NCBI RefSeq assembly: GCF_003688415.1
Contig: NZ_REFJ01000005.1
Span: 55,890-119,889, forward strand
Direction: 5' to 3'
DNA from: Umboniibacter marinipuniceus
Lineage (GTDB): Bacteria; Pseudomonadota; Gammaproteobacteria; Pseudomonadales; DSM-25080
DNA length: 64,000 nucleotides
Position 1 is the stretch's first letter. Every line of letters starts with the position of its first letter. This document shows positions 1-64,000 of this stretch, piece after piece. Under the pieces are notes generated by a model that saw only the letters and a program-made list of their open reading frames with translations, did no database searches and was not told the DNA's origin. The translations under genes were made by a program, and so were the position numbers.

Positions 1-1
1 T

Positions 2-77
2 GTCCCCATCGTCTAGAGGCCTAGGACACCGCCCTTTCACGGCGGTAACAGGGGTTCGACTCCCCTTGGGGACGCCA
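2..77 (+). tRNA. tRNA-Glu (anticodon TTC), copy 1
   Basis: The 7-bp acceptor stem GTCCCCA/TGGGGAC closes a full cloverleaf. The anticodon loop of CCCTTTCAC reads TTC, the T arm is GGGGTTCGACTCCCC, the discriminator is G and the CCA is encoded. It is the first gene of the tandem Glu/Gly array. Confidence 0.97.
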
Positions 78-81
78 TATT

Positions 82-157
<76 letters not shown>

Positions 158-271
158 ATTTATCTTTGTTGGCCCAAAGATAGAACACTTCCTCTAGGGG
201 AAGTGAGTTAAGCAAGAAATTGTTTAACGGCATTGAAATATGCCACTAGGTTTCGTAAGAAATCGTCCTAA

Positions 272-347
272 GTCCCCATCGTCTAGAGGCCTAGGACACC
301 GCCCTTTCACGGCGGTAACAGGGGTTCGACTCCCCTTGGGGACGCCA
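272..347 (+). tRNA. tRNA-Glu (TTC), copy 2
   Basis: Base-identical to the first tRNA-Glu, 270 bp downstream. The CCA is encoded and a tRNA-Gly follows after 4 bp. Confidence 0.97.
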
Positions 348-351
348 TATT

Positions 352-427
<76 letters not shown>

Positions 428-541
428 ATTTATCTTTGTTGGCCCAAAGATAGAACACTTGCTCTAGGGGAAGTAAGTTAAGCAAGAAATTGTTTAACGG
501 CATTGAAATATGCCACTAGGTTTCGTAAGAAATCGTCCTAA

Positions 542-617
542 GTCCCCATCGTCTAGAGGCCTAGGACACCGCCCTTTCACGGCGGTAACAGGGGTTCGAC
601 TCCCCTTGGGGACGCCA
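542..617 (+). tRNA. tRNA-Glu (TTC), copy 3
   Basis: Third identical tRNA-Glu. Instead of a tRNA-Gly it is followed within 10 bp by a rho-independent terminator, so this is the last intact gene of the tRNA transcript. Confidence 0.97.
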
Positions 618-626
618 TATTAAAGA

Positions 627-655
627 AGCTCAACCGTTTGGTTGGGCTTTTTTTT
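627..655 (+). terminator. Rho-independent terminator of the tRNA array
   Basis: The stem AGCTCAACC/GGTTGGGCT has one G.T pair and a GTTT loop, and runs into eight T. It sits 10 bp after the last intact tRNA-Glu. Confidence 0.9.
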
Positions 656-707
656 CGTTTGGATACTGCCAATACCGTGAGTGGCAGTGGCCACCGCGCG
701 CTCAATG

Positions 708-747
708 CACGGCGGTAACAGGGGTTCGACTCCCCTTGGGGACGCCA
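708..747 (+). pseudogene. tRNA-Glu 3'-half fragment 1
   Basis: Forty bases identical to the 3' half of tRNA-Glu, including the T arm and CCA. No D arm, anticodon loop or 5' acceptor strand precedes it, so it cannot fold as a tRNA. Confidence 0.9.
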
Positions 748-756
748 TATTAAAGA

Positions 757-785
757 AGCTCAACCGTTTGGTTGGGCTTTTTTTT
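757..785 (+). terminator. Second copy of the array terminator
   Basis: Exact repeat of the stem-loop and T-tract at 627-655, carried along in the 130-bp unit. Confidence 0.85.
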
Positions 786-837
786 CGTTTGGATACTGTC
801 AATACCGTGAGTGGCAGTGGCCACCGCGCGCTCAATG

Positions 838-877
838 CACGGCGGTAACAGGGGTTCGACTCCCCTTGGGGATGCCA
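838..877 (+). pseudogene. tRNA-Glu 3'-half fragment 2
   Basis: Second isolated copy of the tRNA-Glu 3' half. It carries one change near the acceptor end (GGGGATGCCA instead of GGGGACGCCA), so this outermost copy is starting to diverge. Confidence 0.88.
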
Positions 878-884
878 TATTTTA

Positions 885-919
885 GAAATAGCTCAACCGT
901 TTGGTTGGGCTATTTTTTT
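885..919. terminator. Third, diverged terminator, probably bidirectional
   Basis: The stem AAATAGCTCAACC/GGTTGGGCTATTT with a GTTT loop is flanked by T on one side and A on the other. It can end transcription coming from the tRNA side and from higA, whose stop codon is 22 bp away on the other strand. Confidence 0.8.
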
Positions 920-941
920 GTTCTGATCGAAGGCCCCAAGC

Positions 942-1259
942 TCACGCCATTTTCTGAAATTGATGGAAATCCTCGATGGCTTGTAATTCATCATGTTCTG
1001 CTTGCTGAACCTTGTATAAATCCCAGCGTACTTGCAGGTTAAGCCAAAAATCGGCTGACACGTTGAAAAATCGTGCAAGGCGCAACGCAGTGCTAGGGGT
1101 TACGCCTCTTCGCTGATTCACAAGTTCATTTACACGCTGGTAAGGCACATGAATAGCGTCTGCAAGTTCGCGCTGGGTAATTTCCATCGGAACTAAGAAC
1201 TCATGAAGCAGCATTTCACCCGGATGCGTCGGAACTCTGTTAGTTGGAATGCGAACCAT
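942..1259 (-). CDS. higA: HigA-type antitoxin (XRE family)
   Basis: The 105-aa protein has the HigA signature: an N-terminal motif THPGEMLLHEFL, then a helix-turn-helix around residues 27-48 (ITQRELADAI...RVNELVNQRRG) and STALRLARFFNVSADFWLNLQ. In HigBA systems this protein binds the mRNase HigB and represses its own promoter. The start is preceded by GAGGTGACAAT. It lies 10 bp downstream of a higB reading frame that carries an internal stop, so the antitoxin probably has no active local partner. It may now act as an orphan regulator. Confidence 0.92.
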   Translation of the reverse strand: MVRIPTNRVPTHPGEMLLHEFLVPMEITQRELADAIHVPYQRVNELVNQRRGVTPSTALRLARFFNVSADFWLNLQVRWDLYKVQQAEHDELQAIEDFHQFQKMA

Positions 1260-1269
1260 ATTGTCACCT

Positions 1270-1563
1270 CTAGTGATAATCTGTTATCTCTACTTCAAAC
1301 GGGCCATTTACTCCCCATTTAAAGCAAATACGAAACTGCTGATTGATACGGATACTGTGTTGCCCAGAACGGCTTCCCGATAACGCTTCTAGCCGATTAC
1401 CTGGAGGAACTTTGAGCTAGTCGAGTGCGTATACCGAGTCGAGTTGATCAAGTTTCCTCGAGGCCACCTTCCATAGTGCTTGTGGGCAAGCCTTTCTGGC
1501 CGCTTTAGAAGCGTTACCATTGAAGATATCTTCGGTGGCTTTGTTTTTGAACGATACAATCAT
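1270..1563 (-). pseudogene. higB: HigB toxin gene interrupted by an in-frame TAG
   Basis: Reading the minus strand from the ATG at 1563 gives MIVSFKNKATEDIFNG, then VASRKLDQLDSVYALD, a TAG at 1419-1417 (codon 49), then [18 protein letters not shown] and [17 protein letters not shown], ending in EVEITDYH. This is a full-length RelE/HigB toxin (about 97 codons) except for the amber codon at a position that normally carries a polar residue. The downstream half keeps the conserved VPPGNRLE and SIRINxQxRICF blocks, so the stop is recent. Readthrough by a suppressor tRNA cannot be excluded. Confidence 0.9.
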
Positions 1564-1772
1564 TGGGGCACGATAGCACGGGTATCATGCTACGGCAATT
1601 CGTTATGATGACGAATACCTTGCTGCTTTCCACCGATACCAACGGCGAACTGACCAACTACTTCCAAGAAACCCTTGCCGTCGACCCGCGCGGAAACGTG
1701 GTGCTCGAAGGACGTGGTGATGGAAATCGTGTTCGTCGTTATTTCGAGAAGGAAACAGGACAGGCACTTTGA
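1563..1772 (+). CDS. Unidentified short reading frame, possible gene remnant
   Basis: An open frame of up to 69 aa ends in VVLEGRGDGNRVRRYFEKET plus three residues. It has no clear ribosome binding site; the only start is TTG at 1563 or an internal ATG. The protein looks like the C-terminal piece of a larger protein rather than random translation, but I do not recognise the family. It begins where the higB frame on the other strand ends, so this may be a junction between two inserted segments. The 110 bp to the next gene hold nothing I can name. Confidence 0.25.
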   Translation: MGHDSTGIMLRQFVMMTNTLLLSTDTNGELTNYFQETLAVDPRGNVVLEGRGDGNRVRRYFEKETGQAL

Positions 1773-1882
1773 TCAGTAGCCTGTCGCCGATTTCAGAGCC
1801 CACGACATGGACAGGCACACTCAGGAGCGTAAACGACCAAATTCAGTGTACCCCTACAGGACGGGGTAATAGTCAGTCCGTT

Positions 1883-3682
1883 CTATTGAGCTAGTTCAGC
1901 CAGAAACGGATGAATGGCTGAGCCGTATCGTGATCGTTTGTCCACAGACTCGCAATGGATTGCGCGCCGTGCCTGTCGAAGGTTGGGCGAGTGGACCCAG
2001 TCTGAGCCACTTTCAGGCATTAAACAGGCCCCATCGAATGGGAGATTTAGGGCGTTGAGTAGCTCAGGGATTATCGTTTCGGGCGCCTGCACCAACTGTT
2101 CATACTGAACACAGTAGACTCGTTCGCGCCAAGCATCGCATAGCTGTCGCGTCAGCCGATGACAGTCCTCCCAAACCTCAGCGAGTACGGCGGGCGAGTT
2201 GGCGAAGCGATACTCACGAGAGAGCGACTGCTGATAGATAGACAAGCAGTTATCGATGCGCTCGCGTTCGCAAATCACAAACCTAGCTTCCGGGAGTAAT
2301 TCCGCAATAATAGGGATGTAGAACACGTTAATGGGTGTGTGTTCAACGGCAACAGCGCCATCTCCAGGCAATAAATCTTGGCGCAAGTTGTCAGCTATGC
2401 GCTGCTTCTGCAGGCCGCTAAGAGTTCCTAGGTAGGCTTGTGGTGCACTGGGGTCCAGGTTTAGCTCGGCAATGAGCTTTTGAATAACACCCGTTTCACC
2501 TAGCGCAATACAACGCTCGTGCTGAGAAATGATACGTTGTGTGAGGGTAGTACCGCTACGAGGCATTCCGGTGACGAAAATGATCGATGGTTTGGTCTGC
2601 TCGTTTGAGGAGGTGAAGTCACTAAGGTTGTACTGCCGAGGAAATGAAACTTCACAGCCTTCGTCGATAAGTTGGAGCTCACGAGCGCGCTGGGTGCTGG
2701 AAAATGAGGCCGAATAGTCAGCGCTCTGATGCTGCAGTTTGGCGCAAACAAACCAGTATCTTGCTGAACCTTGAAACGGCGCACAGTGCTGCTCGAAGCG
2801 GTTAAGCAATTCCGTACCAAGACGATTCTGATCTAGGGACGCGAGTTGATACCAAGCTTCAAAGTCAGCCGGGTTTGTGTCAATAATCCGCGTGAACAAT
2901 GTTTCGGCGAATTCCAGCTCCCCGCGCTTTGCCGCGAGTACGCCCAAGTTAAGTTGACTGTCTCGTTTATCCGGCGTAGCAGCCAGAATTGCTTGGTAGC
3001 AATCATATGCCGCTGCAAACTCCTTCAGCTTAGTCAGTAGCACTGCTTCGAGGTGGAGCAGGTCGGTGCTCTGCGGGTACTCTTGGCGGGCTTTGAGCAA
3101 CAGGTCTCCCGCATGTTTAAGGTCATTGATTTCAATATAAGCACGGATGATGCCATTGAGCCGCTGCTCTGTTGGGCCTTCAGCTGAAATGCTCTTGGTA
3201 AATGCCTGCGCCGCGGCTCTATATTTTCCTTGAGCTAACGCCAGCCAGCCGGCTTCATCTAACACTAGGGTATTATCAGGCGCTCTATCAAGCAGACTTT
3301 GGAGTTGTTGCTTGGCCCAGCCGAATTTACCGCCAATACGCAGTGCCGTTGCAAATTCTACTTGAATATCAAGGTCTTCGGGAAGCATTTCGCTAGCAAT
3401 GCGGTAATAGCTGATGGCTTGCGCAGCCTCGCCGAATTGAACGGCACAGTAGCCGGCCATTCTAGCGAGATTAGCCGATTTTATATCAGCGGCTTGAACT
3501 GAACTCAAGTAGCGCTGAGCTTTGGTAATCTGGCCTGAATTGAGCAGTAATCCACCTAGAAGTTCAAGCGCATGGTGATCCGGATTTTCGCTACAAATAC
3601 TAGCCTCTAATGACTCAATAGCTTCCACGGTATTGCCTATTGAGAGAAGTCGTTGGGTATTTCGAAGGGCATCGTTTTGCAT
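1883..3682 (-). CDS. TPR-repeat sulfotransferase
   Basis: The 599-aa protein has an N-terminal TPR superhelix (about residues 1-340, repeated A-x-L...A pairs of helices). A C-terminal sulfotransferase domain begins with the 5'-phosphosulfate loop MPRSGTT at 373-379, followed by a probable 3'-phosphate-binding segment CERERIDNCLSIYQQ. Proteins of this architecture transfer sulfate from PAPS, and the TPR part probably selects a protein substrate; no signal peptide is visible. It is divergent from a TonB-dependent receptor 217 bp away, a pairing I recall from other marine and aquatic proteobacteria. The substrate is unknown. Confidence 0.88.
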   Translation of the reverse strand: MQNDALRNTQRLLSIGNTVEAIESLEASICSENPDHHALELLGGLLLNSGQITKAQRYLSSVQAADIKSANLARMAGYCAVQFGEAAQAISYYRIASEMLPEDLDIQVEFATALRIGGKFGWAKQQLQSLLDRAPDNTLVLDEAGWLALAQGKYRAAAQAFTKSISAEGPTEQRLNGIIRAYIEINDLKHAGDLLLKARQEYPQSTDLLHLEAVLLTKLKEFAAAYDCYQAILAATPDKRDSQLNLGVLAAKRGELEFAETLFTRIIDTNPADFEAWYQLASLDQNRLGTELLNRFEQHCAPFQGSARYWFVCAKLQHQSADYSASFSSTQRARELQLIDEGCEVSFPRQYNLSDFTSSNEQTKPSIIFVTGMPRSGTTLTQRIISQHERCIALGETGVIQKLIAELNLDPSAPQAYLGTLSGLQKQRIADNLRQDLLPGDGAVAVEHTPINVFYIPIIAELLPEARFVICERERIDNCLSIYQQSLSREYRFANSPAVLAEVWEDCHRLTRQLCDAWRERVYCVQYEQLVQAPETIIPELLNALNLPFDGACLMPESGSDWVHSPNLRQARRAIHCESVDKRSRYGSAIHPFLAELAQ

Positions 3683-3798
3683 TATTACTACCAGTAGCCA
3701 TTAATTTTTAGATATCGATGTTACGCGTATTCTTACTCGGCAATCAATCAGTTTGTCCTCGCTCTCATGTTTCAAGCTTATCGCTCATTCGCAACTCA

Positions 3799-3833
3799 TT
3801 GCATTCGAAGTAAAAAACTTTGCATTCGAAGTA
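3799..3833 (+). promoter_or_regulatory. Two direct copies of motif TTGCATTCGAAGTA before the TonB receptor
   Basis: TTGCATTCGAAGTA occurs at 3799-3812 and 3820-3833, a 21-bp phase that places both copies on the same face of the helix. The core contains the palindrome TTCGAA. The same motif stands before the other TonB-dependent receptor at 61803-61816 and, with one change, at 62015-62028. It is a candidate operator for a shared regulator; the regulator is not evident in the window. Confidence 0.6.
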
Positions 3834-3849
3834 CATTTGGTTTTATATT
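3820..3849 (+). promoter_or_regulatory. Candidate promoter of the TonB-dependent receptor gene
   Basis: TTGCAT (3820-3825) and TATATT (3844-3849) are separated by 18 bp, and the start codon lies 50 bp beyond. The -35 hexamer is part of the second shared motif, so a protein bound there would block or assist RNA polymerase directly. Confidence 0.4.
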
Positions 3850-3899
3850 TGAGGAAGGTGTCAAGACAACAAAAAAATAAACATCTGGAGAGCGAAACA

Positions 3900-6173
3900 A
3901 TGGAAGTAAAACGCAATGCACTTTATTTAGGGGTGTCGTTAGCCCTGTCGGGCTCGGTGGTAGCTCAACAGGAGACTGAGGCTACGGAGCAAGAATCTGC
4001 TAATAATCGTCAGGTCGAAGAAATCATCGTCACGGCAACGAAGCGATCACAGGATATTCAGAGTGTCTCAGTTGCTGTAACAGCACTGGGCGCTGACGAT
4101 ATTGCTAAGGGTGGAATTGAAGACGTAAGTCGAATTGAGAATTTGGTTCCAGGCATGAGTTACGGACAGTCGGGCAGTGAAGTTCGATTGGCAATTCGTG
4201 GAACGCGAACCAATAACGTAGGTTCAGAAGCCGAGCAGGTTGTGGGTATATTTGAGGACGGCGTGTACGTCCCCACCACAACACAGGCACTTGGATCCTA
4301 TGTTGACCTAGAGCGAATTGAAGTGCTTCGTGGCCCGCAGGGAACACTTTATGGTCGAAATACTTTCGGTGGAACGATTAACATCCATACTCGTGCGCCA
4401 GAATTCGATGAAGTTAGCGGCTACGTTCAAGCACTTGCGGGTACCTATGACCGTCGTAAGGTGGAAGGTGCGGTTAATCTTCCTATCTCTGATACGCTAG
4501 CTGTTCGTCTAGCCGGTTTAATGGATCAGCGTGACGGCTACATTGAAAATACCTACGTTGATGGTCCAAGTGATGATCTTAACGACGCTGATAACAAGTA
4601 CTTCCGAGCTAGCCTACGTTGGCAGCCAACTGAGTCTTTAGATGTTATTGTCCGTGCAGGTCAAGGCACTCAAGAAGGTAATGGCTCAGCAATTTGGGGT
4701 TACCAGCAAATTGGTGCCTATGACAACGGAAACTTCTTAGCTGGGCACCAATACTTGCCAGCTGATGCCACGGCAGCAACTGATCAGGGGCCTTGGAAGG
4801 TTTCCCGTAACATGGCTTCTAGTGTTGACTTGGAAAGCTCATTCTTTACCGTTCAGGCGGAGTGGGATGCGGATTGGGTGGTCATTAAATACACCGGTAA
4901 CCAAACTAATTTTGAGGGATCTCAGACTTACGACCCTGACTACAGCGACGGCGGTAGCTTGACTGATTCCGGTTTTGTGGGTTGGAACTCTGATCAAGAT
5001 ACTTTCTCCCACGAGATTCAATTCACGTCGCCAGCAAATGATACCTTCGAGTGGTTAGGTGGTGCTTATTACTTCGAGCAGGCTGCTGGTTGGAACTGGT
5101 TAGAGCGTGTAGGTGATGTTACCGCAGTGCCTCATTGGGATAATCAAGGCGACTATGTGAGTACGTCCCTTGGCGTATTTGCTAACGGTACTTTACACAT
5201 GAGCGAAGCAACTCGCTTGGTGGGTGGTATTCGTTACGCGGAAGATACCAAGCAACAACGTGATCCGCTTGACTGGAGTGTTTGGCCGCCAGTTCCAATG
5301 AAGGGACAGGGTAGTAAAGGTGATTGGAACGACATCCTTTACAAGGCTGCGGTTGAGCACGATCTTAATGATGATCAAATGCTCTATGGCCAAGTCTCCA
5401 CAGGCTATCGCGCGGGTGGTATTAACTTCGTAGATCCTGTTGTACCACTTACCTATGAGCCAGAGACTGTGACGGCTTGGGAAGTGGGTTATAAGTCAAC
5501 TTGGTTAGATCGCACCATGGTCTTCAACGCTGCGGTTTATCTCAATCAGTACCGTGATATGCAGGCGCAGTCATTCGTTGTTCAGGGCACCGGTGTAACC
5601 GAGTACACTGAGAATGGTGGCGAACTTGACAGTATGGGCTTTGAAGCTGAGCTAAGCTGGAATCCAACTGATCAGTTGAGTCTCTCTGGCTCCCTGTCCA
5701 TCATGCAGGCTGAATTTGGCAAGTACGAAGTATCTAAAGTACAAGGTCTGGGTAACATGGGTGGTCGTCAGGATCTTAATGATCCAGCATCATTGCTCAA
5801 TCTAGAGGGTTTCCGTCCGGCGCTGGCTCCTGAGCTGACCTTAGGTTTGCAGGCAAGCTATGATATCTATTTAGGCGATATGGGTACGCTTACGCCTTAC
5901 GCACAAACCTATTACTCAGGTGACTACTACGCTTATGACATTAACGTAGAGGGAGCAAAGCAGGATTCCTTCACTCGCACAGATCTTCGTTTGATCTGGG
6001 CTTCGCCTGATGCGAGCTGGGAAGTGCAGGGCTATGTGATGAACTTGGAAAACGAAGCGCAGCTAAACCGCGTTGTGGTATTTAATCCAAGTGAGCGTCC
6101 GTCAATTGCGAGTCTTCAGGCTAACTGGAGTAACCCACGTACGGCTGGTGTAAGTGTTAACTACAACTTCTAA
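3900..6173 (+). CDS. TonB-dependent outer-membrane receptor
   Basis: The 757-aa protein has a signal peptide (MEVKRNALYLGVSLALSGSV, cleaved after VAQ). A TonB-box-like EEIIVTATKR lies at 40-49, then a plug domain with LERIEVLRGPQGTLYGRNTF, then a 22-strand-type barrel ending in an aromatic residue (NYNF). Such receptors import scarce substrates across the outer membrane using the TonB-ExbBD proton motive force. The frame is open further upstream, but the ATG at 3900 follows GGAGAGCGAAACA and begins the signal peptide, so I take it as the start. The substrate is unknown; the divergent sulfotransferase and a shared promoter motif with the receptor at 62113 are the only clues. Confidence 0.93.
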   Translation: MEVKRNALYLGVSLALSGSVVAQQETEATEQESANNRQVEEIIVTATKRSQDIQSVSVAVTALGADDIAKGGIEDVSRIENLVPGMSYGQSGSEVRLAIRGTRTNNVGSEAEQVVGIFEDGVYVPTTTQALGSYVDLERIEVLRGPQGTLYGRNTFGGTINIHTRAPEFDEVSGYVQALAGTYDRRKVEGAVNLPISDTLAVRLAGLMDQRDGYIENTYVDGPSDDLNDADNKYFRASLRWQPTESLDVIVRAGQGTQEGNGSAIWGYQQIGAYDNGNFLAGHQYLPADATAATDQGPWKVSRNMASSVDLESSFFTVQAEWDADWVVIKYTGNQTNFEGSQTYDPDYSDGGSLTDSGFVGWNSDQDTFSHEIQFTSPANDTFEWLGGAYYFEQAAGWNWLERVGDVTAVPHWDNQGDYVSTSLGVFANGTLHMSEATRLVGGIRYAEDTKQQRDPLDWSVWPPVPMKGQGSKGDWNDILYKAAVEHDLNDDQMLYGQVSTGYRAGGINFVDPVVPLTYEPETVTAWEVGYKSTWLDRTMVFNAAVYLNQYRDMQAQSFVVQGTGVTEYTENGGELDSMGFEAELSWNPTDQLSLSGSLSIMQAEFGKYEVSKVQGLGNMGGRQDLNDPASLLNLEGFRPALAPELTLGLQASYDIYLGDMGTLTPYAQTYYSGDYYAYDINVEGAKQDSFTRTDLRLIWASPDASWEVQGYVMNLENEAQLNRVVVFNPSERPSIASLQANWSNPRTAGVSVNYNF

Positions 6174-6194
6174 GTAGTAGGTTTATACCCCAAG

Positions 6195-6225
6195 AGCCCT
6201 AGTTCCTAGAACTGGGGCTTTTTTT
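6195..6225 (+). terminator. Terminator of the TonB receptor gene
   Basis: The 11-bp stem AGCCCTAGTTC/GAACTGGGGCT has one G.T pair, a CTA loop and a T-tract, and lies 20 bp after the stop codon. Confidence 0.9.
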
Positions 6226-6350
6226 CGCCTGTGGAACGGTCTTGTGATCAACAGCACCTTTCAATCCTTGCGGTGCAATGAATACCTAACATTGCTGCTC
6301 CGGGGTATTCGCTGTGCAACGATTGGGCGTGTTAACTATCAACAGCTAAA

Positions 6351-6384
6351 AAAAGAGCGGGGTGAATATTCATCCCGCTCTTTT
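6351..6384. terminator. Bidirectional terminator
   Basis: AAAAGAGCGGGGTGA pairs with TCATCCCGCTCTTTT around the loop ATATT, with one G.T pair, and has A and T runs on both sides. It separates the plus-strand receptor gene from the convergent lipoprotein gene. Confidence 0.88.
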
Positions 6385-6428
6385 CTAACTCATTGATAGT
6401 GTCTTAGCAGTCGTTGAGATCGATGCTG

Positions 6429-6779
6429 TTAGGCACTTTCGCTGCAGCTAAACTCAACTCGTACACGAGCAAGTTCGTAGCTTGACATACCACTCGGGCA
6501 GGCAGAGGCGCCGCAACTTGCGTGACTACCGGAGCTTGATGTGGTTGTTTGCGTAACAGTGTCTGTTACTGACATAGCTGACTGCTGAGTTAGGCAGTAA
6601 TTGTTAGCAACCAAATTGGCGTTTTCGGTGAAACGCTCGAGCTCAGTTGGCATCGAAGTGAAAGGCGATGTGACACTAAATGTTGAGGCATCTAATTGTT
6701 GAACGGCATACTGAGGCGTCATTGAGCAGCCCATAGATACACCACACACTAGAGTAAGTATTACGGAAAATCTTTTCAT
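6429..6779 (-). CDS. Small putative lipoprotein
   Basis: The 116-aa protein begins with a lipoprotein signal MKRFSVILTLVCGVSMGC, with the lipidated Cys at 18. The mature part has scattered Cys (NNYCL, SCGASAC, FSC) and a Ser/Thr-rich middle (TVTQTTTSSSGSHASCG). I do not recognise a family. Starts further upstream are possible, but the ATG at 6779 begins the signal peptide. It is divergent from ompW and convergent with the receptor gene. Confidence 0.65.
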   Translation of the reverse strand: MKRFSVILTLVCGVSMGCSMTPQYAVQQLDASTFSVTSPFTSMPTELERFTENANLVANNYCLTQQSAMSVTDTVTQTTTSSSGSHASCGASACPSGMSSYELARVRVEFSCSESA

Positions 6780-7082
6780 AATATGCATCCTGCATTGGTT
6801 GAAACTTAGACCACCACCTTCGTGGCTCCTCATTAACCTTAATAGCAGAATGAAACAAGCGCAAGCTCTGAACCGCCACCGCCACCGCCACCGCCTAGAT
6901 CATCAAAAAATAGCCGCCACAACAGCGATCAAACAAATTGACCTTACAAATAGTGTGGTTATAATGAAGCCGCCGATAAATAGATATTTTGCGCAACTAA
7001 CAGTGTGAAACTATAGTCAGTCTGTTATTTATTCAGCGTGGAAGCTGATTAGTGTTTCTAACAAGATCAGAGGTAATCACCT
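6780..7082. other. Intergenic region between lipoprotein and ompW
   Basis: Divergent promoter region of about 300 bp. It holds a run of four CCACCG-type units (GCCACC repeated, 6879-6896) and an AT-rich stretch before ompW. I see no RNA gene or convincing operator. Confidence 0.4.
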
Positions 7083-7778
7083 ATGAACAAACTACTACTT
7101 GCAGTGACGATTGGCAGTTCGGCACTAGTTTTGGCAAATGCCGAGGCAGCTCAGCTAAATGGCGGCGACATTTTAATTCGCGCCGGTATCGCTTCAGTTC
7201 AGCCTGATGTCGACTCCGGAGTCCCCACGCTGGATGGAACAAGTTTGGCTGGCACGGCGAATGCCATTGACGTTGGCGATAACAGCCAGTTTGGGATTAG
7301 TGGTACCTATATGTTCAATTCTCAGTGGGGGATCGAAGTCTTGGCGGCAACCCCCTTCGAGCATGATATCTCAATAGATGGCGGCGCTCTGGATGGTGCG
7401 CCAGTAGGTACCACTAAGCACCTACCACCAACGGTTTCTGCGCAGTACTACTTCATGGGGCACAGCGATTCGTCGTGGCAGCCCTATGTAGGCTTGGGTC
7501 TCAACTACACCACATTTTTCTCGCAAGAGGTGGACCCGGCTTTCGAAGCGGCGCTGGGTGCAACAGGTGCAAGCTTAGATCTAGATGACTCCTTTGGTGT
7601 TGCGGTGCAGTTTGGTCTGGATTACTACATTAATGATTCATGGTTTGTAAACGCGAGTGCAATGTTGGCTCAAATTGAAGCGGACGCAACCATCGAACTG
7701 GAGCCCTCTGGGACAGTAGCGGTTAGCGCTGACATTGATCCTTGGGTTTACCGCCTGAATGTTGGTTACCGTTTCTAA
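7083..7778 (+). CDS. ompW: OmpW family outer-membrane protein
   Basis: The 231-aa protein has a signal peptide ending in AEA, then the OmpW pattern: GDILIRAGIASVQPD near the mature N terminus, TVSAQYYF, QPYVGLGLNYTTFF, and a terminal strand WVYRLNVGYRF ending in Phe. OmpW proteins are 8-stranded barrels with a hydrophobic channel, linked to passage of small hydrophobic compounds and stress adaptation. The start follows AGAGGTAATCACCT. It is monocistronic, with a terminator 57 bp downstream. Confidence 0.93.
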   Translation: MNKLLLAVTIGSSALVLANAEAAQLNGGDILIRAGIASVQPDVDSGVPTLDGTSLAGTANAIDVGDNSQFGISGTYMFNSQWGIEVLAATPFEHDISIDGGALDGAPVGTTKHLPPTVSAQYYFMGHSDSSWQPYVGLGLNYTTFFSQEVDPAFEAALGATGASLDLDDSFGVAVQFGLDYYINDSWFVNASAMLAQIEADATIELEPSGTVAVSADIDPWVYRLNVGYRF

Positions 7779-7834
7779 ACGGGGTTAATGCAAATAGTCT
7801 AACGCTTCGCTCAGAGAGGGGAGTAATCAGAAAG

Positions 7835-7863
7835 CCTAATACGTCCGCGTATTAGGTTTTTTT
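7835..7863 (+). terminator. Terminator of ompW
   Basis: Perfect 9-bp stem CCTAATACG/CGTATTAGG with a TCCG tetraloop, followed by seven T. Confidence 0.93.
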
Positions 7864-7931
7864 ATGTCCGCTAATGCTGACTCAAAGGTGACAATAGTCA
7901 CTGATGTGACATGTTAGGGTGGCTATATAGA

Positions 7932-7962
7932 GCCGCTGGATGTTGATTCGTTTTCCAGCGGC
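7932..7962 (+). other. Hairpin in the leader of the hydrolase gene
   Basis: GCCGCTGGA pairs perfectly with TCCAGCGGC across a 13-base loop, 30 bp before the hydrolase start. It has no T-tract, so it is not a terminator. It could be an operator or an mRNA-stabilising stem. Confidence 0.5.
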
Positions 7963-7991
7963 GCACTAATAACAAAAACAAGGAAGCTTCT

Positions 7992-8969
7992 ATGTCAGTT
8001 CGTAACCTCTCGCTACTCGCCCGTACTCTTATTATCGCCATAGCGGCGGCAATAATTGGGGTTGTATCAATCTCTCACGCTAGCGATGTGGATAAGCGTG
8101 CCGTGACGATTTGGAGCGAAGGTGTTCGCCTAGCGGGGGATGTCTATACCCCGAAATCTATCGTCGAAGGGCAGCGTTTGCCCGGCATTTTGATGATTGC
8201 GGGTTGGGGAGGCAATAAATCTAACGTCGGCCGCAATTACGCCGAAGCGATTGCAGCCGAAGGCTTTGTGGTTTTAACCTTTGACTTCAAGGGGTGGGGC
8301 GAAAGCGACGGTCCGCTGGTAGCTACGGAAGTCATGGGAGCCGCGGATGAAACACAGACGTTAAGTTTGGCAGCGCAGCATGTACGAGGCATCATTGACC
8401 CCTACTCGATGTCGGCCGATGTCCGAGCAGCGCTCTACTTTCTGGGGGGTGAAGCTCAGGTTATGCCTAATAATTTAGGTGTTTGGGGAACCAGTATGGG
8501 CGGTGGGCTAGGGCTAATACCTGCGGCAACCGATCCCAGAGTGAAAGCCTTTGTCAGTCAAATGGGGCCAGTTAATTATGCACATAATCTTCAGGCTTTG
8601 CCTGCAGAGGGAATGTGGCAGTTAGAGACGCTTACAGCGCGTGGTGAGCTACCCCCTTTTCCTGGCCAAGTAAGTCGAATTGACCCCTCCTTAGCTGGTT
8701 TTCCAGACTGGGCGGCACTAAAACGCTTTGATTTGCTGCCCTATGTAAACCATCTGGCCACGCCAACGCTGGTGATTGATGCTGAGAATGAGACCATGTT
8801 TGATCGTCAGTTCAATGGTGTGTTGTTATTCGAGGCGGTTAAGCAAAAAGCAACGGCGGAGTATGTAACCTTCCCCGGTGGCCATTACGACATGTATCAC
8901 GGCGACAACCTAGAAAGCAGCCGAAGTGCAGCCTTAGCGTGGTTCCAACGTCACTTACACGGACAGTAA
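7992..8969 (+). CDS. Secreted alpha/beta hydrolase (S15/dienelactone hydrolase-like)
   Basis: The 325-aa protein has an N-terminal hydrophobic signal (residues 8-28). The alpha/beta hydrolase core follows: ILMIAGWGGNKS (oxyanion region), FDFKGWGESDG, and nucleophile elbow GTSMGG with Ser168. A likely acid is in VIDAENETMFD (Asp263), and His298 is in PGGHYDMYH. The family cleaves ester or amide bonds, and acts here in the periplasm or at the membrane. The start follows AAGGAAGCTTCT. It stands alone with its own leader hairpin. The substrate is not predictable. Confidence 0.85.
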   Translation: MSVRNLSLLARTLIIAIAAAIIGVVSISHASDVDKRAVTIWSEGVRLAGDVYTPKSIVEGQRLPGILMIAGWGGNKSNVGRNYAEAIAAEGFVVLTFDFKGWGESDGPLVATEVMGAADETQTLSLAAQHVRGIIDPYSMSADVRAALYFLGGEAQVMPNNLGVWGTSMGGGLGLIPAATDPRVKAFVSQMGPVNYAHNLQALPAEGMWQLETLTARGELPPFPGQVSRIDPSLAGFPDWAALKRFDLLPYVNHLATPTLVIDAENETMFDRQFNGVLLFEAVKQKATAEYVTFPGGHYDMYHGDNLESSRSAALAWFQRHLHGQ

Positions 8970-9016
8970 GGATAAGGCCTAAGTGGATAACTGAATGGCG
9001 GCGCGCATGGAACTTT

Positions 9017-9092
9017 GCTCAATTGAGCACTTGGCACTGCTAAAAATATCTCGCAAGTGAGTAAATTAACGGTCTATACTGAAATAATAGAC
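9017..9092 (+). promoter_or_regulatory. Palindromes upstream of the efflux operon
   Basis: A perfect 12-bp palindrome GCTCAATTGAGC lies at 9017-9028, and an inverted repeat GTCTAT-N9-ATAGAC at 9072-9092 overlaps a -10-like TATACT. This layout would suit a repressor site controlling the operon that starts just downstream; no regulator gene is adjacent. Confidence 0.4.
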
Positions 9093-9137
9093 TATGCAAT
9101 TTATTCAATTTAACGTGGGGTATTCACTATCACTACC

Positions 9138-10520
9138 TTGAGGGCTACGGGTACTTTTAGTCGGACGGTTGGTATCGCTTCGGTCTTTGTTGGGATGCTC
9201 TGGGCGCCGAGTGCGTCAGCGCAATCGTTTAGCGCTGCATGGCAAGAAGTTCTGGCTAACGATGGCGTCTTGGCGGCAGAGCGAGCTAAGCTCGATAGCC
9301 GAACTAATCTGAGCGAAGTGGCTGACGACCTAAACTGGCCACGGCTAGACCTGAATATGGCCTATGTGCAAATGGCAGACCCAATTCAGTTGGACATTCT
9401 TGACCTTGAGCCGCTCGCCTCGGCACCCGGAGCAATTACTTCGCTGCCGGGTCTAATTGGCATACCAACTGTTACAGACTTCACTGATGACAATCTTTCT
9501 ACGGTTTCGCTGCAAGCTATGTGGCCTATTTACACGGGTGGCAAAATCTCGGCCTCGCAAGACATCATTAACTCCCAGTATGATGAGTCTCGCGCCGAAT
9601 TTCAGCTCAAGGTCTCCGAACGTTTTGGTGTTTTGGTTGAGCGCTATTATGGCCTTCAATTGGCGCGCCATAATCAACTTCTGCAAGAGCAAGTTGTCAC
9701 GAGTATTCAAGCACATGCCGATGCAGCAGCCCTGCTGGAACAGCAGGGTCAGATAGCTCGCGTAGAGACGCTTCAGGCATTAGTAGCCTTGGATGACGCG
9801 AAGGTAGCGTTGGCTCGCGCGCAAAGCCAAGTAACGATGGCCGAATTGGCCCTTCATCAGTTAATTAACAGCAATCTTATTAATCTCCAATCTCATCTTT
9901 TCATTGATGTCGAGTTGGCGCCGGTTGCTCACTACGTTGAAACCACACTGAATACGTTTCCGGGATTGAGCGTTCTGGATGCAAAGCTCGCTCAAAGTGG
10001 CGCTGCGATTGACCTTCAGAAGAGCGAGTACGCGCCAACCGTATTTTTATTTGGCGATTATCAAGCCTACGAAGGTGATAGCTTACTTGCTGATATCACA
10101 CCAGATTGGCAAGTGGGTGTGGGCGTTTCAGTACCTTTGATTAGCAATAGTGGCCGATCTGCTCGGGTTCAGGCTGCGCATAATGTGCAGTTAGAGGTGC
10201 AAAATTTATCTCGTCAAACACGCACTGACTTGCAACTGCTGGTCAATCACGCCTATGAGCAGGCGCAACAGGCACAACTTGAGTACCATCGCTTGGCAAC
10301 GGCCCTTGAGTTAGCAGCTGAAAATATCAAGCTTAGAGAGAAGGCTTTTAGAGAGGGCTTGGGTACTAGTCGAGACCTCGTTGATGCCACCACCTACAAA
10401 ACAGTAGTGGAAATGCGTCGTGCCGCAGCGGCCTATGCCTTCGTTTTTCAGTATGCGCAACTCTGTGCGTTAAGTTCATCGATTGATCAGTTTATTCTCA
10501 ATAGTGGAGGCTCACGATGA
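9138..10520 (+). CDS. TolC-family outer-membrane efflux protein
   Basis: The protein of about 460 aa has a signal peptide (cleaved near ASAQS), two long alpha-helical hairpin repeats and the expected length for TolC. It forms the outer-membrane channel of the efflux system encoded with it; the stop overlaps the HlyD gene by 4 bp. The start is unclear: no ATG or GTG is available in frame, TTG at 9138 is usable but distant from the nearest purine-rich stretch (GTGGGG, 9115-9120). An ATC at 9129 sits at ideal spacing from it. The annotated TTG start is therefore provisional. Confidence 0.85.
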   Translation: MRATGTFSRTVGIASVFVGMLWAPSASAQSFSAAWQEVLANDGVLAAERAKLDSRTNLSEVADDLNWPRLDLNMAYVQMADPIQLDILDLEPLASAPGAITSLPGLIGIPTVTDFTDDNLSTVSLQAMWPIYTGGKISASQDIINSQYDESRAEFQLKVSERFGVLVERYYGLQLARHNQLLQEQVVTSIQAHADAAALLEQQGQIARVETLQALVALDDAKVALARAQSQVTMAELALHQLINSNLINLQSHLFIDVELAPVAHYVETTLNTFPGLSVLDAKLAQSGAAIDLQKSEYAPTVFLFGDYQAYEGDSLLADITPDWQVGVGVSVPLISNSGRSARVQAAHNVQLEVQNLSRQTRTDLQLLVNHAYEQAQQAQLEYHRLATALELAAENIKLREKAFREGLGTSRDLVDATTYKTVVEMRRAAAAYAFVFQYAQLCALSSSIDQFILNSGGSR

Positions 10521-11512
10521 GCAAGCCGTTAAAAGCATTCGTGGTTGTTGCTACAGCATTAGTTCTGTTGTTGGTATTACGGAGTATCTGGAGCTTTTTA
10601 GAGCCTGAGGAGACCATCCTCCAAGGACACATTGAGGCGCGTGAATTCATTGTTAGCTCAAAGGTCCCTGGCCGAATTGGTTCGGTGCATGTGGAGAAGG
10701 GGCAGCCTATTTCAGTAGATGACCTTATCTTCACGATTGTCAGTCCAGAGTTGGACGCGAAAATGCAGCAAGCGGAAGCTGGCCGAGATGCAGTTGGTGC
10801 GTTAGCTCGCCAAGCGGAGGTTGGTGCTCGTGAGCAGGAAGTGGCGATCGCGCGCGAGCAGTGGGAGAAATCAAAGGTTGCTGAGGAACTCTTTCATAAC
10901 ACCTACCTCCGAATTCAGTCTCTTTATGACAGTGGTGTAGTTGCGCTGCAACTGCGTGACGAGGCTCATGCGCAGTGGCAAGCAGCCCAGCTTACAGCCA
11001 CTTCAGCAGCGGCATTTTACGACATGGTGCAGGAGGGGACGCGTGAAGAAATAGTCGATGCCGCAAGAGCCGAGCTGTCGATGGCCGATGCAGCCGTTGC
11101 CGAAGTCAGTGCCTTTCAAGCCGATACGCGAATTTATAGTTGGATGCAGGGTGAAGTGAGTGAAGTCATTATGCGCCCTGGAGAAATCGTTCCACCCGGC
11201 TTCCCCGTGGTTACCTTAATAGACATGAGCACCGCCTACGCAGTTGTTGCGGTACGAGAAGATCAACTGAGTCAGTTCGTTCGTGGCGCCACAGTAAGCG
11301 CCGATATCCCAGCGCTAGGGCTTACACGGCAAGAATTCAGTGTTTCTCATGTTGCTGTAATGGGTGACTATGCCACGTGGAGAGCTACCGATAGTCGTCA
11401 GGGTTATGATATGAGAACCTTCGAAGTTGAGCTTGAACCGGTAGGTGAATTAGAAAACCTTCGCGCAGGAATGAGTGTGTTAGTTCATCTTGGCGTTGCA
11501 AAGGGTCAATAG
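10517..11512 (+). CDS. HlyD/EmrA-type membrane fusion protein
   Basis: The 331-aa protein has one N-terminal membrane segment (about residues 8-28). A biotinyl-lipoyl-like half follows (VSSKVPGRIGSVHVEKGQPI), then a coiled-coil of about 100 residues, then the second lipoyl half and beta-barrel (GEVSEVIMRPGEIVPPGFP). It bridges the inner-membrane permeases and the TolC channel. It resembles YhiI-type adaptors that work with ABC-2 permeases. It overlaps the TolC stop and is followed after 2 bp by the first permease. Confidence 0.9.
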   Translation: MSKPLKAFVVVATALVLLLVLRSIWSFLEPEETILQGHIEAREFIVSSKVPGRIGSVHVEKGQPISVDDLIFTIVSPELDAKMQQAEAGRDAVGALARQAEVGAREQEVAIAREQWEKSKVAEELFHNTYLRIQSLYDSGVVALQLRDEAHAQWQAAQLTATSAAAFYDMVQEGTREEIVDAARAELSMADAAVAEVSAFQADTRIYSWMQGEVSEVIMRPGEIVPPGFPVVTLIDMSTAYAVVAVREDQLSQFVRGATVSADIPALGLTRQEFSVSHVAVMGDYATWRATDSRQGYDMRTFEVELEPVGELENLRAGMSVLVHLGVAKGQ

Positions 11513-11514
11513 AC

Positions 11515-12621
11515 TTGCAGTCAATTCGCGTCACAACTTGGTGGTTGCTCATTGTTGCTCCGCTTGTGCTCTTCTTTGCGCTAAGCGTGATATTCAAAGC
11601 ACAGGTGGTGCGGGATGTCCCCGTTGCCTGGGTGGACAATGATCACTCATCGGCCTCGCGCTCACTCTTTCGACAGCTCGATGCGTCGCCGTCTATTACA
11701 CTATTTTCCTATCACTCGGCGCGAGAGGCCGAAGTGGCAATGAAGGCGGGCGAAGTGTACGGCTTAGTGATGGTTCCCAGCCACTTTGGCAAAGATATTA
11801 TGACTCGCAGACAGCCGGTTATCCGAGCAGTTGTGAATGGACAATTGGTGCTTATCGCTAAGGTAATACGCTCTTCGGTGGCGTCGGTTCTTGGTGTAGA
11901 TCAGGCAATAAATCGCGGTGTTCAGACTCTGGGGCTTACACTTTCCCCAACCGATGCCGTATTTGCTGCGGCACCCGTTCAGGTTCAACTCAGTTCGCTC
12001 TACAACCGTTCAGGGAGTTATGGCCAGTTTCTACTTCCAGCAATATTCCTCGCTATTTGGCAAATCCTAATAGCCATCACCACCGTTGTAGATTTTACCC
12101 AACGGCCGAAGGGACTATCCGCCAGTGACATGGGGTGGATGGCGAAAGGTAACACTCTCAGGGTAATGATTAAGCGCCAGCTCCGTCTTCTACCGTGGTT
12201 TTTACTTCAAGGTTTGATCGCCGCAATCATTCTATTTCAATTTTTTGCCTACCCGATGTTTGGGTCTTGGCTAACCATGATGGCCATTAGCCTGCTATTC
12301 GTTATGACCTGCCAGGCACTAGGTTGGTCTATTTGCTTACTGGTCCCGGCGGACCCTGCCAAGGCGGCCAGTTTGACTGGAGCCATTACCGCGCCAAGTT
12401 TTGCCTTCTTAGGCGTCACCTTTCCCACTAGTGATATGCCAAGTCTGGCGCTATGGTGGCGTGATATTCTTCCGGCGGCGCAATCCTCGGAGTTGATGTT
12501 AGCGCTGGCGAATTATGGGGTGATCAGCGTTAACCCATTACTGGCATTGGGCTGTCAGCTGGTCATTATTGGCTTGCCGTTTGCACTTTATTATTCCGTC
12601 TATCGAGGTCAGCATTCATGA
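11515..12621 (+). CDS. ABC-2 type permease, first of pair
   Basis: The 368-aa protein has one membrane helix at the N terminus, a large periplasmic domain (about residues 35-170) and five to six C-terminal helices, the ABC2_membrane_3 layout of YhhJ/YbhS proteins. It starts with TTG two bases after the HlyD stop, so it is probably translationally coupled. Its partner permease follows with a 4-bp overlap. No nucleotide-binding subunit is encoded in the operon, so the energy source must come from elsewhere in the genome. Confidence 0.86.
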   Translation: MQSIRVTTWWLLIVAPLVLFFALSVIFKAQVVRDVPVAWVDNDHSSASRSLFRQLDASPSITLFSYHSAREAEVAMKAGEVYGLVMVPSHFGKDIMTRRQPVIRAVVNGQLVLIAKVIRSSVASVLGVDQAINRGVQTLGLTLSPTDAVFAAAPVQVQLSSLYNRSGSYGQFLLPAIFLAIWQILIAITTVVDFTQRPKGLSASDMGWMAKGNTLRVMIKRQLRLLPWFLLQGLIAAIILFQFFAYPMFGSWLTMMAISLLFVMTCQALGWSICLLVPADPAKAASLTGAITAPSFAFLGVTFPTSDMPSLALWWRDILPAAQSSELMLALANYGVISVNPLLALGCQLVIIGLPFALYYSVYRGQHS

Positions 12622-13781
12622 GTTGGTGGCGGCATATTATTTTTGAGTTACGCGCTTTGATAGCGCATGAAAATACTCGCATGACGGTTTTTATCGCCGC
12701 CGTCGGCTACGCTATTCTCTATCCGCTACCTTATCAGCATCAACTACCTACTGATATACCAATGGCCGCGGTAGACCTTGATCAGTCGGTAGCCTCTAGA
12801 CGTTTGCTGCGGATGATTGATGCCACGCCTCAGGTTGCGGTAGATCGAACGGTTAGCAGCGAATTAGTGGCTCAAGATCTAGTGGCAGCCCAAGCGGTGC
12901 GCGGCTACCTCATTATTCCAAAGGATTTTAACCGAACGTTACTTCGGCGCTCCAGTAGCACGTTAGCAATGGGCGGCGATGGCGCCTACTACTTACTCTA
13001 CGCCACGCAAGCAGAGGGGGTAATGGGAGCGGTGGGAGCGCTTAATAATGAGATTAGTGAGTTAATTCAGCTTAGGGGGTCACCCTCGGTGGTGAATAAT
13101 ACTTCGGCGCCTTTCGAACTTGCGCTAGTAAACGCCTTCAATCCTCAGTTGGGCTATCGGAACTATGTGATTCCAGCCGTTTTTCTCCTCATTCTCCATC
13201 AACTAGCTTTAATGGGCATGGCCACGATGACTTGGGTGCAACGGCAAAGAGGTGTGGCCCGAGACCGCTATCAACAAAGCTGGTGGCGTGAGAGTTCAGC
13301 TCGGCTAACCGCCTTTCTGAGCGTATTCTTGCTACTGTCGCTGCTGTATTTCTATGTGCTACTACCGCTCTACCATGTGCCGATATCGCCATTCAGAATT
13401 GGCGTTGTTGCATTCTTAGGCGTGTTCTTCGTGGCAACGCTTTTGCTGGGGCAGCTGCTTGGGCGGCTCATCCCCCACCCGCAAATTGTAGTGGTAGTTG
13501 TCATTATGTCTTCATTGCCGCTGGTATTCAGCGCTGGTTTCATTTGGCCAGTTGAATCAATTCCTGATTGGTGGCATCTCCTAATGAGTGCCGTACCTGC
13601 CACCACAGGCATCCAGTATTTTTTGCAAATCCACTTGTATAACGCACCACTCCTATCAGTAAGTAGTGAGCTCATTATTTTGAGCATGATTGCGGTGGTC
13701 ACCGCCTTGGTAGATTACTGGCTGGCTGCAAGACAACGAACTTCGATGCCACGCACAGGCATGGCGACCGAAGACCTTTAG
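12618..13781 (+). CDS. ABC-2 type permease, second of pair
   Basis: The 387-aa protein has the same topology as the preceding permease: an N-terminal helix, a periplasmic domain with VDLDQSVASRRLLRMIDATP and a C-terminal six-helix block. The VDLDQS.SR motif corresponds to VDNDHSSASRS in the partner, which shows that the two are paralogues forming a heterodimer. It is the last gene of the TolC-HlyD-permease operon and converges on fghA 23 bp away. No terminator hairpin was seen between them. Confidence 0.86.
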   Translation: MSWWRHIIFELRALIAHENTRMTVFIAAVGYAILYPLPYQHQLPTDIPMAAVDLDQSVASRRLLRMIDATPQVAVDRTVSSELVAQDLVAAQAVRGYLIIPKDFNRTLLRRSSSTLAMGGDGAYYLLYATQAEGVMGAVGALNNEISELIQLRGSPSVVNNTSAPFELALVNAFNPQLGYRNYVIPAVFLLILHQLALMGMATMTWVQRQRGVARDRYQQSWWRESSARLTAFLSVFLLLSLLYFYVLLPLYHVPISPFRIGVVAFLGVFFVATLLLGQLLGRLIPHPQIVVVVVIMSSLPLVFSAGFIWPVESIPDWWHLLMSAVPATTGIQYFLQIHLYNAPLLSVSSELIILSMIAVVTALVDYWLAARQRTSMPRTGMATEDL

Positions 13782-13804
13782 CGGATTTGCACGGAGAGAC
13801 AGTG

Positions 13805-14659
13805 CTAGGTTGCGAAGAGGTGTTTGGCATGAAAATGTAGGTGATTTTCAATGAAGCTGGCGACAAAGTAGAAGCCGTGGTCGTAACCTTCGCGGAAGTT
13901 GAACTCGATGGAAACGCCAGCTGCTTCGGCGGCCTCTAAGAATGTCTGCGAATGTAATTCTTCCGTTTCAAAACTATCTGCAGTGCCCACATCCGCCAAA
14001 ATTGGCTTATCGTAGCCGCGCTCTTTAATGAGTTCGGTGGCATCATATTCATGCCAAGCGGAACGATCTGATCCCAGATAGTTAGTGAAGGCCTTCTGGC
14101 CCCAGAGGCCGTTGGAAGGGTTTGCGATGGGCGCCAGCGCGGATACCGAGCAATAGCTCTGGGGATTTTTGAGAGCAATAGTTAGCGAACCGTGGCCGCC
14201 CATACTGTGTCCCGAGATTGACTTGCTGGTAGTGACTGGGAACTCGGCTTCGATAATCTTTGGTAGTTCATCCACTACATAATCGTACATGTGATAATGT
14301 TCATGCCATGGTGCTTGGGTAGCATTCAGATAGAACCCCGCGCCTTTACCGAAGTCGTAGGCTTGGTCCGGGTCATCGGGGATATCATCACCGCGTGGGC
14401 TAGTATCTGGGGCTACAATTGCAATCCCCAGTTCAGCGGCGAGCTTTAGAGCGCCCGCTTTCTGCATGAAGTTTTCGTCGGTACAGGTCAGCCCGGAAAG
14501 CCAGTATAGAACTGGTACAGGCGTCTCTTTACTCGCAGCTGGCGGTAGAAATATCGCAAACTGCATGGTGCAGTTGAGCGCAGCCGAGTTGTGGCTATAT
14601 TGCGCATGTAGACCCTCAAATACTTTAGTCTGCGAGCGCTGCGTGAGCTGAGTCATCAT
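13805..14659 (-). CDS. fghA: S-formylglutathione hydrolase
   Basis: The 284-aa esterase-D family enzyme hydrolyses S-formylglutathione to formate and glutathione, the last step of formaldehyde detoxification. The family motif LSGLTCTDENFMQKAGA is present, as is the nucleophile elbow SGHSMGGHGSL (Ser152); the acid lies in ADVGTADSF and the His in GYDHGFYF. The start is chosen at 14659 because GGAGGAAGTA precedes ATGATG there. It lies 23 bp downstream of frmA and forms an operon with it. Confidence 0.95.
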   Translation of the reverse strand: MMTQLTQRSQTKVFEGLHAQYSHNSAALNCTMQFAIFLPPAASKETPVPVLYWLSGLTCTDENFMQKAGALKLAAELGIAIVAPDTSPRGDDIPDDPDQAYDFGKGAGFYLNATQAPWHEHYHMYDYVVDELPKIIEAEFPVTTSKSISGHSMGGHGSLTIALKNPQSYCSVSALAPIANPSNGLWGQKAFTNYLGSDRSAWHEYDATELIKERGYDKPILADVGTADSFETEELHSQTFLEAAEAAGVSIEFNFREGYDHGFYFVASFIENHLHFHAKHLFAT

Positions 14660-14682
14660 TACTTCCTCCAAACGTGGCCCAT

Positions 14683-15834
<1,152 letters not shown>

Positions 15835-16039
15835 TTAGTTATTACGTGCTGCACCCAGTCAAACATTACTGGATTGCTTTGCGACATGGCGCTGTTAGGT
15901 CAGTAACGCTACCCAGCCTGTTGTCAGGTTGAAATTCCTAAGTTGGTCTACTCTAATTGGTTTTTCGCTTGAAAGTAACTTTAGCAGCTTGTGGATGATA
16001 CTCAGAAACGATCACATTGAGCCGTATCAAGGAGACTGA

Positions 16040-16144
16040 ATGGCTGTCTTGAACGACGGCAAAAAAGGGGCGCTGGTAACCTCGTCACGCAGACCGTTGG
16101 GGTTGCGAAGATCGGAGAGTCCCATTAATGTAGAGTCACGATAA
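16040..16144 (+). CDS. Possible 34-aa leader peptide upstream of the M2 peptidase
   Basis: An ATG preceded by a strong ribosome binding site (CAAGGAGACTGA) opens a 34-codon frame encoding MAVLNDGKKGALVTSSRRPL followed by 14 residues rich in Arg and Ser. Its TAA overlaps an ATG (TAATG) that is in frame with the peptidase gene. It has no recognisable family. The rest of the interval from the frmA start (15823-16039) shows only promoter-like AT-rich sequence. Whether the peptide is made is unknown. Confidence 0.4.
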   Translation: MAVLNDGKKGALVTSSRRPLGLRRSESPINVESR

Positions 16145-16164
16145 TGATTACAAAGGAAACCAAG

Positions 16165-17979
16165 ATGGCCAAGACCACAATATTATTTAATCGCTTGATG
16201 ATCGCTGCTGCGGTGACGACAGCGCTGAGCGGGTGCTCGAAATCGCAAGAAGAGGCGCCCAAAACCGCTGAAGATGCGCAAGCATACGTGCTAGACGCAG
16301 AGCAGAGAATCGAGGATTTATACGAGTACACGGCGAAGGCTTCTTGGGTTGCTCAAACCTATATCACCGAAGACACCCAATATTTAGAATCCCTGGCCAA
16401 TGAGCAATTCAAAGTGTTGGGTATTGAGTTGGCTAATGGCGCCGCGCAATTTAACGGTATGGACTTACCGGAAGACACACAGCGCAAACTTAATTTACTG
16501 CGTTTAGGTCTCACACTACCCGCACCGGTTGCTCAACCGGAGCTTGCAGCTGAACTGGCGAGTATTGAGAGTCGGCTAGGTGGAATGTACGGTGCCGGAT
16601 ACGATGCCGATGGCGCACAACATGACTTGATCGCGCTTTCGAATGTGCTTGCGGAATCTTCAGATCCAGAAGAAATGCTGCAGGCGTGGATTGATTGGCG
16701 CAAAGTATCACCGCAAATGAAGGCTGACTACACCCGCCTTGTTGAGATTGCTAACTTAGGTGCTCAGGATTTGGGCTTCACGGATGTGGGCGCGATGTGG
16801 CGCTCTAAATACGATATGTCCGCGGACGAGTTTGCGGCAGAGATGGATCGTGTCTGGGAACAGGTTAAACCGCTTTACGAAGCGCTTCACTGCCACGTTC
16901 GCGAAAGCTTGAGCGAGCAATACGGTTCGGATGTGGTGGCAAATGACCAAGCCATTCCAGCCCATTTACTTGGTAATATGTGGGCCCAGCAATGGGGGAA
17001 TATATACGATAGCGTGGCACCCGAAGGTGGCTCGAGTGTGGATGTTACCGCGCGCTTAGTTGCCGAAGGTTATAGTGAAGTACAGATGGTTGAACAGGCC
17101 GAGAGTTTTTTCAGTTCCTTAGGAATTGAGGCTTTACCGGATACCTTCTGGACTAATTCACAGTTTGTAAAACCCGTAGGGCGTAACTCCGTTTGTCACG
17201 CGAGTGCCTGGGATGTTACTACCGAAGATTATCGCATTAAGATGTGTATTCAGGTTAATGCCGAAGACTTCCAAACTATCCATCACGAACTCGGTCACAA
17301 TTACTATCAGCGTGCCTATAATCTTACTCAGCCCATGCTTTATAGAGGTAGCGCCAACGATGGTTTTCATGAGGCGCTTGGCGATACCGTAGCGCTATCC
17401 ATCACACCTAGTTACCTAAAGGCCATTGGTCTGATTGATGAGGAGCCTGATGCGTCGGGAGATCTACCCTATTTAATGCGAATGGCCTTAGACAAAGTAG
17501 CGTTCTTACCGTTTGGGCTAATGGTTGATAAATGGCGTTGGCAGGTATTCAGCGGCGAATTAACGCCGGAGACTTATAACGATGGCTGGTGGCAGCTCAG
17601 AGAACAGTATCAGGGCGTGCAGTCACCGGTTGAACGGGCTGACACGGATTTTGATCCGGGCGCGAAATACCATATCCCTGGTAATACGCCATATTCTCGC
17701 TACTTCTTAGCACATATTCTTCAGTTCCAGTTGCATCGTCAGTTGTGCGAGGCATCTGGATTTGAGGGACCGCTTCATCGCTGTTCAATTTACGACAACA
17801 AAGAAGCTGGTGATAAGCTAATGCAAATGATGGAAATGGGTCAAAGCCGCCCGTGGCAGGAAGCGCTTGCCACCATCGACGAATCTGGACAGATGGATGC
17901 TACCGCGGTAATTGAGTACTTCCAACCACTCAAAGACTGGTTAGATGAGCAAAACGCGGGCCGCAGTTGTGGCTGGTAG
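16165..17979 (+). CDS. Peptidase M2 family peptidyl-dipeptidase (ACE-like) lipoprotein
   Basis: The 604-aa protein begins with a lipoprotein signal (ALSGC, Cys24). The M2 zinc site is HHELGH (HEXXH at 374-378), with the third ligand in FHEALGDT (Glu403). The length matches a single catalytic domain of angiotensin-converting enzyme. It removes dipeptides from peptide C termini and is anchored in the periplasm or outer membrane. The start at 16165 is chosen for AAAGGAAACC at good spacing; an upstream in-frame ATG at 16144 overlaps the stop of a small frame. Confidence 0.93.
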   Translation: MAKTTILFNRLMIAAAVTTALSGCSKSQEEAPKTAEDAQAYVLDAEQRIEDLYEYTAKASWVAQTYITEDTQYLESLANEQFKVLGIELANGAAQFNGMDLPEDTQRKLNLLRLGLTLPAPVAQPELAAELASIESRLGGMYGAGYDADGAQHDLIALSNVLAESSDPEEMLQAWIDWRKVSPQMKADYTRLVEIANLGAQDLGFTDVGAMWRSKYDMSADEFAAEMDRVWEQVKPLYEALHCHVRESLSEQYGSDVVANDQAIPAHLLGNMWAQQWGNIYDSVAPEGGSSVDVTARLVAEGYSEVQMVEQAESFFSSLGIEALPDTFWTNSQFVKPVGRNSVCHASAWDVTTEDYRIKMCIQVNAEDFQTIHHELGHNYYQRAYNLTQPMLYRGSANDGFHEALGDTVALSITPSYLKAIGLIDEEPDASGDLPYLMRMALDKVAFLPFGLMVDKWRWQVFSGELTPETYNDGWWQLREQYQGVQSPVERADTDFDPGAKYHIPGNTPYSRYFLAHILQFQLHRQLCEASGFEGPLHRCSIYDNKEAGDKLMQMMEMGQSRPWQEALATIDESGQMDATAVIEYFQPLKDWLDEQNAGRSCGW

Positions 17980-18002
17980 CACTTCGCAAGTCTTAGCATA
18001 AT

Positions 18003-18036
18003 AAAAAAGCCGTAACCCATGTTGCGGCTTTTTTTT
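18003..18036 (+). terminator. Terminator of the M2 peptidase gene
   Basis: AAAAAAGCCGTAAC pairs with GTTGCGGCTTTTTT around CCAT, with one G.T pair, and ends in a T-tract. Confidence 0.92.
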
Positions 18037-18085
18037 ACCACGGGCATGCCCCCCTCATATTGCAGCGCTTAGCGGGAGAACCGAA

Positions 18086-19090
18086 ATGGAACGCACACGT
18101 TGGTATACGCCAAAAGCTGGTGATACAGCACGATTATCCCTCGTCCGGGATGAACTGGCCGAGCTTGCCGATAACCATGTACGGGTTGAGGTTAAGGCCG
18201 TTGGTCTTAATTTCGCTGATATCTTCGCACTAACAGGGCTTTATAGCGCAACGCCCGAAGGTGGTTTTACTCCGGGCTTAGAATTCAGCGGTGTGGTAGT
18301 AGCCTCCAAGACCAGTGAGTATGCTTTAGGGGATAGAGTCATGGGAGTGACTCGCTTTGGCGGCTATGCTTCGGTGATTGATTCGCCTGCCGCTTACCTC
18401 TCTCCACTTCCGAGTGGTTACAGCTACCAACAGGGTGCCGCCTATCCGGTGCAAACGCTCACTGCTTTCTATGCGCTACGGGAGTTGGGAGCGCTGAAGC
18501 CCCATCATTCGGTTTTGGTAAACAGCGCAGCGGGCGGGGTGGGGCTGCAGGCTATGCAATTGGTTAAGGCAATGGGCGCTACTGCCATTGGTACCGTTCG
18601 AAGTGAGGCGAAGCGTGCCTTTCTTGCTACGCGGGGAGCTGAGCACATACTGGTACGAGAGGATGATTTTTCTGCGCAACTGCGCCGCGAAGGGATTGAA
18701 GTTGACCTCGTTCTAGATGGGGTAGGGGGAGCCGTTCAGAAGGCGTGTTTCAATGCCCTTAAACCAATGGGCAGGCTTATTGTCTTCGGAGCGGCCGAAT
18801 TCACACCAGGAAAGCGTCGGCCTAACTATTTTGGGGCTGCGCTGAAATATCTCAGGCGCCCTAAGTACGATGTCATGAAAATGATCAGTGATAATAGATC
18901 GGTGATGGCGTTTAATCTCATATGGCTCTATGAAAATGTATCCTATCTCTCTGGACTGATGGCAGAAATGCAGGACTTTACTACCGAGCCTCCGCACGTG
19001 GGGCACGAATTTGAATTTACTGAGGCACCTGCGGCGATTGAGATGCTAAGGCGTGGCAATACAATAGGCAAGGTAGTGCTAGTACGTTAG
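18086..19090 (+). CDS. MDR-family zinc-free oxidoreductase (quinone oxidoreductase/VAT1-like)
   Basis: The 334-aa medium-chain reductase has a GroES-like N-terminal half (VGLNFADIFALTGLY, PGLEFSGVV) and a Rossmann domain with VLVNSAAGGVGLQAMQLVKAMG. The zinc ligands of alcohol dehydrogenases are absent, as in quinone reductases and VAT1 proteins. A reductase acting on quinones or enones with NAD(P)H is likely, but the substrate is unknown. The ATG follows GGGAGAACCGAA. It lies between two peptidase genes, with no sign of co-function. Confidence 0.85.
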   Translation: MERTRWYTPKAGDTARLSLVRDELAELADNHVRVEVKAVGLNFADIFALTGLYSATPEGGFTPGLEFSGVVVASKTSEYALGDRVMGVTRFGGYASVIDSPAAYLSPLPSGYSYQQGAAYPVQTLTAFYALRELGALKPHHSVLVNSAAGGVGLQAMQLVKAMGATAIGTVRSEAKRAFLATRGAEHILVREDDFSAQLRREGIEVDLVLDGVGGAVQKACFNALKPMGRLIVFGAAEFTPGKRRPNYFGAALKYLRRPKYDVMKMISDNRSVMAFNLIWLYENVSYLSGLMAEMQDFTTEPPHVGHEFEFTEAPAAIEMLRRGNTIGKVVLVR

Positions 19091-19121
19091 CTACTATAAT
19101 ATTTGATATTAAGGTGAACAC

Positions 19122-20987
19122 ATGAAAACATCATCGAAACAACTCGCTATGGCGATCTCAGTTATCCTGTCTGGAACGTTATTGACGGCGTGTGATACTC
19201 GTAATTCGAATGAAAGAACCGAGACAGTCGCAGCAGAGCAAACTGAACATTCAGAGACTCAGCGTCTGCATAGCTATTTCTCCGAGCAGTTCGAAGCTGA
19301 GCTCGCTCGCTCGCCATTGAGCCAAACCTACCTCGGGAAAACCGAGGACAAAGAGGCTTATGGGCAGTGGGACGATGTTTCGGATGAAGCCATCGCTCAG
19401 CAGCTAATTCGTGCACAGCAAACACTCGCTACGTTACGAACTGACTTTGATCGAGAGCAATTAAATCCTGCCGCCAAAGTTAGCTATGACTTCGCTATTG
19501 CTATCGCGATGAATACCATCCGCCAAGCTGAATTCAATGATCATCGCTACGTATTCACCCAGTTCTTTGGGCCGCACACGGATATGTCCACGGTCTTAAT
19601 TGGTTATCACTCAATCAATTCAACGGCGGATGCTGAAGCCTATATTTCTCGTTTAGAAAGTTTTGATGAGACACTTAACCTCCATACGCAACGGGCTGAT
19701 GATCTTGCTGCAGCGGGCGTTCAACCGCCAAGTTTTGCCTACCCAATTATCATTGAAACGGCTCAGGGGCTAATTAGTGGCGCGCCTTTCTCTGACGGCG
19801 ACGACTCGGCCCTTTGGGCCGACTTCAACGCTAAGATCGCCGAGCTTGATGTTAGCGAATCAGTGCGCCAAGAGTTGTTAGCAGAGGGCAAAGACGCACT
19901 GCTGTACGATGTATTACCAGCTTATCAGCACCTTATTGCAACGATGAACGAGCATGCTCAAAACGCGACCGATGACGACGGGGTTTGGAAGCTCCCTCGT
20001 GGCGAGGACTTTTATCAGGCACAACTCGAGGAGTACACCACGCGAACAGATCTCGATGCGAATGATATTCATGAACTCGGACTTGCGGAAGTAGATCGGA
20101 TTCATACGGAAATGCGCGCCATTATGGCTGCGGTAGGTTTTGAGGGCTCATTACAACAGTTCTTTTCGCACCTTAGAACTAGTCCCGAGTTTTACTACGC
20201 TGATAACGAAGCTGGTCGCCAGGCATACCTCGCGGAGGCTGAGCGAGTTCAGACGGAGATGCTGAGTAAGGCACCCGAGTATTTTAATACGCTCCCGCAG
20301 GCAAATTTGGAAATTCGACCCGTAGAACCTTATCGCATCAAGACGGCTACCGGCGCTTTCTACGAGCCCGGCTCATTAGATGGAACGCGTCCGGGCGCCT
20401 ACTACGTGAATATGTCAAATATGAGCGAACTACCAGCCTACCAGTTAGAGACGCTAGCGTATCACGAGGGCTCTCCCGGTCATCATTTTCAAAGTTCGAT
20501 CTCACAGGAATTGACGGATGCGCCAATGTTCCAACGATTAGCTTGGTATTCTGCGTACGGCGAAGGCTGGGCCCTCTATTCTGAGATGCTTGGAAAGGAT
20601 ATGGGGTTTTTTACTGATCCGTACCAAGACTTCGGTCGGTTGTCCTACGAGGTCTTCCGTGCTGCTCGATTAGTGGTAGACAGTGGCATTCACTCGAAAC
20701 GTTGGACCGAGCAGGAAGCCCGTGATTACATGTTAATGGCGACGCCTATGACGCAGGGTGATATTGAAGCGGAAGTTCGCCGTTATATTGTTTGGCCTGG
20801 GCAAGCGGTATCTTACAAAGTGGGAATGCTAACGATATGGGAGCTTCGCAGTAAAGCGCAAAACTCGCTGGGAGATCGTTTCGATTGGGGAGAATTCCAT
20901 GACGTAATCCTAACGAATGGATCGGTACCCTTATCATTGCTCACACAATTAGTTGATGAGTATATTGCGGAAAAATTAAGCTCGTAA
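19122..20987 (+). CDS. DUF885 family metallopeptidase-like lipoprotein
   Basis: The 621-aa protein has a lipoprotein signal (LLTAC, Cys24). The DUF885 zinc-site-like segment LAYHEGSPGHHFQSSI has His448, Glu449, His454 and His455, and TYLGKTEDKEAYGQW with the distal WPGQAVSYKVG block is conserved in this family. DUF885 proteins are predicted gluzincin-like peptidases of the envelope. It lies 31 bp after the oxidoreductase and could be cotranscribed with it; a terminator follows. Confidence 0.88.
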   Translation: MKTSSKQLAMAISVILSGTLLTACDTRNSNERTETVAAEQTEHSETQRLHSYFSEQFEAELARSPLSQTYLGKTEDKEAYGQWDDVSDEAIAQQLIRAQQTLATLRTDFDREQLNPAAKVSYDFAIAIAMNTIRQAEFNDHRYVFTQFFGPHTDMSTVLIGYHSINSTADAEAYISRLESFDETLNLHTQRADDLAAAGVQPPSFAYPIIIETAQGLISGAPFSDGDDSALWADFNAKIAELDVSESVRQELLAEGKDALLYDVLPAYQHLIATMNEHAQNATDDDGVWKLPRGEDFYQAQLEEYTTRTDLDANDIHELGLAEVDRIHTEMRAIMAAVGFEGSLQQFFSHLRTSPEFYYADNEAGRQAYLAEAERVQTEMLSKAPEYFNTLPQANLEIRPVEPYRIKTATGAFYEPGSLDGTRPGAYYVNMSNMSELPAYQLETLAYHEGSPGHHFQSSISQELTDAPMFQRLAWYSAYGEGWALYSEMLGKDMGFFTDPYQDFGRLSYEVFRAARLVVDSGIHSKRWTEQEARDYMLMATPMTQGDIEAEVRRYIVWPGQAVSYKVGMLTIWELRSKAQNSLGDRFDWGEFHDVILTNGSVPLSLLTQLVDEYIAEKLSS

Positions 20988-20993
20988 GCATTG

Positions 20994-21028
20994 AGCTCAA
21001 GACGTTGTTGTCGAGGTCTTGAGCTTTT
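20994..21028 (+). terminator. Terminator of the DUF885 gene
   Basis: Perfect 10-bp stem AGCTCAAGAC/GTCTTGAGCT with a 12-base loop and a short T run. It lies against the convergent gene at 21035. Confidence 0.8.
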
Positions 21029-21034
21029 GTGTTG

Positions 21035-21286
21035 CTATTTTTTGATGGCGCCGAGCACCAGTAGCAAAATCACTGCGCCAACCGTCGCGGAGATAATGGC
21101 GCCAATTAATCCGCCTCCGAGACTGATACCCGCCGCCTGAAAAATAACGCCGCCAAGCACGGAACCAATAATTCCGACAATAATGTTGCCAACTAGTCCC
21201 ATCCCCCCGCCTTTTAGCAGAGCTCCCGCCAGCCAGCCAGCGACGCCACCAATTACCAAGATAATGCCAATAGCTTCAAGTTCCAT
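21035..21286 (-). CDS. GlsB/YeaQ/YmgE family stress-response membrane protein
   Basis: The 83-aa protein has three hydrophobic segments rich in Gly: GIILVIGGVAGWLAGALLKG, MGLVGNIIVGIIGSVLGGVI and a C-terminal ISATVGAVILLLVLGAI. This is the transglycosylase-associated (YeaQ/YmgE) family, usually induced by envelope or stationary-phase stress. The ATG at 21286 is chosen because GGGAGGATTTTTT precedes it. Confidence 0.92.
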   Translation of the reverse strand: MELEAIGIILVIGGVAGWLAGALLKGGGMGLVGNIIVGIIGSVLGGVIFQAAGISLGGGLIGAIISATVGAVILLLVLGAIKK

Positions 21287-21510
21287 AAAAAATCCTCCCG
21301 AGTAGTCGATCAACCAAGGCTAGGCGAAATCAGCCAAAATGCGAGATTCTGGTAAAACGTTACTTAACCCAGCTGATGAGAACCCTAAGGGATTTAATAC
21401 GATGTTGGCGTTGGCGTTGGCCGATGGCTGAAGTGAGTTGTGACCGAATTACTGAGGAGTCATCGATGGGAATTTAGCTGCCCCGCTAGTTTAATTGCCT
21501 GCAACGGTTG

Positions 21511-21843
21511 CTAAAGTAATGGCAGCTGTGGACTAAACTCTTCAACTTCGATGACTTCAGGATCTTCAAAAATAATGGGTTCTCCAAAGAGGTCGAACTG
21601 AGTCTTTTGACGCTGAAGATCAAGTGCTTCCTGTTCGCGTTTTAAACGCAGCGCAGCCTGAAGGCGACGTTCACGGAGGCCGCATTGCTGAACCACAAGG
21701 TGTTTCTGGAAGTCACTGAAGTCGTTCCAGTGGAAACGCTCTTGCCGACTGCGATAGCAGCCTTTACAGAAACCTTTGCTATTCACTTCGCAAATATTTC
21801 GGCAGGGGTTAGGAATGTGGAAAAGCTGACCTTGATCAATCAT
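21511..21843 (-). CDS. DUF1289 family protein, probable metal/Fe-S binding
   Basis: The 110-aa protein has the DUF1289 cysteine motif NPCRNICEVNSKGFCKGCYR (Cys14, 18, 26, 29), followed by RSRQERFHW. It continues into a charged helix (residues 55-85) and an acidic tail. The four Cys probably bind iron-sulfur or zinc. The function is unknown. It is followed by a small lipoprotein gene on the same strand. Confidence 0.88.
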   Translation of the reverse strand: MIDQGQLFHIPNPCRNICEVNSKGFCKGCYRSRQERFHWNDFSDFQKHLVVQQCGLRERRLQAALRLKREQEALDLQRQKTQFDLFGEPIIFEDPEVIEVEEFSPQLPLL

Positions 21844-21863
21844 TTACTCATCCCCCAAGCCAA

Positions 21864-22094
21864 CTAGTCATCATCTATGGTATCACTCGCCGAATCAGCC
21901 GCCGCTTTTGTGGCCTCTGAGGTAGCATCCCACGCATCACTTAAGGCTTCCCCCGTCTTTTCAGCGGCAGTGTTTAAGGCTTCCCCAGTTGAATCACCAG
22001 CTTGCTCGATATCGTCTGACGTGGAGGCACAACCTAGCTGCAGAAAGACGGCTAATGTTGCCAGTAACAGAAGTTTGGCGCGCGATCGAGACAT
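21864..22094 (-). CDS. Small alanine-rich lipoprotein
   Basis: The 76-aa precursor has a signal ending in FLQLGC. The mature part of about 55 residues is a repeating amphipathic helix (STGEALNTAAEKTGEALSDA, then EATKAAADSASDTI), rather like entericidin or Lpp-type small lipoproteins. The ATG at 22094 follows AGAGGATCTTCT. It has no known function. About 20 bp separate it from the DUF1289 gene start downstream. Confidence 0.7.
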   Translation of the reverse strand: MSRSRAKLLLLATLAVFLQLGCASTSDDIEQAGDSTGEALNTAAEKTGEALSDAWDATSEATKAAADSASDTIDDD

Positions 22095-22300
22095 AGAAGA
22101 TCCTCTTGGTAGAGCTAACAGTTTAACTTGCAATCGTCGATTAGCCAAATCTCCGCCTTTACGCTTTAATAGTGAGAGACAAGTTCAAGCGCATCAATAC
22201 AGACTTTATGCTGCATCATCAATTAATCTTTAGCTTAGTTGATAAGCTGGGTTTTCCTACTCAGTGAGAGCGAGTTATCAGTTTCATTGATTATATCAAG

Positions 22301-23074
22301 ATGGGGTTATTAAGAATGCTCAGCTTCAAGTTATTTCGTTATTTGGTTCTCGTCTTCGTCTTATGTGCAGGGTCAGCTCAAGCGCAACCTAATGCCGAAA
22401 CTATTATTCGAGCCACCGTGGACAATTGGCGGGGATTGACTTCGGTGGGTGAGGTGACCATGACTATTCATCGTCGTGACTGGGAACGCAGCATGAGTAT
22501 GAAGGCTTGGACCCAGGGCGACGATCAATCTCTCGTACGTGTCACAGCTCCGGCCAAAGACGCCGGCAATGCTACTTTAATTGATGGCGATGACATGTGG
22601 AGCTATGCGCCACGAATCAATCGGGTCATCAAGATTCCATCGTCAATGATGGCTCAATCATGGATGGGAAGTGATTTCTCGAACAAGGACATCACAAAGT
22701 CGACCGACGTGCTGGATAACTACACCCATGTATTGATTGATCAAGGTGAGCACGAGGGCATAACGACTTACGTGATCGAATCTACACCCCATGAGGATGC
22801 CCCGGTTGTTTGGGGTAAAGAGGTCTATACCATTCGCGCTGATTATGTGATTCTGCGGCAGGAATTTTGGAGTCAGGATGGCGAGCTGGTTAAGTATATG
22901 GTGAGTTCCGACATCGTGGAGATGGATGGTAGGAAAGTTGCGGCGCGAATTCGTATGCAGCCAGCCGATAACGATGATGAATGGACTGAGATCGTTCAGC
23001 AATCCATTGAGTTTGACGTGGCGTTGAGCGGCTCTACTTTCACGCAAGCAAACTTGAGAAACCCGCGTCAATGA
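22301..23074 (+). CDS. LolA-like outer-membrane lipoprotein-sorting protein
   Basis: The 257-aa protein has a signal peptide (cleaved near AQAQP). It has the LolA/LppX-like fold pattern of the 'outer membrane lipoprotein-sorting protein' family: VTMTIHRRDWERSMSMKAWT, LVRVTAPAKDAGNATLIDGD, MWSYAPRINRVIKIPSSMM, GSDFSNKDI. Members are periplasmic carriers for hydrophobic ligands. It is the first gene of a five-gene unit, with a 4-bp overlap to the first permease, and probably receives or delivers the ligand handled by that ABC transporter. The start could also be the ATG at 22316. Confidence 0.88.
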   Translation: MGLLRMLSFKLFRYLVLVFVLCAGSAQAQPNAETIIRATVDNWRGLTSVGEVTMTIHRRDWERSMSMKAWTQGDDQSLVRVTAPAKDAGNATLIDGDDMWSYAPRINRVIKIPSSMMAQSWMGSDFSNKDITKSTDVLDNYTHVLIDQGEHEGITTYVIESTPHEDAPVVWGKEVYTIRADYVILRQEFWSQDGELVKYMVSSDIVEMDGRKVAARIRMQPADNDDEWTEIVQQSIEFDVALSGSTFTQANLRNPRQ

Positions 23075-24288
23075 ATACTGAATTTGCATTAGCGTGGCGA
23101 AACCTATGGCGAAGAGCGAAACGGACTTGGATTACTATTGCCGCCATTGTGTTTTGTAATGCTATTTTGGTCTTTGGTATTAGCGTTCAGATGGGTGCCT
23201 ATGATGGCATGATTGATACTACGCTAAAGGTTTTTGGCGGGCATATCCAGCTGTCGAAGGTGGGGTACAACGATGATCCTAGCCTCCGCGAGACGATTCC
23301 TAATGGCCGTAATCTTGCGCAGTCACTTCGTAATAATTATCCCAAGCTTCTCGTCACTACTCGGAGCGAGTCATTTGTTTTGGCAGCCACGGAAACGCGC
23401 AGTGCGGGAGTCCAAATTGTTGGTGTTGAACCCAGTTCCGAAAGTGAATTTTCCTCGGTAGGATCAGTGTTGGCGGAAGACAACCTTGCCATCGCAAGCG
23501 ACGAAGCAGTTCTCGGGTCGCTTCTGTCTCGGCATCTTGGGGTTTCAAAGGGTGATGAGTTTAGTTTCGTGGGAACGGCTAAAGATGGTTCGTTTGCCGC
23601 GGGGATGTTGAATTCGAAGGCTCGCTTTGAGTCTGGCTCCGATGAGCTAGATCGAGCGATGGTATTGATTCATATTGAGGACTTTGACCGCGCGTTCGCC
23701 ATGGCAGGGGACGTTCACCAAATAATGGTTCAAGTCCCTCATCTGGACGACGCTAATGTCTATCGTGATCGTATTGAAGGCTGGTTGGCGAACTCAGACA
23801 TCGAAGTACTATCTTGGCAACAGCTTAATCCAGGTCTTCAGGAAGCTATTCAAGCCGATTTGACCAGCGCGATGGTGATGTATGGCATTCTGATTGCCCT
23901 AGTGATCTTCAGTGTTCTTAACACCCAGCTTATGTCCGTGCTCGAGCGCACTCATGAGTTTGGAATTATGAAGTCAATCGGCTTAAGTAACTGGAGACTG
24001 GCGAAACTTATCTTCATTGAAACAGCTATGCTCGCGGCAATTGGTTTAATTTTCGGCGTGCTCTTGGGGGCTGCATTGGCGTCGGTATTGGCCTATACAG
24101 GACTGGCTATCCCAGGAATGGACGAAGCCAATTACAGTTTTCAGATTCCCGATAGACTCTATCCTTTAATTAACTTCAATACCCTGCTAATTGGGCCAAC
24201 GGTAGTCTTCTTTGGGAGCTTGTTAGCTGCAATCTACCCAGCTCGAAAATTACAGCGCTTACAGCCGATCGAGGCAATGAGATCATGA
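23071..24288 (+). CDS. FtsX/LolC-type ABC permease, first
   Basis: The 405-aa protein has a first membrane helix at 22-42 (ITIAAIVFCNAILVFGISVQ), a large periplasmic domain (MacB-PCD-like, 45-265) and three C-terminal helices with the FtsX signature LERTHEFGIMKSIGLSNWRL and a final YPARKLQRLQPIEAMRS. LolCDE and MacB permeases with this topology extract hydrophobic cargo from the inner-membrane outer leaflet by mechanotransmission, not classical channel transport. It overlaps its neighbours by 4 bp on both sides. Confidence 0.92.
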   Translation: MNTEFALAWRNLWRRAKRTWITIAAIVFCNAILVFGISVQMGAYDGMIDTTLKVFGGHIQLSKVGYNDDPSLRETIPNGRNLAQSLRNNYPKLLVTTRSESFVLAATETRSAGVQIVGVEPSSESEFSSVGSVLAEDNLAIASDEAVLGSLLSRHLGVSKGDEFSFVGTAKDGSFAAGMLNSKARFESGSDELDRAMVLIHIEDFDRAFAMAGDVHQIMVQVPHLDDANVYRDRIEGWLANSDIEVLSWQQLNPGLQEAIQADLTSAMVMYGILIALVIFSVLNTQLMSVLERTHEFGIMKSIGLSNWRLAKLIFIETAMLAAIGLIFGVLLGAALASVLAYTGLAIPGMDEANYSFQIPDRLYPLINFNTLLIGPTVVFFGSLLAAIYPARKLQRLQPIEAMRS

Positions 24289-25517
24289 TGACGCTGATGA
24301 ACACACTCGTTACCAAACTCGCCTGGCGTAACCTATGGCGGAATCATCGTCGAACTACCATTATGTTGTTAGCGATATCGCTGGGTATTTGGGCCATGAT
24401 CATACTTACCGCGATACTTCGCGGCATGATGGAAGATATGTCTGAGCGCAGTATTAACTCTTTGCCAGGGCATCTTCAGATCAATCAGTCGGAGTACCTG
24501 CTTGACCCGAATATTGAAAACGGCTTTTCTGCACAACCGCAGGCGCTGCTTGAATTCGTTGCTGCCGATGTCGAACTAACCATGATAGAAAGACTTCAAG
24601 TTGCTAGTGTCATTACTAGTGAACGAGATTTTCGCGGCGTCACATTGATCGGTTTGGATCCCGTGGCTGAACCCCTAGATAGGCTTGGTATCGAGCTTAT
24701 CGATGGGCGAGAACTTGGATCCGAAAGTAACGGTGTACTCATCGGCCGGCGTCTGGCAGAACGTTTAGAAACCACAGTGGGAAGACGAATAGTTATCACT
24801 ACTCAAGGTCTTGAATCAGCAACTCGAGAGCGGGGAGTCAGAGTTGAAGGTATCTATCAAGCCGACTTGGCAAGTGCTGAGGAGAGTATTGTTTACAGTA
24901 GTCTGGGTTTTGCTCAGTCGTTAACACAGGCTACCGATAGGGTCACCGAGATAGCGTTATTTGTGGCGGATGAAGAACGACTTGAGTTGGTTCAAGAGGA
25001 AGTTGATAAGCTAATTGATGAGAACTTAACACTCAGGAATTGGCGAGAAATTGATCCATATCTGGCGAGCATGATGGCGACGATGAACGGTTTTATTGTC
25101 GTTTGGATAGCAATTGTCTTTATTGCTATGTCCTTCGGTTTGGCTAATACGTTCATCATGGCAGTCTTCGAGCGGACTAGAGAGGTCGGGCTTATGATGG
25201 CTTTAGGGCTGAAACCCGCCAATATCCTAGCTCAAGTGTTAATTGAAACACTACTGCTGCTGTTGCTGGGGGTCATGGTTGGCAATGCTTTAGCGATGTT
25301 GACTTTGTTCTTATTTCGGGATGGTCTTGATCTATCGGCCGTAGCCACGGGCTTAGATAGCATTGGTATGGCGCCAGTTTTAACACCCAGCCTCAGCCTT
25401 CAAGACGCTGTAATGGCTAATTTAGTCGTGGTGATACTCGGGCTTCTTACAAGTGTATTACCCGCGTGGCGAGCTTCTCGCTTAGATCCAATCAAAGCAA
25501 TCAACTCAATCAGTTAA
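24285..25517 (+). CDS. FtsX/LolC-type ABC permease, second
   Basis: The 410-aa paralogue of the preceding permease has the same topology: WRNLWRNHRRTTIMLLAISL near the N terminus, a periplasmic domain, FERTREVGLMMALGLKPANI and a final LPAWRASRLDPIKAINSIS. The two form a LolC/LolE-like heterodimer. It overlaps the first permease by 4 bp; 52 bp separate it from the ATPase. Confidence 0.92.
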   Translation: MMTLMNTLVTKLAWRNLWRNHRRTTIMLLAISLGIWAMIILTAILRGMMEDMSERSINSLPGHLQINQSEYLLDPNIENGFSAQPQALLEFVAADVELTMIERLQVASVITSERDFRGVTLIGLDPVAEPLDRLGIELIDGRELGSESNGVLIGRRLAERLETTVGRRIVITTQGLESATRERGVRVEGIYQADLASAEESIVYSSLGFAQSLTQATDRVTEIALFVADEERLELVQEEVDKLIDENLTLRNWREIDPYLASMMATMNGFIVVWIAIVFIAMSFGLANTFIMAVFERTREVGLMMALGLKPANILAQVLIETLLLLLLGVMVGNALAMLTLFLFRDGLDLSAVATGLDSIGMAPVLTPSLSLQDAVMANLVVVILGLLTSVLPAWRASRLDPIKAINSIS

Positions 25518-25569
25518 TGGAATTAATGTTCATTTAAAGTTAAAGCCACTGGCTCAGAAGGAAGAATAA

Positions 25570-26271
25570 ATGGCTGTCATTCACTGTCAAAATCTAAATC
25601 GAAGCTTTCAGCAGGGTGATGCTGTGGTGAAAGGCCTAGATGAGGTATCTCTGACCATTGAAAAGGGGGAGTTTGTCTGCCTTTCGGGGCCCTCTGGCTC
25701 AGGAAAGACAACACTTCTCAACGCGATCGGTGCCCTCGATAAACTGGACTCTGGTGAACTCTCCATCAATGGGGTTCGGATTGATAACTTATCGCAACAC
25801 GATCGAGCAGAGATGAGACTAAATACTGTGGGTTTCGTCTTTCAAGCTTACAATTTAATCCCCGTCCTTTCAGCCTGTGAGAATGTTGAATTCGTGATGC
25901 AGGTGCAAGGCGTGGCAGCTGATATCCGTCGTGAAAAAGCGCTGTCAATCTTGGCTGAGGTAGGCTTAGCGGGACTTGAACATCGTCGGCCTGCTCAACT
26001 TTCTGGGGGGCAGCAACAACGTGTTGCGGTGGCTAGGGCTATCGTTTCTGAACCGTCACTTGTACTTGCGGATGAGCCCACCGCGAATCTGGATTCAAAG
26101 TCATCAAAGAACTTAATGGAACTCTTTGTAAAGCTCAATACGATGCATGGCATAACTTTCGTTATCGCCACCCATGATGAAAGTGCGATGGCCTACTGCA
26201 GACGGATGATTCGGATGGTGGATGGCAAGATTGTCAGTGATACGCCTCAGGATGCTGTTGAAGTGCTATGA
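25570..26271 (+). CDS. LolD/MacB-type ABC ATPase
   Basis: The 233-aa ATPase has Walker A GPSGSGKTT (40-48), Q-loop VFQAYNLIPVLSACENV, signature LSGGQ (144-148), Walker B VLADEPTAN and H-loop ATHDE. The AYNLIPVLSACENVE region is typical of the LolD/MacB/FtsE group. It powers the two FtsX-type permeases just upstream. It overlaps the downstream barrel gene by 4 bp. Confidence 0.95.
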   Translation: MAVIHCQNLNRSFQQGDAVVKGLDEVSLTIEKGEFVCLSGPSGSGKTTLLNAIGALDKLDSGELSINGVRIDNLSQHDRAEMRLNTVGFVFQAYNLIPVLSACENVEFVMQVQGVAADIRREKALSILAEVGLAGLEHRRPAQLSGGQQQRVAVARAIVSEPSLVLADEPTANLDSKSSKNLMELFVKLNTMHGITFVIATHDESAMAYCRRMIRMVDGKIVSDTPQDAVEVL

Positions 26272-27515
26272 AGCCCTTATCTTTAATTCCCGTGGTGCTT
26301 TTAGGCGGTGCGCTACTCTCTGCGAATGTATGTGAAGCCAATGTGAATGGCCATATCAAGGGGCAGTATCAGAACAGCCATATTCCATCGAACAGTGCTC
26401 TTCAGCCATGGGTAGGCAGCACGTGGGAGGATGGGAGTGGTGAACTTAGGTTGAATTGGAGTGACTCATGGAGCGGGTGGAAGCTGGAAACGGCTTATCA
26501 GCTAGTTGTCACTCATGGCGACTCATTAAGCCTTCCGCCTACGCCGGGACTACCCAACGTTGGGGGTAATGAGCTAGATGCTAGTAATTGGTGGCAGCTC
26601 AGTTGGGAGATTAGTAGTTCCGATAATCAGCAAAGCTATCACCGTTTTGATCGGATCAATATCGGCTATCAATGGGATAAGCTGAGTCTGAACTTTGGGC
26701 GACAAGCGGTTACCTGGGGCAATGGTACCTTCTTTAATCCTATGGACGTACTCAATCCCTTTGATCCACTTGCCATTGATAGTGAATACAAAAGTGGTGC
26801 GGATATGCTCTATGGTCAGTACCTCTTCGAGAGTGGTAGTGATCTCCAAGGGTTGATGGTGGTGAGACGGAACAAAGCTGGTGAAGTGGCTAGCGATCAG
26901 TTTTCTCAGGCATTGCATTACCATCAGTTTGTTGAAAATGCGGAGTTAAGTATATTAATTGCGCATCACTATGACGACCGGATATTGGGTTTGGGTTGGT
27001 CGAGCTCACTTGGCGATGCCGTCTGGCAGTCCGATGTAACCTTCACGCAAACGACTAATGATGATTTTTGGAACTTAGTAAGTGGGCTAAGTTATTCGTG
27101 GTATGCGTTTAATAGTAATTTCTCGGGGGCGATTGAATATTTTTTTAGCGGTGTTGGCCTTCCTGGTGACCGCTACCAAGTAGACGATATCGCTAGCAAT
27201 GAAGCGCTCGCTAAGCGATTAGATCGAGGGGAGCTCTTCACCCTTGGGAGAAACTATCTTGGTGCCAATGTGACTATGGAGGTTCATCCGTTGTTAAATG
27301 TCAGTACTAATGCAGTGACCAACCTCCGCGATCACTCCATGATGCTGCAACTAATGGGCCTCTACGATGCTGCCGAGAGTATGCGAATAACGGGCGTAGT
27401 AGGGCTGCCAATAGGCGCTGAAGGGACCGAGTATGGAGGACTAGAGGCACCGATTCACGAACAGTTTTTCAGTTCTGGAGTTAGCGCTTACCTGCAGGTT
27501 GCTTGGTATTTTTAG
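26268..27515 (+). CDS. Outer-membrane barrel protein, DUF1302-like
   Basis: The 415-aa protein has a signal peptide (cleaved near CEANV), many alternating aromatic strands and a C-terminal YLQVAWYF. The segment NFGRQAVTWGNGTFFNPMDV with LNPFDPLAIDSEYKSGADML resembles the GRQ.V.WG...NP.D..NP element of DUF1302-type barrels. It overlaps the ATPase gene by 4 bp, so the operon encodes inner-membrane, periplasmic and outer-membrane parts of one pathway. The family assignment is my motif-level judgement; the barrel itself is clear. Confidence 0.75.
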   Translation: MKPLSLIPVVLLGGALLSANVCEANVNGHIKGQYQNSHIPSNSALQPWVGSTWEDGSGELRLNWSDSWSGWKLETAYQLVVTHGDSLSLPPTPGLPNVGGNELDASNWWQLSWEISSSDNQQSYHRFDRINIGYQWDKLSLNFGRQAVTWGNGTFFNPMDVLNPFDPLAIDSEYKSGADMLYGQYLFESGSDLQGLMVVRRNKAGEVASDQFSQALHYHQFVENAELSILIAHHYDDRILGLGWSSSLGDAVWQSDVTFTQTTNDDFWNLVSGLSYSWYAFNSNFSGAIEYFFSGVGLPGDRYQVDDIASNEALAKRLDRGELFTLGRNYLGANVTMEVHPLLNVSTNAVTNLRDHSMMLQLMGLYDAAESMRITGVVGLPIGAEGTEYGGLEAPIHEQFFSSGVSAYLQVAWYF

Positions 27516-27641
27516 CTCAGCCTTCATTTCAAATCTGACCGCTCAAGCGGAGCAATAGCCAGACCATCAATAGGGTTTGACGATCGAGAAACTCCCGAAG
27601 AGCGAAACGGGCTGACATAGTGCTAATGAGAACGAGGAACA

Positions 27642-28319
27642 ATGAAATCGACCATTCACCAACAGGTAACGAACTTCTACAGTGCGCTCCACCCCCGCCA
27701 TCGCTTCTATGTTCAGGGTAAGTTGCGCTGGGACGATCTCAGTGCAACGCTTCCCCAATACCTTCGATGTGATGAACGGCAGTCCCTTGGGCGTTTACTT
27801 GATGTGGGGTGCGGTCGAGGTCAGTACGGGGTCTTGGCCGGATTATCGCGGCCATTGGATCAACTCGTGGGAGTAGATTTCGACGCCGGGAAAATTGCAG
27901 CTGCTCAACGGGCGCTAACACGTGCGCAAATTTCTCAGCCGGCTATGCGCAGCTGGAAATTTAGTGTTGAAGATGCAACCTATCTCAAAGCAAGTGCCTT
28001 CGACACAATTTTTCTTTTTGATGTGCTTCACTACCTAGACGAGCCACAGCAACTTAAGCTCGCTCAAGCGTTAGTTAAGATACTCTCACCGGGTGGCCGC
28101 CTGTATTTTAGAGATACGGGAAGTGGCTTGGGGGGGCGAGTCAACCTTTTGATTGAAAAGTTGATTCGTCGCCTAGGTATAATGAAAGGTCATACTCTTA
28201 ATTTTCGTACCAGTGATCAACTCGAATCGCTGTGGGCTCACGTGGGACTTAAGTGCTTAACCAAGGTGCAGGGGGATAAGTTTTCGACCCTTTTTCTTAT
28301 TCTTGAAAAGTCAGAGTGA
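27642..28319 (+). CDS. Class I SAM-dependent methyltransferase
   Basis: The 225-aa methyltransferase has motif I LLDVGCGRGQYG (52-63), acidic motif GVDFDAGKIAAA, motif IV TIFLFDVLHYLDEPQQ and post-motif LSPGGRLYFRD. The small size and LFDVLHYL resemble methyltransferases of lipid or quinone head groups, but the substrate cannot be read from the sequence. It follows the LolA-like/ABC/barrel operon after 126 bp and might belong to the same function. The ATG follows GAGGAACA. Confidence 0.85.
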   Translation: MKSTIHQQVTNFYSALHPRHRFYVQGKLRWDDLSATLPQYLRCDERQSLGRLLDVGCGRGQYGVLAGLSRPLDQLVGVDFDAGKIAAAQRALTRAQISQPAMRSWKFSVEDATYLKASAFDTIFLFDVLHYLDEPQQLKLAQALVKILSPGGRLYFRDTGSGLGGRVNLLIEKLIRRLGIMKGHTLNFRTSDQLESLWAHVGLKCLTKVQGDKFSTLFLILEKSE

Positions 28320-28384
28320 ATAAAGCTCCCAGCGTGTAGTCATTTAGTCTGATTCCAAGCGGAGTGAGAAACTCGCCTATTCGC

Positions 28385-29386
28385 CTATTCACCCTTAATT
28401 TGGCGTATGAACTCTACTTTATTTGGGGTGTTAAGGTCACGGCTTGTGAAGTATTGTGCATGAGCACTAAGACTTGCATAGCAGTCCAGAGTAATCCCCC
28501 ATAACGGCTTGATTTCGTTGGGCACTAGCGAGTAACGCACGTCAATAATGCGAAGCTCGGGTTCTGTCTGCAACGCCGTAAAAGATTGTGAAAACCAGTT
28601 AAAGCGATCGATATCGCGCCGCTGCTGGCTGCTAGATGATATACAGGTCGGCAACTGATCTGGAGTTAAACGCTGAATATTCTCACCCGGATACCAAGTA
28701 CTATTCAGCCCAATATGCACGGAATCAACATAGAACTGACCTTCGAATTCGTAGATTGTCTTCCAAAGCCAGAGGTTAGCAATGGTGGGTTTTGCGCTTA
28801 ATGAAAGTGGCGCGTGACCCCGCGCTGTGGCTTGAGTACTGGCAAATTGCTCAGCCCGTTCTCGTTGAAGAGCGCCCACCGTTAGATAAATGAGCGCCCA
28901 GACTACAGCAACTCGTGCCCATTTTGGATTTCGCTTCACGACGGCGGCTATCGCAAGGCCTAGCACTGGAAGTGTAAACAGTGGATCGATGATGCCAATT
29001 ATGTTCCAGGATATTCGTTCATTGCTAAAGGGCCAAAGCAGCTGCGTACCATAGGTTGTACAGGCATCTAATAGCCCGTGCGTGGCGAAGCCTAGGGTGG
29101 CGAAAAGCAGTGTGTGACGAAAGTCTAGGTTATTACGACGCCCTATTAAGGGGTGTAAGAGCAGCGCCATGATTAGCCCGCCTATCGGAATAAAGATCAA
29201 TGAATGGCTAAACTGACGATGGTATTCTAGGAACAATAGGGGGTCTGAAGTGGAGCGGATTAGTACGTCTAGGTCAGGGGCCATTCCAGCCAGCGCGCCA
29301 ATGAAGCAGGCCGCCAATAGGTGTTCTGATTTTGCAACGGATTGGGGGATGACTGCCCCTACGACGGCTTGACTAACGGGATCCAT
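28385..29386 (-). CDS. YdjM/DUF457-type membrane metal-dependent hydrolase
   Basis: The 333-aa protein starts with the family pattern MDPVSQAVVGAVIP, then AGMAPDLDVLI, HRQFSHSLIFIP and THGLLDACTTYGTQLLWPFS (His and Asp metal ligands), with about four to five membrane helices in residues 1-180. The C-terminal 150 residues are soluble and periplasmic-looking. The family is annotated as inner-membrane metal-dependent hydrolase; the physiological reaction is not established. Confidence 0.9.
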   Translation of the reverse strand: MDPVSQAVVGAVIPQSVAKSEHLLAACFIGALAGMAPDLDVLIRSTSDPLLFLEYHRQFSHSLIFIPIGGLIMALLLHPLIGRRNNLDFRHTLLFATLGFATHGLLDACTTYGTQLLWPFSNERISWNIIGIIDPLFTLPVLGLAIAAVVKRNPKWARVAVVWALIYLTVGALQRERAEQFASTQATARGHAPLSLSAKPTIANLWLWKTIYEFEGQFYVDSVHIGLNSTWYPGENIQRLTPDQLPTCISSSSQQRRDIDRFNWFSQSFTALQTEPELRIIDVRYSLVPNEIKPLWGITLDCYASLSAHAQYFTSRDLNTPNKVEFIRQIKGE

Positions 29387-29577
29387 GGAGATTTCTCGAT
29401 GCTGGCTGATCTGCCAGTCTAAAACGAAAGCGCTCTCTAGGTTACTTCGGTTATCATCAGGTATGTAACTTCTTAAATTAAGTGAATTGGCAAGTGAAAC
29501 TGAACCGCATCAGTTGATCTTTAGGTATAACGAAGGACTAGCAGGTGGTGGTTGCAGCGAGTCTAATTGCTGATAAT

Positions 29578-29625
29578 GGCTCGGCTCGGCTCGGCTCGGC
29601 TCGGCTCGGCTCGGCTCGGCTCGGC
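29578..29625 (+). repeat. TCGGC pentanucleotide repeat, nine units
   Basis: GGC followed by nine perfect TCGGC units, then an imperfect CTGCTC-rich stretch (29640-29670). It lies 122 bp before the acyltransferase start. Perfect 5-bp repeats of this length are hypermutable by slippage. The acyltransferase frame has a TAA at 29721, so the repeat cannot be part of its coding sequence and would act on promoter spacing or the leader RNA. Confidence 0.95.
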
Positions 29626-29747
29626 ACCGCTAGGGCTGCTTAGACTGCTCCGGCTGCTCAGACTGCTCGCGAGCGAAAAAGAGCAGAGAGCAGGGGTATT
29701 GGATCATCTTTCATTTTTGTTAACCGAAACGGGCGTGGGGCAGTTTC

Positions 29748-30896
29748 ATGTTAGTTAGATTACTTCATTCCGTGGATGAGCTTGATTCGGCGCTGTTAAA
29801 TTCACTTTCGGCGAACGATTATCCTTTTCTTCGCGCGGAGTTTCTTCATGCCCTGGAGCAATCGGGTTCAGTAGGCGGTAACTCTGGCTGGCAAGTTTGT
29901 CACTTCGGCCTATTCAGTGAAGACGGCGCTCTGCTAGCATTTATGCCCTGCTATCTTAAATGGCACAGTTACGGCGAATACGTTTTTGACCACCCGTGGG
30001 CGGAAGCGTACGAACGCTCTGGATTATCCTATTACCCCAAGTTACTAACAGCCGTACCTTTTACGCCTTCAACTGGGCCGCGTATCCGCCTCGCAAGCAA
30101 CGTGACTGCGCAACAGGCACTTCAGCACTTCAACGTGTATATGGAGCAACTGGCCTTCGAGATTGGAGAGGAGACGCTTCGGCCGAGTTCTTGGCACTAT
30201 CTTTTCGCTGACAATCCGCCTACTAGCGATTTATCCATGCTGGAACGACAATCAGTTCAATTTCATTGGTTTAATCGGAACTACGAAAGCTTTGATGCCT
30301 TCCTAGGGCAATTGAAGTCTCGTAATCGTAAGGCGATTCGAAAGGCGCGTCAGCGCGTGAAAGATCAGGGTGTTAGCTGCCGAATGGTCGCTGGCTCAGA
30401 ATTGAGCCAGGCAGATTGGGATCAATTTACGCGCTTCTATCAATCCACCTACCGAAAACGCAGTGGACACAACGGCTATCTCAATGGCGAGTTCTTTCGG
30501 CGTGTGGGAGAACTGATGGCTAATGAGATTATCATGGCCCAAGCATTTCGCGACGGGCAATGGATTGCTGCTGCTTGGTTTATGCAAGATAGTACAACAC
30601 TTTATGGTCGCTATTGGGGGTGTTCCGAGGAGCTAGATGAATTGCACTTTGAACTCTGCTACTTTCAGGCTATCGAGTTCGCCATCCGCAATGGACTTCA
30701 GCGCATTGATGCTGGGGCTCAGGGAGTACATAAACTAAAGCGGGGTTTTGAGCCTGTGTTAACGCATTCGTACCACGCGATTTATCAGCCTGAGTTCAAG
30801 GCAGCAATCGCTAGTTTTCTCAAGCGCGAAGCGGTAGATATTCAAACCGAGTTCACTGCCTGCTCTGAGTTCCTTCCGTATCGGCAAGAGAATTAG
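29748..30896 (+). CDS. GNAT/FemAB-like acyltransferase (COG3146, DUF482 family)
   Basis: The 382-aa protein has the family pattern YPFLRAEFLHALEQSGSVG, CHFGLFSEDGALLAFMPCYL, GEYVFDHPWAEAYERSG, YYPKLLTAVPFTPSTGPRI and a C-terminal QGVHKLKRGFEPVLTHSYH. These proteins have a peptidoglycan-bridge-synthase-like GNAT fold and are annotated as 'peptidogalycan biosynthesis proteins'; no reaction is proven. A pentanucleotide repeat stands in its upstream region, which could make its expression variable. The start follows GGGGCAGTTTC. Confidence 0.87.
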   Translation: MLVRLLHSVDELDSALLNSLSANDYPFLRAEFLHALEQSGSVGGNSGWQVCHFGLFSEDGALLAFMPCYLKWHSYGEYVFDHPWAEAYERSGLSYYPKLLTAVPFTPSTGPRIRLASNVTAQQALQHFNVYMEQLAFEIGEETLRPSSWHYLFADNPPTSDLSMLERQSVQFHWFNRNYESFDAFLGQLKSRNRKAIRKARQRVKDQGVSCRMVAGSELSQADWDQFTRFYQSTYRKRSGHNGYLNGEFFRRVGELMANEIIMAQAFRDGQWIAAAWFMQDSTTLYGRYWGCSEELDELHFELCYFQAIEFAIRNGLQRIDAGAQGVHKLKRGFEPVLTHSYHAIYQPEFKAAIASFLKREAVDIQTEFTACSEFLPYRQEN

Positions 30897-30922
30897 TGGT
30901 TACTTAATCTGATGTTGTGACG

Positions 30923-30986
30923 ATCAAGGTTTTGGTTAATCTGATGTCCTGTCTATCAAGGTTTTGGTTAATCTGATGTCCTGTCT
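30923..30986 (+). repeat. 32-bp direct tandem repeat, two full units
   Basis: ATCAAGGTTTTGGTTAATCT plus GATGTCCTGTCT occurs at 30923-30954 and 30955-30986, with a partial unit before (TTACTTAATCTGATGTTGTG) and after (ATCAAGGTGTT). It fills the gap between the acyltransferase and nagZ, and has no dyad symmetry or spacers. Confidence 0.9.
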
Positions 30987-31083
30987 ATCAAGGTGTTACG
31001 TACGCTTTCAATGCTCACTAGCAAGACAGGCTATCGGTGCTGGGTTACACTCGTCATTTGAATAAAGCTGATCGGACTCACTT

Positions 31084-32796
31084 GTGCACCCAGTTGACAC
31101 ACTACGCCAACAACTCTCACGTCGAATGATGTTGGATCTAAGACGCTTCGGGAACTCCAAGACCGAGTTGTCGCCCATGACTCAACTGCCGTTACCGTGG
31201 CGGGAATTCTTGCGCGACATCCCGCTGGCTGGCGTGATACTTTTCGCCGAAAACATTTGTTCGGTAGAGCAGTGTATTGGCCTCACCGAGTCACTCCGTC
31301 AAGCTAGCGCTAACCCAAGCATGTTAATTGGCATTGATCAGGAGGGCGGAAGAGTTATGCGCACTCCTCGTGGGCTCTGCACAGACTTCGGTGGGCCGAT
31401 GTCCCTGGGAGCCGCCGCGACAGCTGGTCAATCACTGTCACAGTCTGTTGCCGAGGCGATGGGACTTGAACTGCAGGCGCTAGGTATTAATCTAAATTTC
31501 GCGCCTACGGTGGATGTAAACAGCAATCCTAATAACCCGGTGATCAACGTCCGTGCCTTTGGCGAGTCGGTTGATTTAGTGTGCCGCGAAGGCGGAGCTT
31601 TTGTAGCGGGTCTGCAAACTAGTGGAGTAGGCGCAGCGCTGAAGCATTTCCCTGGCCACGGAGATACTCACACTGATAGTCATATTGGTCTAGCAAGGGT
31701 GGATCGATCCGTCGATGACGCCTTTGCGATTGATATTGCTCCCTATAGAGAAGTGATTGCTCGCCACAACCCAGCGGCGGTCATGACGGCACACATCCAG
31801 TATCCGTCTCTTGATAACTCAGAGATAACGGCAAGCTCGGGAGAAGTGATCACGCGTCCGGCAACACTATCACGAGAGATTCTCAGCGATCTGCTCCGAA
31901 CTCAGTTGGGTTTTTCTGGCGTAATTATCACCGATGCGCTGGACATGGGAGCAATCGCCGAGAACTTTGATCTGGTGCAGGCTGCGCTGCAAAGTTTGGC
32001 GGCGGGCGCCGATATTCTGTTGATGCCCTTCAGAATTGAATGTCCGGCTGACTTTAGCCGCTTCGACCGATTTCTGGATGAGCTGGTCGCTGGTGTAGCG
32101 GCTTTTCCGAGCATTGAACGAGAAATGTTCGCTTCGCTTAGCCGAATTAAGTCACTTGAAGCAAAGTATCCGCCTCTAAGGCAAACAAGCCGCGTTATTA
32201 AATGCCCTGAACACCTTCAGCTGGAAGAGAGATTGGCTCAGCAATCTATTTGCGCCATAGGTGAAGGACATTTGCGCCGAGGACATCAGGTCATTGTCTC
32301 CGGCAATTCCAAGAGCCTAGCGGCATCCGTTGCCGTAGAGCTCCGCCAGAAAGGTTTTGATTGCTTAGTTAAGCCGCGCAAGGCGCTGTCGGACTACCTT
32401 AGTCATCAATTGGTGTGGGTGGAGCTAAATCCTAGTGATGCGGCTGTTGATTGGGGCGGAGTAGACTTCTATTCCGAGGATCACAGTGACCTAGGCCAGC
32501 TAGCAGGCCATGGCGAAGCACCGAGCTTAGATCAAGATCCAGAGTGCGAGCTTGACCTCACCGAACTACTAGCAAGAAACCTGAATGCGGGGGGGCAAAA
32601 CTGGTTCTTGGCAATGCGCTCTCCGTATATCAATCCCCAGCTTGTGTCAGTCGCTACCGTCCTCTTTGCTTTTCACTATTCATCGGCGGTAGAGCGGCCA
32701 ATGAACAGAGCCGTATCGCCAGTTTACCGAACCTTAGCGGAAATTTTATGTGGCGAGCGTAAAGCGGCCGGGAGTTTACCCGTTTCAGTGTCGTAA
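31084..32796 (+). CDS. nagZ: Beta-N-acetylhexosaminidase NagZ with long C-terminal extension
   Basis: The first 340 residues are a GH3 NagZ: VILFAENICS, GIDQEGGRVMR, APTVDVN, and KHFPGHGDT (187-195) with the catalytic Asp/His loop. The nucleophile is in ITDALDMGAI (Asp284). NagZ removes GlcNAc from muropeptides in cytoplasmic peptidoglycan recycling. Canonical proteobacterial NagZ is about 340 residues; here about 210 more follow, including VIVSGNSKSLAASVAVELRQ, which looks like a degenerate GH3 C-terminal domain. The start is GTG at 31084; the ATG at 31126 or 31129 would also fit the family N terminus. Confidence 0.9.
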   Translation: MHPVDTLRQQLSRRMMLDLRRFGNSKTELSPMTQLPLPWREFLRDIPLAGVILFAENICSVEQCIGLTESLRQASANPSMLIGIDQEGGRVMRTPRGLCTDFGGPMSLGAAATAGQSLSQSVAEAMGLELQALGINLNFAPTVDVNSNPNNPVINVRAFGESVDLVCREGGAFVAGLQTSGVGAALKHFPGHGDTHTDSHIGLARVDRSVDDAFAIDIAPYREVIARHNPAAVMTAHIQYPSLDNSEITASSGEVITRPATLSREILSDLLRTQLGFSGVIITDALDMGAIAENFDLVQAALQSLAAGADILLMPFRIECPADFSRFDRFLDELVAGVAAFPSIEREMFASLSRIKSLEAKYPPLRQTSRVIKCPEHLQLEERLAQQSICAIGEGHLRRGHQVIVSGNSKSLAASVAVELRQKGFDCLVKPRKALSDYLSHQLVWVELNPSDAAVDWGGVDFYSEDHSDLGQLAGHGEAPSLDQDPECELDLTELLARNLNAGGQNWFLAMRSPYINPQLVSVATVLFAFHYSSAVERPMNRAVSPVYRTLAEILCGERKAAGSLPVSVS

Positions 32797-32832
32797 TGCG
32801 TTATACTGCGTTTAATTCGCAAAGGATTCACT

Positions 32833-33750
32833 ATGACAATTAACTGGTTTCCCGGCCATATGCACAAGGCCACCAAAGAAATTAAGCAGCGGCTACCCAG
32901 CGTAGATCTCATTATAGAAGTACTCGATGCTCGAATTCCCTACAGTAGCGCCAACCCGGTCATTGCTAAATTACGCGGTGATAAACCCTGTATTAAATTA
33001 TTGAACAAGAGCGATTTGGCTGACCCTGAAATTACCAAGCGTTGGATTGAGCACTTTGAACAGGATAAGTCAGTGCGATCAATGGCGGTAACCAGCCATA
33101 AGCCGGATCAAATCCGCGCGATCCTTCAAGACGTACGTAGTCTTTTTGCTGATAATTTCGAACGTGGCCGCCCCATTCATATCATGATCACTGGGATCCC
33201 GAATGTGGGTAAGTCCACCATCATTAATATTTTGGCCCAGCGCACCATTGCCAAGACCGGTAATGAACCAGCCGTCACCAAAGGGCAGCAAAAGATTAAC
33301 TTGCCGGATGGCTTGTTCCTTTGGGATACCCCCGGAATTCTTTGGGGCAAGTTTCATAACCAGTCCGCCGCATATCGACTCGCTACCACCGGGGCCATTA
33401 AGGAAACCGCAGTCAGCAATGATGACATCGCAGCCTGGGCAGCCGAATACCTTTTGAGGGCCTATCCGGACGCATTGGTTAAGCGTTACGAGTTAGCTAG
33501 TACGCCTAGAGATGAAATTGACTTTCTTGAGCAGGCGGGTAAACGCCGAGGGTGCATAAGCCGCGGCAATCAAATTGATTTTGAGAAAATTGCGAAGATT
33601 TTTCTGACCGAATACCGTGATGCAACCTTAGGCCTATTGAGTTTAGAGACACCGGAAATGGCGCAAGCCGAAGAAGCTGAAGTGGAAGCAAAGTTGGCGG
33701 CTGAAGCGGAAGCGAAAGAACAGAAAAAGAAACAGCGAAAGCGGCGGTAG
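32833..33750 (+). CDS. Circularly permuted GTPase RbgA/YlqF
   Basis: The 305-aa GTPase has its motifs in permuted order: G4 NKSD (58-61) before G1 GIPNVGKS (121-128) and G3 DTPG (165-168). The N-terminal NWFPGHMHKATKEI is the YlqF/RbgA signature, and a Lys/Arg-rich tail (KEQKKKQRKRR) suits RNA binding. RbgA acts in late assembly of the large ribosomal subunit. The ATG follows AAAGGATTCACT. It is monocistronic between nagZ and a thioesterase. Confidence 0.93.
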   Translation: MTINWFPGHMHKATKEIKQRLPSVDLIIEVLDARIPYSSANPVIAKLRGDKPCIKLLNKSDLADPEITKRWIEHFEQDKSVRSMAVTSHKPDQIRAILQDVRSLFADNFERGRPIHIMITGIPNVGKSTIINILAQRTIAKTGNEPAVTKGQQKINLPDGLFLWDTPGILWGKFHNQSAAYRLATTGAIKETAVSNDDIAAWAAEYLLRAYPDALVKRYELASTPRDEIDFLEQAGKRRGCISRGNQIDFEKIAKIFLTEYRDATLGLLSLETPEMAQAEEAEVEAKLAAEAEAKEQKKKQRKRR

Positions 33751-33879
33751 TGGCGAGTTAAATATTGGCCTTTAGTGTGCGCCAATGGACTTAGGTCAGA
33801 TCAGTCTTGACGGTGAATTACCGTATTAATGTGGTCCAGTTGAACGCTGGAAATACCAAGCAATAGGATGGAAATAGCA

Positions 33880-34284
33880 ATGAGCGTGTTACGTGAAGCA
33901 ATAACGCCAAGCTTCTTTGAAACCGATGCCCTTGGGCATATCAATAACACGGTAGTACCAAAGTGGTTTGAGAAGGCCCGTTTACCGTTATTTCGTATCT
34001 TTACTCCGGACTTGAACCCTGCGGACTGGCGGTTAATTGTGTTGAAGATTGAAGTTGAGTACAGTGCTCAAATTCACTACCAGTTTCCTGTTGAGATCCA
34101 AACTTGGATCGCTAAGATTGGTAATTCCTCGTTTGTGGTGAACCAACAGGTTCTCCAACATGGTGAAATTTGTGCGAAGGGAAGCACGGTAATGGTTCAC
34201 TTCGATTACCAGCAGCAAGCCAGTGCACCGATGAGCGAAGAACAGAAGTCGAGTTTAGCCGAATTTCAATTAGCAGGCGCTTGA
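33880..34284 (+). CDS. Hot-dog fold acyl-CoA thioesterase
   Basis: The 134-aa protein has the 4-hydroxybenzoyl-CoA thioesterase/YbgC pattern FFETDALGHINNTVVPKWFE, with the catalytic Asp in the ETDALGH motif, and the later strand KGSTVMVHFDY. It hydrolyses an acyl-CoA thioester of unknown chain. The ATG at 33880 is preferred to the in-frame ATG at 33868 because AGGATGG then sits at ribosome-binding distance. Confidence 0.88.
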   Translation: MSVLREAITPSFFETDALGHINNTVVPKWFEKARLPLFRIFTPDLNPADWRLIVLKIEVEYSAQIHYQFPVEIQTWIAKIGNSSFVVNQQVLQHGEICAKGSTVMVHFDYQQQASAPMSEEQKSSLAEFQLAGA

Positions 34285-34326
34285 CCCCTAGTCGCAGCCT
34301 GATGTTTCTATTTCACTGAGTATAAA

Positions 34327-34358
34327 AAAACGGTTAGTGACTTCTCACTAACCGTTTT
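34327..34358. terminator. Bidirectional terminator between thioesterase and serine hydrolase genes
   Basis: Perfect 14-bp stem AAAACGGTTAGTGA/TCACTAACCGTTTT with a CTTC loop. The A and T ends serve both convergent genes. Confidence 0.95.
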
Positions 34359-34402
34359 AGTTTTCAATCAGCTAGTCGTGCTAGCGCCTGTTGACCTCTA
34401 AT

Positions 34403-36904
34403 TTAGTTACCGCAGATGGGAGCGATTTTATTCAACTCCGTTTCGGCCCCACCAAAGGCAAAGGCATTACTATCACTCACATAGTAGTAAATCACGCCAT
34501 TCGGGAACATCACGATACCAATGCCACCATAGCCGGACATGTAACTTACCCAGGAACCAGCATTGCAAAGTGGGGCGGAGCGCTGCCCCATATCGTAGGT
34601 CCATACACCGTTTAAATAACGAGATTCGCTACCATAGGTTTCAAGGCCTAAATCACCGCCATTGACCAACATATCGTCCATGATGGCAGGATCTAAGACC
34701 TGTTGACCGTTAATGACACCGCGATCATTGATAAGTTGGCCCAGCTTAATCATGTCGTCGGCGTGCCACGTCATTCCGTGACTCCAGAATGGATCTGCAG
34801 GCGAACCTTGAGTGCGAACCGAGGTGTAGGTAACCGGGCTCAGATTCAGTGGCTTATAGACTTCTTCCACCAGTTTCTCGAAGAGATCACCGCTGGCGTA
34901 GTAGTTGTCCATGGCGACGCCGGCAATATAAGTGTCCGAGGAGTGATACGAAAAGTGACTATTGGGTGTTGCTTTGCGGATGTAGCGTTCGCAAGCATGT
35001 TTGATCTTCTGGTCGTGAGTAAAGACTAGGAAGAAATTATTGAGCACGTTTGAGCTGCCTTCATCACCTTCATAGGACGCAAGACGATAGTTACCCGTAG
35101 CCATATCAAGTGCATTTTCGACGGTGACGTCACTCCATATTGAACTCGTGCCGTTAATGCCGTCTTGGCACTCAGCAACTTGTTCGGCGATGTTCATATA
35201 GCGTGCGCTGTCGCCAAATTGCTGGGTAAGCAGTGCGTGAGCAAAGGCGGCGGTAGCTGTTTTAGCGGTGGAGTACGAGGGTAACCCCATCACTTCACAG
35301 AAAGGATAATTACCATAGCGCGTTGAGCAGCCAGCTGCATAATGCACACCGTCCACGAGGACGCCATGTGTAGTTGGTGAAGAGGCTTGCTCAGAAGCGA
35401 TATTCGCACTGACTACCCCGCTATAAACATCATCGAGCTCCGCAATTGGGCGAGTGGGTATACGACCCGCAACCTCGGATTCATAAGCACTAATGAGTGC
35501 GGCCGCGTCAGAGATGCTCTGTGCTTGATAATCGGCAGCGGCTAGCCCCCACAGATCGTACTGGAAGTAGAGGCAGGTCTCAGCACCAACTTGGATCGCG
35601 ACGTTGGTGATCGTGCCGTCATTTTTAAAGGCAAAGCTCATTACACCGTTATGGGTACAGTTAGCTTGTACTTCTTGGAGTGAAAAGGGAATGGCAACCC
35701 GGCTAAAGCCATTGTCGTTATTTTCATCCCAAACCCTGCCTGGTTCCAGGATGAGGTTCCAGTCGCCGTGGCCAGTTACAATAAGACCTCGGTCCTTCGG
35801 AATGATATGCGAACCTGACTGTACGAACTCAAAATCAAAGCCAGGGAAGCTGCCTGGGTCATTGTATAGACCAGCCTGCGCTTTTCCCGAAGTTCGTTCA
35901 TCAAAGTTTAGTGCGACCTGTTGGCCGCCGTTGATCACCAAGCGACCTTCGAAATGGTTACTGGGCTCCTTGGCATTCGATTGGTCGGCATTGGCTTCAG
36001 TTTGTCCATGGGAATAAGCCGAGTAATCATAGCGAACAAGACTATTTCCCTGTAGCTCGGCTAGTGTCAGTGCTGCGCGAGCAACCTCTCCATTACCGCT
36101 AAATTGATGAAGTTCACCAGTTGGTGGCGGAGGCGGCGTAGTGTCAGAGCCAAAACCTGATAATGCGATGCTTTGATCGCCAGCGTTGGTTGCAATGGAC
36201 AAAGTCTGGTTAACTGAGCCTGCTCCAACTGGCGTAAAGCCAACGTCAAGGGTGCACTGCGCATCGGCGCTAACGGTGGTATTTGAGCAGTTGTCGTTGC
36301 TCAGCGTAAAGGGTGAAGTGTAGCCTGTGACTGCAGCGACTTGTAAGTCTGCATTACCACTGTTGCTCAGGGTCAAGGTTCGCATCGCCGACTCGCCCAC
36401 TTGGACTGATCCGAACGCGCCATTACCAGTTAGACTCGCGTTGGGAGCAGGCGCGCCGCCACCGGAAATACTGATGTTATCGGCATAACAGTAGTCAGCG
36501 GCTGATCCTACTTGCACATAGCGGACGAAAGTGCTCCCGCCGGTAGTTTGGGTTGTTGCCGAGTAGAAATCACCCCGATCCTGAGCGGGTGAGAGGGATA
36601 GAACGGGTGAGCCCCAATTTACACCATCGCTCGAGACATAAACATCGCAGCCGTTGCCGTTTTCAAGAGAGCCGGCAGCCATAGACAGGCTGACATCGCC
36701 GTCGGCGGGGAATTCCCGAATTGCTACGGCGCCGCCTTTAAGGCGCATGGAGTAGTTGTCAATGCTCTTAAAACTGTTAATAGCAACGGTGCCGGCAAGT
36801 TGCCAGCCATCAAGATTACCGTCTTCAAAATCTTCGTTAATCTGAGCCTGAACCGCAGCGGAAACGCATAAGCTTAGGGAGAGTGTTAGTATTCTAAAGT
36901 CCAT
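34403..36904 (-). CDS. Secreted multi-domain serine hydrolase (beta-lactamase fold)
   Basis: The 833-aa protein has a signal peptide (cleaved near VQAQI) and an N-terminal beta-sandwich starting NEDFEDGNLDGWQLAG. A choice-of-anchor D/ASPM-SPD-2-Hydin-like domain follows (about 155-253: TGNGAFGSVQVGESAMRTLT, CTLDVGFTPVGAGSVNQ), then a Pro linker (256-261) and a beta-sandwich. The C-terminal penicillin-binding/beta-lactamase-like domain has SxxK at Ser545-Lys548 (SYSTAKTA) and YASGD-type loops. It is probably an exported esterase, amidase or peptidase; the substrate is unknown. It is alone on its strand. Confidence 0.8.
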   Translation of the reverse strand: MDFRILTLSLSLCVSAAVQAQINEDFEDGNLDGWQLAGTVAINSFKSIDNYSMRLKGGAVAIREFPADGDVSLSMAAGSLENGNGCDVYVSSDGVNWGSPVLSLSPAQDRGDFYSATTQTTGGSTFVRYVQVGSAADYCYADNISISGGGAPAPNASLTGNGAFGSVQVGESAMRTLTLSNSGNADLQVAAVTGYTSPFTLSNDNCSNTTVSADAQCTLDVGFTPVGAGSVNQTLSIATNAGDQSIALSGFGSDTTPPPPPTGELHQFSGNGEVARAALTLAELQGNSLVRYDYSAYSHGQTEANADQSNAKEPSNHFEGRLVINGGQQVALNFDERTSGKAQAGLYNDPGSFPGFDFEFVQSGSHIIPKDRGLIVTGHGDWNLILEPGRVWDENNDNGFSRVAIPFSLQEVQANCTHNGVMSFAFKNDGTITNVAIQVGAETCLYFQYDLWGLAAADYQAQSISDAAALISAYESEVAGRIPTRPIAELDDVYSGVVSANIASEQASSPTTHGVLVDGVHYAAGCSTRYGNYPFCEVMGLPSYSTAKTATAAFAHALLTQQFGDSARYMNIAEQVAECQDGINGTSSIWSDVTVENALDMATGNYRLASYEGDEGSSNVLNNFFLVFTHDQKIKHACERYIRKATPNSHFSYHSSDTYIAGVAMDNYYASGDLFEKLVEEVYKPLNLSPVTYTSVRTQGSPADPFWSHGMTWHADDMIKLGQLINDRGVINGQQVLDPAIMDDMLVNGGDLGLETYGSESRYLNGVWTYDMGQRSAPLCNAGSWVSYMSGYGGIGIVMFPNGVIYYYVSDSNAFAFGGAETELNKIAPICGN

Positions 36905-37396
36905 GGGACCCCCTTAAAAATGATGATCGTTAAGCCAATGGTTCTCACTACAAGTGACCGCGCATTGCTACCTTCATTGATTACCTCGATGCAGTCGCCC
37001 TCGAACACTTCCTTTGATGTATTTGGTTGTTTTCTGTACAGCTTTGATATGGTATCGGTACGCAGTGCTCTGTGAGTAGAGCCAGTTGACGAGTGACTAT
37101 GGAGCCACATGGCCGTAGTGAGGGCTTATCAATGGAGCCAGCTGCACTAAAGCGTGATCCTCGTCACGAATAGGGCTTTGTTAGGCGTTGCTGAAATTTG
37201 CTTAGTTTGTGTTGTTAGGGGTTGATTGCGGTCTGTTCACAGCTAGATTGAGCGGTGGTAACGCGGAAATAACGGGCAGATTCATATTGCTTGGCGATCT
37301 GCACTGATAGGTGTCACCTTAGTGATAGTTGGTATCTCAGCTGGCACTTAAGCTGCTAAGATAACGATAATTAGCCACGCTTTAGTGGGAGGCAAG
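36905..37396. other. Intergenic region, about 490 bp, between divergent genes
   Basis: It lies between the serine hydrolase (minus) and dioxygenase (plus) starts. It contains promoter-like AT-rich stretches and a short frame on the minus strand without homology. I see no tRNA, repeat or hairpin with terminator features. Confidence 0.4.
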
Positions 37397-38230
37397 ATGC
37401 ACATAGAACCTTATTCAAAAGGCTGCGGAGCCCTAATCTCAAACATTGACTTGGCCTGCATCTCGGCAGACGAAGCTGCACAACTAAAACAGCTTTTAGC
37501 TGAGCACGGCGTTCTATTCTTTCGCGACCAGATAGTCTCCGAGGCTGCACACATTCAGCTTGCCGAGGCATTAGGTGAGATCGTAAACAATAAGTTCTTT
37601 AAACCGGTTTCTGGGTTTCCAAGTATTGCCGAAGTCCGTAAAGAGGCGAACCAAGAGATGAACATTGGCGGTGGTTGGCATACGGATCACTCCTACGACG
37701 ATGAGCCTGCGTTAGGTTCTATTTTGGTGGCAAGAACGCTTCCTTCAAGCGGTGGTAATACTCGTTTTGCTCATCTAGGAAGAGCCTGTGCCGACCTATC
37801 GGATGGTCTTCGTCAGACGTTAGCGAAATTGGTAGCCGTTCACTCAAATGAACATATCTATGGACCAAATGGATTTTATAGTCAGACCGATTTAGCCGAG
37901 GTGTTGAGTGGTTCAACGGAGGTAGGATCTGCCCAGCATCCGGTGATAATTCGCCACCCGGTTTCGGGAGAGGAAGTACTTTATGTTAATCCAGGGCATG
38001 TACTAGGGTTTGTTGGCTGGAATAAAGCTGAAGCCTTTGCGCTGCTGGACTATCTCTATCAGTTTGTAGATCAACCCGCTTATACCTGCTCATTTAAATG
38101 GGAACCGGGGTCCATTGCTATCTGGGATAACCGGATGACTTGGCATTTTGCCGATAATGACTATCAAGGGGAGCGCAGACTGATGCATCGAATCACCTTG
38201 GCGGGAGCGCCGTTGGAGGCCGTGAAATGA
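37397..38230 (+). CDS. TauD/TfdA family Fe(II)/2-oxoglutarate dioxygenase
   Basis: The 277-aa dioxygenase has the iron site His95-x-Asp97 in GGGWHTDHSY and the distal His250 in MTWHFADNDY, followed by the 2-oxoglutarate-binding Arg region ERRLMHRITL. The family hydroxylates sulfonates, herbicides, sulfate esters or other small acids. The next gene, a class II aldolase, overlaps it by 4 bp, which suggests a two-step breakdown: hydroxylation, then cleavage of the product. The ATG at 37397 follows GGGAGGCAAG; an in-frame GTG lies 12 bp upstream. Confidence 0.92.
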   Translation: MHIEPYSKGCGALISNIDLACISADEAAQLKQLLAEHGVLFFRDQIVSEAAHIQLAEALGEIVNNKFFKPVSGFPSIAEVRKEANQEMNIGGGWHTDHSYDDEPALGSILVARTLPSSGGNTRFAHLGRACADLSDGLRQTLAKLVAVHSNEHIYGPNGFYSQTDLAEVLSGSTEVGSAQHPVIIRHPVSGEEVLYVNPGHVLGFVGWNKAEAFALLDYLYQFVDQPAYTCSFKWEPGSIAIWDNRMTWHFADNDYQGERRLMHRITLAGAPLEAVK

Positions 38231-38967
38231 TGACCGAGACCGAGCGAACGCTGCGTATTGAGCTGGCCGCTTGCTACCGAATTTTTGCTTATTTGGGCTG
38301 GGACGAGCTGATTTACAACCATATTACCGTCAAGCTACCCGATACCCCGAACCACTTTTTGATTAACCCCTATGGCTTACACTACAGTGAGATCACGGCA
38401 TCGTCGTTGTTAAAAGTGGATATCATGGGTAATAAGATTGACGAAAGTGAATACGATGCCAACCCCGCGGGCATGGTGATTCATAGTGCGATTCACGCAG
38501 TTCGTCCAGACCTCCACTGCATCACGCATCTTCATACCAATGAAGGACTTGCCGTGGCCTGCTCACGAACGGGCCTTCGCCATGACAATTTCTACTCTGT
38601 CATGCTTTATAACCGAGTTGCCTACCACGATTTTGAGGGGCTTACCGTTAATGATGGGGAGAAACAGCGTCTTGTTCAAAGTTTGGGCCAGCACTCTCAG
38701 TTGATTCTTCGTAATCACGGGCTGCTAAGTGGCGGCGCAACAATTGAGGAGGCTTTCATCGCTACCTGGACCCTACAGCGAGCCTGTGAAATCCAAGTGG
38801 CTTGTGACGCAACAGGACAGGCGATTATCCCAATCAGTGATGAAATTGGCGAGAAAACGGAGCAGCTGCTAGCAAAGCAAATTGGCGCTGCTGGGCTGGG
38901 ACAAAGAGAGTATGCGGCAATGCGCAGATTGGTTGAGCAGCATAACCCCGGCTTTGAGGACCTTTGA
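38227..38967 (+). CDS. Class II aldolase/adducin family protein
   Basis: The 246-aa protein has the class II aldolase pattern: LGWDELIYNHITVKLP, FLINPYGLHYSEITASSLLK, VIHSAIHAVRPDLHCITHLH (two zinc His) and LILRNHGLLSGGATIEEA (third His). Zinc-dependent cleavage or decarboxylation of a small hydroxylated acid is likely. Its start overlaps the dioxygenase stop by 4 bp, so the two are translated together. The sequence is closer to adducin-domain-like bacterial proteins than to fuculose aldolase. Confidence 0.9.
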   Translation: MMTETERTLRIELAACYRIFAYLGWDELIYNHITVKLPDTPNHFLINPYGLHYSEITASSLLKVDIMGNKIDESEYDANPAGMVIHSAIHAVRPDLHCITHLHTNEGLAVACSRTGLRHDNFYSVMLYNRVAYHDFEGLTVNDGEKQRLVQSLGQHSQLILRNHGLLSGGATIEEAFIATWTLQRACEIQVACDATGQAIIPISDEIGEKTEQLLAKQIGAAGLGQREYAAMRRLVEQHNPGFEDL

Positions 38968-39120
38968 GTCTTCGACGATACACAAGGTTTAAAAAAGTTC
39001 TCTGGAGCTCGTAAAGTACTCGGTGTCTCTTTAAGTGCTAGGGCTCTATATAGGTGTTCTCGCTGGTTAGACGTTACCCTCTGCGCGGAGTACAATGACG
39101 TTTTTTCCTAGGCGAATTCT

Positions 39121-39525
39121 ATGCAAGAGCGACTATACAAACAGATCCATGGTTATGCAGTACAACTCATGGCCGCAGCAGACGATGGCAATGAAGAGTT
39201 GTTCGGGCGCTTGTTCGCTCAGCTAGAAGCACTTTGCGAAGGCCATAGAGACTCAGATAATGATCATCCCGCACAGTGGGAGGCGCTTGCCGACTTTACG
39301 GAAGATGCTGAGCTCGCCTTAGCGCGCTACCAGCACGCCTTAGAGGTTGCTACGCGCCTTGAAACACGCGATTACATCTCTTCCATTAATTATAATTGGG
39401 CGGTGCTATTACGTGAAATGGGGCGTGAAGACGAGGCGGTTGAGCGCTGTAAATCGGCGGCAGTTAGTGCGAAAGGAAGCTCTGATAAGCAGCTCAATGC
39501 CGATATCCGTGCGTTTCTAAAGTAA
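39121..39525 (+). CDS. Small TPR-like helical protein
   Basis: The 134-aa acidic protein has helical pairs resembling two TPRs: DAELALARYQHALEVATRLE and SINYNWAVLLREMGREDEAV, then ERCKSAAV. It has no signal peptide or catalytic motif. It is followed after 7 bp by arfB and is probably cotranscribed with it. The name and partner are unknown. Confidence 0.75.
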   Translation: MQERLYKQIHGYAVQLMAAADDGNEELFGRLFAQLEALCEGHRDSDNDHPAQWEALADFTEDAELALARYQHALEVATRLETRDYISSINYNWAVLLREMGREDEAVERCKSAAVSAKGSSDKQLNADIRAFLK

Positions 39526-39532
39526 CTACCCA

Positions 39533-39952
39533 ATGTTAAGACTGTCCAATAATGTTGAAATTCCCCGTGCCGAGCTGGAGTTTAATGCCATGCGCGCACA
39601 GGGAGCTGGTGGACAGAATGTCAACAAATTGAATTCTGCTATTCACCTTCGCTTTGACATCAAAGCCTCATCGCTTCCTGAATTTCATAAACAACGCTTA
39701 CTGAAATTGCGCGATAGCCGTATCAGTAAAGAAGGTGTAATTATCATCAAAGCGCAGCAGCATCGTACCCAGGAAAAGAATCGTGAAGATGCGTTGGTTC
39801 GATTGCGGGAGTTGATTCTGGAAGCCATCAAGGTGGTGCCGGCTAGAAAGCCCACTAAACCTACGAGGTCATCGCAGCGAAAGCGTTTGGACAGTAAAAC
39901 CAAACACGCATCAACTAAGCGAATGCGTGGACGAGTGGATAGCCAAACTTAA
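39533..39952 (+). CDS. arfB: Alternative ribosome-rescue factor B
   Basis: The 139-aa peptidyl-tRNA hydrolase has the release-factor GGQ motif in AQGAGGQNVNKLNSAIHLRF (GGQ at 26-28) and a basic C-terminal tail (SSQRKRLDSKTKHASTKRMR) that enters the empty mRNA channel of stalled ribosomes. The length and both elements match ArfB/YaeJ. It sits right after a small TPR gene. Confidence 0.95.
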   Translation: MLRLSNNVEIPRAELEFNAMRAQGAGGQNVNKLNSAIHLRFDIKASSLPEFHKQRLLKLRDSRISKEGVIIIKAQQHRTQEKNREDALVRLRELILEAIKVVPARKPTKPTRSSQRKRLDSKTKHASTKRMRGRVDSQT

Positions 39953-40083
39953 CCAACTGAATGGGCTTCGGTCGCCGAAGACAAGATTTCCGCTGGGATG
40001 ACAGCGGGCTTTCGGTTAATTCAGTTTTGCAGCATTGTGGATGCTCGGTATACTTAAATTTTTCTAAACCCGTTGGATGAAAT

Positions 40084-41001
40084 ATGACCAGTGCGCTGTC
40101 AATTAAGCAATTAACAAAGACTTACGAAAACGGCTTCGAAGCCCTCAAGGGAATCGATTTTGAAGTAAAGCAGGGTGATTTCTTCGCGCTCTTAGGTCCA
40201 AATGGAGCGGGCAAATCTACCACCATCGGCGTGTTGAGTTCCCTTGTACGCAAGTCCACGGGAACGGTCTCTATCATGGGTGTTGATATTGATGATGACT
40301 TCGCCAAAGCCAAGCAGTTTCTGGGTGTAGTGCCTCAGGAATTCAATTTTAACGTCTTCGAAAAGGTCTATAACATTCTTATCACACAAGCTGGTTTCTA
40401 TGGAATCAGTGAGGCTGATGCAAAACCTCGAGCAGAAAAGTATCTAAAGGAATTGGGCCTCTGGGACAAGCGAGATGATGTTGCTAGAAATCTATCGGGT
40501 GGTATGAAGCGCCGATTGATGATTGCCCGTGCGCTGATTCATGAGCCGCGTATTCTAATTCTTGATGAGCCAACGGCAGGTGTTGATATTGAGCTGCGCC
40601 GGAGTATGTGGGCGTTTCTTCAGAAGGTTAATGCGGAAGGTGTGACGATCATCTTAACCACCCATTATCTTGAAGAGGCCGAGAGCCTTTGCCGCAACGT
40701 AGCAATTATTGATCGGGGCGTCATTGTTGAGAATACAACCGTTAAATCGTTGCTGGGGCGTCTTCAAATGGAGACGTTTGTTTTTGATCTAGCGAGTGAG
40801 GCTGAGCATCGTCCAGCGGTAGAGGGCTATACACTTCGTTGGACAGATGATTCATCCTTTGAGGTGGATGTGGATAAGTCGCAGGGCCTGAGTAAGCTAT
40901 TCGGCGAGATCTCCAAACTAAACTTGGATGTATCGTCAATGCGTAACAAAGCAAATCGTCTAGAAGAACTCTTTATTAGCCTTACTGGAGAATCGAAGTA
41001 A
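40084..41001 (+). CDS. yadG: ABC-2 transporter ATPase, YadG-like
   Basis: The 305-aa ATPase has Walker A GPNGAGKST (38-46), signature LSGGMKRRLMIARAL, Walker B LILDEPTAGVD and H-loop TTHYLEEAE. It pairs with the permease that starts at its stop codon. The order yadG-yadH before queF is conserved in gammaproteobacteria. The substrate of YadGH is not known. Confidence 0.92.
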   Translation: MTSALSIKQLTKTYENGFEALKGIDFEVKQGDFFALLGPNGAGKSTTIGVLSSLVRKSTGTVSIMGVDIDDDFAKAKQFLGVVPQEFNFNVFEKVYNILITQAGFYGISEADAKPRAEKYLKELGLWDKRDDVARNLSGGMKRRLMIARALIHEPRILILDEPTAGVDIELRRSMWAFLQKVNAEGVTIILTTHYLEEAESLCRNVAIIDRGVIVENTTVKSLLGRLQMETFVFDLASEAEHRPAVEGYTLRWTDDSSFEVDVDKSQGLSKLFGEISKLNLDVSSMRNKANRLEELFISLTGESK

Positions 41002-41771
41002 TGAATTCACGGGAATTATGGATTGCCTACCTCACTATTGTTAGGAAAGAAGTTCGCCGATTTATCCGTATTTGGCCGCAAACGATTCTGCCTCCAGCCG
41101 TGACTACTGGACTCTACTTCGTGATATTTGGTGCTTTGATTGGCCAGCGAATTGGACCGATGGGTGGTTTTAGCTACATGGAGTTTGTAGCGCCGGGACT
41201 TATCATGATGACCATTATCACCAATTCCTACTCAAACGTTGCTTCAAGCTTCTTTAGTGCCAAGTTTCAGAATTCGGTGGAGGAACTACTCGTTTCGCCA
41301 ACGCCTAATTGGGTCATTCTCGCCGGTTGGGTCTCTGGAGGCGTAGCTCGAGGGCTCTGTGTGGCGGCGGTTGTCACGGTACTCACGCTTATCTTCACGG
41401 ACTTATCGGTTACTCATCTAGGCCTTACGTGCCTGGTGATTCTTAATACTGCGATTCTCTTCGCAACAGCGGGCTTTATTAATGCTGTGTATGCCCGAAC
41501 CTTCGATGATATCTCCATTATACCCACTTTCGTGTTGACTCCATTGACCTATCTAGGCGGGATTTTCTACTCCATTAGCCTACTCCCTGCATTCTGGCAG
41601 AGCGCGAGTATGGCTAATCCAATTTTTTACATGGTTAATGCATTCCGATACGGAGTGCTTGGGGAAAGTGATGTATCACCGATGATCGCCATCGTGATGA
41701 CCTTAGGGTTAACGGCTATCTTGGTCTGGGCAGCGTTGCGCTTGCTAAACAGCAGCAGAATGAGGGCTTAA
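41001..41771 (+). CDS. yadH: ABC-2 transporter permease, YadH-like
   Basis: The 256-aa permease has six predicted helices and the ABC-2 signature (SFFSAKFQNSVEELLVSPTP, PLTYLGGIFYSISLLPAFWQ, NPIFYMVNAFRYG). Its ATG overlaps the last base of the ATPase stop. It forms the channel of a YadGH-type exporter. Confidence 0.93.
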   Translation: MNSRELWIAYLTIVRKEVRRFIRIWPQTILPPAVTTGLYFVIFGALIGQRIGPMGGFSYMEFVAPGLIMMTIITNSYSNVASSFFSAKFQNSVEELLVSPTPNWVILAGWVSGGVARGLCVAAVVTVLTLIFTDLSVTHLGLTCLVILNTAILFATAGFINAVYARTFDDISIIPTFVLTPLTYLGGIFYSISLLPAFWQSASMANPIFYMVNAFRYGVLGESDVSPMIAIVMTLGLTAILVWAALRLLNSSRMRA

Positions 41772-41775
41772 CCCT

Positions 41776-42615
41776 ATGTCAGAGATTAATAAGATCCATG
41801 AGCAGATTCCGCTAGGAAAGAGTACTGAGTACCAATCTAGCTATAACCCGGAACTACTCGCGCCCATTCCGCGTGAGCTCTCTCGGAGGAATCTGGAAGC
41901 TTGTCAGCGCGAAATGTTCGGTGAAGATCTCTGGACGGCCTATGAAATGTCATGGCTCAAGCCTGGCGGCGTGCCAGTAGTGGCGGTAATGCGTTGTTAT
42001 GTCCCGAGTACTAGTTCGCACATCATTGAGTCGAAGAGTTTTAAACTCTACCTCAACTCCTATAACGGATCTGAATTTGAATCCTTTGGTGAGGTTGAAG
42101 GGCGTTTAGTCGCTGACCTCAGCGCCGCGGCCGGAGATACGGTTCACGTTGTCTTGGAGTCTTTAGCTTTAGCTGATAGTTCGCTGCAAGTGGGTACGTT
42201 AACTGACGTTCAGTGCGTAGACGATTTGCCTATCACCGTATCTCAGTATGAGCCTGATGCAAGTTTACTAGCGGTGGAGCAGGGCACAAACGTTGAAGAA
42301 GCGCTTTGTTCTCACTTGCTGAAGAGTAACTGCCCGGTCACCAGCCAACCAGACTGGGCCAGCGTAATTATTCGTTACAAGGGTAAAAAGATTGTTCCAG
42401 AAAGTTTCTTGGCTTATGTTATTTCATTTCGAGAACATCAGGATTTTCACGAGCATTGCGTAGAACGCATTTACGTGGACTTGATGAATCGCTTTAACTT
42501 TGACTACCTGGATGTGGTGGCAAGATATACTAGGCGCGGCGGACTGGATATTAACCCATTTCGCTCAAGTCGCGCGGACGCGCCTCGGATTGAAACGCGA
42601 CTGGTACGTCAGTAA
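41776..42615 (+). CDS. queF: NADPH-dependent 7-cyano-7-deazaguanine reductase
   Basis: The 279-aa type II QueF reduces preQ0 to preQ1 in queuosine synthesis. The NADPH motif ESKSFKLYLN is at 85-94. The catalytic Cys186 and general acid Asp193 are in SNCPVTSQPDWASV. The length is that of the bimodular gamma-proteobacterial form. It starts 4 bp after the yadH stop. Confidence 0.97.
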   Translation: MSEINKIHEQIPLGKSTEYQSSYNPELLAPIPRELSRRNLEACQREMFGEDLWTAYEMSWLKPGGVPVVAVMRCYVPSTSSHIIESKSFKLYLNSYNGSEFESFGEVEGRLVADLSAAAGDTVHVVLESLALADSSLQVGTLTDVQCVDDLPITVSQYEPDASLLAVEQGTNVEEALCSHLLKSNCPVTSQPDWASVIIRYKGKKIVPESFLAYVISFREHQDFHEHCVERIYVDLMNRFNFDYLDVVARYTRRGGLDINPFRSSRADAPRIETRLVRQ

Positions 42616-42654
42616 GCGCTTTTCTTCAAACAATCTACTAGCGGCCTGAGCAGC

Positions 42655-44031
42655 TTAGCCTTTGTGTCTAAGGTGCTCGGCGGCTGACTCCAACGCTTTG
42701 AGGGCTTCAGCACGGTCTTTAGGTTTTAATTCGTCCAGATCCATATGTAAACTAAAACCGTCTGCATATTGTTCAATAAATGACTTATTGCCACCCAAAT
42801 TCTTACGCCAGTCCATCGCCTCATAAACTGTAACAGCCTGACTGAAGCCTTTCACTTCAATCTGTCCAACCTTGCGACACATAATACGATCTTTAATGAG
42901 CGCATAGGTGGTGTGGCTGACCAGAATCTGTCCTGGCTGAGCTGCGGCTTCTAGCCGTGAGGCCAAGTTCACCTCAGTTCCTAAAACCGTGTAGTCCATA
43001 CGAGACTCGGTACCGAAGTTGCCGACTGTGCAGTAACCGGTGTTGATGCCTATTCGCATTTCAAGTGGCTTGGACACGCCCTGTAAACGCCATTGCTTCT
43101 GAAGTTTTCTTAAGTGCTTACGCATGGCAATTGCCATCCCCACCGCCTTCATCGCATCCATTTTAGCGCCATCGGATTCTGGGTCACCAAAGAAAACCAT
43201 GACGGCATCGCCTATGAATTTATCAATGGTCCCTTCGTAGCGTTGTGCGATTTGACTCATTTCGGTGAGATAGGTATTAAGCAGTTCGGTCAGTGGTTCG
43301 GCTTCTAATTCTTCAGCCAAGGTACTGAATTCTTTAAGGTCAGAAAAGAATACGGTGAGTTTTTTCCGCTGCGTCCCCAAGCGCACATCGCGCCCCGACA
43401 TGATTTGCTGGTGGATTTGCGGAGAGATGTATTTACTCAGTTTGTAATTGTTTCGCTGTAGGGCGATATGCTCTTCCTTAAATACCTTACTGTTTTCCCG
43501 TTCGCGGCGCACGGCATCATGCATAAAAAGACCGTAAATACAGAAATAACTGGTGATACCAATGAGCGCCGCTTTACTGATAGCTAAATCATTCGTGAAG
43601 GTTAGCACTGGCTCGTGAAACAATGTCATGGTGGCAATGCCGGCAACAAAGGCAATGTTGTCGTTGCGCCACTTGATACCACCACCGGCAACTAAGGCAT
43701 TAAATTGCACCAGTGCGACAAACATGATGGTTGGTAAAAGGCTGAAATCAATTAAGGTCAACGCGCCGCCAATTAGCGCAGCGTCGGCAGCGTTAAACCA
43801 TTGAACGCTATTTTTAAGCTGTGTTTCAAATGCTTTGGTTACTTGGTAGCTAATGCCAGGGTAGACCAGCATAAATAGGGCATAGCCATATATAGTCCAG
43901 TTCAAACTATCTGCAGCGGTAGTGTAGAGTGTTGCTGCCGCAGCAATACAGCTTAGTGTGCGGAACAAGTATTGATTCCGAGCGGTCGAATCGGGTGACA
44001 CTGACCCTTCGTTCTCGCGTTTATTTAGCAT
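42655..44031 (-). CDS. Membrane-bound class III adenylate/guanylate cyclase
   Basis: The 458-aa protein has about six membrane helices in residues 25-170, then a linker helix and a class III cyclase domain. Metal ligands are Asp231 (VFFSDLKEFS) and Asp275 (FIGDAVMVFFGD). Base recognition uses Lys271 and Thr352 (YTVLGTEVNLASRL), and transition-state residues Asn355 and Arg359 are present. All catalytic residues are intact, so cAMP synthesis is likely. Thr in place of the usual Asp is the pattern known from bicarbonate-stimulated cyclases such as CyaC and soluble adenylyl cyclase. It stands alone. Confidence 0.92.
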   Translation of the reverse strand: MLNKRENEGSVSPDSTARNQYLFRTLSCIAAAATLYTTAADSLNWTIYGYALFMLVYPGISYQVTKAFETQLKNSVQWFNAADAALIGGALTLIDFSLLPTIMFVALVQFNALVAGGGIKWRNDNIAFVAGIATMTLFHEPVLTFTNDLAISKAALIGITSYFCIYGLFMHDAVRRERENSKVFKEEHIALQRNNYKLSKYISPQIHQQIMSGRDVRLGTQRKKLTVFFSDLKEFSTLAEELEAEPLTELLNTYLTEMSQIAQRYEGTIDKFIGDAVMVFFGDPESDGAKMDAMKAVGMAIAMRKHLRKLQKQWRLQGVSKPLEMRIGINTGYCTVGNFGTESRMDYTVLGTEVNLASRLEAAAQPGQILVSHTTYALIKDRIMCRKVGQIEVKGFSQAVTVYEAMDWRKNLGGNKSFIEQYADGFSLHMDLDELKPKDRAEALKALESAAEHLRHKG

Positions 44032-44089
44032 TAGCTTGATAGTTATCCATATTATGGTTATGTCAGTAACAGTTGCTCAGGCAAAAAGA

Positions 44090-44815
44090 TTAACGCTTTT
44101 TGTTGGGAGCTACAAGCTGACGAAGCCACCCAAAGAGTGAATTTGCTCCCATCACGTAGCGGTCCAGTTCCTTAGCGGTTGCCTCAAAATGCTGAGCATC
44201 TGTAAACATCGCTTCTCTCTTTAGCATTCTTCGCTTGGGAATTAAGTGTTTTACAATTTTAGCAGGTACGCCAGCTACCACCACATTTTGCGGCACATCA
44301 CTGGTGACCACGGCTCCGGCACCTACTACCGAGTTGTTACCAATACTGACGCCCTTGGTGACAATTGCTCTCTCCCCAATCCACACATTGTCACCCAGCG
44401 TGACCGCCGCGGTCGCGTTGCCGAACGGTCTGAGGCGGTTATAGAGGCCGTGCCAGTCAGAATCTGAAATGGATGCTTCCGCCGCTAGCATGCAGTTGTC
44501 ACCGATGACAACGGAATCCGCAGCCTGAATTTTCACCCCTGGGGAAATGAGACAGTAGTTGCCGATGCGAATTGTGGCAGGCCCCGAAGCATTTGGCCAA
44601 GCAATTAAGCGCACATTTCGATCTGGATCGCAGGCCATGTGGAGGCAATCGCCAATATGGATCCCGGCACCAAACAACCGGAGATGTCGTGGTCCAACAA
44701 TGTGGGGGTAGTTGCCGAGACTCTCTAACTCTGGTGCAATAAAATGTTGCACGTAGCGTTTATTTAATTTGAGCTGAAAGTGTTTAAGCCACGCGGGCCG
44801 ATGATCCTTGCGCAC
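44090..44815 (-). CDS. Hexapeptide-repeat acyltransferase
   Basis: The 241-aa protein has left-handed beta-helix repeats from about 70 to 190 ([55 protein letters not shown], then [13 protein letters not shown] and [12 protein letters not shown]). This is the O-acetyltransferase/CapG pattern. It probably acetylates a sugar of the cell surface, but no polysaccharide genes are near. The N-terminal 40 residues are basic and may be a membrane-contact helix. Confidence 0.87.
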
Positions 44816-44941
44816 AGGTAATTCCCAACTATCACGTTAACGACAAGTATCACAGTATAAGGCAACTAGGTGAAGTCATTAATTGTTGCGCTGGGCGCTT
44901 AGGCGTAGAATATAGCTAATTTCTCTATTTGGACGGAATCA

Positions 44942-45499
44942 ATGTCATCACTTCAATTCCTTAGTCAGCGAGTTAGCTTTCCAAAGGTTGAGGCGCCCGG
45001 CCCCAGCACTGAGCAGCTAGTAAAGCTTTTCGAGGCGGCGGGCAGAGCCCCCGATCACATGCAGCTAAAACCTTGGCGTTTTATGGTGATACAGGGTGAG
45101 GCACGAGCGGAATTCGGCAAGCTCATGGTTCGCGCGAAAGAAGCCACTGCTGAGATTGATGAGACCAAAAGAGCGCGCCTTTACAACAACGCATTCCGTG
45201 CGCCAACCATTATCATTGCCATCACCGTGTTTAAACCTCATGAAAAGGTTCCTGAGGTTGAACAGGTACTCTCTACCGGCGCGGCGGTGCAAAATATGCT
45301 TTTGGCTGCAGAAATGATGGGGCTAGGGGGAATGTGGCGAACAGGCAATATGATGTTCGAACCAACAATGCGCGAAGGTTTAGCTGTTGCCGACAACGAG
45401 ACCATAGCAGGCGCGATCTATCTTGGTACCCCCGTGGGAAAGCGAAAGTCGATTAAAGCCCTCGACCTGGATAAGTTCGTCAGTTATTGGCGTGGATAG
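44942..45499 (+). CDS. Nitroreductase family protein, YdjA-like
   Basis: The 185-aa FMN protein has the YdjA pattern: FLSQRVSFPKVEAPGPS, AAGRAPDHMQLKPWRFMVIQ, GAAVQNMLLAAEMMGLGGMW. It reduces nitro or enone compounds with NAD(P)H; YdjA is the smallest nitroreductase type and its length matches. It stands between a divergent acyltransferase gene and tRNA-Ser. Confidence 0.9.
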   Translation: MSSLQFLSQRVSFPKVEAPGPSTEQLVKLFEAAGRAPDHMQLKPWRFMVIQGEARAEFGKLMVRAKEATAEIDETKRARLYNNAFRAPTIIIAITVFKPHEKVPEVEQVLSTGAAVQNMLLAAEMMGLGGMWRTGNMMFEPTMREGLAVADNETIAGAIYLGTPVGKRKSIKALDLDKFVSYWRG

Positions 45500-45634
45500 T
45501 GGCGCTTAGTAGATAAACGTCACCAGCTAACGTAAATCCAAGCTTTGCACTACTTTCTTACTTGCAATATGTAGGGCTCCCCAGTATCATCTGCGCCCGT
45601 TGTTTGCTGAAGTATATCTCGGTAAATAATTGTT

Positions 45635-45722
45635 GGAGAGATGGCCGAGTGGTCGAAGGCGCACGCCTGGAAAGTGTGTATACGGAAACGTATCGAGGGT
45701 TCGAATCCCTCTCTCTCCGCCA
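45635..45722 (+). tRNA. tRNA-Ser (anticodon GGA)
   Basis: Class II tRNA of 88 nt: acceptor GGAGAGA/TCTCTCC, anticodon stem CACGC/GTGTG with loop CTGGAAA (GGA), a long variable arm (TACGGAAACGTA), T arm GGGTTCGAATCCC, and encoded CCA. The C/G wobble base reads UCC and UCU codons. Confidence 0.97.
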
Positions 45723-46122
45723 TACTTTATACCTCCCTCATTTTACCCTCTGATAACAAGCTTATAGCAGTCTCATAACAAAGTTATAGCCGCTTAAAAC
45801 CTACTTATAGCCGTCTTAATACATTAGATAGTCCTGTGAATTAGTACTCGTTCGCGCAGCGACTGCTTTCACTCGTTAGTCATGTGGATAGGCTGCCGTA
45901 CCCCAAAAGTAAACGTCAGCAGGTTGGGGCCAAGTTAGCCCGAAAGATGATCCAAACCTCCTCCAAGTCGCTATAAGAGCTAATTACAGGCTGACCGCTG
46001 GCGTAGTTTCCCGGCGTTCGCCGAGCCACTGTCCTTGCGATAGCGAAGGGTCATTGGCGATACCTTTCTCAAACTAGCAGGGCAATGGACAGCATCATTG
46101 ACTGCGTCTCTAGGGGTTGTAA
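45723..46122. other. Region after tRNA-Ser with phased TTATAGC repeats
   Basis: About 400 bp without a gene. TTATAGC/TTATAGCCG occurs at 45762, 45784 and 45805, i.e. at 22- and 21-bp spacing on one helical face. The rest (45830-46120) has no frame, tRNA or hairpin that I can support. The repeats next to a tRNA 3' end could be integrase arm sites or a protein-binding array, but no integrase gene is present. Confidence 0.45.
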
Positions 46123-47112
46123 ATGCTTAAAGTAGCGATTGTTGGCGCTGGCCTGGCCGGGCTCACTGCGGCCTCACAGTTGCAAGGGGTAGCTGAAGTG
46201 ACTGTTTTCGATAAGGCGCGAGGGGTAGGGGGGCGCCAAACGGCTCGACGGACCTCTCCTTTCATTTTTGACCATGGTGCGCAGTACTTCACCGCTAGGA
46301 CGAATGAATTTAGAAAATTTATCTCACCCTATTTAGCCAACGGTACGATTGCTCGGTGGAATGCTCGCTATCAAAAACTGGCTGGCAGCGAAGTTGTTAC
46401 CGTGTCCGACTGGGCGTTGGATGAGCCGCGCTATGTCGGCGTTGGCGGAATGAACCAGCTCTGTAAGCAACTGGCGGCAGATATGAACGTGGTGTTGGAG
46501 ACCCGTATCGAATCGCTTCGTCAGAATCAGCAAAAGAAATGGCAGCTAGGTGATCAGAATGGTCAACAATACGGTGATTTCGATTGGGTGATTGTCACGG
46601 CACCAGCGCCACAGTCTGCGGCGCTGTTACCTAACTCATTTAAATTCATGCCGACTATTCAAACCATTAAAATGCTTGGCTGCATCTCCGTAATGTTGGG
46701 CTTTGAAAGCCCTATCTCGCTTCCTTTTGACGCGGCGCATGTCAGCGACTCAGATGTGAATTGGATTGCCGTGAATAGCACTAAGCCAGGGCGTACTGAG
46801 CCATTTTCTTTGGTCATTCATTCCAGCGAAGCATTTGCGGAAGCCAATTTCGAAGACCCCAATGGTGCAGCGGAGCACCTTATAGCCGAGGCGGCTCGGG
46901 TTACCGGGCAGAACTTAAGCGAAGCAACGCTAAAGATTGTCCAGAGCTGGCGCTTCGCCAATAACACAGAGCATCATTTTAACCATGACCCTTTTATTGA
47001 TCCCGGCTTAAAGCTAGCAGCCTGTGGAGATTGGTGCGAAGGAGGTCGTGTTGAGGGAGCATTTATCGCTGCAAATAAGCTTGTAGGCAAGATTAAGGAG
47101 GTCATGGCATGA
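46123..47112 (+). CDS. FAD-dependent oxidoreductase, renalase-like
   Basis: The 329-aa flavoprotein has a dinucleotide-binding GAGLAGLTAA (8-17), FDKARGVGGRQTARRT, the motif FIFDHGAQYFTAR, and C-terminal FAD contact AACGDWCEGGRVEGAFIAAN. This is the renalase/amine-oxidase-like NAD(P)/FAD family. The reaction in bacteria may be oxidation of mis-reduced NAD(P)H isomers, as shown for renalase. The gene overlaps the TIGR03643 gene by 4 bp. Confidence 0.88.
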   Translation: MLKVAIVGAGLAGLTAASQLQGVAEVTVFDKARGVGGRQTARRTSPFIFDHGAQYFTARTNEFRKFISPYLANGTIARWNARYQKLAGSEVVTVSDWALDEPRYVGVGGMNQLCKQLAADMNVVLETRIESLRQNQQKKWQLGDQNGQQYGDFDWVIVTAPAPQSAALLPNSFKFMPTIQTIKMLGCISVMLGFESPISLPFDAAHVSDSDVNWIAVNSTKPGRTEPFSLVIHSSEAFAEANFEDPNGAAEHLIAEAARVTGQNLSEATLKIVQSWRFANNTEHHFNHDPFIDPGLKLAACGDWCEGGRVEGAFIAANKLVGKIKEVMA

Positions 47113-47345
47113 AGCGTAAGCGTGTCGATGTGGAAAATTTATCAGCATCGTTGATGAGCGAAGTGGTTGAAATGGCGTGGTGCGATAAAACCTCGTTTGA
47201 TGATATTAAGTCTCAGTTGGACCTATCCGAACAAGCAACAATAAGGGTGATGAGGCGACATTTAAAACCCTCAAGCTTTAAGCTCTGGCGTCGAAGAGTC
47301 TCAGGGCGGGTAGCCAAGCACCGGCAGTTGCGCCAAAACGCCTAA
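47109..47345 (+). CDS. TIGR03643/DUF2805 family small protein
   Basis: The 78-aa basic protein has the family pattern VVEMAWCDKTSFDDIKSQLD, then SEQATIRVMRRHLKPSSFKL and WRRRVSGRVAKHR. It is probably a small helix-turn-helix-like DNA-binding protein of unknown role. It overlaps the renalase-like gene stop by 4 bp, so the two are coexpressed. Confidence 0.9.
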   Translation: MKRKRVDVENLSASLMSEVVEMAWCDKTSFDDIKSQLDLSEQATIRVMRRHLKPSSFKLWRRRVSGRVAKHRQLRQNA

Positions 47346-47483
47346 GTACTAATCCATTGATCCAAAGTGCTATAGATTTCGAACAGCTTGTGGAACCCCT
47401 CTAATCGCCGACGTTGGTGCTAGAGTTTCAGAGGGAGATATTCGAATAGCACACCACTCCATCAGAGGTGGTTTTGAGAGGTA

Positions 47484-48122
47484 ATGATGATAGCGAAATG
47501 GACTGGTAGCTTAATTGGCCTAGCGTTCTTGGGCCTAACAGCAGCGGAGAGTGCCATGGCTGATGTGGAAATACCTCGCTACGAGGTGTTGAGTACTGCA
47601 GGCAACATTGAGATTCGTGAATATCAACCCATGATTATTGCCGAAGTTCACATGAAAGGTGAGCGTCGAGATGCCATGGGGGATGGTTTCAGTCTGCTTG
47701 CGGACTATATATTTGGTAACAACACGGTGCAGCAAGAAATCGCTATGACCGCTCCCGTGCAACAAAAACAGAGTGCGGAAATTGCAATGACAGCGCCTGT
47801 CCAACAGCAAATGGATGATGAGGGTTGGCAGGTCAGTTTTGTCATGCCGTCCGAGTACACGATGGATACGCTTCCCCAGCCCGTCAATGAGCGTGTTGAA
47901 ATAAGACAAGTTGCTGCTAAACAATTTGTTGCGATTGAATTTTCCGGCAGGAATACCAGTTCGAATATACGCGAGCACCAGGCTGAGCTGATGGCTTATA
48001 TTGAAGCAAACGAGTTAGTGGTCGTTGGATCGCCCGTTTACGCATTCTATGATGCACCGTGGATATTACCATTCTTTCGCCGGAATGAAGTCATGATGGA
48101 ACTCTCCACGACGGTTGAGTAG
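47484..48122 (+). CDS. SOUL family heme-binding protein
   Basis: The 212-aa protein has a signal peptide (cleaved near AMADV) and a SOUL fold: IPRYEVLSTAGNIEIREYQP, a double EIAMTAPVQQ (residues about 87-106), VSFVMPSEYTMDTLPQPV and a final YDAPWILPFFRRNEVMMEL. SOUL proteins bind heme or tetrapyrroles weakly; here it is periplasmic. The duplicated IAMTAPV segment is common in this bacterial subfamily. It stands alone. Confidence 0.92.
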   Translation: MMIAKWTGSLIGLAFLGLTAAESAMADVEIPRYEVLSTAGNIEIREYQPMIIAEVHMKGERRDAMGDGFSLLADYIFGNNTVQQEIAMTAPVQQKQSAEIAMTAPVQQQMDDEGWQVSFVMPSEYTMDTLPQPVNERVEIRQVAAKQFVAIEFSGRNTSSNIREHQAELMAYIEANELVVVGSPVYAFYDAPWILPFFRRNEVMMELSTTVE

Positions 48123-48481
48123 AAAGTTGAATTTGGCACCTTGAGCTACTAGCGGCTGTATAGTAGATGGATGATTCAGCCGCCAAAAGGCTAGCTTCGG
48201 TGAGATTATTTTCTTTAGGATACTTGAATTATGGAGGTGTTCGCGAAATATAATTCGATCAATTTTTTACCTCAATGTAGCAATGATTAAATACGGTTAA
48301 CTTCTTTAAGGGCTCAGTTTAAGCCGCCTTTAGAAAGGTTGAAGGAACTGCTGTCTAGGAAATCACTTACGAAGTGATCAATATTCGCCGCATTACCACG
48401 GATTTTATTTCTCTTTGTTGTGCTTACAATTACCGCCAATCAAATCATGATTTCGCATAGCAACATTACAAGGATTTTACC
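48123..48481. other. Intergenic region, about 360 bp
   Basis: AT-rich sequence with a small imperfect dyad TCACTTACGAAGTGA at 48362-48376. No frame with a good start and family, no tRNA and no terminator were found. It probably holds the promoter of the gene at 48482. Confidence 0.35.
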
Positions 48482-48955
48482 GTGAATAGCCACGCCGAAG
48501 CTTCACCCGCCAAGTATATTTACCTCCTCACGCCAATCGAAGACAAATATGTGTGTAAGGTTGAAATTTCGTCACTTAAACCGAGCGAACGCCGACAGCT
48601 ATTGGCCGACGAAATGGTTAATGGTATGGCCATTGAGATATTCGACTTCTTTGTGGTTGAACAATGCGAATTACTGTTTGCTAAGGTGCAATCTACACTT
48701 GCCTACAGTCGGGTAATGCCAGCTGAAGGATGGTACTCAGCGGATGCGCGACGGGCGAGAAATACAATTATGCGTTTAATCACTGAGGTCGATCTAGATA
48801 TCGCTCCTCTAGCGCAAAAATCTGGCACTAGCTTTAATCGTAGCTGTATTAAAGAGTCAATTTCTCCTGCGCGAGTTCATGGTCGTCATACTCCTATTGG
48901 AATCCTCCTAGGGCTGCTCATGTCGGCGCTGAGCGTAGCGTTCGCCGTTAGCTAA
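48482..48955 (+). CDS. Hypothetical protein with C-terminal membrane anchor
   Basis: The 157-aa protein starts with GTG after AAGGATTTTACC. The soluble part (KYIYLLTPIEDKYVCKVEIS, then LLFAKVQSTLAYSRVMPAEG) is followed by a basic segment and a final membrane helix IGILLGLLMSALSVAFAV (about 138-155). No signal peptide is visible, so the bulk is probably cytoplasmic and tail-anchored. I recognise no family. Confidence 0.6.
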   Translation: MNSHAEASPAKYIYLLTPIEDKYVCKVEISSLKPSERRQLLADEMVNGMAIEIFDFFVVEQCELLFAKVQSTLAYSRVMPAEGWYSADARRARNTIMRLITEVDLDIAPLAQKSGTSFNRSCIKESISPARVHGRHTPIGILLGLLMSALSVAFAVS

Positions 48956-49037
48956 TCAACGCTTCAACGCTTCAACGCTCGCGGTATTGTGGTTTCGCGC
49001 AGTAGTGATCAACCTCTCGGTTTGTTAAGCTCAGAAG

Positions 49038-49601
49038 ATGAAGATTATTCCTACTCGTTGGGCAGTCAAAATGACTAGGCCAAAGCGGCCGCTAAAGCTA
49101 GTGCTATCGGTCATCGTGCAGCTAGTCATTTTTATCACCGTATTACTCGCTTTCGAGCGATGGCTTTTATCTACAAATGAAAAGCCAAGGCTTAGCGCTG
49201 CTCAGTTGGCTCCAATTACCGCACAACTTTCTCCTGATGAATTCAGTCGCTTCGCTAGCGGCGAGCCTTTGCTTGTCTATGTGTGGGCTACTTGGTGTTC
49301 AATTTGTAGCGTGAGTTCGGCTAATGTCAGTGATTATGGTGCTGATCATCTCTCTGCAACCGTGGCGGTACAATCGGGTACTGACCTCGAGATTCGGCAG
49401 TTTATTCAAGATAGAGGTTATCAATTTCAAGCCTATAACGACCGGGCAGGGCACTGGTTTAACTCAGTAGGGGCAAGCGTCACACCAACTTACTTGTGGA
49501 TAAGCTTGTCTGGGGAAATTCTCCATCTCAGCAGGGGGTACACTTCGTCAGTAGGTCTCACCGGCAGGCGGCTGATATTAGCCGACCAAAATACAGATTA
49601 A
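49038..49601 (+). CDS. Membrane-anchored thioredoxin-like protein (ScsD/TlpA type)
   Basis: The 187-aa protein has one N-terminal membrane helix (about 20-44), then a thioredoxin fold with active site WATWCSIC (Cys87, Cys90) and cis-Pro segment VTPTYLWIS. The YVWATWC..C form matches ScsD-like periplasmic disulfide oxidoreductases of copper-stress clusters, but no scs genes are adjacent. It probably reduces or oxidises periplasmic thiols. An alternative start at Met12 would remove only part of the cytoplasmic tail. Confidence 0.85.
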   Translation: MKIIPTRWAVKMTRPKRPLKLVLSVIVQLVIFITVLLAFERWLLSTNEKPRLSAAQLAPITAQLSPDEFSRFASGEPLLVYVWATWCSICSVSSANVSDYGADHLSATVAVQSGTDLEIRQFIQDRGYQFQAYNDRAGHWFNSVGASVTPTYLWISLSGEILHLSRGYTSSVGLTGRRLILADQNTD

Positions 49602-49677
49602 TCATTCAATAACGCTGCATTTTTTGTGATAATAGATCCGCCTCATCAACCTCATTCTGCAAGATAAAGAGAATAAA

Positions 49678-49863
49678 ATGTCAGTGAAAGATAAGCTTAA
49701 TGCCATTACTTCGGGGCAAGCAAGTGCCGAAGAATCCGCAGCCATTGCCGCTGAGGCTAAAGCGCGGATTGTTTATCTAGAGGATACGGTGCGTCAGCTA
49801 CAGCGTGATGCTCATATGGCTATTCATATCAAGTTATGCGCTGACGCACTATCGGACGCGTAG
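49678..49863 (+). CDS. Small hypothetical protein, helical
   Basis: The 61-aa Ala-rich acidic protein is predicted to be two helices (KDKLNAITSGQASAEESAAI and KARIVYLEDTVRQLQRDAHM). The ATG follows AAAGAGAATAAA, which is a usable ribosome binding site. It converges on sufE 15 bp away. I recognise no family; a SlyX-like size and coiled-coil are suggestive only. Confidence 0.5.
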   Translation: MSVKDKLNAITSGQASAEESAAIAAEAKARIVYLEDTVRQLQRDAHMAIHIKLCADALSDA

Positions 49864-49878
49864 GTAATAGGAAGGTGC

Positions 49879-50283
49879 CTAACTAACTTCGGCTAAGGCC
49901 TTAATTTTCCCAACAATGGCCCGTAAACCATTCCCTCGAGTAGGCGAAAGGTGGTTCTCCAAGTCGATCTCTGCGAAGTACCCATCAATATCAAAGCTGG
50001 TAATCTGAGCGGCCGTTTTTTCATCGAAAGCGGCTAGTACAAGCGCTAGGAGTCCGCGAACAATGATCGCGTCACTATCTACGCTAAAGCGAAACACGCC
50101 ATTCTGGCGCTCGGAGTGCAGCCAGACACTCGATTGGCAGCCCTTTACTAGGTTCTCATCTAGACGATAGGCGTCGTCGAATTCAGGAAGTTCTTTGCCT
50201 AAATCGATAATATATTTATAGCGTTCTTCCCAGTCATCGAAGAACTCTAGATCGTCAATGATCTCATCAGTGGTTAAATTCAT
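49879..50283 (-). CDS. sufE: SufE sulfur acceptor
   Basis: The 134-aa protein has the SufE pattern DWEERYKYIIDLGKELPEF, with the sulfur-accepting Cys49 in LVKGCQSSVW, then VRGLLALVLAAF and SPTRGNGLRAIVGKIKALA. It takes persulfide from SufS and passes it to SufB. It is the last gene of the Suf operon; its start overlaps the sufT stop by one base. Confidence 0.96.
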   Translation of the reverse strand: MNLTTDEIIDDLEFFDDWEERYKYIIDLGKELPEFDDAYRLDENLVKGCQSSVWLHSERQNGVFRFSVDSDAIIVRGLLALVLAAFDEKTAAQITSFDIDGYFAEIDLENHLSPTRGNGLRAIVGKIKALAEVS

Positions 50284-50816
50284 TAGAAAAAGAGTCCTGC
50301 CTCAAGTTGTGCTTCTTCGCTCATCATCTCTCTTGTCCAAGGTGGATCGAACACAAGATTAACCTTTACACTACTCACATTAGGAACTTTTGCCACGCGA
50401 TACTCAACGTCACCAACGAGCACAGGTCCCATGCCGCAGCCCGGAGCAGTAAGTGTCATGTCAATAAGCACACTATTATCGCTATTGTTGATGGCAACGT
50501 TATAAATAAGGCCTAGCTCAACCAATGAAATTGGTATCTCAGGGTCGAAGATTGAATCGAGCGCTTGCCAAACCTGGTCGTTATCAACGTGGGATCCGTC
50601 GTGTGGTGCAAAGCTGATCACATCAACTGTCTGGCCAATAGCGTCAGCATCCGTCCCGTCAATACGATACATATTCCCTAGGTAAGTGACGGTAAAGTTA
50701 CCTCCTAAGCTCTGATTGATCGTGATAAATTGACCGGCAGGAATCATTGCACTTTCGCCCGTTGGTACTCGGCGAGCAGGGCATTCTTTAATTGTTGTGA
50801 CCATCTTTTGCTGCAT
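50283..50816 (-). CDS. sufT: SufT, MIP18/PaaD-like Fe-S maturation protein
   Basis: The 177-aa protein has the SufT pattern TIKECPARRVPTGESAMIPA and a DUF59 domain with VSLVELGLIYNV, MTLTAPGCGMGPVLVGDVE and VFDPPWTREMMSEEAQLE. It helps deliver Fe-S clusters under high demand. The frame continues upstream into sufA; the start at 50816 is chosen for the conserved N terminus, although it leaves only a weak ribosome binding site, so translation may be coupled to sufA. Confidence 0.92.
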   Translation of the reverse strand: MQQKMVTTIKECPARRVPTGESAMIPAGQFITINQSLGGNFTVTYLGNMYRIDGTDADAIGQTVDVISFAPHDGSHVDNDQVWQALDSIFDPEIPISLVELGLIYNVAINNSDNSVLIDMTLTAPGCGMGPVLVGDVEYRVAKVPNVSSVKVNLVFDPPWTREMMSEEAQLEAGLFF

Positions 50817-50830
50817 AAAATAACGGGCTC

Positions 50831-51184
50831 TTAACTCACCGAGAAACTTTCGCCACAGCCGCATTCGCCAGTGACATTAGGGTTTATGTATTTGATAACT
50901 CGATTTAAGCCAAGTTGTTCCACGTCAATAATCGTGCCTTTGAGCATCGCAAGGGAGCCCGTATCGACGGCAATTTTAAGCCCGTTACCAGCGCTTACCA
51001 TCACATCACTGTTAGCAACTTCGTCGACAAAATCTAAGGTGTATGCGTATCCGCTGCAGCCCGCAGGCTTGGTGCTGAAACGTACCGATTTAGTGGGTTG
51101 TTTCGCAGCGGCGGCGCTGAGGAAATCTACCGCAGCGTCGGTGACGGATATTAATTCTTTAGTTGGGTCAAAAGCAGTGGTCAT
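50831..51184 (-). CDS. sufA: SufA/IscA A-type Fe-S carrier
   Basis: The 117-aa HesB-like scaffold has the three ligand cysteines in KPAGCSGYAY and the C-terminal GECGCGES. It carries Fe-S clusters from SufBCD to target proteins. It begins 4 bp after the sufS stop. Confidence 0.94.
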   Translation of the reverse strand: MTTAFDPTKELISVTDAAVDFLSAAAAKQPTKSVRFSTKPAGCSGYAYTLDFVDEVANSDVMVSAGNGLKIAVDTGSLAMLKGTIIDVEQLGLNRVIKYINPNVTGECGCGESFSVS

Positions 51185-51188
51185 TGGT

Positions 51189-52409
51189 CTACTCCAGCAT
51201 CATCTTGGCTTTTTCAATGCCAGTAAAAAGCAGATCGATTTCATCTACGGTGTTATATATTGAGAAGGACGCGCGTGCAGATCCACTCAGCCCAAAACGC
51301 TCCATAAGTGGCTCGGCACAATGATTACCTGTGCGAATCGCAATGCCTTGGCGGTCTAACAGAAAACCTACGTCAGCGGCGTGCCCTTGAGATAGCACAA
51401 AGCTTAACACGCCAATACGCTTTTCTGCGGTGCCAATTTGTCGTAAACCGCTAACTTGCGCCGCACGTTCATCGGCATAGCGAATCAGTGTTTGCTCGTG
51501 AGCCCGCAAACCTTCGAGGTCCTGTTGGCTCAACCAGTTGATAGCGGTACCTAAGGCAATTGCTCCGGCAATATTCGGTGTACCGGCCTCCAGGCGCGAT
51601 GGCAAAATATTCCATTCGGCTGATTGGTAGGTGACTGAACTAATCATCTCACCCCCGGTTTGCCAGACTGGCCAGTCTGCTAGCACTGACTCACGTCCCC
51701 ACAAAACTCCAACGCCAGTTGGTCCAAAGACCTTATGACCAGAGAAGGCATAGAAATCGCAGCCAAGCGCTTGAACGTCTACATCGCCGTGAGCGATTCC
51801 TTGAGCGCCATCAATCATGAACAGCGCACTAGGATTAACGGATTTAAGCATCTCGCCAATCTTGTGTACGGGGTTGATAGTACCCAGTGCATTAGAGATG
51901 TGGGCCACGCTCAATATGGCGGTGTTGCTATCGATTAATTCGGCGAGTGCCGTCATATCGATATCGCCGGCGTCGTTAATTGGGGCAATTCGCAGCTCGG
52001 CACCACTGCGGTGACAGGCCTGCTGCCATGGAACCAAGTTGGCGTGGTGCTCCATTGCTGAGACCACAACATTATGCCGAGGTGCTAGGCGGTCGGCGAT
52101 GCCGCGAGCAATGATGTTGATTCCTTCGGTGGTGCCACTGGTCCAAATTATTTCGCATTCGCGCGCTGCGTTAATGAACCTAGCAACCTGACCGCGTGCC
52201 GTTTCATAGGCGCGAGTCGCTTCATCTGCTAGGCAGTGCGCGCCTCGATGGACGTTCGAATTCATCGACGTGTAGTAGTTAGTTAGACTATCAATCACAC
52301 ACTGAGGCTTCTGGGTTGTGGCCGCATTGTCGAGGTATACCAAAGGCTTGCCGTGAACTTCGCGCTGAAGAAGGGGGAATTCACGGCGAATTGCATCAAC
52401 ATTAAACAC
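51189..52409 (-). CDS. sufS: SufS cysteine desulfurase
   Basis: The 406-aa PLP enzyme has the lysine in FSGHKVFGPTGVGVLWG, PLP phosphate contacts in WTSGTTEGIN and the catalytic Cys in RTGNHCAEPLM. It releases sulfur from cysteine and passes it to SufE. The N-terminal FNVDAIRREFPLLQREVHGK is typical of group II desulfurases. It lies 9 bp after sufD. Confidence 0.97.
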   Translation of the reverse strand: MFNVDAIRREFPLLQREVHGKPLVYLDNAATTQKPQCVIDSLTNYYTSMNSNVHRGAHCLADEATRAYETARGQVARFINAARECEIIWTSGTTEGINIIARGIADRLAPRHNVVVSAMEHHANLVPWQQACHRSGAELRIAPINDAGDIDMTALAELIDSNTAILSVAHISNALGTINPVHKIGEMLKSVNPSALFMIDGAQGIAHGDVDVQALGCDFYAFSGHKVFGPTGVGVLWGRESVLADWPVWQTGGEMISSVTYQSAEWNILPSRLEAGTPNIAGAIALGTAINWLSQQDLEGLRAHEQTLIRYADERAAQVSGLRQIGTAEKRIGVLSFVLSQGHAADVGFLLDRQGIAIRTGNHCAEPLMERFGLSGSARASFSIYNTVDEIDLLFTGIEKAKMMLE

Positions 52410-52418
52410 AAGCGTCTC

Positions 52419-53624
52419 CTAAATCTGCTTCATTTGAGCGAAGCGTTGGCGAAGTTGCGGGCGTAACCATTCGGCAATGGCCTCGTGTTGCATCTGATCG
52501 ACGAGCTCATTGATAAAACCGAAATTTAACATGACCTGCGCATCTTGGCGTGAAATACCGCGCGAGGTGAGGTAGTACATCGATTTTTCGTCGAGTTCTG
52601 CCACCGTAGCTCCGTGCGCACAGCGAACGTCGTCCGCGTAGATCTCAAGTTCTGGTTTGGTATTAAGCTCGGCATTACGAGACATCAACAAGTTTCGATT
52701 GTTCAATTCAGCCAGTGTCTTCTGGGCGTCACGGTGAATATGAATACGGCCGTTAAAGGTCGCTTTCGAATGGTCGGCGACAATACCACGAACATTCTCT
52801 TCAGTCGTACCGTTAGGCTTTGCATGCTCTATGGTGGTGTGAAGGTCGAAATGTTCCTTACCGTCCAGCAGGAAGATGGCATTGAGATTAGCCTGTGCAT
52901 GCTCGCCGGCGTGCTCGACATCAATATCTAAACGGCTTAACTTCGAACCAAAGCCGACAATGTGGCTGTCGAGCTGCGAGTGACTCGCTAAACGGATATG
53001 GCTGCCGCCAATACTGTAGTGCTGATCACCCTGCAGTTGAAACCTGTAGTGATTAAGGTGGGCGGAATCAGCAACTTCATACTCACAAAAAAGTGAGCTG
53101 AGCCCTTTACTATTTCCGTCAAGTTGCTCAATTACCGTACACTTCGCATTAGCGCCCAGTTCAGTCGTCACGCGAGCGAACTGTTCAGAATCCGTTTGCG
53201 CCGCCATGACGATTCTAATGGGTTGCTCAATTTGACAGGAGTCTGCCACGTTAATACTCAGTGACTGCTGACTACGGGTGTCATTAATTAAACCGAAGAG
53301 ATGGTGGTCTGGCTTGGTCAGTACGCGATCAACCGCAACCAGCTCTATGGTTAGGCCACTAACCAAGGTGCTAGGAAGTAGCCATTGCTGACCATCAAAG
53401 ATGATATCGATGGTGGCAATGTCCGCGAAAACAGGATTGGTTAGCTGCGCGCTAGGCGCGGCGAACTGTTCAGCCGCTAAACCGAATAGACTGGTATAGC
53501 GCCAAGCTTCGGTTTTACGAGTAGGCCAAGCGGTTCCTTCCAGCACTTTGAGCTGTTGTTCTTGGAATAAAGTCAACGGGCCATGTTTTGCCGCGTCTTG
53601 GGTGCGATCAAACCAGTGGCTCAT
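52419..53624 (-). CDS. sufD: SufD Fe-S scaffold component
   Basis: The 401-aa protein has the SufBD beta-helix fold and the motif ELEIYADDVRCAHGATVAEL near the C terminus, with SRGISRQDAQVMLNFGFINE after it. It forms SufBC2D with SufB and SufC. The ATG at 53624 is chosen because AGAGGAAAAATCGGC precedes it and it overlaps the sufC stop by 4 bp. Confidence 0.96.
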   Translation of the reverse strand: MSHWFDRTQDAAKHGPLTLFQEQQLKVLEGTAWPTRKTEAWRYTSLFGLAAEQFAAPSAQLTNPVFADIATIDIIFDGQQWLLPSTLVSGLTIELVAVDRVLTKPDHHLFGLINDTRSQQSLSINVADSCQIEQPIRIVMAAQTDSEQFARVTTELGANAKCTVIEQLDGNSKGLSSLFCEYEVADSAHLNHYRFQLQGDQHYSIGGSHIRLASHSQLDSHIVGFGSKLSRLDIDVEHAGEHAQANLNAIFLLDGKEHFDLHTTIEHAKPNGTTEENVRGIVADHSKATFNGRIHIHRDAQKTLAELNNRNLLMSRNAELNTKPELEIYADDVRCAHGATVAELDEKSMYYLTSRGISRQDAQVMLNFGFINELVDQMQHEAIAEWLRPQLRQRFAQMKQI

Positions 53625-54370
53625 GCCGATTTTTCCTCTAACCATGCGTAACCGTGTTTCTCAAGCTCAAGGGCGAGTTCAGGACCGCCTGATTTGACGA
53701 TTTTTCCGTCAGCTAATACGTGGACGAAATCTGGTTTGATAAAGTCCAAGAGGCGCTGATAGTGAGTGACCACTACGAATGAACGTTCCGGGCTGCGCTG
53801 GCTGTTAACGCCTTTTGCGACAACTTGAAGTGCGTCGATATCAAGACCTGAGTCGGTCTCATCAAGAATGCACATTGCAGGCTTAAGCATCATCATTTGC
53901 ATGATTTCGTTTCGCTTCTTCTCGCCGCCAGAAAAACCTTCGTTTACGCCACGCTTTAGGAATGCGATAGGCAGGTCGACTTCTTTACAGACTTCCTTGG
54001 CGGTCTTAAGCAGTTCCTTCGAAGAGAGCGGTTCTAAGCCATTCGCAGCACGATTGGCGTCAACGGCGGCCTTGAGGAACTCGAGGTTGCTAACACCCGG
54101 AATTTCAACCGGGTATTGAAAGGCTAGGAAGAGCCCCGCATGAGCGCGTTCTTCGGCCTCTAAATCCAGTAAGTCCTTGCCATTTAACGTAGCACTTCCG
54201 GACTCTACCTCGTAGCCGTCACGACCAGATAGGACGTATCCTAAGGTAGATTTACCGGCGCCGTTTGGCCCCATAATGGCGTGAACCTCACCCGGCTTAA
54301 CCTCAAGATTAAGTCCTTTAAGGATGGTTTTTTCTTCTACGCGTGCGTGTAAATTTTTGATAGATAACAT
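53621..54370 (-). CDS. sufC: SufC ATPase
   Basis: The 249-aa ABC ATPase has Walker A GPNGAGKST (34-42), signature FSGGEKKRNEI and Walker B CILDETDSGLD, the form specific for SufC. It drives cluster assembly on SufBD. The ATG follows AGGAAAAGAC, 17 bp after the sufB stop. Confidence 0.97.
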   Translation of the reverse strand: MLSIKNLHARVEEKTILKGLNLEVKPGEVHAIMGPNGAGKSTLGYVLSGRDGYEVESGSATLNGKDLLDLEAEERAHAGLFLAFQYPVEIPGVSNLEFLKAAVDANRAANGLEPLSSKELLKTAKEVCKEVDLPIAFLKRGVNEGFSGGEKKRNEIMQMMMLKPAMCILDETDSGLDIDALQVVAKGVNSQRSPERSFVVVTHYQRLLDFIKPDFVHVLADGKIVKSGGPELALELEKHGYAWLEEKSA

Positions 54371-54386
54371 GTCTTTTCCTAAACGC

Positions 54387-55823
54387 TTAACCGACCGAGC
54401 CTTCAAGGCTGATTTCAAGTAATTTGCCCGCCTCGACGGCAAACTCCATAGGTAATTCTTTGAATACTTCTTTGCAGAAACCGTTGACGATCATAGAGAC
54501 CGCCTTCTCTGGATCTAATCCCCGTTGCTGACAGAGGAACATCTGGTCGTCGGAGACTTTCGAGGTGGTTGCCTCATGCTCAACAATGGCCGTTGGGTTC
54601 TTCGTTTCAACATAGGGAAAGGTGTGTGCGCCACACTGATCACCAATTAGAAGCGAGTCACATTGTGTAAAGTTTCGTGCTCCATCGGCGCGCGGACCCA
54701 TTCTCACTAAACCCCGGTAACTGTTGTTTGACTTGCCAGCTGAGATTCCCTTGGAAATGATGGTCGACTTAGTATTTTTACCAAGATGAATCATCTTAGT
54801 GCCGGTATCGGCTTGCTGGCGACCACGTGTGAGCGCCACTGAGTAAAATTCACCCACGCTATTGTCACCACGAAGGATACAACTCGGGTATTTCCAAGTG
54901 ACGGCCGAACCTGTTTCCACCTGAGTCCAAGATACTTTGGCATTGGTGTGGGCAACAGCGCGTTTGGTCACAAAATTGTAGATGCCGCCGCGACCCTCTT
55001 CGTCGCCAGGGTACCAATTTTGCACGGTAGAGTACTTAATCTCAGCATCATCCAGCGCAATGAGTTCAACAACCGCCGCGTGAAGCTGATTTTCATCACG
55101 CTGTGGCGCTGTGCAACCCTCAAGGTAACTGACATGACTACCTTCATCGGCAATGATCAATGTGCGCTCGAATTGTCCCGTGTTTTGTTCATTAATTCGA
55201 AAATAGGTAGAGAGCTCCATTGGGCAACGAACACCTTTTGGAATATAGACAAAACTACCGTCGGTGAAGACAGCGCAATTAAGCGCTGCGTAGTAGTTGT
55301 CTTTCTTCGGCACTACGCTGCCAATGTACTGTTTAACAAGCTCGGGGTATTTTTGTAGTGCTTCGGAAATAGAGCAAAATATAACGCCCGCTTCATAGAG
55401 CTTTTCTTTAAAGGTGGTTACTACGGAGACGGAGTCAAATACGACGTCCATCGCCACACCCGCAAGCATTTTTTGCTCTTCGAGTGGGATACCCAACTTT
55501 TCGTAGGTACGCAGGAGTTCTGGATCAACTTCATCCAAACTTTGTGGCTTGTCAGCCATGCTCTTGGGCGCCGAGTAGTAGGCAATTTTTTGAAAATCAA
55601 TTTTTGGATACTCAACGTGAGCCCAGTCTGGCTCTTCCATTTTGCACCAGTCGCGATACGCATCCAAACGCCACTCAAGCATCCACTCAGGTTCATTCTT
55701 CATCGCACTAATTCGACGAATAACGTCCTCGTTCAAGCCGGGCTCAAAGGTTTCCGTTTCTACATCAGTAACAAAGCCAGCTTCGTACTCACGTTGGATA
55801 GCTTGATCTATTTGTTCAGTCAT
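54387..55823 (-). CDS. sufB: SufB Fe-S scaffold
   Basis: The 478-aa scaffold has [16 protein letters not shown] near the N terminus, [40 protein letters not shown] and the C-terminal [20 protein letters not shown]. It is the core of SufBC2D on which the cluster forms. It follows iscR by 58 bp. Confidence 0.98.
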
Positions 55824-55881
55824 AATAAGTCTCTAAAATTCAGAAGCCGCGTACTCTGCGGCAGCACAGGCTACTTTCTAC

Positions 55882-56352
55882 CTAGATGGCAGTTAGGGGA
55901 ATCTTTCCGCTAGCCTGTAATTGCTGTTGTTGAACCGAAATTCTACGGATTTCCTCACGCTCGATGAGTGCAGCAAGTGAAATGCTCTTTAGGAAATCAC
56001 GAATTTGTACGCTCAGGTCCATCCAAAGATGATGTGTTAAGCACATGCTGCCCTCGTGGCAATTTCCACGACCGTTACAGTTGGTCGCATCAATACTCTC
56101 GTCAACGGCGTCGACAATATCGGCAATATTGATATCGTTAGTGTCTACCGCCAAACGGTATCCACCGCCTGGGCCGCGCACAGAGGTCACTAAACCACGC
56201 CGGCGTAGTTTAGAGAATAATTGCTCAAGATAGGATAAGGAGATCTCTTGACGTGTTGAAATATCCGCCAGGCTAATCGTGCCATTACTTTGATTAATTG
56301 CGAGGTCTAGTAACGCCGTAACGGCATAGCGACCTTTGGTAGTTAAACGCAT
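55882..56352 (-). CDS. iscR: IscR, Rrf2-family Fe-S regulator
   Basis: The 156-aa regulator has an N-terminal winged helix MRLTTKGRYAVTALLDLA, a recognition helix region ISLSYLEQLFSKLRRRG and the cluster ligands Cys92, Cys98, Cys104 and His107 in CNGRGNCHEGSMCLTHH, the IscR rather than the SufR or NsrR pattern. It represses or activates suf genes according to Fe-S status. It heads the suf operon, and a type 1-like IscR site lies over its promoter. Confidence 0.96.
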   Translation of the reverse strand: MRLTTKGRYAVTALLDLAINQSNGTISLADISTRQEISLSYLEQLFSKLRRRGLVTSVRGPGGGYRLAVDTNDINIADIVDAVDESIDATNCNGRGNCHEGSMCLTHHLWMDLSVQIRDFLKSISLAALIEREEIRRISVQQQQLQASGKIPLTAI

Positions 56353-56378
56353 GAAATATACCTCTTGTACTGCCGCGC

Positions 56379-56412
56379 ATTATAAATAACCTAGTATTCT
56401 AGTCAAGATTAA
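56379..56412 (-). promoter_or_regulatory. iscR-suf promoter with type 1-like IscR box
   Basis: On the minus strand TTGACT (56406-56401), a 16-bp spacer and TATAAT-like ATAATA (56384-56379) form a good sigma-70 promoter. The stretch read from 56411 downward, AATCTTGACTAGAATACTAG then GTTAT, matches the type 1 IscR consensus at most informative positions (about 18-19 of 25 by eye). It overlaps the -35 box, so bound holo-IscR would repress. Confidence 0.7.
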
Positions 56413-56557
56413 ACTGCTGGGTAATTTCCGAGGCATTAAGGTTGGTTTTGCGCAGTGTGTATCAACCGTAAAGCTAGTTTGACTGTAAACCAATAAAGAG
56501 GCGGGCTAGTCGTTTCCTTAGCAACGAAACGACTAGCTGAGTAGGGTTGGATAGTTA

Positions 56558-57337
56558 CTAATTCTTGGGGGCTGTAGCCGTGTCACAGTAGAGTGCGATA
56601 ACAACTTTACAACATAAGCCAACGCTAATTAGTGTTGCGACAATAGCCGCGCCGGATGGAAGATCGAGGAGTAGCGAAATGAGCAGGCCTAAGAAGTAGC
56701 CGAGTACGCCAATGATTACAGCAGTGGCGGTGCGGTACTTGGTTAGCGCGCTCGTGGCGACAGCCGGGACGATTAAGCTAGTGAAGACGAGGTAGACACC
56801 CACTAACTGAACGCTAAGCGTGATTGCTACCGCGAAGCTGAGGTAGAAGATGGTTGCATTACGTTGGGGTGGAAACCAAATCCACAGACTGATAAGTGCC
56901 AGAGATACGATTGCCGGTACCAAGAGGTCATGCCAGTCCGTCCAGAGGATCTGCCCAGCCAGCATGGATTGAAGCAGTTCGTCGCCATGCGGAGAGTCCG
57001 CGAGAACTAGCACTCCGCAGACTGCCGCAAGTACGTACAGTAAGCCGATAAAAGCTTCCAGCTCATGCCGCACTAGTTTTTCAAGTTGGCTAATGAGTAG
57101 CGCTCCCCCCAGGGCGAAGGCAATGGGAAGTAACCAATGCCAGTGCTCAGAGGTCCATTCGTTGTGATGGAGTTCGGCCATAATTGCGCCAAGCGCAGCG
57201 ATTTGTGCAATAGCAAGGTCAATGAAGATAATATTGCGCTTTAGAACCTGCTTGCCGAGAGGGATATGCGTGCCTAGAACAATAAGGCCGGCGACGAGCG
57301 CCGGCAGTAGGATATTGATCAGGTCGCTATTAATCAT
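56558..57337 (-). CDS. Zinc/metal ABC permease, ZnuB-like
   Basis: The 259-aa ABC-3 type permease has about eight helices and the patterns VLGTHIPLGKQVLKRNIIFI, DLAIAQIAALGA and FTSLIVPAVATSAL. It passes zinc or manganese across the inner membrane. Its start overlaps the substrate-binding protein gene by 8 bp. No ATPase (ZnuC) gene is present in the cluster. Confidence 0.92.
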   Translation of the reverse strand: MINSDLINILLPALVAGLIVLGTHIPLGKQVLKRNIIFIDLAIAQIAALGAIMAELHHNEWTSEHWHWLLPIAFALGGALLISQLEKLVRHELEAFIGLLYVLAAVCGVLVLADSPHGDELLQSMLAGQILWTDWHDLLVPAIVSLALISLWIWFPPQRNATIFYLSFAVAITLSVQLVGVYLVFTSLIVPAVATSALTKYRTATAVIIGVLGYFLGLLISLLLDLPSGAAIVATLISVGLCCKVVIALYCDTATAPKN

Positions 57338-58229
57338 TATGAATTCGCTCTAGTTCATCAATTAGCGCCTCATACACATCGAAGAGACTAGGATGAGCAT
57401 CGCTGGCTGTATAGGCTAGCTGAACTTGTTCTACGTTGGTACGCTCGCTCAGCCACTGTGCGCCACGACCATCTTGGTAGCCAGTATAGACAATGGCTGC
57501 CACCTGTTCATTGCGACTTAATTCAATGAGTGACGCTAAGTGAGCGGGTGTGGGCGGAAGGCCAGGCTGGGGTTCTAGATCGCCGATTTGCTGCATCGAT
57601 AACCAGTCAAACAAGTAGCGAAAGCTGGAGTGATAGGCGATGTAGTTACTGCCCTTCAGAATCTCTGCGCGAGCTTCCCATTCGCTGGTTGCCGCCGTCC
57701 ACCTAGTAAGAAAGTTGTTCAGGTTTTGCTCGTAAGTAGCTTGATTCGCGCTGTCGATGAGGCTTAGTCGCTTGGTCAATTCTTCGGCTACCAGCTCGAC
57801 TCGGGAGGGAGAGAGGTGGAAGTGAGGATTCCCCGCGGCATGGACGTCGCCCATTGAACGATCAACGCGCTCAAGCTGGTCGAGTGTCTCTACCGCTTCG
57901 GCAGCAAAGAACATTCCAGGTTGGCCTGTTCTCAGCTCGCGATTATTCGCCTTCATCTGAAGCATCGGCAACCAACCAACTTCTAACTCAGCGCCCGAGC
58001 AAATGGCTAAGTCTGCACGACGGAATTGAGCGATGAGGCTGGGCCTCGCTTGGACGTGATGAGGGTCTTGGTGCGAAGTGGTTGCGGCGTAGATGTTTGC
58101 ATCGGGCGCAATTTCTGCCGCGAGCGCCTTCCACTCAGGCTCACACGCGAAGATGTTGAGTGCTTGAGAGGTGGCAGACGCTGCTAGCAGCGTCGCCCCC
58201 AATGTAATTTTCTTAATAAGCGTGAGCAC
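57330..58229 (-). CDS. Zinc ABC transporter substrate-binding protein, ZnuA-like
   Basis: The 299-aa protein has a signal peptide (cleaved near SQALN). Metal ligands are expected in ATTSHQDPHHVQARPS (His53, His57-58), HAAGNPHFHLSP and AYHSSFRYLF. It captures zinc in the periplasm and delivers it to the permease. The start is GTG, preceded by AGGAGCGCACG, and overlaps the barrel gene stop by 17 bp. Confidence 0.92.
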   Translation of the reverse strand: MLTLIKKITLGATLLAASATSQALNIFACEPEWKALAAEIAPDANIYAATTSHQDPHHVQARPSLIAQFRRADLAICSGAELEVGWLPMLQMKANNRELRTGQPGMFFAAEAVETLDQLERVDRSMGDVHAAGNPHFHLSPSRVELVAEELTKRLSLIDSANQATYEQNLNNFLTRWTAATSEWEARAEILKGSNYIAYHSSFRYLFDWLSMQQIGDLEPQPGLPPTPAHLASLIELSRNEQVAAIVYTGYQDGRGAQWLSERTNVEQVQLAYTASDAHPSLFDVYEALIDELERIHND

Positions 58230-59439
58230 CGTGCGCTCCTATTGCGGTGTTAAAGCCAATGCCGACAATAGTATTACTGGTCGACGACTCTCCAGAAATT
58301 TCTTCCTTAGTAGCGAATAGGCGAATCACCGAGAAGTGCGATGGATGCCAACCAATGGAAAGGCTCGTGTTGGTGGTTTCTTCGGCTTCGAACTCTGCAA
58401 CGGTTGTGCCGTCCGCTTCCGTATGAAATTCGTGGAAGTTCCAGCCTTTGAATTTGCCGTACCTAGAAGCCACTGACCAATTCGGATTGATTTGATAAAC
58501 TCCTGCAACATACCAGCCAATATTCTGCTCGTTGAGGTCAACTTCCTCGTACAGGTCGTCAGCGATGAGGAGTTCAGCGCTTAAAGAAAGGCTTTGATAC
58601 TTATAGTTACCATTAGGAGCCCACTTGTAAGTGGCATCAAAGATTGCCATATTCTTGCCGCCGTATGCGGGACCGTGGCCGTGATCGTGCTCGCCGTGGT
58701 CATCGTGCATGTCATGGTCGTCGTGCATGTCATGGTCGTCGTGCATGTCATGGTCGTCGTGGTGCTCTTCCGGGTGAAGCTGGCCGCTTTCATTGCGGAG
58801 GTAGGCGGCACCAAGCTGCCAGCTACTGGAGTTGCCAATGTCGCCGCCGAGTTTTGCGTAAAGCGTTGTGACGCCAATACTACTGTCAGTTGCTTCAGCT
58901 TCTTCGAGGGCAAGCGCGTCACCGGCAAATACTTCAGCACCTAAGGCAATGTAGGTCTCGGTTGGCGCAACCCAATTTAGGCGAATACCGTCGTCGGCAT
59001 AATGTGAGCCCAACATAGCGCGGTAGGCTATTGGACGTTCACTAAACGCATCCGTATGTAAATGTTGGTTATTAAGGTATCCGATATCAGAAAGCATACG
59101 TCCTGCTCGAATACCAAAGCCTCCCGGCAATGCCGTGGTTTGGATAAATGCTTCTTCCATCTCAAGTTCAATTTCGCCGTCATGCGAAGCGACGACCAAC
59201 GTCATTTTGCCGTAGAAGCTATCATCGATTGGTGCTGACAGAGCGATCTCTGAGTGGCCTAAATTGAAGCCGTCTTCACGTAATCCTTCGCTGAGCTCGT
59301 CCTCTTGGAAATAGCCATCGATGACGGCGGAGAGGTTGACGTCGGATTGAGCTAGTACTGGGGTTGAAGCCACTGACGCCAAGGCGAGTACAGAGCTAAT
59401 AGAAGCGGTTTTCGAGATGTTAGAGGTTTTAGTTTTCAT
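58213..59439 (-). CDS. Outer-membrane protein with His/Asp-rich metal-binding loop
   Basis: The 408-aa protein has a signal peptide (cleaved near VLAQS), beta-barrel strands and an insertion HPEEHHDDHDMHDDHDMHDD followed by DHGEHDHGHG (residues 222-256) that must bind zinc. The 18-bp unit coding for DDHDMH is repeated at 58708-58761. It lies in the zinc operon and probably concentrates or admits zinc at the outer membrane. The gene precedes the ZnuA-like gene and overlaps it. Confidence 0.85.
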   Translation of the reverse strand: MKTKTSNISKTASISSVLALASVASTPVLAQSDVNLSAVIDGYFQEDELSEGLREDGFNLGHSEIALSAPIDDSFYGKMTLVVASHDGEIELEMEEAFIQTTALPGGFGIRAGRMLSDIGYLNNQHLHTDAFSERPIAYRAMLGSHYADDGIRLNWVAPTETYIALGAEVFAGDALALEEAEATDSSIGVTTLYAKLGGDIGNSSSWQLGAAYLRNESGQLHPEEHHDDHDMHDDHDMHDDHDMHDDHGEHDHGHGPAYGGKNMAIFDATYKWAPNGNYKYQSLSLSAELLIADDLYEEVDLNEQNIGWYVAGVYQINPNWSVASRYGKFKGWNFHEFHTEADGTTVAEFEAEETTNTSLSIGWHPSHFSVIRLFATKEEISGESSTSNTIVGIGFNTAIGAHGAHAY

Positions 59440-59517
59440 TTAAAGTCGTCCATAAAGCTGCAAGGGTTTACCCCAGCAGGCATTGCTATTAGATTTTGTT
59501 TGATAAATTAGAATTAC

Positions 59518-59814
59518 TTAGCTAATAGAAGTGGACGAGGGTGGTGCTCGAGCCTTTGGCTGCTCAGCCAGTTCCAGTGTTGGAGTGACCTGCTGGAATG
59601 CCCAGTCGAAAAGGTCAGAAATGGCTTTGTGAGCGAAATCCAAGGTAGTATTAACGGCCTTCGAGGACCCATCGATCACGGCACAACTGACACACACTTC
59701 ACCGTGCACGTGCCCTACGTGATCAACATTATGGAAAGACGAAAGTAAAGGTAGGCTAACTAATATTGCTAGGATAGCTACTACAGTTAACCGTTTGAAG
59801 GACGATATGTTCAT
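59518..59814 (-). CDS. Small periplasmic/membrane His-Cys protein (DUF2946-like)
   Basis: The 98-aa protein has a hydrophobic N-terminal segment (VVAILAILVSLPLLSSF) followed by HNVDHVGHVHGEVCVSCAVI, a His- and Cys-rich stretch reminiscent of DUF2946 proteins, then a tail. The ATG follows AAGGAGGGCAA. It is the first gene of the zinc operon and might bind metal at the membrane. The family assignment is uncertain. Confidence 0.6.
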   Translation of the reverse strand: MNISSFKRLTVVAILAILVSLPLLSSFHNVDHVGHVHGEVCVSCAVIDGSSKAVNTTLDFAHKAISDLFDWAFQQVTPTLELAEQPKARAPPSSTSIS

Positions 59815-59947
59815 TTGCCCTCCTTGAGTAAGCGGTATGAATAATGTCAATCCTGAGCTGATTATAGTCGCCGGTTAGAGTAGATACAACTGAAACAACC
59901 CTGCCGCGAACAAAACTCGAGACAGGGTTGTAGGGGGGAGCTGAGCG

Positions 59948-60301
59948 TTAGGCGGTTTCGTTAGTGCGAAGCTTGTAGTTAAGTAGGAGAGCCAGGCCCA
60001 TGCAGAAAGGGAAAATCCCAGCATATTTAAAGCCTTCCAGATCGCCATTCATGAAGCCAACGGCCATAGCCGCTCCGCCGAGGCTAAGAAGAATCAGGGC
60101 AGTACGACGATCAGCGTCGGGCTCACGGCGAACCTTGTTAAGGCTTTCTAACGTTTCTGGCGTCAGGGTCTCGCCTTTGTCAATTGCCTTACGAAGCGTT
60201 TCCTGCATGGCAAGGCGATACTCAGTGCGCGATCGAATAAAGTAGGCGATGACGAGAGCGGGTGCTACGAAAACGCTTAAAATTGCAATAACTTCAGTCA
60301 T
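59948..60301 (-). CDS. DUF6249-type membrane protein
   Basis: The 117-aa protein has an N-terminal helix (AILSVFVAPALVIAYFI), a charged middle (RLAMQETLRKAIDKGETLTP, then ETLESLNKVRREPDADRRTA) and two C-terminal helices. The QETLRKAIDKGETLTPE element is typical of the DUF6249 family. The function is unknown. The start codon lies at the 3' side of a short AT-rich promoter region. Confidence 0.78.
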   Translation of the reverse strand: MTEVIAILSVFVAPALVIAYFIRSRTEYRLAMQETLRKAIDKGETLTPETLESLNKVRREPDADRRTALILLSLGGAAMAVGFMNGDLEGFKYAGIFPFCMGLALLLNYKLRTNETA

Positions 60302-60394
60302 AGTTACGGTCCTTATTTTAGATTAAATTTGCTTTCTTAATCTAATAGACGGCATGGCGGCGAAGTTGGATGCAACTAATTTGAAATAGTGATG

Positions 60395-60940
60395 CTACCA
60401 GTCAAGATCGTCGGGAATTTCGAAGTCTTGATACCAGTCCTTTTCCTCTTCGCTGAGTTCAAAGACATCTTTGTTCTCACAGAATAGGACGGCATCAGGA
60501 ACACGTTGTTCAATCTTGGATGCCACGGCCGCTGGGATGAGTTCGAATTGGTCGCCGTTAATGCCAATGGCCAATAGCTTTTTTTCTAGCGCGGTGAACT
60601 GCTTCTGACTTACTGAGATCTTCTTTACTTTCGATTGGTAACTAAAGTTGTAGTCTACATCACCATCTTTGGTTATCCGGTTGCTAAGAATTAGCTGCTT
60701 AACTTGGGCGGCAAGCTCTCTTTTGTGGAGGTTCTCTTGGCGTGCTCGGTTTAGCTCTCTATCTCGCTCTGCTGCAGCGGCTCTCTCTGCCTCCAGTCGC
60801 GCTTTGTTTTCGTCAACGACAGGCTTTTTACTCTTTAGTTGCTGCTTTTTTTGTTTGTTCTTCTTTTTGTTCGCTTGGGTAGCGTCTTTTTTTGAAATGA
60901 GTCCGGCTGCCAGTAATTGGTCTTGAAGCGAAGATGGCAT
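60395..60940 (-). CDS. DUF2058 family protein, YaiL-like
   Basis: The 181-aa protein begins SSLQDQLLAAGLISKKDATQ, continues with a Lys-rich helix (KKKNKQKKQQLKSKKP), a long charged helix (60-100) and a C-terminal globular part VDYNFSYQSKVKKISVSQKQ. This is the YaiL/DUF2058 architecture, annotated as a nucleic-acid-associated protein. The start is chosen for the conserved N terminus. Confidence 0.9.
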   Translation of the reverse strand: MPSSLQDQLLAAGLISKKDATQANKKKNKQKKQQLKSKKPVVDENKARLEAERAAAAERDRELNRARQENLHKRELAAQVKQLILSNRITKDGDVDYNFSYQSKVKKISVSQKQFTALEKKLLAIGINGDQFELIPAAVASKIEQRVPDAVLFCENKDVFELSEEEKDWYQDFEIPDDLDW

Positions 60941-61015
60941 AACGCAGTTAATCCTTGATAACAGTTAGGAAATTTGTGAGCTAATCATAGTAGCTGAGAA
61001 TGTGCCTCGCAATAC

Positions 61016-61672
61016 CTAGGCGGAAGGGGGGCGCTGTTCCCTGTTAGTCTGGCGTTCACCCTGGTGGCGACTCAGCAAGGCACCGGTTCCAGCACCGCAG
61101 GCAATGACCGTCCGCATCATATCCTCTACGCCAATATCAGGATATAAGGTAACCGCTTCTGGGGGGAGGTGGTACATCATCCCCGATGTCGGGTTCGGGC
61201 CGGTCGGAACGAAAACGGTGAAGTCTCCGTTAGGGTGTCGTGAGGTGACTAAGGCCGTAACTCTCGCCGGGCAGTTAATACCATAAAGATTTACCACGGC
61301 CACTTCACCATTGGCGAAGGGTGAGTTGCTCTTATCGCCGAAAAATTGACCCACAATTTCTTTTATCAAGTTGTAGCCCGGAGCCAGTCGTGATGCATAG
61401 CGATCAAAACGCTCATGGATCCAAGAACCGACACTTGTTGCAACGATTGTGCCGAGGAGGAAGCAAAGGCTTATTATCAAACTGAGTGCCAATATATCAC
61501 CTACCAACTCAGGCAGATCAAAATGGTCGAGGAGTATTGAGGTTATCGGGCTAATCAGCTCTGAGATGACTCCGAAAAGCCAGCGGAACAAGAACGCCAA
61601 AATCATAATTGGAAGGATGACAACTACGCCACCGATAATGGCATTTTTTATAAAGTTGCGAATAGCCGACAT
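61016..61672 (-). CDS. DUF502 family inner-membrane protein
   Basis: The 218-aa protein has two strong helices (residues about 12-34 and 58-82), then a soluble domain with YNLIKEIVGQFFGDKS, FTVFVPTGPNPTSGMMYHLP and VTLYPDIGVEDMMRTVIACG, all characteristic of DUF502. It has no assigned function. It is the last minus-strand gene before the second receptor. Confidence 0.93.
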   Translation of the reverse strand: MSAIRNFIKNAIIGGVVVILPIMILAFLFRWLFGVISELISPITSILLDHFDLPELVGDILALSLIISLCFLLGTIVATSVGSWIHERFDRYASRLAPGYNLIKEIVGQFFGDKSNSPFANGEVAVVNLYGINCPARVTALVTSRHPNGDFTVFVPTGPNPTSGMMYHLPPEAVTLYPDIGVEDMMRTVIACGAGTGALLSRHQGERQTNREQRPPSA

Positions 61673-61802
61673 GATAAGCGTGCTCTTTGTTTAATAGATA
61701 GCTGAATATTATCGCCAGTTAGCAGCAATTACGAGCTTTCAGCGTTGGAGCGGCGAGTCATATCGAGCGTTTACCGCAAGAGGAAACGTTTATGAGTTAA
61801 TT

Positions 61803-61816
61803 TTGCATTCGAAGTA
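61803..61816 (+). promoter_or_regulatory. Shared motif TTGCATTCGAAGTA, upstream copy
   Basis: Exact 14-bp match to the two copies before the receptor gene at 3900, located 297 bp before the second receptor start. Confidence 0.55.
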
Positions 61817-62004
61817 TTTAGTGCAGCTAATTGATAGCGAACTCAATTTTGACCGTCGATGCCTAGCTTTGTAGATTGCGTTTGATTAATTTTCATAGGC
61901 TTCATAGCCGGTTAGTTTGCTGGGTGTTGGCCGGTTTACACTAGTTTTTGAGTCAATACTTGAGCGCCACAGGTGAATAATATTGGTTCTTTTTCAGTAT
62001 GAGC

Positions 62005-62033
62005 TTGACTTTTTTTGCATCCGAAGTACAAAA
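62005..62033 (+). promoter_or_regulatory. Candidate promoter of second receptor with embedded motif copy
   Basis: TTGACT (62005-62010) and TACAAA (62027-62032) are separated by 16 bp. The spacer contains TTGCATCCGAAGTA (62015-62028), a one-base variant of the motif seen before both receptors. A protein bound there would sit between the -35 and -10 boxes. Confidence 0.5.
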
Positions 62034-62041
62034 TGCCGCTA

Positions 62042-62065
62042 GGTAGGTAGTTATTAGTACCTACC
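62042..62065 (+). other. Perfect inverted repeat in receptor leader
   Basis: GGTAGGTA/TACCTACC, 8-bp arms with an 8-base spacer, about 10 bp downstream of the candidate -10 box. It could be an operator or a leader hairpin; no terminator T-tract follows. Confidence 0.5.
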
Positions 62066-62112
62066 GGCCAGATTATATAATTATACAAATACGTACATCT
62101 GAGGAGTCAGGC

Positions 62113-64000
62113 ATGGGTACAAACTTTAAGGCTAAGCATTCGGTTCTTGCTACATCGATTGCTGCGGTGCTTGCAGGTAACACTGCAATGGCACAGGACG
62201 CATCAAGCGAGTCATCGGTAGCGCTAGAAGAAATCATTGTGACCGCCACTAAACGTGAGTCAAGTGTTCAGGATTTGTCAGTTGCCGTTACCGCTGTTAC
62301 TGGCGATCAGCTAACTGAGCTGTCGATTGTAAATATCCTTGATCTCGACAAGACCGTTCCGGGAATGCAGGTTAAGAATTCGGGCAATGACCCAGTAATT
62401 ATTATGCGTGGTGCGGGTGCAGCCGGCACAAACGATATCTCAGTGCCCGTCTACATTGATGGCCAGTATCGTCCACGCGCAGGTCAAGCCTTGGCCTCAT
62501 ATCTTGACGTTGAGCGTGTAGAAGTCCTTCGTGGTCCTCAGGGAACGTTGTTCGGTCGCAATACCTTAGGTGGCTTGGTTAACGTTATTGCCAACAAACC
62601 AAGTACTGAAGATTTTGAATTCGGTGCCGCGGCAACACTAGGCAACTACTCTCTCCGCAAGGTTGAAGGTTTTGTAAATATTCCTATGGGCGACATGTTT
62701 GCCGCGCGAATTACCGCTAGTGATACATTCCGTGACCCATACGTTGTTAACACCTTCAATGAAGATGGCGGTCTAAAGGACGCTGACAATACGTACGCGC
62801 GTGCGCAACTTGGCTTCTACCCAAGTGATGATTTTGATTTGACGCTAACGGCTACCTACTGGGAAGATACTGCCAACGGTAACGCTGACTATGCTTATAA
62901 AGTATTGGGTGTTCCGGTAAATCCAGCTACTGGGGCTACCAACGGCATGACCGGTATTATGGAACCTCGTCAAGGTACCAGTGCTACTGCTAACGGCGGT
63001 CGTCCTCAGGCTGGTGAGTACCCAACCGATTACACTGCTGCAACCGACTCTGATCCGTACCGTATCGCTAATGACTTCGGTGCGAGCCGCGACATTAAAG
63101 AAACGTCTTTCAGTGCTGCCCTAAACTGGGACCTAGACTTCGCTACGCTGCGAGCAGCGGCAACCTTGTTTGACTACGAAGAGTATCGTTTAACTGACTC
63201 TGATCTTTCTCCAAATCCATCTGCTGATCTTGATAACCGTGGCCCTCAGGCCTTGGATTGCACTTGGTGGAACTACTACCCGGCAACGGATTGCGGCCTA
63301 GTTGCCGGTCAGCGTGTAAACTCGAAAGCTATTCAAGCTGATGTTAACCTGAACTCGAACAGTGAAGGTCCACTTCAGTGGACAGTGGGCTACTACTTCT
63401 ACGATGACTCAGGCGATGGCGACACAAGCGGTGAATTCGTTTGGGGTTACACCTCATCAGCTACGCCACAAAATCCTGTTTGGGCACACTGGTTGTACCA
63501 GGGTAATGGCGGAACTCAATCGCAGGCCATTTACGGTCAGGCAGCCTACGACCTAACTGATGATTTGACCGTTGAAGCGGGTCTTCGTTACTCGGAAGAT
63601 GAGCGTCGTTCGTACACTATGTACCTCGACACCGGTCTTAACTGGGGCACTTGGCCACCAAGCTTTGATAACCCAGAATGGGTAGCTGACCGCACCTCAG
63701 CTTGGCCGACATTGTTTACCGTCAAGGGTTCTGAGATCAACGGTAAGGCAAGTAACACCGATTACAAACTAGCGCTTAAGTACAACTTGAATGATGACGT
63801 GATGGTTTATGGTTCGGTTGCAACGGGCTACATCGGCGGTTCACCTAAAGGTGGCGGTAACTTTGAATTGACCGATCCTAATACGGTTGACGCCTATGAA
63901 ATTGGTGTGAAGTCGACACTGCTTGACGGCGCAATGCGTTTGAATGCGTCAGCATACCGAAATGATTTCGACGGCCTTTCGACTACGGTATTCGTAGAAC
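62113..64000 (+). CDS. TonB-dependent outer-membrane receptor, cut by the window end
   Basis: The frame is open from the ATG at 62113 (after GAGGAGTCAGGC) to the last base, 629 codons without a stop. It has a signal peptide (cleaved near AMAQD), a TonB-box-like EEIIVTATKR at 39-48, a plug with VEVLRGPQGTLFGRNTLGGL and barrel strands. The motif YGSVATGYIGGSPKGGGNFE and TVDAYEIGVKSTLLDGAMRL match late barrel strands, so perhaps 120-180 residues are missing. It is a relative of the receptor at 3900 and shares promoter motifs with it. The substrate is unknown. Confidence 0.93.
   Translation, partial: MGTNFKAKHSVLATSIAAVLAGNTAMAQDASSESSVALEEIIVTATKRESSVQDLSVAVTAVTGDQLTELSIVNILDLDKTVPGMQVKNSGNDPVIIMRGAGAAGTNDISVPVYIDGQYRPRAGQALASYLDVERVEVLRGPQGTLFGRNTLGGLVNVIANKPSTEDFEFGAAATLGNYSLRKVEGFVNIPMGDMFAARITASDTFRDPYVVNTFNEDGGLKDADNTYARAQLGFYPSDDFDLTLTATYWEDTANGNADYAYKVLGVPVNPATGATNGMTGIMEPRQGTSATANGGRPQAGEYPTDYTAATDSDPYRIANDFGASRDIKETSFSAALNWDLDFATLRAAATLFDYEEYRLTDSDLSPNPSADLDNRGPQALDCTWWNYYPATDCGLVAGQRVNSKAIQADVNLNSNSEGPLQWTVGYYFYDDSGDGDTSGEFVWGYTSSATPQNPVWAHWLYQGNGGTQSQAIYGQAAYDLTDDLTVEAGLRYSEDERRSYTMYLDTGLNWGTWPPSFDNPEWVADRTSAWPTLFTVKGSEINGKASNTDYKLALKYNLNDDVMVYGSVATGYIGGSPKGGGNFELTDPNTVDAYEIGVKSTLLDGAMRLNASAYRNDFDGLSTTVFVE

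Follow-up and report, generated by a model that had tools for sequence, protein, structure and literature searches.

The question raised by this locus is what an ABC transporter resembling the Lol machinery does when it is encoded together with an outer-membrane barrel. In the window (the whole stretch of 64,000 nucleotides of Umboniibacter marinipuniceus DNA that was analyzed, in which all operon coordinates are positions), five ORFs lie on the + strand between 22301 and 27515: a carrier (A), permease 1 (B), permease 2 (C), an ATPase (D) and a barrel (E). The genes overlap by 4 bp at A/B, B/C and D/E, and 52 bp separate C from D. A sequence-only reading had described these co-directional genes, their spacing and their products; the ORF list and the measured joints agree with it, as do Pfam for the first four proteins and the AlphaFold2 model for the barrel. 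Our favored answer, with a probability of about 0.6, is that the five genes encode a self-contained, ATP-driven export route spanning the envelope, the ABC-powered counterpart of a module made of an RND pump, a LolA-superfamily protein (DUF1329 or LolA_like) and a DUF1302-type barrel.

Table 1. Features of the operon, in window positions.
Feature	Position	Strand	Basis
A, LolA_like (PF17131) periplasmic carrier, 257 aa	22301..23074	+	Pfam 1e-49; signal peptide judged by eye
B, FtsX-type permease 1 (LolE/LolF-like)	23071..24288	+	FtsX 5.2e-19 (Pfam)
C, FtsX/MacB_PCD permease 2 (LolE/LolF-like)	24285..25517	+	MacB_PCD 6.2e-15, FtsX 9.2e-14 (Pfam)
D, ABC ATPase of LolD/MacB/DevA type	25570..26271	+	ABC_tran 1.3e-32 (Pfam)
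E, outer-membrane barrel, 18-stranded (predicted), distant DUF1302 relative	26268..27515	+	AF2, Foldseek, profiles
Barrel codons for residues 147-177, in the connection of strands 5 and 6	26706..26798	+	conservation + DSSP

Carrier A matches PF17131 only, and the single PF03548 match of the genome sits elsewhere. Among the best 50 matches listed for its AF2 model (mean pLDDT 92.3), the closest folds are 4z48, 3bk5, 3buu and 9tp6 (TMq 0.71-0.76), while LolA structures reach 0.39-0.47. The earlier designation as a LolA-like carrier needs one correction: the fold is that of the LolA superfamily, but the family is LolA_like (PF17131) and not LolA proper (PF03548). One of the closest folds, 4z48, bears the title DUF1329 family protein, and all four DUF1329 proteins scored match PF17131 (best 1.8e-8), two of them above its cut-off. 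The operon carrier's own profile (A6) gives the DUF1329 protein L158 only 6.4 bits (E 2.1) and the carrier of locus L160 7.2 bits (E 1.2), and the DUF1329 protein L156 is absent from its listed matches; the kinship between the carrier and DUF1329 thus runs through the broad Pfam family. A second, weak LolA_like match in the genome (C4:99434) was set aside: it reads as RseB/MucB adjoining an RseA-like protein.

The family profiles of both permeases are nearest to LolF (B, 2.7e-36; C, 2.2e-44), with LolE second. On the NCBIfam lolCE model, B and C score 104.8 and 113.9 bits, under the cut-off of 362.45; the genome's own LolC/E, at 325.5 and 333.6 bits, are likewise under it, so the grouping in a tree counts for more. 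There, B and C stand apart from LolC/E (SH-aLRT 99 for LolC/E and 98 for the 39 B and C rows). ATPase D has intact Walker A, LSGGQ, Walker B and H-loop motifs and obtains 209.9 bits on the LolD model (cut-off 307.75). LolA, LolB and lolC-lolD-lolE are all encoded elsewhere in the genome, away from the operon, which is not its only lolCDE set, a point on which the sequence-only reading had made itself dependent. The five-gene system is probably distinct from the normal lipoprotein pathway of the cell.

The resemblance to LolCDE-LolA-LolB and LolDF-LolA extends over the permeases, the LolD-like ATPase and the LolA-fold carrier; the operon differs in having PF17131 in the place of PF03548 and a barrel in the place of LolB. 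LolF and LolE are lipoprotein extractors. A second, specialized lipoprotein pathway, in which a particular lipoprotein is extracted by the ABC transporter, travels on the LolA_like protein and is set into or onto the outer membrane with the help of the barrel, would account for this nearness and for the carrier fold. We regard it as unlikely. The permeases of the operon form their separate group and seem to lack the hook insertion of LolC, the loop for LolA docking: where the LolC of this genome has it, the alignment rows of B and C are five residues shorter. Moreover, no recurrent lipoprotein gene was found among the annotated neighbor families, which are part of all families, and related carriers mostly adjoin RND pumps: in 40 sampled LolA_like loci, an RND pump adjoins in 27 and FtsX permeases in 4. 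LolA3 of P. gingivalis, a relative (9tp6), reportedly binds LolB only weakly (PMC13103446).

For barrel E, the AlphaFold2 model (mean pLDDT 92.6, pTM 0.87) shows 18 strands. Foldseek aligns it with AlgE (2.6e-12, TM 0.56), and the VIA Z scores are 23.8 for OprD-type porins, 22.5 for AlgE and 21.3 for Wzi; the predicted fold belongs with the AlgE/OprD-like 18-strand barrels. As the model resembles uptake porins of the OprD type as much as AlgE, the system could be imagined to run inward, with the barrel admitting a hydrophobic nutrient and the carrier serving as its vehicle to the inner membrane, where the ABC transporter would take it up at the expense of ATP. Such an import is very improbable: LolE, LolF and MacB act as extractors or exporters, and the AmeABCD system behaves as an exporter (PMC6394551).

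The DUF1302-like character that had been ascribed to the barrel stands as a distant kinship, but the window barrel itself has no DUF1302 match: no Pfam or NCBIfam match is significant, and DUF1302 (PF06980) is unlisted at E up to 1. Searches of PHROGs and of PDB sequences gave nothing useful, with no PDB sequence match at E up to 1. A PF06980 search of the own genome was empty, as were its 14 controls, though the model finds matches in six of eight other genomes. For eight of 26 relatives of the barrel, DUF1302 is listed with an E value no higher than 0.5 (3.8e-5 in the best case), and hhalign relates the barrel profile to DUF1302 over 62 columns (94.7%, E 6.3e-8). Profile A3 recognizes one of four DUF1302 proteins clearly (1.8e-5), the others reaching 0.074, 0.12 and 5.5. 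The motif shared with DUF1302 lies within residues 147-177 plus residues 144-146 (GRQ). Residues 147-177 are more conserved than the whole protein (mean 0.67 vs. 0.45, 34 sequences) and may form the third extracellular loop, judging by strand parity. Barrel E is a distant relative of DUF1302, mainly through this one loop motif of 62 columns. At locus L160, an RND-linked intermediate, a fragment of an MMPL pump is accompanied by a LolA_like protein and by a barrel with matches to profile A1 as well as to DUF1302.

The five genes are inherited as a unit. They occur as A-B-C-D-E, in order and on one strand, in 15 of 20 hand-picked neighborhoods, and as A-D-(fused BC)-E in two more. The main scans took the barrel as their starting point: all five genes are present in 65 of the 80 loci found with it, and 13 of the remaining 15 loci are truncated by the end of a contig. 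When the permeases were used as the lead in 23 genomes, the full operon was recovered in three (G431, G438 and G440) besides the window. Furthermore, the pairwise distances of the five proteins correlate with r of 0.875-0.957 (74 of 100 loci). The sequence-only reading had named the same order in many genomes as support, and a barrel without DUF1302-like match in genes that do not co-occur elsewhere as fatal to the idea; the genes do keep together, in the same order, in many genomes. Carriers of the operon are scattered, mostly marine or sediment bacteria, with Seongchinamella and Halioglobus as cultured examples, and the close barrel is patchy, being found in eight of 274 gammaproteobacterial genomes, the window's own included.

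Flanking genes led nowhere as a guide to the substrate in the close family. The commonest family outside the operon occurs in 16 of 101 loci, and each recurrent neighbor (an RND efflux pair, a cytochrome c, a glutathione-transferase-like protein and an iron-type ABC transporter, named by eye) in at most that number. A reading of the window ORFs reveals no biosynthetic gene adjoining the operon. The methyltransferase gene (27642-28319) does follow the barrel gene at the 126 bp reported earlier; it was rejected as a sixth member because no relative was found among the ORFs of either set of loci compared, one of 24 and one of 82 (phmmer, E up to 1e-3), and it is probably outside the export system.

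Relatives of the carrier and barrel are also found with another energizer. The barrel is present as well, by profile matches, in 15 of the 27 LolA_like loci that adjoin an RND pump. AmeABCD of Castellaniella defragrans consists of a HAE3-RND pump, a DUF1302 barrel, a LolA-superfamily DUF1329 protein and AmeC, and its deletion lowers monoterpene tolerance (PMC6394551). The evidence given there concerns monoterpenes and Nile Red. Like the operon, AmeABCD encodes a LolA-superfamily periplasmic protein and a DUF1302-type barrel with one energizer, the kinship of the parts being distant. It differs in that the energizer is an RND pump, where Pfam identifies an ABC ATPase and two FtsX permeases in the operon, and in having a carrier of 451 aa (DUF1329), a barrel of 605 aa and the extra periplasmic AmeC.

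An E. coli plasmid (NZ_CP060058) carries ABC, FtsX, LolA_like and barrel genes, set among genes for an ACP, a ketosynthase-like protein, a FeeM-like protein and a crotonase. Its barrel is of the same family (42 bits with profile A3) and its permease falls on the B/C side of the tree; however, there is one permease only, and the gene order is different. This type of cluster is present in two of 5426 E. coli genomes, and no published description of it was found. It bears on whether the operon serves, as AmeABCD does for monoterpenes, the efflux of toxic hydrophobic compounds from outside instead of the export of a cell product. The superfamilies of carrier and barrel common to both (PMC6394551) and the patchy barrel, which fits an accessory tolerance trait, agree with efflux, yet we hold it to be improbable, as the LolE/LolF-type permeases and the acyl-chain neighbors of the plasmid relative point to an acyl-chain cargo made by the cell.

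In the favored ATP-driven export route, permeases B and C with ATPase D would free a hydrophobic molecule with an acyl chain from the inner membrane. Carrier A would take this cargo into its cavity, ferry it across the periplasm and hand it to barrel E rather than to LolB; through the barrel the cargo would reach the outer membrane or the outside. We infer complex formation, the export direction, the class of cargo, probably a lipid-like small molecule, and the hand-over to the barrel. The analysis itself shows which genes are present and which folds they are predicted to have, that they are inherited together and are separate from LolCDE, and that carrier and barrel are distant homologs of their counterparts in the RND module. 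The barrel-instead-of-LolB route of the sequence-only reading gains from the separate Lol set and the five-gene co-occurrence, its DUF1302 part surviving as distant kinship only.

More tentatively, and with somewhat less than even odds, the operon may represent a class of lipid exporters that has so far gone undescribed, driven by ATP and spanning the envelope. Delivery to LolB would be replaced in it by the combination of a LolE/LolF-type ABC extractor with a LolA_like carrier and a barrel akin to DUF1302. The carrier and the barrel would then be a portable module driven by either an RND pump or an ABC transporter, and the ABC branch, a separate lineage beside LolCDE, could show the origin of the Lol pathway. 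The operon would connect the Lol machinery with the export of lipids or metabolites; with extractor, carrier and exit barrel in one compact operon, and an RND-driven relative, it is a small testable system, and the acyl-chain cluster of the E. coli plasmid is a tractable place for a cargo search.

Among the open-access full-text matches listed, no description of the ABC version was found, the nearest being AmeABCD and the BBJ23-29 cluster of Borrelia. The latter also brings together a LolA-like protein, a MacB/LolE-like ABC transporter and an outer-membrane barrel, and export of a non-polar ligand has been proposed for it; in contrast to the operon, it is found in spirochaetes, its barrel is of the Omp85 family, and it has a single permease and two TPR proteins (PMC13078400). 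MacAB-TolC shares the MacB-type periplasmic domain and an ATPase, but the operon ATPase is separate, and the ORF list and Pfam reveal no membrane-fusion protein, fused MacB or TolC among the five genes. In keeping with the favored model, LolA2/LolB2 of Flavobacterium are encoded in the flexirubin pigment operon (PMC11885536).

The five open reading frames lie where they had been placed (Table), and their joints are as tight as claimed (-4, -4, +52 and -4 bp), as confirmed by an ORF call of the window. The families proposed in the sequence-only reading were recovered by Pfam for the LolA-like carrier (A), the two permeases (B and C) and the ABC ATPase (D), but not for the barrel (E), which has no DUF1302 match of its own and no significant family match in Pfam and NCBIfam. 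At the left edge of the window, five alternating tRNA-Glu and tRNA-Gly genes form a tandem array.

Table. Coordinates of the operon genes and of other features
Feature	Sequence	Position	Strand	Pfam assignment
A, carrier	window	22301-23074	+	LolA_like (PF17131)
B, permease	window	23071-24288	+	FtsX
C, permease	window	24285-25517	+	FtsX, MacB periplasmic domain
D, ATPase	window	25570-26271	+	ABC ATPase
E, barrel	window	26268-27515	+	
tRNA array	window	2-617		
Acyl-chain-type cluster	L173, E. coli plasmid NZ_CP060058.1	11878-23074		
Barrel relative beside TPR-like protein	locus L059	7480-8754		
Inverted barrel	locus L103	8875-11291		

Four solved structures come nearest to the fold of A, with TMq values of 0.71-0.76: 4z48, whose title calls it a DUF1329 family protein, P. 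gingivalis LolA3 (9tp6), 3bk5 and 3buu; LolA entries reach 0.39-0.47 among the best 50 rows. Profile searches of solved structures with B and C placed LolF on top, LolE second, and LolC and MacB lower. At the position of the LolC hook, described for E. coli (PMC10865981), B and C are five residues shorter than the genome's own LolC. The predicted structure of E is a confident barrel (mean pLDDT 92.6, pTM 0.87, from a 34-row alignment), in which 18 strands were counted by hand. It resembles AlgE by Foldseek (2.6e-12, TM 0.56), and both OprD-type porins (Z 23.8) and AlgE (Z 22.5) by VIA-align, a likeness that shows fold, not function. The best conserved long segment of E, residues 147-177, appears to lie after strand 5, the place of loop 3 in porins, which folds into the pore.

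The operon could have been the sole lolCDE of this genome. This is not so: a LolA (PF03548, 1.5e-25), a LolB (PF03550, 8.3e-24) and a lolC-lolD-lolE triplet are all found on other contigs of the 2.69-Mb genome. With the lolCE model, the window permeases score 104.8 and 113.9 bits and those of the triplet 325.5 and 333.6 bits; the latter are taken as LolC/E because of score and gene order. The five-gene operon is not a Lol system.

Support had been expected from the same gene order in many genomes that also carry a separate lolCDE; the order itself does recur in many. Relatives of E were matched in 8 of 37 genomes (its own counted), with no match in the two other genomes of the genus among these 37; with a six-row E profile, 96 of 398 genomes across the phylum gave a match, its own counted, many of the matches being weak. 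From both searches, 20 neighbourhoods were hand-picked, mostly strong matches. Fifteen carry A-B-C-D-E in that order on one strand (the second permease of L064 being split in two ORFs), and two (L053, L055) carry A-D-(fused B-C)-E, the fused permease measuring 834 aa. The remaining three are L061, cut by a contig end, L069, with only D-E, and L059, a barrel without ABC genes. The L059 barrel adjoins a TPR-like protein, and no A-D match occurs in 17 kb. A named-species scan (240 relatives, 80 kept) gave all five genes on one strand in 65 loci, including split B and E genes in L088 and L110, respectively, and an order taken from ORF ends in L092. Thirteen of the other 15 loci begin at a contig end; the two exceptions are L125 (incomplete) and L103, whose barrel runs opposite to the ATPase and a short stretch of permease, by inversion or assembly fault.

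Hosts of the full operon include Halieaceae, Woeseiaceae, Shewanella, Photobacterium lipolyticum, the Olavius Gamma 3 symbiont and MAGs labelled Acidobacteria or Thermoanaerobaculia. Of 274 gammaproteobacterial genomes, 8 (this one included) hold the close barrel at a strict cut-off; the operon is therefore accessory and patchy. Where the five ORFs are separate and in order (74 of 100 loci), the pairwise protein distances show correlations of r 0.875 to 0.957, all at the Mantel floor (p 0.001), to which shared species history contributes. Any one neighbouring family is present in at most 16 of 101 loci. In six genomes of the phylum (L060, L063, L065-L068), a small same-strand protein of ~130 aa is encoded directly upstream.

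Because these sets depend on the barrel, a permease-led search was run with the lolCE model over 23 gammaproteobacterial genomes. Six hold permeases whose scores (85.9 to 132.6 bits) fall below those of LolC/E and above those of the remaining FtsX proteins. Three of them (G431, G438, G440) have the full operon, and so does the window; in G447, permeases, ATPase and a barrel match share one strand and LolA_like is encoded on the opposite one; in G148, a permease is accompanied by ATPase and LolA_like, with no recognised barrel. In a permease tree made by a quick method, with midpoint root and several long branches, a single branch (SH-aLRT 99) sets the 19 LolC/E rows apart from the rest, and 39 B and C rows form another group (support 98). 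Next to the latter stand both G447 permeases, the only one of G148 and that of the E. coli plasmid, in a joint group of 43 (support 89). Neither B nor C is a single clade, and in G447, as in the f70 rows, the two are sisters; the permease was therefore duplicated more than once. An older single-permease form is likely.

LolA_like (PF17131) is matched in 70 of 114 gammaproteobacterial genomes. Forty loci from 28 genomes were hand-picked from the listed matches across the score range; the window's locus and the loci of G431, G438 and G440 later recognised as ABC-type were not in this set. An RND gene lies on the same strand within 2.6 kb in 27, by a profile that is not independent, since the 21 RND ORFs used to build it come from these very loci; 15 of these also carry a barrel by our profiles (E up to 0.01). 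An FtsX permease is present in four (two with barrel). No energiser was found by the same rule in eight (three with barrel), L204 and L205 being counted here because their carrier is on the other strand or apart, and one locus gave no carrier hit. With A6, the profile of the operon's own carrier, the nearest carrier scores at least 27 bits in 36 loci, mostly 60 to 120.

The barrel claimed as DUF1302-like proved a distant relative, and is no DUF1302 member by Pfam's rule. DUF1302 is listed for 8 of 26 barrel-family members (E up to 0.5, best 3.8e-5), Wzi weakly for four (best 0.013) and Porin_4 for one (1.8e-8). A profile comparison aligns the family with six DUF1302 proteins over a 62-column stretch at the loop motif (94.7%, 6.3e-8). 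Barrel profile A3 clearly matches one of four single DUF1302 proteins (1.8e-5), and not the others (0.074, 0.12, 5.5). All four DUF1329 proteins tested, each beside a DUF1302 gene, match LolA_like (6.5e-7, 2.9e-6, 1.8e-8, 8.6e-8), two above the Pfam cut-off. A6 does not recognise them (E 2.1 in L158; L156 absent from the listed matches); hence, it is the broad Pfam family that links the carriers. At locus L160, a LolA_like protein (5.6e-17), unrecognised by A6 (E 1.2), accompanies an MMPL pump fragment (0.00016) and a 631-aa barrel, whose region matches DUF1302 (1.6e-14) and barrel profile A1 (2.6e-7); a single-protein Pfam scan of this barrel (E up to 0.01) gave no match.

The finding is real, and the earlier idea withstands the tests set for it, though the kinship to DUF1302 is no more than distant. 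By analogy, the operon most likely works like an RND/DUF1329/DUF1302 module with an ABC motor. AmeABCD of Castellaniella defragrans (PMC6394551) joins an RND pump to a DUF1302 barrel and a DUF1329 protein of the LolA superfamily; it confers monoterpene tolerance, and de-energised cells that lack it accumulate more Nile Red. The operon would be such a module, with a LolE/LolF-type extractor replacing the pump. No description of the ABC version was recognised in the open-access full-text literature, among the matches listed; the nearest proposal is Borrelia BBJ23-29, whose barrel, however, is an Omp85.

A lipid-like cargo is the most likely one. An acyl-chain-type cluster on a plasmid (locus L173), present in E. 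coli strains G8 and G6/7 (2 of 5426 E. coli genomes), holds SDR, ACP, ketosynthase-like, PfkB, FeeM-like N-acyltransferase (4e-8), ABC, FtsX, LolA_like, barrel (42 bits with A3) and crotonase genes, the ABC, FtsX, LolA_like and barrel genes being flanked by the ACP, ketosynthase-like, FeeM-like and crotonase ones. It is the best hint to the cargo, an indirect one because, unlike in the window, there is a single permease, the order differs and the proteins are only distantly related. In Flavobacterium, a LolA/LolB pair is encoded within the operon for the pigment flexirubin (PMC11885536), which points the same way.
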